Assembly (NCBI GenBank): GCA_947040595.1
Contig: CAMRBZ010000003.1
Span: 1-47,401, forward strand
Length of the DNA: 47,401 bases
Direction of reading: 5' to 3'
Source of the DNA: an uncultured Enterovibrio sp.
Lineage (GTDB): Bacteria > Pseudomonadota > Gammaproteobacteria > Enterobacterales > Vibrionaceae
Of the stretch, positions 1 to 47,401 are shown piece by piece. The notes below the pieces were generated by a model. It had not been told where the DNA came from and did no database searches. It saw only the letters and a program-made list of their open reading frames with translations. A program made the translations under genes and the position numbers. How positions within the stretch are numbered: position 1 is the first letter of the stretch; each line of letters opens with the position of its first letter.

Positions 1-1041
1 CAAAAAAGGCAAGCCGAAGCCGAAGAAGCTGCGCGTTTAGAGGCCGAATTGCTTGCTCAAAAAATACAAGAAGAGGCTGAAAAAGAACCTGTTTTTTTTG
101 AGCAAGAAAAACCGAAACGAGAGCCTTTTTTAGCACGTTTAAAGCGAGGTCTTCAAAAAACGAAAGCAAACTTTAGCGCGGGTTTTTCTGGCTTATTTTC
201 AGGCAAAAAAATTGATGATGCGCTTTTTGAAGAACTTGAAGAACAATTGTTGATTGCTGATATTGGGATGGAAACCACTGCAAAAATCATTAAAAAGTTA
301 ACAGAAAAAGCCACAAGAAAAGAGCTAAAAGACAGTGAATCCCTGTACAGCCTTTTAAAACAAGAATTAGCAGAAATCTTAGATAAAGTAGAAAAACCGC
401 TACATATTGAAAATGCCAATGGACCTTTTGTTATTCTCATGGTCGGAGTGAATGGCGCAGGTAAAACAACCACGATAGGCAAATTGGCGAAGCAATTTCA
501 ATCTCAAGGTAAATCGGTCCTACTGGCCGCAGGTGATACATTTCGTGCAGCCGCCGTCGAGCAGCTTCAAGTGTGGGGAGAGCGCAATAAGCTGACTGTT
601 ATTGCTCAACATACAGGGGCAGACAGCGCTTCCGTCATTTTTGATGCGATTGAAGCGGCAAAAGCGCGCAACATTGATATTGTGATTGCAGATACGGCGG
701 GACGCTTACAAAATAAGGCTAACCTTATGGAAGAGCTGAAAAAAATTGTTCGTGTAATGAAGAAAATTGATGAAAATGCGCCCCATGAGATCATGCTTAC
801 TTTGGATGCCAGCACGGGGCAAAACGCCATCAGTCAAGCCCGCCTGTTTAATGATATCGCCCCAGTCTCAGGGATAAATTTAACAAAGCTTGATGGTACC
901 GCAAAAGGAGGGGTGATCTTTGCGGTTGCGGATCAATTCAATATTCCTATTCGTTACATTGGCGTCGGAGAAGGCATTGATGATTTACGGCCTTTTGTTG
1001 CAGAAGATTTTATAAACGCATTATTTAATAAAGAGGACTGA
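1..1041 (+). CDS. ftsY: Signal recognition particle receptor FtsY (5' end cut by window)
   Basis: FtsY is the SRP receptor GTPase that docks ribosome-SRP complexes to the inner membrane for co-translational insertion. The frame is open to the first base, so the true start lies upstream; the visible part encodes 346 residues. It begins in the acidic, Ala/Glu-rich A domain, followed by the NG domain. The G1 loop GVNGAGKTTT, DTFRAAAVEQL, the G3 motif DTAGR, the G4 motif TKLDGTAKGG and the C-terminal GVGEGIDDLRPF are all present, so the GTPase appears intact. A TTG at 49 could be read as a start but is only an internal Leu of the acidic region. It is first in an ftsY-ftsE-ftsX cluster, 5 bp before ftsE. 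Confidence 0.97.
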   Translation, partial: QKRQAEAEEAARLEAELLAQKIQEEAEKEPVFFEQEKPKREPFLARLKRGLQKTKANFSAGFSGLFSGKKIDDALFEELEEQLLIADIGMETTAKIIKKLTEKATRKELKDSESLYSLLKQELAEILDKVEKPLHIENANGPFVILMVGVNGAGKTTTIGKLAKQFQSQGKSVLLAAGDTFRAAAVEQLQVWGERNKLTVIAQHTGADSASVIFDAIEAAKARNIDIVIADTAGRLQNKANLMEELKKIVRVMKKIDENAPHEIMLTLDASTGQNAISQARLFNDIAPVSGINLTKLDGTAKGGVIFAVADQFNIPIRYIGVGEGIDDLRPFVAEDFINALFNKED

Positions 1042-1046
1042 ACTGA

Positions 1047-1712
1047 GTGATCCGGTTTCAGCAGGTAAGCAAAGCCTATCGCGGTGGTCAGCAAGCATTG
1101 CAAAAAGTGAGTTTTCACTTGCCCAAAGGTGACATGGCATTTTTGACTGGGCACTCTGGCGCAGGTAAAAGCACCTTGCTGAAATTGCTCTGCGCGATAG
1201 AAAAACCAAACGACGGTAAGATTTTTTTTAATGGGCATGATATTTCTCGAATTAGACGGACTGACATTCCTTTTCTTCGCCGTCAAATAGGTATTATTTT
1301 TCAAGATCATAAATTGCTAATGGATCGAAGTGTATTTGATAATGTCGCACTTCCTCTTCGTATAGAGCAGGCCCCTGAAAATGAAATAAAAAAGCGGGTT
1401 TCAGCCGCCCTTGATAAAGTCGGGCTATTAGATAAAGCCAGTTGCACGCCAATTCAACTTTCTGGTGGTGAGCAACAACGTGTCGGAATCGCTCGGGCGG
1501 TTGTGAATCGCCCCTTGGTTTTGATTGCAGATGAACCCACAGGAAATCTGGATGCGGCCTTATCTTTGCAAATAATGGCGCTTTTTCGACAATTTAATCA
1601 AGTGGGTGTAACGGTTTTGATGGCAACGCATGATATGACTCTTCTTAATCAAGATGACATCCGTCATTTTGAGCTTCATTCTGGGCATTTATCGGAGGTC
1701 GATTATGGCTAG
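1047..1712 (+). CDS. ftsE: Cell division ATP-binding protein FtsE
   Basis: FtsE is the cytoplasmic ATPase of the FtsEX complex, which controls murein hydrolase activators at the division septum. The 221-aa product has the usual length. Visible ABC motifs are Walker A GHSGAGKS near residue 37, the Q-loop in IGIIFQDH, the signature LSGGEQQR, Walker [10 protein letters not shown] and the switch His in ATHD. The start is GTG at 1047, preceded by AGAGGA in the end of ftsY. It overlaps ftsX by 8 bp, implying translational coupling. Confidence 0.96.
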
Positions 1713-2610
1713 CTACCTTTCACTGCATAAACAGCAAGGAAGCCAAGCTTTGCGTGATTTGTTTTCACGCCCATTGGGAAATTTATTGACGGTGCTGGTT
1801 CTTGGCTTTTCTTTGGCTTTGCCTACCACGCTTTTTATGTTGGCGAAAAATGTGATTGCCGTGACAAATGAATGGAATTCTCCTAATCAATTAACGGTTT
1901 ACTTAAAAAAAATGCCTAATTCGCGTGCGCAAGCATTTGGCGAATCTTTAAAAAACAGAGATGATATTGGTTTTGTGCAATACATTTCTCCAGAAGAGGG
2001 GCTCATACAATTTCGTCAGATCCAAGGCTTTGAGCAGGCGGTTAATTTGCTTGATGAAAATCCATTGCCTGCCGTGATAGTAGTAAGACCCGCCCTTGAT
2101 AATGCAGACTCGGCCACGGGATTGGCTGCTGATCTTCGTCTTGAATCTCTTGTGGATGAAGTACGCCTAGACAGTGATTGGTTATTGCGTTTGTCTGCAA
2201 TTGAATCTCTTGTTATAAGATTGTCTTTTGTTTTTTCCGGTTTAATGTTAATGGCTGTTTTTTTGATTATTGGAAATACATTGCGCTTGCAAGTATTAAA
2301 TCAAAAACAAGAAATTCAAGTGATGAAATTGGTTGGTGCAACAGACAGTTACATTCTTCGCCCTTATTTATATACTGGCGTTTGGTTGGCATTCGCAGGG
2401 GCTATTTTAGCTTGGATTGTGACTTTTTTTATCGGTGTTTTACTTGATTCAGCAGTATTAAAATTGGCAGGTTTGTACAACAGCGCTTTTCACTTAACGA
2501 GCCTTCGAATGGATGAAGTCCTTATTTTGTGTATGGGGGCGTCTTTGTTTGGGCATTTGGCTGCAAGGCTTGCTGCTGGAAAACATTTAAAAGAAATTGA
2601 ACCGGTATAA
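1705..2610 (+). CDS. ftsX: Cell division protein FtsX (FtsEX permease subunit)
   Basis: FtsX is the membrane subunit partner of FtsE; its periplasmic loop recruits amidase activators such as EnvC. The ATG at 1705 is chosen because CGGAGG lies just upstream and the reading begins [12 protein letters not shown], giving 301 residues; a longer in-frame extension to 1654 would only re-read the end of ftsE. A first membrane segment lies near residues 23-45, then a large periplasmic domain, then three C-terminal segments (around 180-205, 228-252 and 275-295), the normal FtsX topology. EnvC is not adjacent here; in E. coli it follows gpmM. Confidence 0.95.
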   Translation: MASYLSLHKQQGSQALRDLFSRPLGNLLTVLVLGFSLALPTTLFMLAKNVIAVTNEWNSPNQLTVYLKKMPNSRAQAFGESLKNRDDIGFVQYISPEEGLIQFRQIQGFEQAVNLLDENPLPAVIVVRPALDNADSATGLAADLRLESLVDEVRLDSDWLLRLSAIESLVIRLSFVFSGLMLMAVFLIIGNTLRLQVLNQKQEIQVMKLVGATDSYILRPYLYTGVWLAFAGAILAWIVTFFIGVLLDSAVLKLAGLYNSAFHLTSLRMDEVLILCMGASLFGHLAARLAAGKHLKEIEPV

Positions 2611-2618
2611 ATAAAATA

Positions 2619-2701
2619 GGTCAGATTGTATGGGTTGATGAAGATTCAAGCTTGCAGTTTTTTGTATCTTGAGTACATTGACATGGTTGGCTAATCTGAC
2701 C
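2619..2701 (+). promoter_or_regulatory. Inverted repeat and probable promoter region before rpoH
   Basis: The ftsX-rpoH gap (2611-2733) contains a perfect 9-bp inverted repeat: GGTCAGATT at 2619-2627 and AATCTGACC at 2693-2701, separated by 65 bp. Between the arms lies a possible sigma-70 promoter, TTGCAG-16 bp-TACATT. The arms could be an operator pair or could fold in read-through mRNA from ftsX. I do not recognise a sigma-E site here. Confidence 0.35.
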
Positions 2702-2733
2702 AAATCGATTAAAACTTCCACAAAGAGGTAAAA

Positions 2734-3591
2734 ATGACAAAAGAGATATATGCACTCGGTCCTCTCTCTCAAGATAGCTTGGATTCTTATCTTCAACAGG
2801 TAAACAGCTATCCAATGCTTTCTGCTGATGAAGAGCACGAGCTTGCCCAATCTCTGCATTATGAGGAAGATTTAGATGCAGCAAAAAGCCTGATCCTTTC
2901 TCATTTACGTTTTGTTGTTCATATTGCTCGGGGTTATACCGGTTACGGTTTGCCTGTTTCTGATCTTGTTCAAGAAGGCAATATTGGCTTAATGAAAGCG
3001 GTAAAACGTTTTAATCCTGAAGTTGGGGTTCGTTTAGTTTCTTTTGCAGTCCATTGGATCAAAGCTGAAATTCATGAATATGTGTTGCGAAATTGGCGCA
3101 TTGTGAAGGTAGCGACAACCAAGGCGCAGCGTAAATTATTTTTTAATTTACGCAAATCTAAAAAGCGTTTAGGTTGGTTTAATTCAGAAGAAGTGAACAT
3201 GGTCGCGGAGCATCTTGGTGTCGATGCGGCAGAAGTCCGTGAAATGGAGTCTCGTCTTGCTGGGCAAGACATGGGATTTGATGCCGGTACGGATGATGAT
3301 GAACGTGATGTGCAAGCCGCGCCTGTTTATTATTTGGATGACAAAACCTCAGATCTTGCTAATAACGTTGAGACAGAAAATTGGAAGAATCACGCGAACA
3401 CTCGACTCGCGAAGGCTTTGTCGAGCTTAGACACGCGAAGCCAATATATTATTCGTTCACGTTGGTTAGAAGATAAAAAAACAACCTTACAAGAATTGGC
3501 TGAACATTATCAAATATCAGCAGAGCGTGTTCGTCAGCTTGAGAAGAATGCAATGCGAAAACTAAAAGAATCCGTTGGCGATTTCTTTTGA
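2734..3591 (+). CDS. rpoH: RNA polymerase sigma-32 factor (heat shock) RpoH
   Basis: RpoH directs RNA polymerase to heat-shock promoters. The 285-aa product has the normal length and order: region 1.2/2 with [14 protein letters not shown] and [16 protein letters not shown], the RpoH box ([12 protein letters not shown]), region 3, and region 4 with an HTH ending [14 protein letters not shown]. The ATG at 2734 has an AGAGG ribosome-binding site. It follows ftsX in the same direction with 123 bp between, the classical gamma-proteobacterial order. The hslVU genes in this window have a visible sigma-32 promoter, so a target of this factor is present. Confidence 0.97.
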
Positions 3592-3626
3592 ATCTTTCCA
3601 TCCCCCCCTTTTTTCTCAATAAAGAG

Positions 3627-3648
3627 CCGACGAAAGTCGGTTTTTTTT
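3627..3648 (+). terminator. Rho-independent terminator of rpoH
   Basis: A CCGAC stem, GAAA loop and GTCGG stem are followed by eight T residues, starting 35 bp after the rpoH stop. Confidence 0.9.
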
Positions 3649-3664
3649 ATCATGAAAGAATAGA

Positions 3665-3791
3665 TATACCCAAGACACTTGAAGTTGCGTTTAGGCAGAA
3701 AATGAGTGAAGTCTTTGAGCATAGATGGACTCTGTGATTGGGCTGAACGAGCCTAGCCAACACCCACGCAGGTTGAAAGTTGACGGGTATA
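3665..3791 (-). repeat. ERIC-like repeat, full 127 bp
   Basis: It runs from TATACCCAAGACACTTGAAG to GACGGGTATA, with the palindromic core around GAGCATAGATGG. Here '-' means that TATACCCGTCGCC would be read on the minus strand. Confidence 0.85.
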
Positions 3792-3810
3792 TTGCACATC
3801 AATTGAAAAG

Positions 3811-3901
3811 TTACCCACAGCTTAATTTCGATCAACACTATATCTTGTGGATCTAAAAGAGAAATCATACTTTATTCACGCAATCCACAGAATTTTCCAC
3901 A
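3811..3901. promoter_or_regulatory. Cluster of DnaA-box-like sites
   Basis: Five sequences close to the DnaA box TTATNCACA lie in 91 bp: TTACCCACA (3811), AGATCCACA on the minus strand (3846-3854), TTATTCACG (3872), CAATCCACA (3881) and TTTTCCACA (3893). Each matches 7-8 of 9 bases. No dnaA, mnmG or rpmH gene is near, so this is not the usual oriC context. It could be a DnaA-titrating or reactivating site, or chance in AT-rich DNA. Confidence 0.35.
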
Positions 3902-4165
3902 GGGGGTTAAAAAACGCACAATCGTTTTGTGCTTTTCTGAGATTGTTTGTTTTATGCTGTTTAATAAAATGTATTTTTTGTTTTCGCGGTGTCTTTTTTG
4001 TAGAGAAAAAAGGGCAGTGAAGTCGTTTTCAAAATAAAATAGCCATGTTTATCTTAATGATCTTTATGTAGAAAAAAGATCTTTCACTTTTCGAAAGGGG
4101 AAAGGAAAAAAGAGATCCTAATCATTTCAATGAAGGCTTGATTGGGATCGGATTTTTTGTTTTAA
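3902..4165 (+). ncRNA. Possible small RNA ending in an orphan terminator
   Basis: This AT-rich gene-free stretch contains a hairpin of the form GATCTT...AAGATC (about 4059-4081). Near its end is an 11-bp stem, GATCCTAATCA (4114-4124) with TGATTGGGATC (4139-4149, one G-U pair), followed by a T-rich tail. The rpoH terminator lies 470 bp upstream and gpmI is on the other strand, so this plus-strand terminator has no coding gene to serve. A weak promoter-like TTGTGC-17 bp-TTTTAT lies near 3930. The RNA is inferred, and I recognise no known family. Confidence 0.35.
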
Positions 4166-4176
4166 CGCTTATCTTT

Positions 4177-4277
4177 TATACCCCTTGCCTTTGAAGATCC
4201 TAAGGAGCCGTGCGTTCTTAAAGCCCAATCACATCGTATCTTTATGCTCATAGGCTTCGCTCACTGTCGCTTGGGCC
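4177..4277 (+). repeat. ERIC-like repeat, truncated, first half of a doublet
   Basis: It starts TATACCCCTTGCCTTTGAAG and carries CCCAATCACAT and TTTATGCTCATAGGCTTCGC, but lacks the right end and runs directly into the next copy. It resembles the truncated copy at 23853. Confidence 0.6.
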
Positions 4278-4399
4278 TATACCCGTCGCCTTTGACGTTG
4301 CGTGTTGGCTACGCTTGCTCAACCCAATCATAGAGTCCATCTAGCTCAGGGGTTTCACTCATTTGCCGCAGGCACGCATCTTCAATTCCTTTGGGTATA
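4278..4399 (+). repeat. ERIC-like repeat, near full (122 bp)
   Basis: It runs from TATACCCGTCGCCTTTGA to CTTTGGGTATA and forms the second half of a composite doublet. It lies 30 bp beyond the 3' end of gpmI, and no separate gpmI terminator was seen. Confidence 0.85.
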
Positions 4400-4429
4400 G
4401 ATCTTCAAATTCAGGGGAATAAGAGGGCT

Positions 4430-5968
4430 TTATGCTCCGACAAAAAGAAGTTTACCTGTCATTTCTGAAGGAATTTCGATGTCAGTTAAGGCCAGCATGG
4501 TGGGCGCCAAATCTGAAAGCGTGCCGCCTTCAATGAGTTTAATGTCTTTGTTGCCAACATAAATAAGCGGAACGGGCAATGTGGTGTGCGCGGTGTGGAT
4601 CCCTCCGGTTTTAGGATCAACCATCATTTCTGCGTTACCATGATCTGCTGTGATAAGCAGTTGACCGTCCATTTCTTTAATGGCCTCAACAACGCGTCCA
4701 ATGCAGCTATCTACGGCTTCACATGCTTTTACGGCTGCCTCATATACGCCTGTATGTCCAACCATGTCTCCGTTGGGATAGTTACAGATAATGTGATCAA
4801 ATTTTCCGCTTTTTATCGCAAGAATGAGTTTCTCTGTTAGCTCTTCTGAACTCATTTCAGGCTGTAGATCATACGTGGCGACTTTAGGAGACGCTATCAG
4901 TACGCGTTCTTCTCCTGGGAACACCTCTTCTATTCCACCGTTGAAGAAGAAGGTGACGTGGGCGTATTTTTCAGTTTCTGAAATGCGTAATTGTGTTTTA
5001 CCTTTTTTCGATAGCCACTCACCTAGCGTGTTGACCAAATTTGTAGAAGGGTAAGCACATGCAGTATCGATATTTGCGGCATATTCAGTGAGCATGACAA
5101 AGTCAGCCAGTTGAGCCACTTTTTTACGCGTAAAACCATCAAATTCAGGCATGAAAGTGCGCGTTATTTGACGTGCGCGGTCGGCACGGAAATTCATAAA
5201 TAAGACGGTATCACCGTCATTGATTGAAGCGACAGCTTGGTCGTTTGTACGAATTTCAGATCCTTGAACAAATTCGTCATTTTCTTCGCGTGCGTAAGCG
5301 GCGTCGAGTGCGTCAATGGCGCAAGGGAAAGTGAAAGCGCCTTTTGCTTCGAGAAGAAGGTCGTAAGCTTGCTCTACGCGATCCCAATTGTTGTCACGGT
5401 CCATTGCATAGTAACGACCAATAAGAGAAGCAATGCGACCCTGACCCAATTTGGTAAAGAGTGTATTAAAACGAAGCAAAGAGGCTTTTGCACTGCGTGG
5501 CGGCGTGTCACGGCCATCCAGAAAAGCGTGTAGGTACACTTTTTTAGCGCCGCGTTTTACGGCCATTTCAATGGCAGATGCAATCTGATCTTCATGGCTG
5601 TGAACGCCACCAGTAGAAAGTAAGCCCATGATATGAACTGCATTGTCTGTTTTTATTGCTTTGTCAATTGCTTCAGCGATAACGGGATTTTCAAAAAAGT
5701 CACCATCGGCAATGGATTTTGTGATGCGTGTTAGCTCTTGATAAACAATGCGGCCCGCACCGATATTCACATGACCGACTTCTGAATTGCCCATTTGACC
5801 TTCAGGCAAGCCAACATCCATACCGGACGCTGAAAGAAGAGTTCGGTTGCCAGCCATTAAACGGTCCATAACAGGGGTATTGGCATTTGAAATTGCGTTG
5901 TTTTGGTTATCTTCGCGATAGCCCCAACCATCTAAAATAACAAGTGCCAAAGGTTTTTTAGCAGACAT
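4430..5968 (-). CDS. gpmI: 2,3-bisphosphoglycerate-independent phosphoglycerate mutase
   Basis: This enzyme interconverts 3- and 2-phosphoglycerate in glycolysis, using Mn2+ and a phosphoserine intermediate. The 512-aa product is the usual length. Visible motifs are the N-terminal metal site [10 protein letters not shown], the nucleophile Ser in MGNSEVGH near residue 62, the DGRDTPP substrate loop and the C-terminal metal motifs [12 protein letters not shown] and TADHGNAE. The ATG is preceded by GAGGA. It is transcribed toward rpoH. In E. coli envC follows this gene; here ERIC repeats follow. Confidence 0.97.
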
Positions 5969-6428
5969 TCGGAGTCCTCTATAAAAATAAAATCAATGAG
6001 AAATAATGAGCGCTATTTTACATCATTTTTCGGTTTAAGCTGTAAGCAAACTTTTTTGCGCGTCCTTCATTTGGTCGAAAAAATCAAAAAATTATCTCAA
6101 TGTCAAAGAACGAAAAAATTTCGTTATACCCAAGACACTTGAAGGTGCGCGCCTGCGGCAAATGAGTGAAGGCCCTGAGCATAGATGGACTCTGTGATTG
6201 GGCTGAGCGAGAGCAGCCAAGACCCACGCAGTTTCAAAGGCAACGGGGATATTTGCGTGTAAATTGAGTAAAGAGACAAGAGTGGATGCGCTGAAGGTTG
6301 TTTTATGTCAATTTCAAGGCGTGAGCAAAGACATGGAAATCTACGCGGATGCTGTACTTGCGAGTTTGGGAGGTTATACTCGGAGCGTTTTTGCCTCAAC
6401 CTCAACAAGATGGATGTAGAAAGGATCT
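5969..6428. other. Gene-free region between gpmI and the rhodanese gene
   Basis: These 460 bp between divergent genes hold AT-rich DNA presumably carrying the gpmI promoter, one full ERIC-like copy (6125-6251), and about 170 bp before the rhodanese gene. A TATACT near 6374 could be a -10 element for that gene, but no convincing -35 accompanies it. I see no gene. Confidence 0.5.
6125..6251 (-). repeat. ERIC-like repeat, full 127 bp
   Basis: It runs from TATACCCAAGACACTTGAAG to GGGGATAT. The internal GATTGGGCTGAGCGAGAGCA matches the ERIC pattern closely. Confidence 0.88.
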
Positions 6429-6869
6429 ATGCAACAATTTATTGGGTTTATTCAAAGTAATTTAGTTTTATCCTTGGTATGGGCGGGTTTGCTTCTGGCT
6501 CTTATCATCTCTGCAATTAAACAAAAAATGGCGCGTTATAAGATACTTTCTCCAAGCGATGCCACTTTACTAGTGAATAGAGAAAACGCGGTGTTTGTGG
6601 ATATTCGTACTCGTGATGAATACCGTGCAGGGCATATCGCAGGTTCACTGAATGTTTTAGGAAAAGATATTAAAGCAAATGCTTTGGGTGAGATTGAAAA
6701 ATATAAGTCTGCCCCCATTATTTTAGTGTGTAAGACGGGGCAAAGTGCCGTTGAAATATCCAAAGTGCTAGCAACTCAAGGATTTGAAAACCTCAATCTA
6801 CTTAAAGATGGTCTGATTTCCTGGAATGAAGCAAACTTGCCACTTATCCGTGGCAAGAAGAAAAAATAA
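6429..6869 (+). CDS. yibN: Membrane-anchored rhodanese-like protein YibN
   Basis: This is a single-domain rhodanese (sulfurtransferase fold) tethered to the inner membrane. Residues 10-28 form a transmembrane segment. The rhodanese domain follows with DATLL, VFVDIRTRDEYRAGHI and the active-site loop VCKTGQSA, whose Cys is the predicted persulfide carrier. Length is 146 aa, close to E. coli YibN (143 aa). The start has AAAGGAT upstream. It precedes secB and gpsA as in E. coli, but grxC, which sits between yibN and secB there, is missing. The physiological substrate is not known from sequence. Confidence 0.9.
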   Translation: MQQFIGFIQSNLVLSLVWAGLLLALIISAIKQKMARYKILSPSDATLLVNRENAVFVDIRTRDEYRAGHIAGSLNVLGKDIKANALGEIEKYKSAPIILVCKTGQSAVEISKVLATQGFENLNLLKDGLISWNEANLPLIRGKKKK

Positions 6870-6894
6870 TTTTTTTATGTAAAGTTATTTAACG

Positions 6895-6928
6895 AGCAGC
6901 AAATAATAACGCTGCTTCATTTATTTTT
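6895..6928 (+). terminator. Weak hairpin between yibN and secB
   Basis: AGCAGC (6895-6900) pairs with GCTGCT (6911-6916), followed by the T-rich TCATTTATTTTT. It may attenuate rather than end transcription into secB. Confidence 0.4.
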
Positions 6929-6958
6929 ATGGCGTCAAATAATAAGAAGGGTAATACC

Positions 6959-7435
6959 ATGGCTGAAGTAGAAAGTAATCAACAAGCCCAGCAAAATTTT
7001 GCTATTCAACGCGTTTTCTTAAAAGACGTTTCTTTTGAAGCGCCAAACTCACCGACTATTTTTCAGCAAGAATGGAATCCTGATGTTAACTTGGATTTAG
7101 ACTCTCAAAGTCGCGAGTTAGCAGAAGGGATTTATGAAGTTGTTTTGCGTTTGACCGTCACGGTTAAAAATGCGGAAGAAAATGCTTTCCTTTGTGAAGT
7201 ACAACAAGGCGGTATTTTCACTGTATCTGGTATGGAAGCGTCGCAATTGGCACATTGCTTAGGTGCATTTTGTCCAAACATTCTGTTTCCTTATGCGCGT
7301 GAAACCGTTTCTAGCTTGGTTGTGAAAGGCACTTTCCCACAATTAAATTTGGCTCCTGTCAATTTTGATGCCTTATTTATGAATTATTTAGAAAACCAAA
7401 ATAAAGCGCAGGTCGCAGACAAGACTGACGCGTAA
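6959..7435 (+). CDS. secB: Protein-export chaperone SecB
   Basis: SecB holds precursor proteins unfolded and delivers them to SecA. The ATG at 6959 is chosen because AGAAGG lies at the right distance and the product then begins MAEVESNQQ; an upstream in-frame ATG at 6929 has no ribosome-binding site. The product is 158 aa, typical of the family (155 in E. coli). Conserved blocks include [17 protein letters not shown], the acidic [10 protein letters not shown] and [11 protein letters not shown]. gpsA follows 25 bp later in the same order as E. coli. Confidence 0.96.
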
Positions 7436-7460
7436 ATCGCGAGAAAACAAGGCGTGATGG

Positions 7461-8477
7461 ATGAGAACCGACGTTAATAAAAATGTTGTAATGACAGTGC
7501 TTGGTGCGGGTTCATACGGAACGTCACTCGCTATTTCTTTGGCGAGAAATGGAGCACATGTCCAACTTTGGGGGCACGATCCAGAAAAAATAAAGCGACT
7601 TGAGACTGAGCGTTCAAATGAAGTTTTTTTACCTGGTGTCGTTTTTCCTGAATCATTGAGCCTTACGAGTTCGCTTGAAGAAGCTATTTCGGTGAGCCGT
7701 GATATTTTAGTGGTCGTTCCAAGCTATGCTTTCGCTTCGCTTCTTTCGCAGATAAAGCCTTTTCTTCGAAAAGATTCTCGCGTGTGTTGGGCGACAAAAG
7801 GGTTAGAGTCCGGAACGGGTCGATTGTTACAAGATGTCGCGCGTGAAGAGCTGGGTCCTGATATTCCCCTTGCTGTGATTTCTGGGCCAACATTTGCTAA
7901 AGAACTTGCTGCAGGCATGCCTACAGCAATTTCTTTGGCTTCTTCTGATCCGCATTTTTTAGTCGATCTTCAAGAAAAAATTCATTGCAGTCGTACATTT
8001 CGTGTATACGCAAACAATGACTTTATCGGATTGCAGCTTGGTGGCGCCGTTAAAAATGTAATTGCAATTGGTGCTGGCATGTCTGATGGTATTGGTTTTG
8101 GTGCGAATGCGCGTACTGCGCTTATCACACGAGGCTTAGCTGAAATGACGCGTTTAGGCATTGCCCTTGGTGCTGAACGCGAAACCTTTATGGGTATGGC
8201 GGGTCTGGGAGATCTTGTATTAACCTGTACTGATAATTTGTCTCGAAATCGTCGATTTGGTCTTGCTTTAGGCCAAAAAAAGGATTTATTCATGGCACAA
8301 GCAGAGATTGGTCAAGTGGTTGAAGGCTATTTAAACGCGAAAGAAGTGCGTTTGCTTGCGAAAACAAAGGGTGTTGAAATGCCCATTGTGGATCAAATTT
8401 ATCAAGTGCTTTATAAAGGTAAAGATGTGCGTCTCGCAGCCCAAGATTTGTTGTCGAGAGAAAGAACCACTGAATAA
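7461..8477 (+). CDS. gpsA: Glycerol-3-phosphate dehydrogenase [NAD(P)+]
   Basis: GpsA reduces dihydroxyacetone phosphate to sn-glycerol-3-phosphate, the backbone of phospholipids. The 338-aa product has the N-terminal dinucleotide-binding [10 protein letters not shown], the catalytic-region [13 protein letters not shown] and the [10 protein letters not shown] block, all intact. The ATG at 7461 with AAGG upstream is preferred; an internal ATG at 7491 would remove the first 10 residues, which the E. coli protein also has. It is cotranscribed with secB and followed by a strong terminator. Confidence 0.96.
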
Positions 8478-8498
8478 TTACCTCTTCTTGCTAAACTA

Positions 8499-8529
8499 AA
8501 AACGCGAGATTTTATCTCGCGTTTTTATT
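8499..8529 (+). terminator. Rho-independent terminator of gpsA
   Basis: ACGCGAGAT (8502-8510), TTT loop and ATCTCGCGT (8514-8522), then a T run. The A-rich left flank could make it bidirectional. Confidence 0.9.
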
Positions 8530-8596
8530 TTGACATTAACACGCTTTCCGATTGAAGCATTTATTTTGCCAACATGATATTTTGCAAAGAATAAAT

Positions 8597-8663
8597 ATAT
8601 ATCCAAGATATTTGAAGATACAGGTGGGCGGCAAGGATGAAAAAAACCTGAGCATAGATGCAT
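8597..8663 (-). repeat. ERIC-like half element joined to next copy
   Basis: It starts TATATCCAAGATATTTGAAG and stops at the palindrome centre GAGCATAGATG, then abuts the next copy, which is in the opposite orientation. Confidence 0.6.
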
Positions 8664-8790
8664 TATATCCGTCGCCTTTGAAACTGCGTGGGTGTTGGCT
8701 ACATTCGTTCAGCCCAATCACATAGTCCATCTATGCTCAGGGGCTTCATTCGTTTGCCCCCTACACGCATCTTCAATTACGTTGGGTATA
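8664..8790 (+). repeat. ERIC-like repeat, full 127 bp
   Basis: It runs from TATATCCGTCGCCTTTGAAA to CAATTACGTTGGGTATA between gpsA and cysE. Confidence 0.88.
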
Positions 8791-8876
8791 CAATGAGCAT
8801 CAAAATAATAATAAATGACATTTAAATTGAATCGAAATATTTCGATTTGTTCTTAAGACAAACAATAGGTATGAAG

Positions 8877-9722
8877 ATGGGGCGGATCTCGAGTGAAAAG
8901 CAGAATAAATCTCCTCGAAAGGATAAAGTTTGGAGTTTGATTAAAAATGAAGCGCACCTTTTACTTAAGCGTGAGCCTATTTTAAATGGATTTTTCCGTT
9001 CAACCATGATTGATCATGATTCTTTATCTGGGGCATTGAGTTTTATTTTGGCCAATAAACTTGGAACCGTCTTGGTTTCAGAAACGAATTTAAGCGAGAT
9101 GATTAACGATGTTTATCTTGAGGATTCAAGCATTGTTGAAGCTGCAGCCTGTGATATCGCGGCCATTGTTGACAGAGATCCTGCAGTTGATCTTTATTCT
9201 ACCCCTCTTTTGTATTTAAAAGGTTTTCACGCTTTACAAAGTTTTCGTATCGCACATCATTTATGGAATAAGGGCCGACGTGAGCTTGCGATTTATTTAC
9301 AAAATCAAATGTCCCTTGTTTATCAAGTTGATGTTCACCCGGCGGCGAAGATCGGTTCAGGTATTATGTTTGATCATGCTACAGGGATTGTGATCGGAGA
9401 AACGGCCATCATCGAAGACGATGTTTCTATTTTGCAGAACGTGACTTTAGGTGGGACAGGAAAAGAATCAGGAAAGCGTCACCCAATAGTCCGAACCGGT
9501 GTTCTCATCGGTGCTGGAGCAAAAATACTGGGGAACATTGAAATTGGCGTTGGTGCAAAAATAGCCGCGGGATCGGTTGTATTACATCCGGTGCCATCTC
9601 ATACGACGGTGGCGGGAGTTCCTGCAAAAATAGTGGGACGAAATGGGAAGAAAAAGCCCTCATTAGATATGGATCAACAGTTTAATGCCTGTGAAAAATT
9701 TTTTTACGGTGAGGGCATTTAA
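8877..9722 (+). CDS. cysE: Serine O-acetyltransferase CysE
   Basis: CysE makes O-acetylserine from L-serine and acetyl-CoA, the first step of cysteine synthesis. The start at 8877 has AGG seven bases upstream; an ATG at 8871 and a TTG at 8847 are in frame but badly placed. The product is 281 aa against 273 in E. coli. An N-terminal helical SATase domain (LYSTPLLYLKGFHALQ) precedes a left-handed beta-helix of hexapeptide repeats (DVHPAAKIGSGIMFDHATG, VTLGGTGK, IGAGAKILGNIEIG). The C-terminal GEGI ends in the Ile that in this family docks into CysK. In E. coli it follows gpsA directly; here an ERIC doublet separates them. Confidence 0.95.
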   Translation: MGRISSEKQNKSPRKDKVWSLIKNEAHLLLKREPILNGFFRSTMIDHDSLSGALSFILANKLGTVLVSETNLSEMINDVYLEDSSIVEAAACDIAAIVDRDPAVDLYSTPLLYLKGFHALQSFRIAHHLWNKGRRELAIYLQNQMSLVYQVDVHPAAKIGSGIMFDHATGIVIGETAIIEDDVSILQNVTLGGTGKESGKRHPIVRTGVLIGAGAKILGNIEIGVGAKIAAGSVVLHPVPSHTTVAGVPAKIVGRNGKKKPSLDMDQQFNACEKFFYGEGI

Positions 9723-9740
9723 AATCCACTGTACTTTCAT

Positions 9741-9772
9741 AAAAAAAGGGGGTCATAAAGACGCCCTTTTTT
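9741..9772 (+). terminator. Terminator of cysE, probably bidirectional
   Basis: AAAAAGGGGGTC, ATAAA loop and GACGCCCTTTTTT form a stem with one mismatch and A/T flanks on both sides. It may also serve pfkA from the other strand. Confidence 0.8.
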
Positions 9773-9778
9773 ATGTTA

Positions 9779-9859
9779 TATATCCAAGATCTCTGAAGAG
9801 GCTGATAGGCGCTTCGTGAGCGAAGCAAGAACTCTACAGCTTCAAAGGAGACGAGGATA
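9779..9859 (-). repeat. ERIC-like repeat, internally deleted (81 bp)
   Basis: It has the left end TATATCCAAGATCTCTGAAG and the right end CAGCTTCAAAGGAGACGAGGATA, but about 45 bp of the centre are missing. Confidence 0.65.
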
Positions 9860-9862
9860 AAA

Positions 9863-10825
9863 TTAAAACAGTTTTTCAGCGACGTCGTATAAATCTTTTC
9901 GAAATGGACGGCGCATATTTTCAATGGCGTCAATGATATCGTGATGAACCAGCTCTTCTCGTTGGATACCGACACAGCGACCACCATTGCCAGCTAAAAG
10001 CAATTCAACAGCGTATGCTCCCATCCGAGATGCAAGAATGCGATCAAATGCACCTGGTTGCCCACCCCGTTGGATGTGACCTAAAATGGTTGCTCGCGTT
10101 TCACGTCCTGTTTCTGCTTCGATGTATTTTGCCAGTTCATTGACGTCTGTCATGAGTTCTGTGATAGCAATCAAGGCGTGTTTTTTGCCGTTATAAATGC
10201 CTTCTTTTATTTTTGCGAGTAATTGATCTTTGTCCAGACCGATTTCAGGCGTAATAAAATACTCACAGCCACCTGCAATTGAAGCTGAAAGCGTCAGATC
10301 TCCACAATGGCGTCCCATCACTTCAACAATAGAAATGCGCTGATGGGATGAAGAGGTATCACGTAAACGGTCAATGGCTTCGACAACGGTGTTTAATGCT
10401 GTTAAATAACCAATTGTATAATCCGTTCCTGGGACATCGTTGTCGATGGTGCCTGGAATACCGATACAGGGGAAACCCATTTCAGTTAATTTTTTTGCAC
10501 CCATATAGGAGCCATCACCGCCAATAACGACTAAGGCATCAATGTTGTGCATTTTTAAATTTTGGATGGCTTGTTCACGGATTTTTTCGTCTCTGAATTC
10601 AGGAAATCGTGCTGAGCCTAGAAAGGTGCCGCCTTTGTTGATGATATCTGATACGCTAGTACGATTCAGTTTTTCAATGCGGTTTTGATGCAGCCCAAGA
10701 AAACCATCAAAAATACCGTAAATCTCCAAACCTTCACTTAATGCAGCGCGTGTAACGCCACGAATTGCTGCGTTCATACCTGGAGCGTCACCGCCGCTGG
10801 TCAAAACACCAATTTTCTTAACCAT
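9863..10825 (-). CDS. pfkA: ATP-dependent 6-phosphofructokinase I
   Basis: PfkA phosphorylates fructose-6-phosphate to the 1,6-bisphosphate, the committed step of glycolysis. At 320 aa it equals E. coli PfkA. The ATP-site [13 protein letters not shown], phosphate loop GGDGSY, catalytic [11 protein letters not shown] and effector-site residues in GSARFPEFR are present, so the allosteric bacterial type is likely. The ATG at 10825 has AGAGGC upstream. It lies downstream of fieF in the same direction, the E. coli cpxP-fieF-pfkA order. Confidence 0.97.
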
Positions 10826-11037
10826 GGTAAGCCTCTGACTTCGTTGTCAATTCAAATTCAATGATCATATAGGGAATATCAAGCCTTTTTTGTGGGCTTT
10901 TTATTTTTAGCGATCGATTCGATATCATCGTTCACGCGATTGGATGCCAGTTTATCCTGCTAACAAGATGTTTGAAACTGTAATTTGCTTCACTGTGAAT
11001 TGTTATTGTGATTTTGATTTATCTTTTTTGATCAATT

Positions 11038-11970
11038 TCACGTGCAGGTTGAGTTATTCGCTAGAGAGGAAGATTGATTTGATTCTCTTTTTATTTTCCC
11101 AACAAGAGATACAGGATCTTGATGAATCAATATGTCCGCGCCTGGAAACGCAATTTGCAGACGATCTTCGACTTCATCAGCAATAAGATGCGCGTCAATT
11201 AATTTGAGGTTGTCATCGAGTTCAATGTGAAGCTGAATGAAGCGGGTAGCACCTGCTTGACGGGTTCTTAGATCATGGGCGCCTTCTATGCCTGGCACAC
11301 TCAATGTGAGGATCATTATTTTTTCTTGTTCTTCTGGAGGTAGGTGAGAGTCAAGCAAAGATTGAACCGCTGCATTGGCCATTTTAAAGGCACTAATAAA
11401 GATGAAAATACCAATTAAAAGCGCAAAGATGGCATCTGCCATGCCAAAACCATAACTTGTTAATCCGAGCGCAAGCATAATAGCCAAGTTCATAAGCAAG
11501 TCTGTTTGGTAATGCAGAGAGTCCGCCGCGATGGCTTGGCTGGCTGTTTTTCGAACGACCCATTTCTGAAATGTCACTAAGACCCCAGTGATAACGGTGG
11601 CAATAGCACTGACAAAAACACCGACTTCAGGATGAAATAATTCAGAGGGTTTGATTAAACGCTCAACACCATTTAATACGAGAAAACAGGCCGATCCTGC
11701 AATAAATGCGGCTTGGGCTAATGCCGCCAAGGATTCCGCTTTTCCGTGACCAAATGGATGTTCTTTGTCTGCTGGCTGTAACGAATATCGAAGAATAATT
11801 AAATTGCTGATGGAGGCAAGCAAGTCAATCAAGGAGTCAACCAAAGAGGCCAATAAACTGACGGAGCCTGTATACCACCAAGTGACCAGTTTCATGAGCA
11901 AGAGAAATATGGCAGTAAATGTGGCCGCCCATGCTGCAGCTTGGACGAGTTGAGCGTATTTTTTAGTCAT
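11038..11970 (-). CDS. fieF: Cation-efflux pump FieF (CDF family)
   Basis: FieF exports Zn2+ and Fe2+ from the cytoplasm by proton antiport. The ATG at 11970 gives 310 aa starting MTKKYAQLVQAAAW; a TTG seven codons upstream has no better site. The first transmembrane helices include LVDSLIDLLAS (metal-site Asp pair), then HPFGHGKAESLAAL and the HYQTDLLMN helix with the second Asp. The C-terminal domain has GAHDLRTRQAG and ends near ILIHQDP. It is between cpxP and pfkA, as in E. coli. Confidence 0.93.
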   Translation of the reverse strand: MTKKYAQLVQAAAWAATFTAIFLLLMKLVTWWYTGSVSLLASLVDSLIDLLASISNLIILRYSLQPADKEHPFGHGKAESLAALAQAAFIAGSACFLVLNGVERLIKPSELFHPEVGVFVSAIATVITGVLVTFQKWVVRKTASQAIAADSLHYQTDLLMNLAIMLALGLTSYGFGMADAIFALLIGIFIFISAFKMANAAVQSLLDSHLPPEEQEKIMILTLSVPGIEGAHDLRTRQAGATRFIQLHIELDDNLKLIDAHLIADEVEDRLQIAFPGADILIHQDPVSLVGKIKRESNQSSSLANNSTCT

Positions 11971-12032
11971 ATTTGAGCACAGTGAGAGCAATTCGCGAGA
12001 GTATAACGTGTTTTGAAGGGGATTTGAGCGGT

Positions 12033-12069
12033 AAAAAAAAGCCCATCATGCTTGTTTTAGCGTGATGGG
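12033..12069 (-). terminator. Terminator of cpxP
   Basis: CCCATCATGC (12042-12051) pairs with GCGTGATGGG (12060-12069) through a G-U pair. On the minus strand it is followed by a run of T residues. Confidence 0.85.
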
Positions 12070-12076
12070 ATGGACC

Positions 12077-12571
12077 TTACTTTGTTGGGTGTGAATTTTT
12101 GTGCTCTTGTTTGCCTGAATGCATGCAGTTTTGTGCCATTTTTTCCATATTTACTTTCACCTGCTTTTTTTGTTCCGGTGTCAATATTTGAAGTATGGCG
12201 TGTTGTTTCTGTATTCTTTTAAGTCTTCTATTGACGTGCTCTTCTGTCATTTTTACTGCTAATTCACGGACTTTTTTCTCATCGAAGGTATCCGTGAGCA
12301 GGTAATCTTGCATTTGATTGTGTAGGTTTAGATTTTCTTTTGTTTTGTTCGCTTGGTTTGTTTTGTTTGCCATGAATTCTTCGCGGTTTTTCTTATTTAA
12401 GGCTTTGAGTTGTTCTTCTTGTGCCTCGGTAAGAACGATGTTGCGTAAAAGGTGTTTAGGTTTCACTTTTCCAATGCATCTCGCATTTTGCGCTTCTGCA
12501 AATGCAGGCATGGTTCCCATGATTAAAGGTAAGCTCAAGATTGCAACAGCAAGGCGTTTGTAGATTTTCAT
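12077..12571 (-). CDS. cpxP: Periplasmic CpxP/Spy-family stress protein
   Basis: CpxP is a periplasmic chaperone-like protein that restrains CpxA. The 164-aa product starts with a signal peptide (MKIYKRLAVAILSLPL..., predicted cut after AFA near residue 25). It carries the two LTxxQ motifs of the family, LTEAQEEQL and LTPEQKKQV, in a helical, basic body. The length matches E. coli CpxP (166 aa). It is divergent from cpxRA and shares a 175-bp intergenic region with CpxR boxes. Spy is the alternative name, but the position next to cpxRA favours CpxP. Confidence 0.9.
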   Translation of the reverse strand: MKIYKRLAVAILSLPLIMGTMPAFAEAQNARCIGKVKPKHLLRNIVLTEAQEEQLKALNKKNREEFMANKTNQANKTKENLNLHNQMQDYLLTDTFDEKKVRELAVKMTEEHVNRRLKRIQKQHAILQILTPEQKKQVKVNMEKMAQNCMHSGKQEHKNSHPTK

Positions 12572-12600
12572 TATTCACACTCCATTTTTGTTTGATGTCC

Positions 12601-12666
12601 TTTACTTTACTCGTCTGAATGTAAAAAAAAACAAGGATAAAGTAAAACAATGTAAAGAGAGGTAAA
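12601..12666. promoter_or_regulatory. CpxR binding sites between cpxP and cpxRA
   Basis: Three GTAAA half-sites at 12642, 12652 and 12662 are spaced by exactly five bases, two overlapping copies of the CpxR box GTAAA-N5-GTAAA. On the other strand, two GTAAA half-sites abut at 12601-12610. The region lies between the divergent cpxP (start 12571) and cpxR (start 12747). This supports autoregulation of cpxRA and Cpx control of cpxP. Confidence 0.85.
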
Positions 12667-12746
12667 GCGAAGCAAGTTAGATAGCGCATAGAAGACGATT
12701 GATTAATACTAGCGTTAATTTTTATGTTTGAAATGCGAGATTTAAA

Positions 12747-13445
12747 ATGTCTATGATTCTTCTTATCGATGATGACACTGAATTAACAGCCCTTTTACGT
12801 GATTTGCTTGAGCTTGAAGGATATCAAGTTGAAACGGCAAATAATGGGAAAGAAGGGCTTGAAAAGATAAATGAAAGTATCGATTTAATTTTACTTGATG
12901 TGATGATGCCTGAGCTTAATGGGATGGAAACCTTGCGCCGTCTTCGTGAGGTTTGGGAAACCCCTGTGCTGATGTTGACTGCAAAAGGCGAAGAAATTGA
13001 TCGCGTAATGGGCTTAGAGCTAGGGGCAGACGACTATTTACCGAAACCCTTTAGCGATCGTGAGCTCTTGGCGCGTATGCGTGCCATTTTAAGGCGGATG
13101 ATAAAACAAAGCGATGAAAAACGAGGTGCAGGAGAGCCTTCGGAACAGATTAAATATCAAGACATTCTTATTTATCCTGGACGAATGGAGGTCTACTGCC
13201 AGGATGAATTGGTGAATTTAACAGGAACAGAAATCGCCCTTTTAATGTATTTGTTTAAATTTCCAGGACAGATTGTGTCTAAAAAAAATATCAGTCTCGA
13301 TGTATTAGGTAAACGCTTGGCTCCTTTTGAGCGCGCGATTGATATGCATATTTCCAATATCCGTAAGAAATTACCTGACAGACTTGATGGAAAAGCGCGC
13401 ATTAAAACCTTGCGTTCCAGAGGGTATTTTTTAGTGGAATTATAA
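12747..13445 (+). CDS. cpxR: Response regulator CpxR
   Basis: CpxR is the OmpR-family regulator of the envelope stress response. The receiver domain (residues 1-118) has the acidic pair in LLIDDDTE, the phospho-acceptor Asp51 in LLDVMMPE, the Thr in LMLTAKG and the Lys in LPKPFSDREL. A C-terminal winged helix (about 135-230) contains LTGTEIALLMYL and the recognition helix RAIDMHISNIRKKL. Length is 232 aa, as in E. coli. Its stop overlaps the cpxA start (TAATG). Confidence 0.97.
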   Translation: MSMILLIDDDTELTALLRDLLELEGYQVETANNGKEGLEKINESIDLILLDVMMPELNGMETLRRLREVWETPVLMLTAKGEEIDRVMGLELGADDYLPKPFSDRELLARMRAILRRMIKQSDEKRGAGEPSEQIKYQDILIYPGRMEVYCQDELVNLTGTEIALLMYLFKFPGQIVSKKNISLDVLGKRLAPFERAIDMHISNIRKKLPDRLDGKARIKTLRSRGYFLVEL

Positions 13446-14824
13446 TGATAATGCCTCGTTTAAATAGCCTTTATTGGCGAATTTTTGCTGTTTTTTGGCT
13501 TACTCTTTTTTTGGTTCTTGTTGGTGTTTTGGCGGTGCAGCACAATGATCCTCGCCATCTTCATAAGCTGTCTATGCATTCGAGTGTTGATTTTAAACAC
13601 CGAGCTGCACACATATCGAAAAGAATAAATGCAATGTCAGGTATTTTTGAGAAAAAGCTCATCAAAATTCAAGAGCAACGAATAAAAAAAGAAAGAGTGA
13701 AGTTTTTTTTTACAAACCTGCAAGGTGAAATTTACCAAAAACCCTATAGCATGGGACGCGCGTGGAAAAATTTTATTACTCTTGCGGATAACCCTGAAAT
13801 CCCAATGCAGCGCTTATATGGGCAATGGATGCTGACAGGACCATTTTTGATTATTGATAACGAAAATCAAGCTCTTATGTTTGTTTCTCAGCGTTGGCGT
13901 GAGGCCCGTCCATTTTATGTTCAACTTTTGGATAGCCCATTTGAATTGTTATTGGTCACAATGGCTGTAAGTACTCCTTTATTGCTTTGGTTAGCTTGGG
14001 CTGTGACACGTCCTGCAAGGCGTCTTCAAATGGCAGCAGAGCGAGTTGCGGACGGACGATTTGAAACCGATCCCGCGCTTGAAAAAGGCCCTAATGAATT
14101 TCGTCTGGCTGGGGCGAGTTTTAATCAAATGGTTACCGGTTTAAATCAAATGATCCGAGGTCAACAGCGTCTTCTTTCTGATATATCACATGAATTGCGA
14201 TCTCCTTTAACGCGTCTTCGTATGGCGAATGCACTGGCTATCCGTAAACAAGGAGAAAGTTCAGAATTGATACGGATAGACACAGAAGCGGAACGCATGG
14301 AAAAAATGATTGCCGACTTACTGTCTTTGTCTCGCTCTCAGCTTAATAGCCATAGAGAGAGAGAAATCTACACGCTTGAAGATCTCTGGGAGATTCTTCT
14401 TGAAGATGCTGAATTTGAAGCCACGCAATTAGGAAAGTGTTTTCGCGTACATAAAATGCCGAGCGTAAAAATAGAAGGAAATGGTTCTTTATTGTGCAGT
14501 GCTTTGGAAAATGTGGTTCGTAACGCGATTAAATATGCCAAAACCGACATAGAAGTGAGCTTTATAAAAAAAGAAAATAATTTAATTGTTGAGGTGAATG
14601 ATGACGGTGAAGGGATCCCCGTCTCGATGTTGAAAGATATTTTTAGGCCTTTTTATCGCGTTTCGACAGCACGCGAACGTGAAACGGGGAGTACGGGGCT
14701 TGGACTTGCTATTACTGACAGTGCTATGCGTCAACACAATGGTTATGTAGAAGCATCACTCAATGAAATGGGAGGATTGAAAGTGTGTTTGATTTTTGGT
14801 TTGAGCAAGGAAAATACAGTTTGA
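13445..14824 (+). CDS. cpxA: Sensor histidine kinase CpxA
   Basis: CpxA senses envelope misfolding and phosphorylates or dephosphorylates CpxR. The 459-aa protein has membrane segments near residues 12-32 and 166-189 flanking a periplasmic sensor domain. A HAMP region follows, then the dimerisation helix with His249 in DISHELRSPL. The ATPase domain has the N box (ENVVRNAIKYAK), the G1 box DDGEGIP and the G2 box GSTGLGLAI. The start overlaps the cpxR stop. All motifs are intact. Confidence 0.96.
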   Translation: MIMPRLNSLYWRIFAVFWLTLFLVLVGVLAVQHNDPRHLHKLSMHSSVDFKHRAAHISKRINAMSGIFEKKLIKIQEQRIKKERVKFFFTNLQGEIYQKPYSMGRAWKNFITLADNPEIPMQRLYGQWMLTGPFLIIDNENQALMFVSQRWREARPFYVQLLDSPFELLLVTMAVSTPLLLWLAWAVTRPARRLQMAAERVADGRFETDPALEKGPNEFRLAGASFNQMVTGLNQMIRGQQRLLSDISHELRSPLTRLRMANALAIRKQGESSELIRIDTEAERMEKMIADLLSLSRSQLNSHREREIYTLEDLWEILLEDAEFEATQLGKCFRVHKMPSVKIEGNGSLLCSALENVVRNAIKYAKTDIEVSFIKKENNLIVEVNDDGEGIPVSMLKDIFRPFYRVSTARERETGSTGLGLAITDSAMRQHNGYVEASLNEMGGLKVCLIFGLSKENTV

Positions 14825-14847
14825 ATGCTAATTTCCTTTGCCTTTGT

Positions 14848-14904
14848 TGTCTCCTCATCGCCTTTGAAAGTGCGTAAGCCTTGGCTACGCACCTTCAACC
14901 ATCT
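14848..14904 (+). repeat. ERIC-like repeat, internally deleted
   Basis: Left-end sequence TCGCCTTTGAAAGTGCGTAA joins TTGGCTACGC to a right-end-like CACCTTCAACCATC. It directly precedes the next copy. Confidence 0.5.
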
Positions 14905-15042
14905 TATATCCGTACCCGTCGCCTTTGAAGTTGCTGCAATCTAAGGTTGGCTGCGCTCTCTCAGCCCAATCAGATAGTGCCTCTATGCTCAGGGGCTTCG
15001 TTCGCTTGCCGCCTACACGTATCTTCAATTCCTTTGGGTATA
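14905..15042 (+). repeat. ERIC-like repeat, near full (138 bp)
   Basis: It starts TATATCCGTACCCGTCGCC, with a short insertion near the left end and in the left arm, and ends CCTTTGGGTATA. Confidence 0.82.
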
Positions 15043-15068
15043 CACGGGATTTAAGAGGCTTGCTCATA

Positions 15069-15097
15069 TAAATAAATAAATAAATAAATAAATAAAT
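15069..15097 (+). repeat. TAAA tetranucleotide microsatellite, seven units
   Basis: Seven perfect TAAA units plus one T lie 118 bp before the chemoreceptor start. Copy-number slippage here could change promoter spacing, but no -35/-10 pair spanning it was identified. Confidence 0.9.
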
Positions 15098-15214
15098 CGT
15101 CCTTAAATGTCTCACTTTCAAAACGCATGACTAATATTTAATTATTACTTGCATCAGTTTATGTAAGTTTTTTTATCGTTGATATTTATTGCGTTTTTAA
15201 GGAGAAATACGTTT

Positions 15215-16888
15215 ATGTCTTCATCAATGACAATTAAGCAAAGGCTTACGATGTTTGTTGTGCTGGTGTGTGGAATCCAAGTTATTGTTGCTGCGTTTGT
15301 CTTTATACAATTGATGTTTACTGAAGAGCATATTACCGCAGTGGCAAAGCGAGATCTTCCTTTAACGATCGCATTAACAAAGGCAACAGAGCATCAATTA
15401 GAACAGCGTATCCATTACAACAGAGCCTTTAGGTTTGCTCTTAATTCTTATGAAAGTTCGGAAAATCAGGAAAATTATACGAAAGAGAAAAATGGCATTG
15501 ATTCATATAGCACCTTAATCAAGAAAGAATGGGGTGTAATTGGAAGCTTAATTTCCAATATCATAGAAATGAGCAGCTCTGAAGAAGAAAAGGTCTATTT
15601 TCAGTCATTTTCTGAAGAACTCAATGAGATTTCCAAGAATCATCAAGCATGGGTCGATAATGTCAATGATATCTTTATTGCCCTAGAAGAGGGACGTTTT
15701 CAAAATGCAGAAGAACTTGATAAGGTCGTAATAGAAAAGGCCATCTCTACAACAACGCAGGTTGAACATTTATTAGATGAAATTGCAGAGTTTACAAAAG
15801 ATGCGGTCAGAAGTATTGAGGATGAAACAGCAAGCCTAGAAAAAGCGGTGTTCATAGGGGCTCTTTTGGCATTGATTATTGCCATTGTGATGTCAAATAT
15901 TATTCTAAAACGTATTTATGCTGGCTTGAATAAACTCTCTGAGGCTCTTTTAATACAAGCAAACGGTGATTTCAGTCAAAGAATTGTGACCGATGAACCT
16001 GGCATTATCGGTGATTTACAAAGAAACATGGAAGGCACACGTCAAAGTACCAATAGCATGATAGGGAAAGTCGCCCATGATGTTAGCAATGCAGTAAAAG
16101 CGTTGAATATGGCATCAGGTGCCGTGAAAAAGAACAGCGATGCTCAGAGTTCAGAGATCATGTTGGTTTCGAAAGCGGTAAATGAAATGTCAGCAACAGC
16201 CCAAAAAATTGCTAATAATGCCTCTTTAACGCAAGAGGCAACGGAAAGTGCATCCAATCAATCTTCAGAGAGCTTACGGGTCAATCAAGAGGCCATGAGC
16301 CAAATGAATCAATTGATTGAAAGTTTAACTCTTAGCAGTGCTGCATTGGCTGAACTTGAAAAAAACAGCACGAATATTGCGTCTGTTCTTGATGTGATTA
16401 AAGGGATTGCTGAGCAAACAAATTTACTGGCTTTAAATGCTGCGATTGAAGCTGCTCGGGCGGGTGAACAGGGACGGGGGTTTGCAGTCGTCGCGGATGA
16501 AGTTCGAAGTTTAGCCCAAAGAACCCATGACTCGACTTCAGAAATTGAAAGCATGATTGCTCAACTGAGCAGTGTGACAAAAGACGCGGTAGAAACAATG
16601 GGGAAAAGCTGTGAGATGGGAGATAAAACGATTGAGTTATCATCTCAATCTGCAGATTATCTTTCTCAAGCAAGCGATGCGACAACAAGAGTCACTGATA
16701 TGAACTTTCAAGTCGCCAGTGCTGCGGAGCAGCAAAGTGGGGTTGTTGAGGAAGTAAATATAAATGTAAATAGGATCAGTGAAATGGCGAGCGAGAGTGC
16801 GCGAGAGGTTGCGAATCTTGTTACAGCGATGGATAAATTAAATGAAATAACCTTGAGCTTGGAATCTTCAGTTGGTCAGAATAGATAG
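15215..16888 (+). CDS. Methyl-accepting chemotaxis protein
   Basis: This is a transmembrane chemoreceptor that signals to CheA/CheW. The ATG at 15215 has a strong AAGGAGA site and gives 557 aa; a longer TTG-started reading has none. Membrane segments lie near residues 10-33 and 211-233, enclosing a roughly 175-residue periplasmic helical sensor of four-helix-bundle type. A HAMP domain follows, then the signalling domain with the conserved tip [19 protein letters not shown] near residue 400. The ligand cannot be told from sequence. It is monocistronic, with its own terminator. Confidence 0.93.
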
Positions 16889-16902
16889 TTTGGGTTAACG
16901 TA

Positions 16903-16933
16903 GAAAAAAGCAGGCTTCATGCCTGTTTTTTTT
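16903..16933 (+). terminator. Terminator of the chemoreceptor gene
   Basis: CAGGC, TTCAT loop and GCCTG with a flanking A run and eight T residues. Confidence 0.88.
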
Positions 16934-16962
16934 GTGCTTAAAATGCCCCGTTCTTTGGGATT

Positions 16963-17095
16963 AATATTCAAGATATCTGAAAATACAGTTAAAGCTGCAA
17001 GGGTGTTGGCTGCGTTCGTTCAGCCCAATCACATACTATGCTCAGGGGCTTTATTCGCTTGCCGCAGGCGCGCATCTTCAAGTGTCTGGGGTATA
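16963..17095 (+). repeat. ERIC-like repeat, degenerate left end
   Basis: The left part ATATTCAAGATATCTGAAAA resembles the opposite end of the element. From GGGTGTTGGCTGCG to TGTCTGGGGTATA it matches the plus-oriented copies. Confidence 0.7.
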
Positions 17096-17172
17096 GCGCG
17101 CCTAAATAGAAAACGAAGGCGATTCACTTTTTAAGCCTTTAACAAAGTTGATTGAGCCAAAAAATATGGGAT

Positions 17173-17637
17173 TTAAATCCCGCCTAAATAGTTATTTTGA
17201 CGCCAAGCTTCATAGCAAATGACAGAAACAGAATTGGCAAGGTTTAAGCTGCGGCTGGATGGCATCATTGGAACTCTAATTCGGCGCTCTAGAGCAAAAC
17301 CTTCACGGATCTCTTCTGGCAGCCCTGTTGTTTCAGAACCAAATAAAAAGACATCCCCATCTTTAAATTGAACATCAGAATGTGGTCGACTTCCTTTCGT
17401 TGTGCACGCAAATATTCGGCATTCACCCATAGATTCTAGGAATGCTTGATAATTTGGATAACGGATGACGTTTGTGAGGCTTTTGTAGTCTAATCCTGCG
17501 CGGCGAAGTTTTTTTTCTTCAAAATCAAATCCAAGCGGTTCAATAAGATGAAGTTTACAGCCTGTATTTGCTGAAATTCGAATGATATTTCCTGTGTTTT
17601 GAGGGATTTTGGGTTCGTGAAGGGCAATGTGAAACAT
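17173..17637 (-). CDS. trmL: tRNA (cytidine/uridine(34)-2'-O)-methyltransferase TrmL
   Basis: TrmL is a SPOUT methyltransferase that 2'-O-methylates the wobble base of tRNA-Leu isoacceptors. The ATG at 17637 gives 154 aa beginning [17 protein letters not shown], matching the family N-terminus; a TTG three codons upstream is less likely. Knot motifs are visible: [25 protein letters not shown] and [20 protein letters not shown]. No clear Shine-Dalgarno is present. It lies downstream of tpiA in the same direction; in E. coli trmL follows cysE. Confidence 0.93.
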
Positions 17638-17724
17638 GGTAATCAATTCGTCAAGGTTAAGAAAAAATGCAGTATATACCTAAATCGGATAAAGGTGGAC
17701 AGAGGGCAAGACAAAGAAGAGTCT

Positions 17725-17755
17725 ATAAAAAAGGTGAAGTAAACTCTTCACCTTT
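17725..17755 (-). terminator. Terminator of tpiA
   Basis: AGGTGAAG (17732-17739) pairs with CTTCACCT (17746-17753), flanked by A and T runs suitable for termination on the minus strand. Confidence 0.85.
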
Positions 17756-17780
17756 TGTTCATTTGAAACTGAATTTTTGA

Positions 17781-18551
17781 TCAGTTCTTCATTTTGGCCG
17801 CAGCTTGAACAATGGATGCAAAATCAGTTGCGTTTAATGATGCACCTCCTACCAATGCACCATCAATGTCAGGTTGCATAAAGTAAGTTGCAGCGTTTTC
17901 AGGTTTAACAGAACCCCCGTATTGGATTATGATTTTTTTCGCGATAGTGTCACTTTTTTGAGCGATATGTGAACGGATCCCAGCGTGAATACGTTGTGCA
18001 TCATCCGGCGTTGCAGCTTTGCCAGTACCGATAGCCCAGATAGGTTCGTATGCGATAATTACACCGTCAAAAGCTTCAACGCCTTGCGCATTGATGATGG
18101 CATCAAGTTGACGCGCACAAACTGTGAGGGTTTCTCCTGCTTCATTTTGGGCTTCAGATTCACCGATACAAATAACGGGTGTTAGGCCTTGCTCTTTCAG
18201 TACCGCCAGTTTTTTAGCAACAGAATCGTCTGATTCTTGATGATATTCACGACGTTCTGAGTGGCCAATAATAATATGAGTCGCACCAAAATCTTTCAGC
18301 ATTTCAGGAGAGATGTCGCCAGTGAAGGCACCGCTGAGATTAATATCAACGTTTTGAGCACCAAGTATGATCTTGCTTTGGAGTTCATTTATCTGTTTTT
18401 CTGCGATATCAAGGTACATTACAGGGGGTGCAACCGCGACATCCACACCCTCGATACCAACTAATTGAGCGTCTAAATCTTTTAGAAGACTTGTGACCAC
18501 GGCTTTATTGCCATTTAATTTCCAGTTTCCCATAATTAAAGGACGACGCAT
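17781..18551 (-). CDS. tpiA: Triosephosphate isomerase
   Basis: TpiA interconverts dihydroxyacetone phosphate and glyceraldehyde-3-phosphate. The 256-aa product has the catalytic Lys in MGNWKLNG, the catalytic His in [11 protein letters not shown], the catalytic Glu in [17 protein letters not shown] (with loop 6) and the phosphate-binding YGGSV and GALVGGASL. The ATG is preceded by GGAG. A strong terminator follows, so trmL probably has its own promoter. Confidence 0.97.
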
Positions 18552-19082
18552 AAAATTTCTCCAAAATGTAATTTTTAATATGAGCCAAAGTGCTTAACAA
18601 GGGCTGTTCAATGCTGGAATCTTGAACGTTGTACTCGTTTTAAGACCAAATGTGAATAACAAATTTTCAGTGATGCTTTTTTCTCGATCAAATTATCGAA
18701 GTATTGCCTTCATCTTCAGGCTTTAAAAAAAAGTACTTCGTTCTCAATATCAAATTCCTCATGATTCCGATGGCATTAAAAGCACTTATCTTTTAATTTC
18801 AAGCGGGTTTAGAGAAAATTTTGGAACTCACCTAACCGTATGTTAGGTGCGAAGTCAAGAGGTAAGGGGTTTTATTTTTTTAGACGTAAAAATGCATTAA
18901 ACACAAAATTTATGTTTTTTTAATTATAACAAATGGTTAATTGTCTATTTCAGCATTTTTCAAATAAATGGATAGGGTGGGCTTTAATATGGATTGGATG
19001 GGGAAGGTTTCATCAAGAGAAAGAAAATTAAAATGGGTTTGAAAAAGAAGCGGATTATTCCACTTCTTTAATGGATGTAAAA
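18552..19082. other. Gene-free region upstream of tpiA
   Basis: These 531 AT-rich bp between tpiA and the DUF3135-like gene contain no ERIC copy and no convincing ORF. The one clear structure is a perfect hairpin, CACCTAAC (18830-18837), CGTAT loop, GTTAGGTG (18843-18850). There is no T run directly after it, so it looks more like an operator or a folded RNA than a terminator. The tpiA promoter must lie here but was not pinned down. Confidence 0.5.
19040..19070 (-). terminator. Terminator of the DUF3135-like gene
   Basis: AAAGAAG-CGG, ATTATT loop and CC-A-CTTCTTT form a stem with one bulge. The minus-strand side ends in CTTCTTTTTC. Confidence 0.6.
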
Positions 19083-19421
19083 TTAATTTCCTGTCGTCAT
19101 TGTTTGGACGTTTGATCGCGGTTGTAATGTTGTAACGCTTGCTGTTTTATTTGTCATTGATGCTGGATTATTGAGTGCTGTTGAGAAGTGACTGAATTTT
19201 TTGATGAGCTCTTTCATGAGCAATACATTTATTTGATTGGGATTTTTCCCCGTTTCTATCACTCTGTTTATGTGGCTAAGTTGCGCCCTAAGAGTAGGTT
19301 GCATTCTTTTGCTTGCCGTTGCAATAAAAGCTTCGCTCATTTCAATTCGAAGCGTTTCAAGTTCTTGTGGATCCTTTTCTGCTAGTGCTTTTAATTCGTC
19401 AAATGAAGGTAAGGTTTTCAT
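19083..19421 (-). CDS. DUF3135-like hypothetical protein
   Basis: The ATG at 19421 is chosen because AGGAG lies nine bases upstream; it gives a 112-aa protein starting MKTLPSFDELKALAEKDP. Longer in-frame starts would place that ribosome-binding site inside the gene. The N-terminal 80 residues (PSFDELKALAEKDP, LRAQLSHINRVIETGKNPN) resemble the DUF3135 family that I recall from Vibrio and relatives; this is from memory and not searched. The C-terminal 30 residues are Thr/Ser/Asn-rich and probably disordered. There is no signal peptide or membrane segment. Its role is unknown. It has its own terminator and lies downstream of fpr. Confidence 0.65.
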   Translation of the reverse strand: MKTLPSFDELKALAEKDPQELETLRIEMSEAFIATASKRMQPTLRAQLSHINRVIETGKNPNQINVLLMKELIKKFSHFSTALNNPASMTNKTASVTTLQPRSNVQTMTTGN

Positions 19422-19637
19422 GGCATAACTCCTGTTGTCGCTCATGACTTGGGTATGAATATATGCGCAAAACCGAGTGAAAATATTGGGAGGGTGATTC
19501 ATAACTGAGACTGTTAAGATTTTTGAAAAGAACTCATTGTCCACTTGTTGATTAAATCATTGATTTTAATTTAATTTAATTTGTTTTGTGAATGAGATTC
19601 TAATTTGTAAGAATTAAACTGAAAGGGAGGGGGAGGT

Positions 19638-19704
19638 TATATCAAGACACTTGAAGTTGCGTGTAAGCAGCAAACGAGTGAAGCGCCTGAACATAGATGG
19701 ACTT
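19638..19704 (-). repeat. ERIC-like half element joined to next copy
   Basis: It starts TATATCAAGACACTTGAAG and stops at the palindrome centre CATAGATGGACT, directly followed by TATACCC of the next copy. The break is at the same place as in the copy at 8597. Confidence 0.65.
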
Positions 19705-19831
19705 TATACCCAAGGCACTTGAAGATGCGCGCCTGCGGCAATCGACTGAAGGCCCTGAGCATAGATGGACTCTGTGATTGGCCTGAGCGAGAGCTGCCAA
19801 AACCAAGGCAGTTTCAAAGGCGACGGGTATA
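19705..19831 (-). repeat. ERIC-like repeat, full 127 bp
   Basis: It runs from TATACCCAAGGCACTTGAAG to GGCGACGGGTATA. Confidence 0.88.
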
Positions 19832-19835
19832 GAGG

Positions 19836-19857
19836 TAAAAGGGGGTTATCTCCCCCT
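19836..19857 (-). terminator. Terminator of fpr
   Basis: GGGGG, TTATCT and CCCCC form a GC stem; on the minus strand it is followed by TTTTACC. Confidence 0.65.
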
Positions 19858-19872
19858 ATTTTAAGCTGAAGG

Positions 19873-20616
19873 TTACCAATACTGTTCTGTTGTAATGTGC
19901 CCGGGTTTACGGCGTAAATTTTTTTCAAACCCTTTTTGAATGAGTAAATGGCGCACATCTTTCACCATGTGTGGGTTGCCGCACAGCATGATTTGGCTTC
20001 GTTCTGGAGCAAGAGGAAGAGCCACAATGCGCTCTAGCATTCCATCTTTCAAGGCATGAGTAATTCGGCCTGATAATGCTTCAATGTTTGGCTCTTGTGT
20101 CACGAAAGGCTGAACAATGATTTGATCCTTGTGTTTTGATTTGAGTATATTGATTTCGGCTTGGTAACTTAAATCAGCAGAAAAGCGAACACCATGCACA
20201 AGAACCACTTTCCGAAAACGTTGCCAAACTTCATTTTGATGCAAAATTGAAAGAAAAGGCCCGATGGCCGTCCCTGTAGATATCATCCAAAGGTGTTCAC
20301 TTTGTGGGATTTCATTCAGCGTGAAGAATCCGTTTGCTTCTTTGGTTATCATCAAATTGTCTCCTGCTTCAAGGGCATGAAGACGAGGAGAGAGCAATCC
20401 ATCCGCAACACGTGTAGCGTAAATTTCTTGATATTTACTGTCGGGGGGATTGACATAAGAATAAGCGCGTTGGATCAGTTTTCCGTCAATTTCAAGTCCA
20501 AGTTTTGTAAATTGCCCTGCCAAAAATGGCGCGATATCTGCTTTTAAAATCAAGCTAAAAAGATCTCGATTCCAATGTCGATTTTCAATCACTTCCGCTT
20601 TTATCCATGTTCCCAT
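19873..20616 (-). CDS. fpr: Ferredoxin/flavodoxin-NADP+ reductase
   Basis: Fpr is an FAD enzyme passing electrons between NADPH and ferredoxin or flavodoxin, for example in oxidative stress and radical-enzyme activation. The 247-aa product equals the E. coli length. Visible motifs are the FAD-binding RAYSYVNPP, the NADP-binding STGTAIGPFLS, LCGNPHMV and the C-terminal EQYW typical of the bacterial subclass. The start has TAGGAGG upstream. In E. coli fpr is near glpX; here an efflux pair and a decayed gene lie between them. Confidence 0.95.
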   Translation of the reverse strand: MGTWIKAEVIENRHWNRDLFSLILKADIAPFLAGQFTKLGLEIDGKLIQRAYSYVNPPDSKYQEIYATRVADGLLSPRLHALEAGDNLMITKEANGFFTLNEIPQSEHLWMISTGTAIGPFLSILHQNEVWQRFRKVVLVHGVRFSADLSYQAEINILKSKHKDQIIVQPFVTQEPNIEALSGRITHALKDGMLERIVALPLAPERSQIMLCGNPHMVKDVRHLLIQKGFEKNLRRKPGHITTEQYW

Positions 20617-20687
20617 AGACCCTCCTAAACGGTTGATTCTTTAAGTTTAATATATTGATTTGATGCTGTTGAAATTTAATGCGTTTT

Positions 20688-21103
20688 TTATGTTTTCTGA
20701 AAATTGTTTTGCATTTCTAGCCAGGCCATAAAAGAAATTTTTATTTCATTTTCTGACATTGGATCTGTTTGATAAGTGAAAAGGCTCTCTTGAGCGATTT
20801 GTGACTCTGAGGGAATATCTCCATCTTTAGCCTCTAAGATATGCTAAAGCATTGAGTTTATCTCTTAAATTATGGAAATCTTTGGATGTGTTTCGATATT
20901 GTTCCAATGTCTTTTTATTGAATGAGCAAATCATTTTTGCTGGAAGTGTTTAAATCCAAAGGTACGGAGATTGCTCTGTCTTTGTTAGTAAAGATAAAAT
21001 TGTTTTTCAAGGCATATATATTTTTGAGATAGGCTTCATAACATCGAGACAATGGGCTCTTCTTTTGACGAAATGAATAAAAAACAAACAATCCTATAAC
21101 CTC
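20688..21103 (-). pseudogene. Decayed hypothetical gene with two frameshifts
   Basis: Three overlapping minus-strand frames read like one damaged protein. Frame A (21103-20915, 62 codons after a stop) has a hydrophobic start IGLFVFYSF, then KNIYALKNNFIFTNKD and SVPLDLNTSSK. Frame B (20934-20824) reads MICSFNKKTLEQYRNTSKDF up to LNALAYLRG. Frame C (about 20840-20688) continues EAKDGDIPSESQIAQES to NNFQKT and a stop. Removing one A in CTTAGAG joins B and C smoothly (LNALAYL-EAKDGD); the A-B break is near an A run. The whole would be a protein of roughly 140 aa with an N-terminal membrane anchor. I do not recognise the family, and no intact start was found. Confidence 0.4.
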
Positions 21104-21132
21104 TTAAGCAAATAGAATCCAACTAACTAGAC

Positions 21133-21180
21133 TATATCCAAACAAACTGAACTTGCGTGCCGATTGAATTTGAATGAACG
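21133..21180 (-). repeat. ERIC-like left-end remnant
   Basis: TATATCCAAACAAACTGAAC followed by TTGCGTGCCGA matches the left end of minus-oriented copies; the rest is lost. Confidence 0.45.
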
Positions 21181-21237
21181 TCATTTTCATATTGTTTGAC
21201 CTATAAAGCCTAAAAATAAAGCGCTGGAGGAGGGAAG

Positions 21238-22266
21238 ATGGCTGAGAATAATAAGATTTTTTTTCGAAATATATTGATGTTTATTGCGGCTGGAGTGCTC
21301 TTAGCCAGTTTGGGATATGAGTACATTCGTTATCAAGAGAAATACCCCGAAACAGACGACGCGTATGTACATGCAAATATCCTTTATATTGCACCTTTAG
21401 TTCATGGGAAATTGACAGCTGTGAATGTAAACGATTTTCAACATGTTGATAAAGGAATGGTTATTGCCCGCATTTCTTCTGGTCTTTTTCAGGCTCGCCT
21501 TGATCAAGCTCAAGCTGCTTATGAAAGTGCCACAGCACAAAATAAAGGAACGAGTGACGCCATCGTTGGAGCCAGTGCCGAAATAAGATCCTCTAGCGCC
21601 CAACTTTCAGATATACAAGAAAAGTACCGACGTAATATGCTCTTGGTTAAAAAGGGTGTTCTTTCAAAACAAACGGGTAATGATTTAAAAGCAGCGCTTT
21701 CTGCGGCTAAAAATAATCTTGATTTGGCTCGTTCTCATATGCTGCAATTAATCAATGAACAAGGCCACTCAGGCAAAGAAGCCCCTGGCGTAAAACAAGC
21801 GGCTGCGGCCTTATCTGAAGCGAGCATTAATCTTTCTTACACGGAAATTGTGGCCCCTGTTTCAGGCCGATTAGGCAAAGTGAATGTACGACCTGGGAGT
21901 GTGGTCTCTCCCGCGCAAGCGATGATGCCATTGGTTGAAGATGATTCTTTTTGGGTTCAAGCAAATTACAAAGAAGATCATTTAAAATATATTCAACCCG
22001 GTATGACGGCCCGTATTGTGCTTGATATGTATCCTGAAGTCGCTTTTCAGGGAAAAGTAATTGCAATTTCTCCCGCAAGTGGTTCCTCTTTTTCTTTACT
22101 TCCTCCTGAAAATGCAACGGGAAACTGGGTAAAAGTGCCGCAGCGTTTTCCTGTCAAATTGAGCATTGAAAGAAAACGCGCTCAACCTGCGTTTCGTGTT
22201 GGTGCAAGTGCAACTGTCACGGTTAATTCCTCCTCTTTAGAGGTTTCTTTTGATGCAAAGCAATAG
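21238..22266 (+). CDS. EmrA-type membrane fusion protein (HlyD family) of an efflux pump
   Basis: This is a periplasmic adaptor that couples an inner-membrane drug exporter to an outer-membrane channel. The 342-aa product has one N-terminal membrane helix (about residues 10-27), then the biotinyl-lipoyl half-motifs (YPETDDAYVHANILYIAPLV, VNVNDFQHVDKGMVIARI), a helical hairpin (85-180) and the second half (YTEIVAPVSGRLGKVNVRPG). The start has GGAGGAGG. It overlaps the MFS gene by 14 bp. EmrA and VceA are the closest named families; the substrate is not evident, and no TolC-like gene or regulator is adjacent. Confidence 0.88.
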   Translation: MAENNKIFFRNILMFIAAGVLLASLGYEYIRYQEKYPETDDAYVHANILYIAPLVHGKLTAVNVNDFQHVDKGMVIARISSGLFQARLDQAQAAYESATAQNKGTSDAIVGASAEIRSSSAQLSDIQEKYRRNMLLVKKGVLSKQTGNDLKAALSAAKNNLDLARSHMLQLINEQGHSGKEAPGVKQAAAALSEASINLSYTEIVAPVSGRLGKVNVRPGSVVSPAQAMMPLVEDDSFWVQANYKEDHLKYIQPGMTARIVLDMYPEVAFQGKVIAISPASGSSFSLLPPENATGNWVKVPQRFPVKLSIERKRAQPAFRVGASATVTVNSSSLEVSFDAKQ

Positions 22267-23806
22267 TGACGAAACGCTAAATCAAGGGACTTTATCGACA
22301 GGCGCTTTACCTGCAGGGCCTGTGCGCACCATGATCACTTTGACCGTCATGCTTTCTGCCATTATGGTTTTGCTTGATATGACGATTGCAAATGTGTCTT
22401 TACCTCACATGATGGGGGCTTTGGGGGTGACATCTGAGCAGATCACTTGGGTATTGACCTCGTATTCTATGGCTGAGGCTATCTGTATACCGCTTGCAAG
22501 TTTCTTGAGTTTAAAGATGGGCGTTAGGCGATTATTGTTGGTGTCTGTTGCAGGATTTATTACAACCTCGGCACTTTGTGGTCAAGCGGATTCATTAACG
22601 GAGATGGTTATTTTTCGCACGCTTCAAGGGGGATTTGGGGCGGCTGTTATTCCCTTATCGCAATCTATCATGGTTGAAATTTATCCGAAAGAAGAACGTG
22701 GAAAAGCGATGGCATTGTTTGCTGTTGGTATTTTGCTTGGGCCTATTTTGGGGCCGACAGTGGGTGGCATTATCACAGAAAACATGGATTGGCGTTGGAT
22801 TTTTTATGTTAATGTGCCTATTGGTGCTGGTTGTTTATTGTTGTTATATCTTTTTGTTCATCTTGATGGGCGCGGTAAATCAAGCATTGATTGGCCTCTT
22901 GTTTTTGGTATGGCCATCGGTATTGGACTTTTGCAAATGGTGCTTGAGCGTGGAAATGAAGACGGTTGGTTTTCTTCGAATACCATTTTATTTTCTTCCG
23001 TTATTGCGGTGATCGCTTGGATATTTTTTATTCGTCGCTCTTTTCGAACTCGCGGTGACATTGCGCCGATGTGGTTACTTAAAGATCGAAACCTTTTTGT
23101 TTCTTGCATTGTTATGAGCGGGTTTTCTATGGGGATGCTCGGCATTACACAATTGCAACCCATGATGCTTGAACAATTATTGAATTACCCAGTGGAAACA
23201 ACGGGTTTTGTAATGGCTCCAAGAGGGATAGCTGCGGCGTTGGTTCTTCTTTCCATTGCGCCATTTATTGATCGTTTTAACCCGAGAGTGCTTATTTTTA
23301 TTGGTTTATTGTTGAATTGCTTGAGCAGTTATTTAATGATGCAGTACTCGTTGGAGATTGATATCTCATGGATATTGTTCCCTAGCATCATTCAAGGTGC
23401 GGGTATGGGGTTGGTTTTCGCCCCATTAAGCCAGCTTGCATACACCACACTTTCGCCCAACCAAGTGGTCGGCGGCGCTGTTATTTTTAATTTGTGTAGA
23501 ACGCTGGGTGGCTCTTTTGGGATATCCATACTCAATACCTTTTTCAGTCAAACGCAACAAAAAGAGTGGCATGCTTTGGGAGGTGGGGTGACACCGGACA
23601 ACCCTGTCATTCAGCAATTTGCGGCCGCTCAACAAATTGGAATCACAGATCCTGGTTTCATTGCGCGAATTACACATGTATTGCAAGAGCAATCCAGTAT
23701 GTTAGCTTTTGTTTATACATTTGGTTTTATTGCTATTTCTTATTTTTTATTGATTCCATTTTTACTCTTTTTTAAAAATAAAGCCGCAAATACACCTCCC
23801 GAATAA
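22253..23806 (+). CDS. EmrB-type MFS multidrug exporter (DHA2 family, 14 TMS)
   Basis: This is a proton-driven drug exporter working with the adjacent adaptor. The ATG at 22253 has AGAGG nine bases upstream and gives 517 aa, typical of 14-helix DHA2 transporters. DHA2 markers visible are LDMTIANVSLPHMMG in helix 1, WVLTSYSMAEA in helix 2, FRTLQGGFGAAVIPLSQ and the motif C region GILLGPILGPTVGG with DWRWIFYVNVPIG. Overlap with the upstream gene indicates an operon. A strong terminator follows. Confidence 0.9.
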   Translation: MQSNSDETLNQGTLSTGALPAGPVRTMITLTVMLSAIMVLLDMTIANVSLPHMMGALGVTSEQITWVLTSYSMAEAICIPLASFLSLKMGVRRLLLVSVAGFITTSALCGQADSLTEMVIFRTLQGGFGAAVIPLSQSIMVEIYPKEERGKAMALFAVGILLGPILGPTVGGIITENMDWRWIFYVNVPIGAGCLLLLYLFVHLDGRGKSSIDWPLVFGMAIGIGLLQMVLERGNEDGWFSSNTILFSSVIAVIAWIFFIRRSFRTRGDIAPMWLLKDRNLFVSCIVMSGFSMGMLGITQLQPMMLEQLLNYPVETTGFVMAPRGIAAALVLLSIAPFIDRFNPRVLIFIGLLLNCLSSYLMMQYSLEIDISWILFPSIIQGAGMGLVFAPLSQLAYTTLSPNQVVGGAVIFNLCRTLGGSFGISILNTFFSQTQQKEWHALGGGVTPDNPVIQQFAAAQQIGITDPGFIARITHVLQEQSSMLAFVYTFGFIAISYFLLIPFLLFFKNKAANTPPE

Positions 23807-23819
23807 CAGAATCAAGACG

Positions 23820-23851
23820 CAAAAAGCCTCTCAAAGAGAGGCTTTTTGTTT
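23820..23851 (+). terminator. Terminator of the efflux operon
   Basis: AGCCTCTC, AAA loop and GAGAGGCT with flanking A and T runs. Confidence 0.92.
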
Positions 23852-23852
23852 T

Positions 23853-23950
23853 TATACGCCTTGCCTTTGGATCTGCAGGGTTGTTGGTCGCGCCTTCAAA
23901 GTTCAATCACATAGAGCACTTATGCTCAGGGGCTTTTCGTTTTTTCTGCC
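23853..23950 (+). repeat. ERIC-like repeat, truncated, first half of a doublet
   Basis: It starts TATACGCCTTGCCTTTGGATC and ends TTTTTTCTGCC before the next copy. It shares the CCTTGCCTTTG start and the truncation point with the copy at 4177. Confidence 0.6.
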
Positions 23951-24077
23951 TATACCTGTCGCCTTTGAAGCTGCATGGGTGTTGGCTACGTTCGTTCAGC
24001 CCAATCACATCGTCTCTCTATGCTCAGGGGCTTCACTCGCTTGGCGCCTACATGCATCTTCAAGTGTCTTGGGTATA
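23951..24077 (+). repeat. ERIC-like repeat, full 127 bp
   Basis: It runs from TATACCTGTCGCCTTTGAAG to CAAGTGTCTTGGGTATA, 39 bp from the 3' end of glpX on the opposite strand. Confidence 0.88.
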
Positions 24078-24115
24078 GCTGTAACTTCGAATACCCTGGA
24101 GATAGGAAAAGGGAT

Positions 24116-25123
24116 TTAAAGGATGATTTCTTTAATTATTTCATCTTTTCTATCGAGGTAGTGGGTTGATTGTATGCGACGAATTGTGCGGCATTTACCT
24201 CGAATTAATAAGGTTTCCGTTGTGGCTATGTTCCCTTTTCGCATGATCCCTTCTAATAGATCGCCTTTCGTTATCCCCGTTGCCGAGAAAATGACGTTAT
24301 CACTGCTGGCCATATCGTGAAGCTGTAGACGTATATTGGTTTTGATGCCCATTTCATGACAACGCGCGATTTCTTGCTCTCCCAATAAGCGTGTTTCTTT
24401 TGTGTCTTCTTTCACTTGATGGCGAGGAAGTAAGCGCGCTTCCATGTCTCCTCCTAGAGCGCGGATCACGGCTGAAGAAATAACGCCTTCTGGTGCCCCG
24501 CCAATGCCATACATGACATCCACTTCGCTGTCTGGCATACAGGTTAAAACAGACGCGGCAACATCTCCGTCAGGCACGGCGAATACTTTGATCCCTTGAG
24601 CTTGCATGTCTGCAATGATTTTATCGTGGCGAGGTTTTGCTAAGATGGTGACGACAAGTTCATTAAGGGGTTTATCAAGTGCATGTGCGATATTGATCAA
24701 ATTTTCTGAAAGAGGTAAATCAATGTTGATTGCTCCTTTTGCGCAAGGACCGACCACCAATTTTTCCATGTACATGTCTGGCGCTTTTAAAAAGCAGCCT
24801 TTTTCAGTGGCCGCTAAAACGGCAAGTGCATTGGATTGCCCCATTGCGGTCATGCGTGTGCCTTCGATAGGATCCACTGCAATATCTACTAAATCACCAC
24901 CAGAGCCTACTTTTTCTCCAATATAAAGCATGGGCGCTTCATCTATTTCACCTTCACCAATCACGATTTCGCCGTTAATTTCGGTTTGATTAAGCAAAAT
25001 TCGCATGACCTCAACTGCAGCACCGTCTGCTGCATTTTTATCGCCGCGTCCAAGCCATTTATGACCGGCCAATGCTGCGCCTTCTGTGATGCGTGAAAAA
25101 GCTATCGCTAAGTCGCGTTTCAT
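24116..25123 (-). CDS. glpX: Class II fructose-1,6-bisphosphatase GlpX
   Basis: GlpX hydrolyses fructose-1,6-bisphosphate in gluconeogenesis. The ATG at 25123 with GGAGATG upstream is chosen; the product starts MKRDLAIAFSRITEG and is 335 aa, like E. coli GlpX (336). Metal and substrate motifs are GRGDKNAADGAAV, IGEGEIDEAPMLYIGE, VDPIEGTRMTAMGQ, KPRHDKII and GIGGAPEGV. glpK is 138 bp upstream in the same direction, with a small hairpin at the glpK stop, so the two probably form a glpKX unit. Confidence 0.95.
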   Translation of the reverse strand: MKRDLAIAFSRITEGAALAGHKWLGRGDKNAADGAAVEVMRILLNQTEINGEIVIGEGEIDEAPMLYIGEKVGSGGDLVDIAVDPIEGTRMTAMGQSNALAVLAATEKGCFLKAPDMYMEKLVVGPCAKGAINIDLPLSENLINIAHALDKPLNELVVTILAKPRHDKIIADMQAQGIKVFAVPDGDVAASVLTCMPDSEVDVMYGIGGAPEGVISSAVIRALGGDMEARLLPRHQVKEDTKETRLLGEQEIARCHEMGIKTNIRLQLHDMASSDNVIFSATGITKGDLLEGIMRKGNIATTETLLIRGKCRTIRRIQSTHYLDRKDEIIKEIIL

Positions 25124-25261
25124 TTCATCTCCGAGTGGTTGAGGTGTAAATATTTGTTCTGCATAATAAAAGAGCATGCAGGGCATCAGTGTTGCGCGGA
25201 TTTTAGCATAACAAAAAGAACGACGTTTTGTTTTTATATCGCCGTTTTGTTGAAAAAACGG

Positions 25262-26767
25262 TCAGTATAATTCCCAGCCTTTGGCGCGTTCAATGGCTCG
25301 CAGCCAGCCTTGGTAGCGACGTTCTCGTTTACCATCATCAATACAGGGGAGAAAAACCCGCTCGATATGTATTTTATTTTCTATTTCATCAATGTCTTTC
25401 CAAAAACCAATGGCCAAGCCTGCAAGAGAGGCTGCGCCAAGGGCTGTGAGTTCTGTTATTTTAAGTCGTTGCACTTGAGTGTTTATAATATCTGATTGAA
25501 ATTGCATTAAAAAATTGTTTGAAACTGCGCCGCCATCGACTTTCAAAAAAGGAAGCTTAATGCCTGAATCGGCTTCCATTGCTTTAATCACATCCAAAGA
25601 TTGATAAGCAATGCTTTCTAAGGTTGCACGGATAATATGATTTGCATTTATGGATCGCGTCAATCCAAGAATGGCCCCTCTTGCATAGGGATCCCAATAA
25701 GGGGCACCTAAGCCTGAAAAGGCAGGGACGACATAAATACCTTCGGATGATTTCACTTGTGTGGCGTAGTATTCAGAATCTTTTGCATGACGTATTAAAC
25801 GCATTTCATCTCGAAGCCATTGAACAGACGCCCCCCCCATAAAAACAGACCCTTCAAGAGCAAAAGCCCAATCGCCATGACGATCGCATGCAAGCGTTGT
25901 GAGCAGGTTGTTTTTAGAGGTCACTTTCTTTTTACCTGTGTTCATGAGTAAAAAGCACCCTGTGCCGTATGTGTTTTTAGTTTGCCCCGGCTCGACACAC
26001 ATTTGTCCAAATAAAGCCGCTTGTTGATCTCCGACGATTCCCGCAATAGGTGTTCTGAGTTTGCTGTTACTGTCTATTTTTATTTCACCATAAACACCAG
26101 AAGAAGCTTTTACTTTGGGGAGCATGCTTAAGGGAATGTTGAGAATGTCGAGCAGCGTTTTGTCCCATTGACGGGTATTTATATTGAAGAGCATGGTGCG
26201 ACTGGCATTTGTAAAATCAGTGATGTGGACGTGCCCTTGAGTCATTTTCCAAATGAGCCAGGTTTCAACTGTGCCAAATAATAGATGCCCGTTTTGAGCC
26301 TGCTCTTTTGCGCCTTTTACGTTATCAAGGATCCATTTTATTTTGGTGCCAGAAAAATAGGGGTCGATAACCAAGCCTGTTTTTTCTTTAATTGATTCTT
26401 GATGACCCTCTTTTTTTAATTGTTCACAAATACCCGCTGTTCGGCGGCATTGCCACACAATGGCATTGTATATGGGTTTGCCTGTGTGTTTATTCCAAAC
26501 GATGGTGGTTTCACGTTGGTTTGCGATGCCGATTGCTGCAATTTTTTCAGCTGAAATGCCCGATTTTTTAAGTACATCCTGTAACGCGCTGTGTTGGGTG
26601 TTATAAATTTCGACAGGATCGTGTTCAACCCAACTTGGCTGAGGATAAATTTGAGTCAATTCGCGTTGAGAAATGGCGATAATTTTGGTGTTATGATCAA
26701 ATATAATCGCACGTGAGCTTGTAGTGCCTTGATCTAAAGCCACAATAAATTTTGATTCTATGCTCAA
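25262..26767 (-). CDS. glpK: Glycerol kinase GlpK
   Basis: GlpK phosphorylates glycerol to glycerol-3-phosphate. No ATG fits the N-terminus; a TTG at 26767 preceded by AAAGGGG gives 501 aa starting [18 protein letters not shown], against 502 in E. coli. Motifs include [12 protein letters not shown], the substrate-site NQRETT and WQCRRT, the effector-region [22 protein letters not shown] and [10 protein letters not shown]. The E. coli order is glpF-glpK-glpX, but no glpF is present here; upstream is an ERIC remnant and a foreign-looking methyltransferase gene. Confidence 0.93.
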
Positions 26768-26868
26768 AGAAAACCCCTTTCTTTTTTCTTGCTTTATTCT
26801 CTCAGGGTAGCTAAAAATGCCTTTCGAAGATGTTTGTGAAAAAAGACTTAAAGCAAGAAAAAGAGAAT

Positions 26869-26930
26869 CGAAACCGAAGAGATTTGAAGATGCCCCCAAG
26901 CTTCCTGCCGCTTCAAAAGCGACAGGTATA
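26869..26930 (-). repeat. ERIC-like repeat, internally deleted remnant
   Basis: A left-end-like GATTTGAAGATGC is joined to the right end CTTCAAAAGCGACAGGTATA, with most of the centre missing. Confidence 0.5.
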
Positions 26931-26992
26931 GGTGGCTGTGTGATTTTGTAGCGCTTTGAACCCCCCAATTCAGTATTGATAAGGACGTTTTA

Positions 26993-27520
26993 GTGAGCAG
27001 TACGATTGGCAATAAAATCGCAAGGGATGAATACCCTACACCGAGTCCCACTGTAAAGGCTCTATTAAGCAAGTTAACCTTAAAATCAAACGACACTTTT
27101 TTAGAGCCATGCAGAGGTTCTCGTAATATTTTTGACCGAATCGATTTACCCGAAGAACAAAAATTTTGGGCTGAAATCAATGAAGGTGTCGACTATTTAA
27201 CCGCTTCATTTTCTCCAAAAGATGTCATTATCACCAATCCACCTTTTAGCTTAACGATTGAGTTTTTGAGAAAATCCCTTTCTGAATTAGCCCCCAATGG
27301 CACGCTTGCTTATTTACAAAGAGTGAATTTTCTTGGCTCAAAATGCAGAGTTGATTTTTGGGCTGAAGTAGGATTCCCGAATAAGACGCCCGTCATTATT
27401 CCCAGACCTCGGTTTGTAAACGGCGGCTCTGATAGCTGTGAATACATGTGGATGATATGGGATAAAGGCAACCGATTTAGAGACCTTCCAAACGGAATAA
27501 GCCACATTATCAGTCAATGA
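26993..27520 (+). CDS. Orphan phage-type DNA adenine methyltransferase
   Basis: The 175-aa product resembles small phage-encoded N6-adenine methyltransferases. It has an N-terminal DEYPTPSPTVKALL, a SAM-site-like FLEPCRGSRNIFDRI, EINEGVDYL, the catalytic motif IV NPPFSL, YLQRVNFLGSK and a C-terminal CEYMWMIWDKG. The start is GTG at 26993 with AAGGA eight bases upstream. It stands alone between glpK and dcuA, with no restriction enzyme, integrase or phage genes nearby. In relatives I recall the SAM loop as having a second Gly (GSGNI-type); here it is Arg (GSRNI), which could weaken cofactor binding. Horizontal origin is inferred. Confidence 0.7.
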   Translation: MSSTIGNKIARDEYPTPSPTVKALLSKLTLKSNDTFLEPCRGSRNIFDRIDLPEEQKFWAEINEGVDYLTASFSPKDVIITNPPFSLTIEFLRKSLSELAPNGTLAYLQRVNFLGSKCRVDFWAEVGFPNKTPVIIPRPRFVNGGSDSCEYMWMIWDKGNRFRDLPNGISHIISQ

Positions 27521-27529
27521 TATTTACTT

Positions 27530-27592
27530 TATACCCAAGATATTTGGAGTTGCAGGTAGGCGAAAAGAACGAAAAGTGCTTGAGAATCCTAC
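27530..27592 (-). repeat. ERIC-like repeat, left half only
   Basis: It starts TATACCCAAGATATTTGGAG and fades after GTGCTTGAGAATCCTACA near the palindrome centre, just after the methyltransferase stop. Confidence 0.55.
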
Positions 27593-27687
27593 ATTAATTT
27601 TTTAATTCAACTGCTTGAGGAATGTTGTAACGTGGCAAGGAATCTGATTAATTTTGACGCCCGCTTGATGGGTTTTTGAAAAGGCAT

Positions 27688-27729
27688 TAAAAAAGAACCC
27701 CAATGACAGGGTATGAAATGTCATTGGGG
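27688..27729 (-). terminator. Terminator of dcuA
   Basis: CCCCAATGACA (27698-27708) pairs perfectly with TGTCATTGGGG (27719-27729). The minus-strand side ends in TTCTTTTTTA. Confidence 0.92.
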
Positions 27730-27754
27730 TGGAATAAAAGACGGCTTTTAAGCG

Positions 27755-29062
27755 TTATAAAATAATTTCGCCCATGATAAAGCCGAAGCCTACAGCCGTG
27801 CAAATGGTGACCACTCCGGGCACAAAGAAGGGGTGATTAAAGACCAGATTACCGATTCGGGTTGAGCCTGTGTCATCCATTTCAACGGCGGCCAGCAGCG
27901 TTGGATAGGTTGGAAGTACAAATAAGGCGCTAACGGCGGCAAAAGAAGCAATCGCGGTTAATGGTGCAACACCAATTGCAAGGGCGGCAGGCATGAGTGC
28001 TACAGTGGTCGCACCTTGTGAATACAGCAGCATGGAAGCAAAAAAGAGCACCATTGCAAGCATCCAAGGGTGTTCTGAGAGTAACGTTCCTGCCACTTCT
28101 TTGATTTCGTTTACATGCCCGTTAACAAACGTGGTTCCAAGCCATGCAACCCCTAATACACACACGCATGCCGTCATACCAGAACGAAACGTGGGAGCAG
28201 AAGGGATTTTTGCAGCGTCAATGCCTGTTGTTAAAACGATCAAGGTTGCAGCGGCCAACATGAAAGTCATGATGGCTTCATTTCTGCCCAAAACTGGATT
28301 TTCAATCAGGCCAATGGAGTCTGAAATGGCAGCAGCGTAGCCAACCACAAGCACAATGGCGGCAATGAAAATAAAGGTGGCTTTTTTGGCTGTTGGGGCA
28401 ATTTCGCGCTTTGTTGTACCTTGTAATTTGATAAGACCTTTCGCAAGACGGCTTTGGTATTCAGGATCATCTTTTAGCTCTGCGCCAATAAAATTGGCAA
28501 CAAAGGCACCGACCATGCAAGCGGCAAAGGTGGTGGGGATACAAATAGAAAGTAAAGTGAGGTAATTGATACCAAAAGGATCAAGAATGCCAGAAAAAAA
28601 GACCACAGCCGCTGAAATAGGAGAGGCCGTAATGGCAATTTGAGACGCAACAACCGCGATAGAAAGCGGACGTGAAGGGCGGATCCCTTGCTCTTTAGCA
28701 ACTTCAGCAATCACGGGAAGTGTTGAAAATGCAGTGTGTCCTGTTCCTGCCATCAAGGTCATTAAATAGGTTACAATCGGGGCATAAAATGTGATTTGTT
28801 TTGGATTCCTACGAAGGAAATTTTCTGCTTTTTCAACCAACCAATCCATTCCTCCAGCCACTTGCATTGCTGATATGGCCGTGATAACGGACATGATAAT
28901 CAGTATGACATCGACAGGGATGTAACCTTGGCTTGTTGGCATACCTAAACACAAAGACAAAACAATGACACCCGCTCCGCCTGCTAAGCCTATCCCTATT
29001 CCACCAATGCGTGCACCTAGAAATATAAAGGTAAGTACAACGAACAATTCCATTGCGATCAT
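27755..29062 (-). CDS. dcuA: Anaerobic C4-dicarboxylate transporter DcuA
   Basis: DcuA exchanges aspartate or fumarate for succinate across the inner membrane. The 435-aa, highly hydrophobic product matches the Dcu family: FLGARIGGIGIGLAGG at the N-terminus, ISAMQVAGGMDWLV, TLPVIAEVAKEQGIRPSRPL, ASQIAITASPISAAVVF and ALFVLPTYPTLLAAVEMDDTG. The ATG at 29062 has AAGGAT seven bases upstream. It lies downstream of aspA, the standard pair feeding fumarate respiration; a terminator-like hairpin sits in the 53-bp gap. Confidence 0.95.
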   Translation of the reverse strand: MIAMELFVVLTFIFLGARIGGIGIGLAGGAGVIVLSLCLGMPTSQGYIPVDVILIIMSVITAISAMQVAGGMDWLVEKAENFLRRNPKQITFYAPIVTYLMTLMAGTGHTAFSTLPVIAEVAKEQGIRPSRPLSIAVVASQIAITASPISAAVVFFSGILDPFGINYLTLLSICIPTTFAACMVGAFVANFIGAELKDDPEYQSRLAKGLIKLQGTTKREIAPTAKKATFIFIAAIVLVVGYAAAISDSIGLIENPVLGRNEAIMTFMLAAATLIVLTTGIDAAKIPSAPTFRSGMTACVCVLGVAWLGTTFVNGHVNEIKEVAGTLLSEHPWMLAMVLFFASMLLYSQGATTVALMPAALAIGVAPLTAIASFAAVSALFVLPTYPTLLAAVEMDDTGSTRIGNLVFNHPFFVPGVVTICTAVGFGFIMGEIIL

Positions 29063-29079
29063 AAAAATATCCTTAAAAA

Positions 29080-29111
29080 TAATTTAAAAGGGTTTTGAAC
29101 AAACCCTTTTT
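29080..29111 (-). terminator. Hairpin between aspA and dcuA
   Basis: AAGGGTTT (29088-29095) pairs with AAACCCTT (29101-29108). On the minus strand it is followed by TTTAAATTATTTTT, so it may partly terminate aspA transcripts before dcuA. Confidence 0.65.
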
Positions 29112-29115
29112 TTGT

Positions 29116-30576
29116 TTAGTTGAAACGTTTTGCTTTATATTGAGGGTGCATTAAGTTTTCAATGGAGAAAATATCATCCAGCTCAACTTCTGTGAGTAAC
29201 CCACGCTCCAGCACGACCTCTCGTACGCTTTTTCCGGTTTGAGCGCAAATTTTACCGACAATATCGCCTTCATGGTGACCAATGTACGGATTAAGATACG
29301 TCACAATTCCAATTGAATTGAAAACGAAGTTTTCACAAACTTCTTTATTAACGGTGATCCCACTAACGCACTTGTCAGCAAGATTGATACAGGCATTTGA
29401 TAAAATATCAATCGACTCAAATAAAGCTTGTCCGATAACGGGCTCCATCACGTTGAGCTGAAGCTGTCCGGCTTCTGCTGCCAATGTGAGAGTGATGTCA
29501 TTGCCGATGACTTTAAAGCAAACTTGGTTAACCACTTCGGGAATAACGGGATTCACTTTTGCAGGCATGATAGAGGATCCGGCTTGCATTTCAGGGAGGT
29601 TTATTTCGTTAAAACCAGCACGCGGGCCAGAAGACAACAAACGTAAATCGTTACAAATTTTTGAAAGTTTTACCGCGAGGCGTTTCAGGGCACTGTGTAC
29701 CATGACATAAGCGCCACAATCGGATGTGGCTTCAATCAGATCTTCAGCAGGCGTGCAATTGAGGCCTGTGATATCCGCTAAGCGTTGAACTGCAAGTTGC
29801 TGATAACCAATAGCGGCATTAAGACCGGTTCCTATCGCTGTTGCACCTAGATTGACTTCTAACAGCAATTCAGCTGTGTATTTTAGATTTTTTGTTTCTT
29901 CTTTTAATAAGGTCGCAAATGCGTTGAATTCTTGTCCGACTGTCATGGGGACGGCATCTTGAAGCTGAGTGCGACCCATTTTCAGTATTTTGCTGTTTGC
30001 TTTTGCTTTTTCATGAAATTCATTTTGCAAATGCGTGATGGAGTGAGCCAGTTTTAAGATGCTGTTATAAACGGCGACACGAAAACCTGTTGGGTAAGCA
30101 CAGTTGGTTGATTGGCTTTTGTTTACATGGTCATTTGGGTTGATGATCTCATAGTGACCTTTTTTCTCTCCCATCAGTTCAAGAGCAAGGTTTGCAATGA
30201 CTTCGTTTGCATTCATGTTGACCGACGTTCCTGCACCGCCTTGATAAACATCAGAGGGAAATTGATCCATGCATTTTCCTGTTTCCAAAATAAGATCACA
30301 GGCTTGAATGATGTAATCAGCAACTTGAGAAGGGATCACACCCAATTCTTTGTTGGCCATTGCAGCCGCTTTTTTAGTGAAAATCATGCCACGAATGAAT
30401 TCTGGGATGTCTGAAATAGTGTTTTTAGAGATATTGAAGTTTTCAATTGCACGCAAGGTGTGGATCCCATAATAAGCATCAATGGGAACTTCACGTTGAC
30501 CCAGGAGGTCTTCTTCTGTGCGGGTTGTTAGATTCGGAGTGGATAATATTTGTTCTATATCAAGTAAATCAGACAT
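29116..30576 (-). CDS. aspA: Aspartate ammonia-lyase
   Basis: AspA deaminates aspartate to fumarate and ammonia. The product is 486 aa; compared with E. coli AspA (478 aa) it has about a dozen extra N-terminal residues before the conserved [13 protein letters not shown]. Catalytic blocks [33 protein letters not shown] and the flexible-loop signature [11 protein letters not shown] are intact. The ATG has GAAGGT upstream. One substitution from E. coli in a conserved stretch is [10 protein letters not shown], where E. coli has STNDAYPTGF. It forms an aspA-dcuA unit. Confidence 0.96.
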
Positions 30577-30945
30577 TGTATACCTTCATTTATTAAAAAA
30601 TTATTTTTAGTGAGGATGTTTTTATGAATGAAGCATTTTACACTCGAATCATTCTGAAAAAATGAACGGAAATGGAAGTTGAAGCAAAATGAACTTGCGG
30701 TATATCGCAAATAAAGAATTTTTTATCAAAATAAGCTCAAATTGTGTTAGGAGGCGATGAAGGGCTATTTTTAAAATTCGGCTGTCGACACAAAAATGTT
30801 ATTTCAAATTGATTTGAAAAAATGGATGTTGAAATAAAACAATCCACTTTGATTCATTTTTGTGGCGATCTTAGTTAGAGGGGATATCAAGAAAGTATAT
30901 ATTTAAGTAATTGAAAGTAAAAATATTATGTCTAATTAGTGACGG
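30577..30945. other. Gene-free region upstream of aspA
   Basis: These 369 AT-rich bp between eda and aspA hold no gene or ERIC copy. A small palindrome-like TTGCGGTATATCGCAA lies at 30695-30710. I looked for FNR and CRP sites, which control aspA-dcuA in E. coli, and saw no clear match. Confidence 0.45.
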
Positions 30946-31572
30946 TCATTTTTTTAAATTGACAGCCGCTTTAGCCCGTTTTCCAATCTCGTCCCAACGC
31001 CCTTCTTGAATCAAATTCTGTTCAACCATCCAGCTTCCTCCACAGGCAAGCACTCTTTCAATGGCAAGGTAGTCATTGATATTTTCCTGCGTGATGCCGC
31101 CTGTGGGAATAAATTTCACTTGGGTATAAGGTGCAAGAAGGGCTTTAAGCATATTGATGCCACCGGATGCCTCTGCGGGGAAAAATTTCAGTGTTGTGAG
31201 TCCCATTTCTAAAGCCAGCTCGACAGTCGTTGGGTTATTGACGCCAGGAATGATGTCTATGCCTATTTCTTGGCATGCAATCACAGTGTTAGGGTTAAAG
31301 CCGGGTGATACTATAAAGTTAGCTCCGGCCTTTTTGGCCATAATGGCCTGTTCGCGATTGAGAACCGTGCCAGCGCCTATCAGCATATCGGGGTGTGTTT
31401 CTCGCAGTAAACGAATGCCCTCGACGGCGGCATTTGATCGGAAAGTGATTTCAGCTATGTTTAAGTCATTTTCTATCAGTGTCTTAGCCAAAGGAATAAT
31501 ATCTTGTGCATGCTCGAGGGTAATGATTGGAATAATTTTAATGGCTGCGATCTGTTGGTCCAATGTGATCAT
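30946..31572 (-). CDS. eda: KDPG/KHG aldolase Eda
   Basis: Eda cleaves 2-keto-3-deoxy-6-phosphogluconate to pyruvate and glyceraldehyde-3-phosphate. The ATG at 31572 has AAGGA eight bases upstream and gives 208 aa; an in-frame ATG pair at 31596 has no ribosome-binding site. Class I aldolase motifs are IAEITFRS (catalytic Glu), GAGTVLN, ANFIVSPGFN, the Schiff-base Lys in LKFFPAEASGG and IPTGGIT. No edd or uronate genes are adjacent, so the source of KDPG here is unknown. Confidence 0.92.
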   Translation of the reverse strand: MITLDQQIAAIKIIPIITLEHAQDIIPLAKTLIENDLNIAEITFRSNAAVEGIRLLRETHPDMLIGAGTVLNREQAIMAKKAGANFIVSPGFNPNTVIACQEIGIDIIPGVNNPTTVELALEMGLTTLKFFPAEASGGINMLKALLAPYTQVKFIPTGGITQENINDYLAIERVLACGGSWMVEQNLIQEGRWDEIGKRAKAAVNLKK

Positions 31573-31790
31573 TGAAAGTGTCCTTTTGGTCATCATATTT
31601 AAATAATTGACGAATTTCTATTCAAAATGCACTTCTGGGATTGTGAGATTGCGAGAGAGGAATGAACGCCTTTTTGTTTAATGGAGCAAGGGTGTATTTT
31701 TGCATGAATATTCCTTTAAGATTTATGACTATTTGTTAACAATTTAAAACGATTTTTTGGAATGCGTTAAGGCACAGATCATATCCTCAA

Positions 31791-31904
31791 TATACCTCTC
31801 ACCTTTGAAGTTGCTGCGCTCTCAAAGTCTAATCACATAGAACACCTATGTTCAGTGGTTTTGCGTTTTGAACGCCTAGCTGTAACCTCCAATATCTTGG
31901 GTAC
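31791..31904 (+). repeat. ERIC-like repeat, degenerate
   Basis: It starts TATACCTCTCACCTTTGAAG and ends ATCTTGGGTACA. Its centre, CACATAGAACACCTATGTTCAG, is closest to the subtype at 23853. Confidence 0.6.
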
Positions 31905-31979
31905 ATCGAAAAATTACGCCGTGTTCTCCGTGATGTTTTTTGTGCAATATTGGAATAAGGACCTCATGGGATGGGTATC

Positions 31980-32022
31980 ACTTGCCTGCCGCCTGGCTGC
32001 ATTTTTAAGTCTCTTGGGTATA
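31980..32022 (+). repeat. ERIC-like right-end fragment
   Basis: ACTTGCCTGCCGCCTGGCTG leads to AAGTCTCTTGGGTATA, the right end of plus-oriented copies. Confidence 0.45.
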
Positions 32023-32261
32023 TTGCTTTTCAAATGAAGATTAATTAAAAACAATATTATCTTCTTATTTGAATCGAAATTTAATGTTCATTTGTTTTTT
32101 TTTTGTTCGTTTGAGTTGTAAATACTTATTTGAAAGGTGCGAGCAAAGTCATGCGCCGTTAGAATAGAGCTTTTAGGAACAAGTGAGGTTTCAGGTCTTA
32201 TTTGTGATACCTTAGAGAAAACTGCGCAAAGCGCTTGGATAATTTTAAAAAGGTGATTTTG

Positions 32262-32504
32262 ATGTCGATAGAAATTCTAGAAAAGCTTGAAACTAAAGTT
32301 CAGTTGGCGGTGGATACTATTTCTCTTTTACAACTGGAAATTGAAGAGTTAAAAGAAAAGAATGACACTTTGGGGCTTGAGTCAGATGCATTTCGTGAAA
32401 ATCGCGATACATTAGATAAAGAAAATGAGCGTTTGCGTCTTGATCATGAAGCGTGGCAAGAGCGTATTCGTAACTTGTTGGGTAAAATTGAAGAAATAGA
32501 ATAA
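32262..32504 (+). CDS. zapB: Cell division protein ZapB
   Basis: ZapB is a small coiled-coil protein that links the FtsZ ring, through ZapA, to MatP and the chromosome. The ATG at 32262 with AAAGGTGA upstream gives 80 aa (81 in E. coli), starting MSIEILEKLETKVQLAVDTI. Almost the whole length is heptad-patterned, with conserved LQLEIEELKEKN and WQERIRNLLGK near the C-terminus. An upstream in-frame ATG at 32235 is poorly placed. Confidence 0.94.
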   Translation: MSIEILEKLETKVQLAVDTISLLQLEIEELKEKNDTLGLESDAFRENRDTLDKENERLRLDHEAWQERIRNLLGKIEEIE

Positions 32505-32545
32505 AAATTAAATCTGATAGGTTTTTCTTATTTCTTTTTAGTAAG

Positions 32546-32574
32546 CCACCTCCATTTACGAGGTGGTTTTTTTT
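32546..32574 (+). terminator. Terminator of zapB
   Basis: CCACCTC, seven-base loop and GAGGTGG followed by eight T residues. Confidence 0.92.
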
Positions 32575-32583
32575 GGGGGGCGG

Positions 32584-33069
32584 TTATTCGATATCGATTG
32601 GTTCTTGAGAGAGAATAACCCCGGTACTGTCTGCATAAATATGGTCTTCAGGGATAAAGGTGACACCCCCAAAATTGACAGGGATGTCAGTATCACCAAT
32701 GCCTTGTGTATCTGCAGAAACAGGGATAGATGCAATGGCTTGTATGCCAATTTCGATTTCATCAAGAAGATCAACATCGCGAACACAGCCGTAAACAACT
32801 AAACCTTCCCAGTTGTTTTCACAAGCCAATGTTGCGATATCAGAATCCACTAATGCACGGCGTAATGAACCGCCGCCATCAATGAGCATGACACAGCCTT
32901 CACCATTTTCTTGCGCAAGCTGTTTAATCAATCCATTGTCTTCGAAGCATTTTACCGTTCTTATTTGGCCGCCAAAAGAGCGACGACCGCCGTATGAACT
33001 CATCATAGGTTCAAGTACATCGACCTGATCTAAGTATATGTCGCACAGTTCTGAGGTATTGTATTCCAT
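32584..33069 (-). CDS. rraA: Regulator of ribonuclease E activity RraA
   Basis: RraA is a trimeric protein that binds and inhibits RNase E, slowing mRNA turnover. The ATG at 33069 is chosen because the family N-terminus is [17 protein letters not shown]; the upstream reading is non-homologous. The product is 161 aa with ending EPIDIE, as in E. coli. Conserved blocks are [46 protein letters not shown] and [12 protein letters not shown]. menA is 149 bp upstream in the same direction. Confidence 0.95.
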
Positions 33070-33218
33070 AATCACGTCTCTTAGATGATACCTGGTCGGT
33101 AGACTGTTGTGAGGCTTTTCGCATAAATTGCGGCAGCGTGTTGCCAAAAAGTATAACGAGAAGATGAAGCATTGCAATGGAAGAAAACACAATTCCTTTT
33201 CTTCGAGTGAGCGTATCC

Positions 33219-34121
33219 TTAAAGCAGTATGCCTGCAATAAATAAGATGTTTGTTAATAATGCGACTTTTATTATATCCGCCATCATGGGCCGAAGACTT
33301 TCAGGGCTTGAGGACTGCCATACAGCTTTCCCGTGTTTGATCCCGAAAGGGATGGACAATACAAACAGCCAAGAATAAATCCCACCATCACAAAGAAGGG
33401 CAAAAACAGAAAAGAAAAGGTAGGAAAAAAACAACAAGGCTTGATGGTATATCCGTCCCCATTTAGGACCGATACGAACAATTAAGGTCATTTTTCCGCA
33501 GGCTCTGTCATTATCAATATCTCGTAAATTATTGATATTTAGAACACAAACAGCAAGAAGGCCGCAAGCTGTTGCGGGAAAAAAGATTTCAAGGTTAAAC
33601 ACTCCAGATTGAAGATAAAAACTGCCGCCAACCCCCAACCAGCCAAAGAAAATCAAAACAGAAAGATCGCCAAGTCCGCGATAGCCATAGGGTTTATTTC
33701 CAACCGTATAACAAATGGATGCCAAGATGGAAAGCCCCCCAAGCGCGATAAAAATCATGATCTCTGTCATTTTGTTGAATGCGCTTAAAACCAAGAGCAA
33801 CCCCACGAATATTGTTAATATCGCATTGAATACAATTACTTTTTTCATCAGCTTGGGAGTGACTAATCCTTGCTGAATGGCACGCTTGGGCCCAAGGCGT
33901 GCATCGCTGTCGGTTCCTTTTATTGCGTCGCCGTAGTCATTGGCTAAGTTAGATAAAATTTGGAGTAAAAGAGCGGTGATGATTGCAAATATCATCAAGT
34001 GATAAGAAAAATCTGAATGATTAATCGCCAGAACGCTTCCGCAAAAAATGGATGCAATAGCCAAAGGAAGCGTTTTAGGGCGTGCGGCATCAAGCCAAAT
34101 CTTAAAAATGGAGGAGGACAT
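33219..34121 (-). CDS. menA: 1,4-dihydroxy-2-naphthoate polyprenyltransferase MenA
   Basis: MenA attaches the polyprenyl side chain to dihydroxynaphthoate, a late step in menaquinone synthesis. The ATG at 34121 gives 300 aa; a TTG five codons upstream is possible but not supported. It is a multi-span membrane enzyme of the UbiA superfamily with both Asp-rich motifs, NLANDYGDA and [11 protein letters not shown], plus [23 protein letters not shown] and FFGWLGV. Menaquinone synthesis fits with the aspA-dcuA fumarate pathway in the window. Confidence 0.94.
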
Positions 34122-34185
34122 AGTTGTCAACTTCAATTAAAAAAAGCGGCGCTTATTATTGGCGTTTTTTATCGGATGAGCAATA

Positions 34186-34312
34186 TATACCCGTCGCCTT
34201 TGAAACTGCGTGGGTGTTGTCTGCTCTCGCACAGGCCAATCAGAGAGTCCATCTATGCTCAGGGTCTTCAGTCGTTTGTCGCAGGCGCGCATCTTCAAGT
34301 GTCTTGGATATA
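34186..34312 (+). repeat. ERIC-like repeat, full 127 bp
   Basis: It runs from TATACCCGTCGCCTTTGAAA to CAAGTGTCTTGGATATA between hslU and menA. Confidence 0.88.
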
Positions 34313-34328
34313 GAAAAATAAATGCATG

Positions 34329-34356
34329 AAAAAAAGGCAGCCAACGGGCTGCCTTT
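34329..34356 (-). terminator. Terminator of hslU
   Basis: AAAGGCAGCC (34333-34342), AACG loop and GGCTGCCTTT (34347-34356), with a T run on the minus strand. Confidence 0.9.
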
Positions 34357-34374
34357 AAAAAACAAAGAGAGGAA

Positions 34375-35709
34375 TCAAAGAATGAAGCGGTTGAGATCTT
34401 CGTTGTCGATAAGTGCATCTAAATGAGATCGAACGTAGTCTGCATCAATGACAAAGGCGTCTCCGGCACGTTCGCTTGCATCAAAGGATATTTCATCCAT
34501 AAGACGTTCAATGATGGTGTGTAAGCGACGAGCCCCGATGTTTTCTGTTTTCTCATTGACACGCCAAGCGGCATTGGCAATTTCTTCAATCCCTGCGTCT
34601 GTAAAGGAAAGGTTGACTTTTTCCGTTTCCATTAAGGCGCAATATTGCTCAGTGAGAGAAGCATTGGGCTCTGTCAATATGCGTTTAAAGTCAGAGGCCG
34701 ACAAGGCTTCCAATTCGACTCGAATAGGCAAGCGCCCTTGCAGTTCTGGGATCAAATCAGAAGGAACGGACACCTGAAATGCACCTGAGGCAATAAACAA
34801 AATATGATCTGTTTTTACCATTCCATGTTTGGTTGAAACTGTGCTGCCTTCGATGAGGGGAAGCAAGTCTCTTTGTACGCCTTCGCGAGAAACGTCAGGA
34901 CCTGAGCTTTCACCGCGCTTACAAATTTTGTCAATTTCGTCGATGAAGACAATGCCGTTATTTTCTACTGAAAAAATAGCCTCTTCTTTGAGTTCTTCTT
35001 GATTAACGAGCTTGGCGGCTTCTTCTTCAGCAACGGCTTTTAATGCGTCTTTGAGTTTCATTTTCCGCTTTTTGGGCGAGCCTGCGCCACCCAGATTTTG
35101 AAACATCCCTTGCAGCTGATTGGTCATTTCTTCCATGCCGGGAGGGGCCATGATTTCCAAGCTCATTTGGGGGGCGACGAGGTCAATTTCGATCTCTTTG
35201 TCGTCAAGCTTCCCTTCTCGGATTTTTTTTCGAAAATTTTGACGTGTTGAAGAGTCTTCTTTTGGTTCATCAGATTGCCCCCAAGCATCGCGTGGGGGGG
35301 GAATTAAGATGTCCAAAATGCGCTCTTCAGCGCGTTCTTCTGCAAGGTTTTTAACTTTCGCGATGGCTTGTTGGTTCGTCATTTTAATCGCAACGTCTGT
35401 TAAATCACGGATGATGCTTTCGACTTCTTTACCAACGTAACCGACTTCAGTGAACTTAGTGGCTTCGACTTTAATGAAAGGCGCATTGGCCAATTTGGCT
35501 AATCGGCGGGCAATTTCGGTTTTACCTACACCTGTAGGTCCAATCATTAAGATATTCTTGGGTGAGACTTCCGCACGTAAATCCTCATTGAGCTGCATAC
35601 GACGCCAGCGATTTCTTAATGCAATCGCAACAGCTCGTTTTGCTTTGTTTTGGCCAATGATATGTCGGTCGAGTTCGGAAACAATTTCTCGTGGAGTCAT
35701 TTCTGACAT
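34375..35709 (-). CDS. hslU: ATP-dependent protease ATPase subunit HslU
   Basis: HslU is the AAA+ unfoldase of the HslUV protease. The 444-aa product (443 in E. coli) begins with [17 protein letters not shown], then Walker [10 protein letters not shown], the GYVGKEVE pore loop, the inserted I domain (about 110-240) and Walker [11 protein letters not shown]. Sensor regions follow, and the C-terminal RFIL docks into HslV. It starts 15 bp after hslV. Confidence 0.97.
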
Positions 35710-35724
35710 ATTGTGAATCCTATC

Positions 35725-36249
35725 TTAATAATCTAATTCTTCGATGGTTTGGTGGTGGTTTGTGAAAACACAAATATTGCCAGCAATGTTTAAAGATTTT
35801 TGTGCAATCTCGAGTGCGCTTAGCTGTGTATTTTCAAGCAAAGCAATTGCTGCAGATTGTGCAAAATTACCACCAGACCCTATTGCAATGAGGTCGTTTT
35901 CGGGCTGAATGACATCCCCATTGCCTGTGATAATAAGAGAGGCGGTTGCGTCTGCGACTGCAAGTAAGGCCTCTAAACGACGTAAAGCACGATCTGAGCG
36001 CCAGTCTTTAGCTAATTCAACGGCGGATTTTGTTAAATGACCTTGATGTAATTCTAATTTTCGTTCAAAGCGCTCAAAAAGAGTAAAAGCATCCGCGGTT
36101 CCACCTGCAAATCCAGCAATCACTTTATTTTGATATAGGCGGCGAACCTTGCGGGCATTGCCTTTCATTATGGTATTGCCCAGTGATACTTGGCCGTCAC
36201 CAGCAATGACCACTTTGCCGTTGCGGCGAACAGAAACGATCGTTGTCAC
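35725..36249 (-). CDS. hslV: ATP-dependent protease peptidase subunit HslV
   Basis: HslV is the proteasome-like peptidase of HslUV. The start is GTG at 36249 with GAGGTT six bases upstream; after Met removal the catalytic Thr is N-terminal ([12 protein letters not shown]). The product is 174 aa with the conserved [34 protein letters not shown] and [13 protein letters not shown]. The region upstream has a sigma-32 type promoter and a GAA-repeat leader. It forms an hslVU operon. Confidence 0.97.
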
Positions 36250-36316
36250 GGTTGAACCTCTTCTTCTTCTTCTTCATTTTCTGGTGAATACCAGTATTTC
36301 GGTAGATTAAGGCTAA

Positions 36317-36345
36317 ACGTGGGGATAGAAAAGAATAAAATCAAG
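36317..36345 (-). promoter_or_regulatory. Probable sigma-32 (heat-shock) promoter of hslVU
   Basis: On the minus strand, CTTGATT (36345-36339) and CCCCACGT (36324-36317) are separated by 14 bp. This is close to the RpoH consensus CTTGAAA-N13-14-CCCCATNT. It lies about 70 bp upstream of the hslV start. Confidence 0.75.
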
Positions 36346-36401
36346 TGCAAAATAGATTTGTTGTCGCGGTTTGTTGATTATTTCATCCTATTGATGAAAA
36401 A

Positions 36402-36947
36402 TCACTCCCAAAACCAAATTTCACAAGGTTCGATGCGATTTCTTCGTAAGAGATTACGATCGCGTTCAGCGTCTCGTTTGAAGGCATAAGGCCCGAGGAC
36501 AACACGATGCCAAAATCCTGTTTTTCCTTTGTTTTTTTTGATGCTGCTTTCAAGGCCTTGAAAAGCAATCATGGCTTTGCGTTCGTTGGCTTGACTGGCC
36601 AATTTGTAGGCGCCGCATTGCATTAAATAAGGTCTATTTGAGATTTCTTGTTCTTTGGCTTCTACATGGATTTCTTTATTTTCAAGTCTTTCAATATAAG
36701 ACCATTTTTCTTTTGGTTTCGGAGGGATTGTATTAATATTTTCTGGTTTTCGGGTGTCCTGTGTTTTTGTTTTTTCAGGCTCAGGGGTTTTTGAAAGAAA
36801 ATAGAGGCCAGTACCCAAACCGAGCATCAATACAAAAGCGGTTATCGCCCATTTCACAGGAAATAAGGTTGGATTTGCTTTTTTTTTGTTATTTCGTGTT
36901 TGTTTACGCGGCGCTTTTCCGCGTTTGACATAGTCTCTTGTTGCCAC
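36402..36947 (-). CDS. ftsN: Cell division protein FtsN
   Basis: FtsN triggers septal peptidoglycan synthesis and binds denuded glycan at the septum. The 181-aa protein has a cytoplasmic N-terminus with DYVKRGKAPRKQ, one membrane helix (about 32-51), a charged periplasmic linker and a C-terminal SPOR domain (about 102-180, PYLMQCGAYKLASQANE, HRVVLGPYAFKRDAE). It is much shorter than E. coli FtsN (319 aa) because the Gln-rich linker is missing; I recall similarly short forms in Vibrio. It lies between cytR and hslV as in E. coli. Confidence 0.93.
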   Translation of the reverse strand: MATRDYVKRGKAPRKQTRNNKKKANPTLFPVKWAITAFVLMLGLGTGLYFLSKTPEPEKTKTQDTRKPENINTIPPKPKEKWSYIERLENKEIHVEAKEQEISNRPYLMQCGAYKLASQANERKAMIAFQGLESSIKKNKGKTGFWHRVVLGPYAFKRDAERDRNLLRRNRIEPCEIWFWE

Positions 36948-36983
36948 AGGATTTGTATTTCTTTTTTATTAGTGGGGAATATA

Positions 36984-37017
36984 TGGTACTGACAAGCCTG
37001 AAAGTGTGCCAGTACCA
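36984..37017. repeat. Inverted repeat between ftsN and cytR
   Basis: TGGTACTG (36984-36991) and CAGTACCA (37010-37017) form an 8-bp stem with an 18-base loop, ten bases past the cytR stop. No T run follows on the minus strand, so it is at best a weak or Rho-assisted terminator. Confidence 0.55.
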
Positions 37018-37026
37018 AATGCAAAA

Positions 37027-38031
37027 TTAACGTGATGGCGGTGCAACGCTTTCACGTATTACCAGTTGTGCGTCAAGCAAGCGAGAGCCTATTTGAACCT
37101 CATTGCCTTTTAGCATCTTCAAAAGCAGCAACATGGCTTGCTGTCCTATCTCATAACGCGGTTGGGACATGGTGGTCAGCGCAGGATCGCAAAATTCTGC
37201 AAATCGAATGTCATCAAAACCAATGATCGAAATATCTTGTGGAACACGAAAACCTAAACGTTTTGCCTGTTGCATGGCCCCAATTGCAAGTACGTCAGAA
37301 TGACAAAATACAGCCGTAGGGGGGTTAGGCAAAGCAAGTAAGCAGCTCATAGCGCGCGCGCCGAGGGCAAAGCTGCCATCTCCAGAGACGGTGTAGGCGG
37401 GGTTCACGCTTGTGCCTGCTCGGCGTAAGGCTTGTTGGTAGCCTTGAATACGAAATTGCGTTAAAGCTCCTTTCGGATCAGCGGTTATTTGCGCGATCTG
37501 TTTGTGGCCGATTTTTGTTAGATAATTAACCGCTTCAAAGGCGGCAGTGAGATTATCAATGTGGACCGTCGGGAGTTCAAGATCCGGTGAAAACTCGCAT
37601 GCCATGACCAAAGGAGGAAGATTTTTTTGTTCCGCCTTACTGATATCGAAAGGAATATTGGTTCCTAGAAGCAGCATTCCGTCGGCTTGTTTTGTGAAAA
37701 TAAGATTTACAAAAGAGTTTTCTCGTTTTTTTTGTTGGCCGCTGTCGCCAAGCAAGACAAGGTACCCGTGCTCTGCCGCTGTTTCTTCAATTCCTCGAAT
37801 AATGTCGCTGTAATAAGAGTCACAAATATCCGGAACAATGGCAATAATGGTTTTACTTTCGTTACGGCGTAGATTTCTTACCAATGAATTCGGACTGTAA
37901 CCCGCGTCAATGACTGCTTTTTCAACTTTCTTTCGGGTCGATGTGGATACTTTTTCCGGATTCATCAGTGCACGAGAGACAGTGGCTGTTGAAACGCCAG
38001 CCAACTGGGCAACATCCTTCATTGTCGCCAT
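37027..38031 (-). CDS. cytR: LacI-family transcriptional repressor CytR
   Basis: CytR represses nucleoside uptake and catabolism genes with CRP and is induced by cytidine. The 334-aa product has an N-terminal HTH (MKDVAQLAGVSTATVSRALM), a hinge helix (SLVRNLRRNE) and a periplasmic-binding-protein-like core with IIAIVPDICDSYYSDIIRGIE and ISIIGFDDIRFAEFCDPALTT. Length and position between priA and ftsN match CytR (341 aa in E. coli). PurR-like paralogues are the alternative, but synteny favours CytR. Confidence 0.92.
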   Translation of the reverse strand: MATMKDVAQLAGVSTATVSRALMNPEKVSTSTRKKVEKAVIDAGYSPNSLVRNLRRNESKTIIAIVPDICDSYYSDIIRGIEETAAEHGYLVLLGDSGQQKKRENSFVNLIFTKQADGMLLLGTNIPFDISKAEQKNLPPLVMACEFSPDLELPTVHIDNLTAAFEAVNYLTKIGHKQIAQITADPKGALTQFRIQGYQQALRRAGTSVNPAYTVSGDGSFALGARAMSCLLALPNPPTAVFCHSDVLAIGAMQQAKRLGFRVPQDISIIGFDDIRFAEFCDPALTTMSQPRYEIGQQAMLLLLKMLKGNEVQIGSRLLDAQLVIRESVAPPSR

Positions 38032-38207
38032 AGACGTTATTCCTTTTCACTTATTAGGTGGCAAGCTCTTGCTGTGGAAAGTGACAGCAAGTTGGCTTTT
38101 TTATATGCGTTATATCTTAAACATATGATGAAGCATTAAACATGTTTCTCTTAACACTCCTTAAGAGAAATGCGTGATATTGCTCGGTATAACAAAAGGA
38201 AGTTGAA

Positions 38208-40397
38208 TCAGCTCATATCTTGGGGCTCTATATCGAGGGACCAGCGCACTTTATTTGAAAGAGGAAGAAGACGGATTGCGAGCAATGCTTGAGAAAGTCT
38301 TTGGAGTAAGATTTGTCGAGTCGGCGCTTGAAAAATCAGCTGCCATCGAAAGCGTCCAGCACGGCGATGCAAAGGCGCCGGGAGAGGCCCCATAAGAGCG
38401 CATTGGGTTTCTATTGGCGTCGCCTCTAATGCGGTACGGGTTTGCTGAAGAAATTGCTCAACCTGCTCACTTTGATTTCCTTCTGCGCGAAAAAGAGCAA
38501 AAAAACTAAAAGGCGGTAATTGTGTTTCCTTCCTTTCTTTCAAGGCGGCACGCGCAAAATGACAGTAATCTTGACTGATAAGGGATTGTAATAAGGCATT
38601 GTCTGGGTGATGCGTTTGAAGCAAAACATAACCGGGTTTATAAGCGCGTCCGGCACGCCCTGCCACTTGCACGAGCAACTGAGCTAATCGTTCTGGAGCG
38701 CGAAAATCATTGCAAAAAAGAGCGCTGTCAACGTCGATGAGCGCGACGAGAGTCACATCGGGGAAATGATGCCCTTTGGCCAGCATTTGAGTGCCAATGA
38801 GTATTTGATATTCCTTGTTGTGAATGGCGTTTAAATAATTTTCCAGAGCACCTTTTCTGCGTGTGTTGTCCCTGTCTATTCGGATTGTTTTGTATTCAGG
38901 AAATAATGTCGTTAATTGCGTTTCAAGCTGTTCTGTTCCGACCCCGACCGTGATGATTTGTGTGGATCCACAACTTTCACATTGAGGCATAATCGCGCGA
39001 TGCGTTCCGCAGTGATGACAACGAAGTTGGTTTTCTTTTTGGTGCAAGGTGAAATAGGCGTCGCAGCGTTTACAGGCGCACAGCCAACCGCATTCATGGC
39101 ACATTAACGCCGGAGCATACCCACGGCGATTTAAAAACAGCATGACTTGATTGCCTTGAGAAAGATGCTTGCGCATTTCTGCAATAAGTGGAGCTGACAA
39201 ACCAGCCTCAAGATACAACCCCCGGACATCCAATAAACTTTGCTTGGCTTTGAGTGCATTTCCCGCTCGTACTGTCAAAAGAAGATGATGATATTTTCCT
39301 GAAAGGGCATTGTTTAAGCTTTCAAGTGAGGGGGTTGCAGAGCCTAGAAGGACCGGGATTTTTTCTTCGTGTGCCCGCATGACGGCGAGATCTCGCGCAT
39401 GATAGCGAAAGCCATCTTGTTGCTTATATGAGGCGTCATGTTCTTCGTCAAGAATAATGATCCCAAGAGATTTGCAAGGAGAAAAAAGCGCCGATCTTGT
39501 CCCTATGATAATCCCCGCTTCATTTTCTTTTGCGCCAAGCCAAGCATTTAAACGCTCGGTGTCATTGAGCGCGGAATGCAACACAACAATCGGCACTTGA
39601 AAACGACGCTTAAATCGATCGATGGTTTGAGGGGTGAGCCCAATTTCAGGAACCAAAATCAGCGCTTGTTTTCCTTTTGAAAGTACAGGTTCAAGGGCGT
39701 TGAGGTAAATTTCTGTTTTACCCGATCCCGTGACGCCATCAATGAGGTAGCAAGCAAATTCAGAATTTGAATTGATTGTGGCGACAGCGATGGCTTGCTC
39801 TTGATTGAGAGAGGGCTTTTCTTCAATAACGGCGTAACGGGACAGCCAATCGACAGGGGGGCTGTCTTTTATTGGTTCAATCCAGCCTTTTTCTTGTAGA
39901 TTCTTAATGACGGGTGATTTGACTTCGTTTTCTATTAAATCACTCTGAAGCATGCCTCCATTTCTTAAAAGATTGAGAAGCTGTGCCTGCTTGACGGCTT
40001 TGGGCAAGCAAGTTAATTGTTTTTTGCCATCACAAGACAAGGCCCAGGCGATTTCTTGTTCTCGTTTGGCTTTTTTTCCTTTTCGTAAATGCACGGGCAA
40101 AACGGTTGAAAGTGTTTCCCCTAGCGGGCACTGATAATAGCGGCTTGCCCAGACTAACACTTTATAAAGAGACGCCGGCCACAAAGGGGCATCATCTAAA
40201 ACTTCCATGATGGGCTTGAGTTGCTCAAATGGAAAAGAAGAGGTCTCTGAAAGGGCTGTGACGATGCCAATTTTATTTTGTTTACCAAAAGGCACGCGCA
40301 CGCGGGCACCAATGGACGGAATTTGATGACCAATGCGGTAATCAAACGTTTTATGAAGAGGTACAGGTAAGGCTACTTGCGCGATAATCGGCTTCAT
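38208..40397 (-). CDS. priA: Primosomal protein N' (replication restart helicase PriA)
   Basis: PriA recognises stalled forks and reloads DnaB. The ATG at 40397 (MKPIIAQVALPVPLHKTFDY) gives 729 aa, like E. coli (732); a TTG eleven codons upstream adds non-conserved residues. The 3'-DNA-binding domain is followed by Walker A GVTGSGKTE, DEEHDASYKQQ, FLNRRGYAPAL, eight zinc-binding Cys in CHECGWLCACKRC and CHHCGTHRAIMPQCESCG, and the helicase motifs LIGTQMLAKGHHFPD and QVAGRAGRA. It is divergent from rpmE, as in E. coli. Confidence 0.96.
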   Translation of the reverse strand: MKPIIAQVALPVPLHKTFDYRIGHQIPSIGARVRVPFGKQNKIGIVTALSETSSFPFEQLKPIMEVLDDAPLWPASLYKVLVWASRYYQCPLGETLSTVLPVHLRKGKKAKREQEIAWALSCDGKKQLTCLPKAVKQAQLLNLLRNGGMLQSDLIENEVKSPVIKNLQEKGWIEPIKDSPPVDWLSRYAVIEEKPSLNQEQAIAVATINSNSEFACYLIDGVTGSGKTEIYLNALEPVLSKGKQALILVPEIGLTPQTIDRFKRRFQVPIVVLHSALNDTERLNAWLGAKENEAGIIIGTRSALFSPCKSLGIIILDEEHDASYKQQDGFRYHARDLAVMRAHEEKIPVLLGSATPSLESLNNALSGKYHHLLLTVRAGNALKAKQSLLDVRGLYLEAGLSAPLIAEMRKHLSQGNQVMLFLNRRGYAPALMCHECGWLCACKRCDAYFTLHQKENQLRCHHCGTHRAIMPQCESCGSTQIITVGVGTEQLETQLTTLFPEYKTIRIDRDNTRRKGALENYLNAIHNKEYQILIGTQMLAKGHHFPDVTLVALIDVDSALFCNDFRAPERLAQLLVQVAGRAGRAYKPGYVLLQTHHPDNALLQSLISQDYCHFARAALKERKETQLPPFSFFALFRAEGNQSEQVEQFLQQTRTALEATPIETQCALMGPLPAPLHRRAGRFRWQLIFQAPTRQILLQRLSQALLAIRLLPLSNKVRWSLDIEPQDMS

Positions 40398-40530
40398 GAG
40401 GGGCGAAATTCGATAAGTTGAATGGTTCAATCGTCAGTGTACCTGTGCGTTCTCGTGGGAACCACTTGAAGCGCTCACTTTGAGTCTGATTAACCTGTTT
40501 TATAATGAATCGAACAAAAAAGTTGCGATT

Positions 40531-40642
40531 TTTTCCCTGAATGATTAAAATTTCGCGCTTTAACTATTTTTGTTAACGACGTGTGGTGCTCGGCTAAGGG
40601 CTGAGAAAGCGACACGGCCTTTTTAATACAGGGGTTATCCTT
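40531..40642 (+). promoter_or_regulatory. Structured leader of rpmE
   Basis: The 5' region contains a foldable stretch from CGTGTGGTGCTCGG to GCGACACG ending about 25 bp before the rpmE ribosome-binding region. Ribosomal protein L31 leaders that self-regulate are known in gamma-proteobacteria; membership is inferred from position and fold only. Confidence 0.35.
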
Positions 40643-40855
40643 ATGAAGACTGGTATTCATCCAGAATATAAAGCAGTAACTGCAAAATGCTCATGTGGCA
40701 ATATTTTCCAATTTAATACAACGCTGAAGCGTGATATCAACTTGGATGTGTGTGACAAATGTCATCCATTCTACACTGGTACTCAGCGCGTAGTTGATAC
40801 AGGTGGTCGTGTTGATCGCTTTAACAAGCGTTTTGGTGTTCTTGGTAGCAAATAA
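40643..40855 (+). CDS. rpmE: 50S ribosomal protein L31 (zinc-binding C+ type)
   Basis: L31 bridges the large and small ribosomal subunits. The 70-aa product has the family start [19 protein letters not shown] and the four zinc ligands Cys16, Cys18, Cys37 and Cys40. It also has [20 protein letters not shown]. Having all four Cys makes it the zinc (C+) form. The E. coli protein is also 70 aa. It is monocistronic, divergent from priA, with a terminator 80 bp after its stop. Confidence 0.97.
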
Positions 40856-40932
40856 TTTTGCCAGGATCTCCCGAGGGGTGATGAACCCTAAAAAATAACA
40901 TTTTAGAAAACGCCGTTTTTCTAAGGGTTATC

Positions 40933-40960
40933 GGTCACAATGCAGATTGTGACCTTTTTT
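40933..40960 (+). terminator. Terminator of rpmE
   Basis: GGTCACAAT, GCAG loop and ATTGTGACC (perfect 9 bp), then six T residues. A second hairpin TTAGAAAA...TTTTTCTAA (about 40903-40924) lies just upstream in the 3' UTR. Confidence 0.92.
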
Positions 40961-41186
40961 ATGCCTATCAAAAAATAACCCCAATAGCTTGTAATTTGAT
41001 GGGTCCCAAGAGTTAGTATTTTTAAAACGAAAATGCAACATCAATAAAAAAGGTTTTTCTTTTGTATTCGCAAAACGTATGATTTCGTTTGCATAAAAAA
41101 GGATGAGGAATAAATTGAAAGGATCACACTTAAATTTCTGTGTATAAATATCATAATGATTCATCTATTTCCCACAAAATGTCGAA

Positions 41187-41311
41187 ATACCCGTCGCCTT
41201 TGAAACTGCGTGGGTGTTGGCTGCTCTCGCTTAAGATCAATCACATCGTCCATCTATTCAGGGCCTTCACTCGTTTGCCGCAGGCGCGCATCTTCAAGTG
41301 TCTTGGGTATA
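41187..41311 (+). repeat. ERIC-like repeat, near full (125 bp)
   Basis: It runs from ATACCCGTCGCCTTTGAAAC to CAAGTGTCTTGGGTATA, with a small deletion in the central palindrome. Confidence 0.85.
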
Positions 41312-41406
41312 ACGTGAATGAAGTGGAGAGATATTTCTTATTTTTGAAAGGAAAAAAGGAAAGAGCCGAGATAAGATTCCGTGTTCAGTTCGGTATGAAA
41401 ATCAAC

Positions 41407-41533
41407 TATACCCGTCGCCTTTGACGCTGCATGGGTGTTGGCTACGCAGGTTCAGCTCAATCACAGAGCCCATCTATGCTCAGGGGCTTCACTCGCTTGG
41501 CGCTGGCGCGCATCTTCAAGTACCTTGGGTAGA
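41407..41533 (+). repeat. ERIC-like repeat, full 127 bp
   Basis: It runs from TATACCCGTCGCCTTTGACG to CAAGTACCTTGGGTAGA, 47 bp before the unrecognised gene at 41581. Confidence 0.87.
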
Positions 41534-41580
41534 TTTCGGAAAAGAAACATGATTTAATCATGAGTTCAAGGAGTATGAAT

Positions 41581-42108
41581 ATGTACAATAAAAAAGGAAA
41601 TTCGTTAAACAAAAAACTCCTCAGCATTGATTTACTTTTTGCAATCGAGCGATTATTGCCAGGTAAACGCTGTATTTCTCTTTTCCGAAGTAATCGAAAA
41701 TTTGTTCCGCTTACAACCCTCACATTAATGCACTGCGACTCTGCTTCTGCATTGCAATTCGAACTATACAAACACTGCATAAATTACGCCGCATTTTCAC
41801 AAGGGCGGATCCTTGCAGATGATTACGCCATTGACGGACATGATGAGCAAATTCAACCCGCGACAATGATCATCGCCGCTTTTGTCCGTGGAGCATATTG
41901 GTGGGTTGAACATTACCATGAAATTTACAAAGAAAGCTGGAGCAATTCTCAAAAAGAAAAATGGCTAAGAGATTTTAGACTTCTCGTACAAATCATTATC
42001 GGTATAGAGCATTGCAGAAAAGCAGATTGGCTGATCCAAAATCACAGCGTAATAAAAGCCTTAACCTTCAATAGCAACATTTTTCCTTTTCTTCAAAATT
42101 ATGATTAA
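41581..42108 (+). CDS. Hypothetical protein, family not recognised
   Basis: The ATG at 41581 is chosen because AAGGAG lies seven bases upstream; ATGs at 41560 and 41575 are badly spaced. The 175-aa product starts MYNKKGNSLNKKLLSIDLLF. It is mostly helical by composition, rich in Trp, His and Tyr (RGAYWWVEHYHEIY, SQKEKWLRDFRLLVQIIIGI), and has no signal peptide or clear membrane helix. Cys residues are scattered with no metal-binding spacing. It is bracketed by ERIC copies upstream and the tRNA-Asn gene downstream (convergent). This is where integrated elements often leave cargo, so foreign origin is possible, but no integrase is present. I do not recognise a function. Confidence 0.65.
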   Translation: MYNKKGNSLNKKLLSIDLLFAIERLLPGKRCISLFRSNRKFVPLTTLTLMHCDSASALQFELYKHCINYAAFSQGRILADDYAIDGHDEQIQPATMIIAAFVRGAYWWVEHYHEIYKESWSNSQKEKWLRDFRLLVQIIIGIEHCRKADWLIQNHSVIKALTFNSNIFPFLQNYD

Positions 42109-42111
42109 AAA

Positions 42112-42146
42112 ACAAAAATGCCTTGTCAAAGACAAGGCATTTAATT
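42112..42146. terminator. Bidirectional terminator between the hypothetical gene and tRNA-Asn
   Basis: ATGCCTTGTC, AAA loop and GACAAGGCAT form a perfect stem. The T run is strong on the minus strand (for the tRNA) and moderate on the plus strand. Confidence 0.88.
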
Positions 42147-42222
42147 TGGCTCCTCCAACTGGACTTGAACCAGTGACATACGGATTAACAGTCCGGCGTT
42201 CTACCAACTGAACTATGGAGGA
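42147..42222 (-). tRNA. tRNA-Asn (anticodon GTT)
   Basis: This is a 76-nt cloverleaf on the minus strand. The acceptor stem TCCTCCA pairs with TGGAGGA. The D arm is AGTTCAGTTGGTAGAAC, the anticodon loop CTGTTAA carries GTT, and the T arm is CTGGTTCAAGTCCAG. A GCCA 3' end is encoded. The sequence is close to E. coli tRNA-Asn. Confidence 0.96.
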
Positions 42223-42246
42223 AAAGAGGTTTTTTCAAACGAATTC

Positions 42247-42275
42247 ATAATAGAAAAAGCCCCCTCGCCTTGCAA
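42247..42275 (-). promoter_or_regulatory. Promoter of tRNA-Asn
   Basis: On the minus strand TTGCAA (42275-42270), a 17-bp spacer and TATTAT (42252-42247) form a good sigma-70 promoter about 25 bp before the mature 5' end. Confidence 0.75.
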
Positions 42276-42487
42276 GCAATAAATTGATATTTAAAATAAA
42301 TAAAGAGAAAAGAGCACAAATATTACACATTTTGAACAAAGGACGTACATGATGTTCGACTTAAGGGGGCATTTTAGGGGGCATCTGGAAAATACCTCTT
42401 TCACCTCGTGACGCGCTTTCATTTTCAGCTCAAAAAATGCCTTATCTCGATATCCATATGCTGGTCTTATCCTCGTTTTGATTCGAT

Positions 42488-42615
42488 TATAACCCCGTCG
42501 CCTTTGAACCTGCCTGGGTCTTGGCTACGCTCATTCAGCCCAATCACAGAGTCTATCTATGCTCTGGGACTTCATTCACTTGCCGCAGGCGCGCAACCTC
42601 AAGCCTCTTGGGTCT
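42488..42615 (+). repeat. ERIC-like repeat, full (128 bp), diverged ends
   Basis: It runs from TATAACCCCGTCGCCTTTGA to CAAGCCTCTTGGGTCT. Confidence 0.82.
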
Positions 42616-42663
42616 TTCTTTTTATTTTGAATGCACCTTCCTTATATTTGCTCGAATCTCCGG

Positions 42664-42691
42664 TTAACTCGTGAGTGGAATTGGGTATAAT
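42664..42691 (+). promoter_or_regulatory. Sigma-70-like promoter, 400 bp upstream of dnaB
   Basis: TTAACT (42664-42669), 16-bp spacer and a perfect TATAAT (42686-42691). It may drive dnaB with a long leader or an unannotated short transcript. Confidence 0.45.
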
Positions 42692-43090
42692 GGCAATCCA
42701 ATTTTGATCTACGATTCAAATCTGGTTTTCTGGTTTTTTTTCAAAGCAGATTTATATATGAAGTAAAATGCCTTTGTATTGTCCTGTTATGAAAGAGAAA
42801 CCTTCATTCTGCGTCCCCTTCAACGCAAGCCTCATTTATGAATGACAGATTAAGGCAAAAGAGAGATCAGCGTTTATCTCACTCTCATTCCACTGAAAAT
42901 GCAGATGATTTTTTTATTGCTGAATAAATCTATCTCTTCAGGTATCCGCAATTTTGAGTGTTCTTGATGTCAAAGGAATGAAGCGAAAACGCATGGAAAT
43001 TTCATTAGCGTGTATGAAGGCACGGAGTAACCCAAAAGTTTTAAAGACGTTGGGTATAATGGCCTTCGAAAAGACAAGGTAAAGACGGAA

Positions 43091-44500
43091 ATGGCAGAGC
43101 AACGCACCAGGCAATTTAATTCCAACAAGTTTAGAGACGCAAAAGTCGAGCTTCTTAAGGTGCCGCCGCATTCGATAGAAGCTGAGCAATCTGTTCTTGG
43201 TGGCTTAATGCTTGATAATGAACGCTGGGACAGTGTGGGTGAAAAAATTATCGCTGCAGATTTTTACAGTCGTCCTCATCGATTGATTTTTGAAAGCGCG
43301 AAACACTTACTTAATTCAGGACAACCCCTTGATCTTATAACGCTTTCTGAACAGCTTGAAAAACACAATTTGCTAGATGATGTCGGTGGATTTGCGTATC
43401 TTGCGGAATTGGCGAAAAACACACCAAGCGCTGCAAACATCGTTGCTTACGCTGAGATTGTACGTGAGCGTGCGGTTGTGCGAAATCTTATTGGTGTGGC
43501 AAATGAAATTGCAGACGCAGGTTACGAGCCAGAAGGGCGCTCTTCTGAAGATTTACTGGATATGGCAGAGAGCAAAGTTTTTGCTATTGCTGAAGCCCGA
43601 ACCTCTCAAAATGAAGGGCCACAAAATGTTGAAAGTGTTCTAGAAAAAACCCTGGAGCGAATTGAAATACTTTTAAAAACGCCCCATGATGGCGTGACCG
43701 GGGTTTCGACGGGTTTTAATGATTTAAATAAAAAAACGGCGGGCTTACAAGGCTCTGATCTTGTCATTGTTGCTGCGCGTCCTTCAATGGGTAAAACCAC
43801 GTTTGCGATGAATTTATGTGAAAACGCGGCGATGGATCAAGAAAAGCCCGTCTTGATCTTTTCATTAGAAATGCCTGCGGATCAATTGATGATGCGTATG
43901 TTGGCTTCTTTGTCTCGCGTGGATCAAACCAAAATTCGTACCGGGCAATTAGATGATGAAGACTGGGCAAGGATCTCTTCAACAATGGGGATCTTGATGC
44001 AAAAAAAGAACATGTACATTGATGACAGTTCAGGTCTGACTCCAACCGATGTTCGCTCGCGCGCACGTCGTATTGCACGTGAACATGGGGGTTTATCTAT
44101 GATCATGGTGGATTACCTTCAGTTGATGCGCGTGCCGGGGATGCAAGATAATCGAACCCTTGAAATTGCCGAAATCAGCCGCTCATTGAAAGCATTAGCA
44201 AAAGAGCTGAATGTGCCTGTTGTTGCCTTGTCCCAGCTTAACCGCTCTCTTGAGCAACGCGCGGATAAACGACCTGTAAACTCCGATTTGCGTGAGTCCG
44301 GAGCAATAGAGCAAGATGCTGATTTAATTATGTTTATTTACAGAGATGAAGTTTATAACCCAGAAAGTCCTTTAAAAGGAATTGCGGAAATCATTATCGG
44401 CAAGCAACGTAATGGACCTATTGGCTCTGTGCGTTTGACCTTTCAAGGGCAGTTTTCACGTTTTGATAATTATGCAGGCCCTGCTTTTGAAGATGAATAA
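43091..44500 (+). CDS. dnaB: Replicative DNA helicase DnaB
   Basis: DnaB is the hexameric 5'-3' fork helicase. The 469-aa product (471 in E. coli) has the N-terminal domain (PPHSIEAEQSVLGGLM), a linker helix, and the RecA-like domain with Walker A ARPSMGKTTFAMN, the H1a-type LIFSLEMPADQLMMRML, Walker B SMIMVDYLQLMR, the H3 region VVALSQLNRSLEQR and the arginine-finger segment IIGKQRNGPIG. alr starts 9 bp after its stop, the conserved dnaB-alr pair. Confidence 0.97.
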   Translation: MAEQRTRQFNSNKFRDAKVELLKVPPHSIEAEQSVLGGLMLDNERWDSVGEKIIAADFYSRPHRLIFESAKHLLNSGQPLDLITLSEQLEKHNLLDDVGGFAYLAELAKNTPSAANIVAYAEIVRERAVVRNLIGVANEIADAGYEPEGRSSEDLLDMAESKVFAIAEARTSQNEGPQNVESVLEKTLERIEILLKTPHDGVTGVSTGFNDLNKKTAGLQGSDLVIVAARPSMGKTTFAMNLCENAAMDQEKPVLIFSLEMPADQLMMRMLASLSRVDQTKIRTGQLDDEDWARISSTMGILMQKKNMYIDDSSGLTPTDVRSRARRIAREHGGLSMIMVDYLQLMRVPGMQDNRTLEIAEISRSLKALAKELNVPVVALSQLNRSLEQRADKRPVNSDLRESGAIEQDADLIMFIYRDEVYNPESPLKGIAEIIIGKQRNGPIGSVRLTFQGQFSRFDNYAGPAFEDE

Positions 44501-44509
44501 AGAGGATTT

Positions 44510-45586
44510 ATGAAAGCCGCAACTGCATTGATTGATACTGACGCTTTATGTCACAACATCGAAATGATCCGCAAAATGATCCCCAATGCAAGGCTCTGGG
44601 CGATGATCAAAGCCAATGCTTACGGGCACGGAATGTTGCCAGTGGCGAATGCTTTGTCTTCTTATGCGGATGGCTTTGGCGTTGCACGTTTGAAAGAGGC
44701 GCTGGCACTGCGGGCGCATGGGATTTCGAATCCCCTTCTTTTATTGGAAGGATTTTGCACTCAAGCTGATTTGCAACATTTGCTAGAGCACAAGATAGAG
44801 ACGGTTGTTCACTGTCTTTCGCAGCTTGAGATGTTAGAACAAGCCCAATTAGAAAAGCCTTTGAATATCTGGATAAAATTAGATACAGGCATGCACAGAT
44901 TAGGGTTTCGTCCCGAAAATGTAGAAGAGGCGATTGCCCGTTTATCAGCGTGTTCTAGCGTGGCGAGCCCGTTGAACTTTATCAGTCATTTTGGATGTGC
45001 CGATGAAAAAAATAACCCGCTCACGATAGAACAAATTAATTTGTTTTCTTCTTTGACAGAAAATCAAAAGGGACTTAAATCCCTTGCGGCTTCTTCGGGG
45101 TGTTTTCTTTGGCCTAACAGCCATTTTGATATGGTGCGTCCTGGAATTTGTCTTTATGGTATTTCACCTTTTTCAAATGGATGTGGCGCTGAGCTTGGTT
45201 TAAAAGCCGTTATGACGATGACATCGAGCTTGATTGCTGTACGTGAAGCAAAAAAAGGAGAGCGGATAGGATATGGCGCAACCTGGACGGTAAAAGAAAA
45301 TACGTTTTTAGGTGTTGTTGCAATCGGTTATGGTGATGGTTATCCGCGTATGGCGCCAAACGGAACACCTGTTTGGCTCAATGGCCGAAAAGTGCCGATT
45401 GTGGGGCGCGTTGCAATGGATATGTTAACGGTGGATCTCGGTGCGTTATCGACAGATTCTCTTGGTGATGAAGTGATCTTATGGGGACCTCCATTGCCTG
45501 TAGAAGAGGTTGCGCGTCATATTGGAACCATTGGCTACGAGCTTGTGACGAACCTAACGTCAAGAGTCGAGTACGTTTATCTCTAA
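44510..45586 (+). CDS. alr: Alanine racemase
   Basis: Alr makes D-alanine for peptidoglycan. The 358-aa product (359 in E. coli) has the PLP Lys34 in MIKANAYGHG, KLDTGMHRLGF, MVRPGICLYG, the second catalytic Tyr in RIGYGATW, GYGDGYPR and GRVAMDMLTVDLG. The ATG has AGAGGA upstream, nine bases after dnaB, so the two are cotranscribed. Enterobacterial neighbours tyrB or pgi do not follow. Confidence 0.96.
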   Translation: MKAATALIDTDALCHNIEMIRKMIPNARLWAMIKANAYGHGMLPVANALSSYADGFGVARLKEALALRAHGISNPLLLLEGFCTQADLQHLLEHKIETVVHCLSQLEMLEQAQLEKPLNIWIKLDTGMHRLGFRPENVEEAIARLSACSSVASPLNFISHFGCADEKNNPLTIEQINLFSSLTENQKGLKSLAASSGCFLWPNSHFDMVRPGICLYGISPFSNGCGAELGLKAVMTMTSSLIAVREAKKGERIGYGATWTVKENTFLGVVAIGYGDGYPRMAPNGTPVWLNGRKVPIVGRVAMDMLTVDLGALSTDSLGDEVILWGPPLPVEEVARHIGTIGYELVTNLTSRVEYVYL

Positions 45587-45727
45587 AAACGAATGTTTTT
45601 TCGTTAACTTCATTTCGTTTATCTCTTCATTTTTTAATGTCGGTTCATTCTCAATGTACGAGACGTGAACCGGAGGCCAAGGCGCAGCTGGGAGCTTAGC
45701 GTCTTGGTATCGATTTTATATGCAGGC

Positions 45728-46720
45728 TTAATGTGCAATATCGCTTTGGTCCGCGGGGAAAACAACGCCAGTTTGTTTGCGGATCTCGGTCAATACCGAT
45801 GCAATGATAAGTGAGCGCTCCTGACTTTCTGGCGAGATAAAGCCTTGTTTTATTTGATCTGCAAATGCAATGGCTTCATAACACATCGAATTTTCTTCTT
45901 GGGTTAAAGCAACCTCTTGGCACTTGTTTGTACGATATTGAATTTGATAGCCCTGGCATTCAGATAAATGATGAATCAATATCGCCCCTTCTTCGCCAAG
46001 AATTTCATTGGCAACATAAGAATTGCACACTTTTGAATGTGAGACAGTGACGTCGATTTGCGGGTATCGCAATATAACGAATCCATGTGCATCGACCCCT
46101 GTCTCTAATAAATGCGCTGTGGCTTGAATCGATAAGGGTTCACCAAATAAACTGACCGCAGCTGCAACGCAGTAATAGCCGATATCCATGATCGATCCAT
46201 TTGAAAACTCGGGGTTAAAGGTGTTTGGGTTTTCACCTTTTAAATAAAGTGGATAACGGGATGAATATTGGCAATAAGTCAAATGCACTTTGTGTAATTT
46301 ACCCAGCTTGGTGATGTCTTTTTTGAGTTGAATAAAATGAGGTAAATAGGCCGTTTTAAAGGCTTCAAAAAGCACCACCTTATTGGCGTGCGCTTCTTTA
46401 TACATGGTTTGCGCTTCGGTTAAATGCGAAGAGAGGGGTTTTTCACAGATAACGTGTTTTCCGTGCTTCATCATCAAGCAAGCTTGTTGGCAATGCAAGC
46501 TGTTCGGTGAAGCAATATAGACAGCATGGATATCGGGGCAGGCTGCAAGTGCATTTAAATCATCAAAGAAATGCTGAGGGTTATTTTTTTGGCAAAATGA
46601 TTGCGCGGTTTGTATATTTCGAGAATACACCGCATTGAGTTGAAATAACCCCGTAGACACGGCTGCTTCGACAAATTTCTCACTGATCCAATTGGTGCCT
46701 ATTACTGCAAATTTAATCAT
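45728..46720 (-). CDS. Gfo/Idh/MocA-family oxidoreductase
   Basis: This is a predicted NAD(P)-dependent dehydrogenase of the Gfo/Idh/MocA family. The 330-aa product has the Rossmann start IKFAVIGTNWISEKFVEAA, VYIASPNSLHCQQA, the family signature HVICEKPLSSHLTEAQ and, in the C-terminal domain, GSIMDIGYYCVAAAVSLFG with the Asp-Ile-Gly-Tyr-Tyr active-site segment. The substrate, probably a sugar or cyclitol derivative, cannot be told. The ATG has TAGGAAAG upstream. It stands alone, converging on alr, so its pathway is not shown by neighbours. Confidence 0.85.
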   Translation of the reverse strand: MIKFAVIGTNWISEKFVEAAVSTGLFQLNAVYSRNIQTAQSFCQKNNPQHFFDDLNALAACPDIHAVYIASPNSLHCQQACLMMKHGKHVICEKPLSSHLTEAQTMYKEAHANKVVLFEAFKTAYLPHFIQLKKDITKLGKLHKVHLTYCQYSSRYPLYLKGENPNTFNPEFSNGSIMDIGYYCVAAAVSLFGEPLSIQATAHLLETGVDAHGFVILRYPQIDVTVSHSKVCNSYVANEILGEEGAILIHHLSECQGYQIQYRTNKCQEVALTQEENSMCYEAIAFADQIKQGFISPESQERSLIIASVLTEIRKQTGVVFPADQSDIAH

Positions 46721-46756
46721 TTTCTTTCCTAAAGAGGGTATGTTCCCGTGCCCGTT

Positions 46757-46882
46757 TTACCCAAGATATTTAACCTTGCCGCTAGGCTGCAAGAAGAAAA
46801 AGCCCCTGAGCATAAGATGGACTGAGTGGTTGGGCTTTGAGATTGCAGCCAAAACAAGAAGCCGCTTTAAAGGAAAATGGTA
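46757..46882 (-). repeat. ERIC-like repeat, diverged (126 bp)
   Basis: It starts TTTTACCCAAGATATTTAAC, carries CCTGAGCATAAGATGGACTG and ends AAAGGAAAATGGTA. Confidence 0.65.
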
Positions 46883-46913
46883 TGTTTGGCTGCATGCTGA
46901 AGTGCTTGCGCGC

Positions 46914-47027
46914 TATAGCCCTCGTCTTTGACCTTGTGTGCTCGCTCAGCCCCATCAGATCGTTCATCTATGCTCAGGGGCTTCACTCGCGTGGCGCCTA
47001 CACGCATCTTCAATTCCATTGGGTATA
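46914..47027 (+). repeat. ERIC-like repeat, 114 bp with short left arm
   Basis: It runs from TATAGCCCTCGTCTTTGA to CAATTCCATTGGGTATA and lacks part of the left arm. Confidence 0.78.
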
Positions 47028-47116
47028 AACATTGCTAAAGCAAGAAAGTCCCCTCCAATTTATCCGAGAGGGGCATGTAAAATCAATCGGAATTATTTAA
47101 GATGGACAGGATAAAA

Positions 47117-47245
47117 ATGACAGATTTCTCATTGTGCCTGTTTATTTATGTGTGTTTATTCATCTGGTTATGCTTAAGGTATTGGACGATGCAAAAGGGA
47201 GGAGGAACACAGAGTGAACCCAAAAAATCGGATCTTCAAAGATAA
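47117..47245 (+). CDS. Predicted 42-aa single-span membrane protein
   Basis: The ATG at 47117 has AGGA six bases upstream and opens a 42-codon frame ending TAA. The product starts MTDF, has a hydrophobic helix rich in Cys, Leu, Phe and Ile (about residues 5-23), then a basic, Gly-rich and polar tail (KGGGTQSEPKKSD). This is the plan of many small bacterial membrane proteins. I do not recognise it. It lies between two ERIC copies, with no obvious promoter or terminator. A chance ORF is the alternative. Confidence 0.5.
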   Translation: MTDFSLCLFIYVCLFIWLCLRYWTMQKGGGTQSEPKKSDLQR

Positions 47246-47276
47246 GAGGGGGATTTAGATTGATATTGTGGGTCGG

Positions 47277-47401
47277 TATATCCGTCGGCTTTGAAGCTGC
47301 GTGGGTGTTGGCTACGCTCGTTCAGCCCAATCACATAGCAGATCTATGCTCAAGGGCTTCATTCGCTTGCCGCAGGCGTGCATCTTTAAATATCTTATAC
47401 C
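47277..47401 (+). repeat. ERIC-like repeat at the window edge
   Basis: It starts TATATCCGTCGGCTTTGAAG and reaches ATATCTTATACC at the last base; the end may be cut off. Confidence 0.82.

Follow-up and report, generated by a model that had tools for sequence, protein, structure and literature searches.

A phage-type DNA methyltransferase alone on an Enterovibrio chromosome, probably kept as a working gene since before two sister species split

Between glpK and dcuA, an uncultured Enterovibrio carries a lone gene that is likely to have come from a phage, to encode a DNA methyltransferase (most probably N6-adenine-specific), to have been captured before the split from a sister species and to have stayed functional in the chromosome ever since. 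The window (the whole stretch of DNA analysed, 47,401 nucleotides) holds no other recognizable piece of a phage among the sequences compared below. The established part of this explanation consists of an intact frame, membership of a phage family, a class I fold, presence at the same locus in the sister species and purifying selection. The features concerned are as follows.

25262..26767, minus strand: glpK (FGGY kinase), backbone gene left of the junction
26873..26932, minus strand: ERIC-like remnant that lacks its middle, left of the methyltransferase (pieces 26873-26893 and 26906-26932)
26981..26985, plus strand: AAGGA, putative ribosome-binding site seven bases 5' of the GTG, identical in the sister species
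26993..27520, plus strand: phage-type DNA methyltransferase ORF, intact, GTG start, TGA stop, 175 aa
27530..27562, minus strand: remnant of one end of an ERIC-like element, right of the methyltransferase
27755-29062, minus strand: dcuA (DcuA_DcuB)
27755..31596, minus strand: dcuA, aspA and eda (KDPG aldolase), which together with the methyltransferase separate glpK from zapB, an arrangement that G016, of the same genus, does not have
32253..32501, plus strand: backbone gene right of the block, which we take to be zapB (tblastn of the G016 ORF, 71% over 83 aa)

This is a fairly clean example of a phage methyltransferase observed once separated from its phage. A prophage copy and a chromosomal one, the latter at the same locus as here, coexist in one sister genome, purifying selection is measurable on the chromosomal pair, and a methylome of either species could directly reveal the target of this phage methyltransferase family.

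Identity and predicted fold

The ORF is real and more than a chance reading frame. It matches the profile phrog_799 ('DNA methyltransferase') over residues 3-161 of 175 (E 3.5e-52), and the protein search of phage genomes suggested by the first-pass annotation returned 615 phage records at E <= 0.01 (tblastn), with Vibrio phages at the top, namely ZF14_PE001 (67.8% identity, 99% of the length covered), PV94 (67.2%) and K139 with others (63.8%). That annotation had read the protein as a methyltransferase of phage type with an NPPF motif, a reading borne out by the position of NPPF at residues 82-85, the phrog_799 match and the P2-like phage relatives. On sequence, it is another member of phrog_799 and is filed there, not as an M.TaqI-type enzyme. 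No Pfam family scored above its cut-off. Two candidate assignments were dropped, namely the M.EcoRI family (EcoRI_methylase, PF13651; 13.8 bits vs a cut-off of 26.4) and the MADS defence methyltransferase mad2 (11 of 720 bits with NCBIfam; 19.8 bits over residues 75-160 with PADLOC). A simple scan of the upstream DNA found no promoter-like site on the plus strand and one on the minus strand, vs 2.5 expected by chance. Among the literature matches listed, no title concerned the function of this family, and PMC7919010 deals with the methyltransferase of another phage.

A SAM-binding motif I region (residues 36-46, FLEPCRGSRNI, with EPC at 38-40 and EPCRGSRNI at 38-46) precedes the NPPF within a predicted class I fold. 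The best of five AlphaFold models, built from 20 aligned relatives, had a pLDDT of 80.1 (64.9-74.3 in the other four) and a pTM of 0.81, with residues 1-13 and 138-147 poorly predicted. Its top structural match was M.TaqI (Foldseek E 4.4e-07), whose catalytic domain, represented by residues 21-223 only, aligned with Z 13.3 and rmsd 2.8 over 147 residues (VIA-align). The model thus says that the fold is class I, of the N6-adenine kind. Matches within one Z unit of M.TaqI, which count as ties, include RNA methyltransferases such as the putative PH1948 (Z 12.7) and human METTL5 (12.3), so the fold alone is no proof of a DNA substrate; by inference from the NPPF motif and the phage relatives the substrate would be DNA, and the motif suggests adenine N6 as the methylated position. 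Sequence searches of solved structures gave no acceptable relative (best E 0.079 and 0.043). At 175 aa in all, the protein includes no C-terminal target-recognition domain of the M.TaqI kind.

The chromosomal locus and its counterpart in a sister species

As the first-pass annotation had placed it, the methyltransferase lies between glpK, ending at about 26767, and dcuA, both on the minus strand. In the same genus, G016 has the order glpX-glpK-zapB-rraA, and its aspA-dcuA pair lies over 400 kb off on the same contig. In the window the methyltransferase, dcuA, aspA and eda come between glpK and zapB, which makes the methyltransferase the leftmost gene of a relocated block, present here and in the sister and not in G016. 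We searched 16 of the 17 same-genus relatives for the glpK/dcuA adjacency, leaving out G006 (87% complete). Both genes were found in 14 genomes; they adjoin in the sister (G002) alone, lie apart on one contig in two (G004, G016) and fall on different draft contigs in 11.

Nothing else at the locus is recognizably phage-derived. A tblastn search of the flanking stretches, roughly 0.3 and 0.24 kb long, with 19 ZF14_PE001 proteins gave nothing better than E 0.22, and in the window as a whole the methyltransferase is the only one of the 19 with a match. Besides it, the window has 36 tested ORFs of at least 150 aa (an antisense ORF at 31154-31606 lay outside the test), 35 of which match ordinary cellular families in Pfam, the exception, 41560-42108, having no match; no restriction nuclease or phage gene appeared among them, and PriA (38208-40430) matches only the generic ResIII helicase domain. 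The earlier claim of no restriction partner or other phage gene is therefore upheld for these ORFs and the ZF14_PE001 proteins, and the methyltransferase is solitary, with no cognate restriction gene nearby. Elsewhere in the genome we found one MethyltransfD12 (Dam-type) protein, three strong and two weak N6_Mtase (HsdM-type) matches and no match to N6_N4_Mtase. Replacement of a lost Dam was rejected, given the Dam-type protein. Separately, the window contains an L31-Gammaproteobacteria ribosomal leader (RF03157) at 40580-40635.

The gene was also said to be flanked by ERIC remnants, and two short ones do lie on either side. Their matches to a 127-bp repeat of the window are weak (E 0.22 for 26873-26893, 2.9e-6 for 26906-26932 and 3.5e-5 for 27530-27562). 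The repeat itself agrees with the ERIC-PCR primers at 14 and 15 of 22 positions, no better than shuffled sequences, but elements resembling it turn up in 4807 of 5426 E. coli genomes. Of two such elements fetched, one carries ERIC1R at 22/22 and ERIC2 at 21/22, the other 17 and 18 (primer sequences from PMC3696847). Kinship of the repeat with ERIC is well supported by these comparisons. Copies are dense across the window (for example 3662-3791, 8664-8790, 23951-24077 and 41406-41531) and the genome, with at least 50 matches genome-wide after scoring of 40 of 869 first-look candidates; further ERIC-like pieces lie at 31791-31814 and 31978-32022, near the right end of the relocated block.

The sister assembly (uncultured Enterovibrio, CAMRDW010000011.1) has the methyltransferase at the same locus with 97% amino acid identity. 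The two genes differ at 27 of 528 bases, 21 synonymous and six nonsynonymous, giving dS 0.216, dN 0.015 and dN/dS 0.068; under neutrality (ratio 1) so few nonsynonymous changes have a binomial probability of 6e-10. This estimate comes from one species pair, the only two species with the gene here, and 27 changes treated by a simple counting method. The ratio indicates that the protein has been kept functional, and a dS within the range of its neighbours is consistent with transmission as part of the chromosome after the two species parted. For the 23 neighbouring ORFs compared (24 of 37 window ORFs gave values in all, the sister contig covering part of the window), dS spans 0.082-0.290 and dN/dS has a median of 0.065 and a range of 0.009-0.463. 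One neighbour, the DUF3135 ORF at 19083-19544, stands far above the others with a dN/dS of 0.46. Identity between the two species is 94.9% in the methyltransferase and 85.3% and 83.8% in its flanks.

With the frame intact in both species, these values do not support the suggestion that the gene is decaying, and, with retention at one locus under purifying selection, they make its description as a domesticated, solitary, phage-type enzyme probably right. If the phage was lost on two occasions, part of the constraint could have acted while the gene was still in a prophage.

Phage relatives and the SAM-binding loop

At the loci examined, relatives are mostly borne by phages. Other P2-like phage genes accompany the methyltransferase at 20 of 23 loci (L009-L031) and in 10 of 16 regions fetched around relatives, two of which (L208 and L209) coincide with L009 and L012. 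K139 and PV94 have the homologue in their early region, amid small hypothetical genes, between a CII-like gene and the replication gene; in ZF14_PE001 the setting is similar, a retron-ORFb-like gene standing in place of the CII-like one. A second copy in the sister genome shares 91% identity with the window protein and follows the tail module of a partial P2-like prophage (contig C12 of G002; L008, 336-8525) that encodes a tape measure protein, tail proteins and a 1064-aa protein in the tail-fibre position; this copy lies about 170 bases from a contig end. It is joined by the chromosomal pair with support 100/98 in a tree of 24 rows chosen from the 76 relatives described below. Between it and the window, DNA similarity covers 26994-27478; the flanks of the two copies do not match, so that no flank of phage origin can be seen at the window locus. 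The window gene belongs to the P2-like phage family of methyltransferases and is not part of such a phage.

In the window's genome we found no P2-like terminase, an absence that is weak in a draft (G012 and G035 were positive; G002, with its partial prophage, G016 and G076 negative), and no match to the sister's gpD-like tail protein in a search that had no positive control. The closest relative found outside the genus, at 82%, is in Alteromonadales alter-6D02 (L009), with no ZF14-like phage genes in the surrounding 16-20 kb and a match to MkoC (Mokosh type II) 1.1 kb away. Ankyrin, DUF2971 and PD-(D/E)XK genes also lie near the MkoC match (L009, 1092-14531), a setting that resembles a defence island.

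Matches are scattered, occurring in 18 of 329 genomes across the bacterial family (one of them weak) and in 5 of 100 in the nearest set, the window's own genome included in both counts. Fifteen of the 17 same-genus relatives have none; the others are the sister, at the window locus, and G012, with a 71% copy in a P2-like prophage. As far as the search went, the gene was not found at the window locus in the rest of the genus, so the conservation at this site across the genus that would have told against the first-pass reading was not encountered.

The loop deserves separate treatment, since the first-pass annotation had called it altered, with Arg where Gly would be expected. We collapsed identical translated matches from 99 loci to 76 relatives, excluding the window itself and including the sister copies. 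Residue 41 is R in 31, Y in 31, F in 6, I in 4, K in 3 and V in 1, so Arg41 is ordinary; residue 44 is G in 60, D in 9, R in 4, and K, E and L in 1 each, so the expectation of Gly holds at position 44, where the window has Arg. P39, C40, N82, P83, P84, F85, Q109, R110 and D147 are invariant in 76/76, and the window protein has them all. Its five close relatives all have a basic residue 44 (four Arg, one Lys), namely the two sister copies (L007, L008), two viral contigs (L014 and L015, the loop of the latter being one residue longer) and alter-6D02, and together with the window they are set apart by a supported branch (96/99 in the 24-row tree). A row for L005, empty and from the wrong strand, was dropped from the alignment of close relatives. 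Arg is thus standard at 41 and, within the close clade, a basic residue is at 44, but not at 44 in the family at large, and the alteration is not peculiar to the window copy. The simplest reading of the alignment and tree is that a basic residue 44 arose in phages before the chromosomal copy and would be no mark of decay.

Competing explanations and comparison with known systems

The favoured reading is a resident, active m6A methyltransferase, whose role would be to protect DNA or to regulate genes. SAM would be bound at the FLEPC region, and the adenine flipped out and then methylated with the NPPF motif. The compact catalytic domain leaves no room for a target-recognition domain, and the target may be short or loosely defined. 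The benefit would lie in shielding DNA from restriction or in a methylation mark used by the host; protection is slightly favoured, because a related copy, that of alter-6D02, stands by itself near a defence gene of the Mokosh type. A prophage like the sister's, where the tail module is followed by the 91% identical copy, was probably the source of the ancestral gene. A more specific version, which we think rather unlikely in full, is that a phage methyltransferase of minimal size, consisting of the one domain and carrying a basic SAM-loop residue, has turned into a resident enzyme of relaxed sequence specificity, serving self-protection or epigenetic marking, and has outlived its prophage in the chromosome of two sister species.

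Regulation of the host, for instance of the divergent glpK through local or global methylation, is a minority possibility to which we give a little more credence than to that specific version. Purifying selection in the absence of a phage or restriction partner speaks for it, as does a start divergent from glpK; the genome already has a Dam-type protein, however, and the ratio against the sister prophage copy is equally low (0.057-0.071), so constraint of this kind is not specific to a role in the host. That most relatives at the loci examined are phage-borne, and that the sister prophage keeps its copy after a tail module, would also suit an anti-restriction gene still serving a small, unrecognized mobile element at the locus. 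We consider this improbable, as the flanks contain no convincing phage protein, the site is the same in both species and the adjacent dcuA, aspA and eda are genes of metabolism. Least probable is a prophage relic in early decay that survives by chance without function. It would account for the lack of any other phage gene alongside, the ERIC remnants and rearrangement around the gene and the Arg at the usual Gly44, but the frame intact in two species and a dN/dS of 0.068 vs a neutral 1 largely refute it, the flanks have diverged about three times as much as the gene, and every residue found in 76/76 relatives is present.

Set beside known systems, the protein is closest to K139 orf8, PV94 gp12 and ZF14_PE001 gene 33 (phrog_799), with which it shares 64-68% identity over 99% of its length and the NPPF and EPC motifs; it differs from them in standing alone on a chromosome, in being 5-31 residues shorter and in having Arg44. 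M.TaqI and its kind form the gamma class of N6-adenine methyltransferases. The likeness to M.TaqI and other gamma-class enzymes is in the catalytic-domain fold, whereas identity to M.TaqI is 18% and the window protein is too short for its C-terminal domain. To M.EcoRI there is a weak, below-cut-off match of 18 residues around NPPF. M.EcoGII is a non-specific phage-type adenine methyltransferase; with that kind of enzyme the window gene has in common a phage origin and the absence of a restriction partner.
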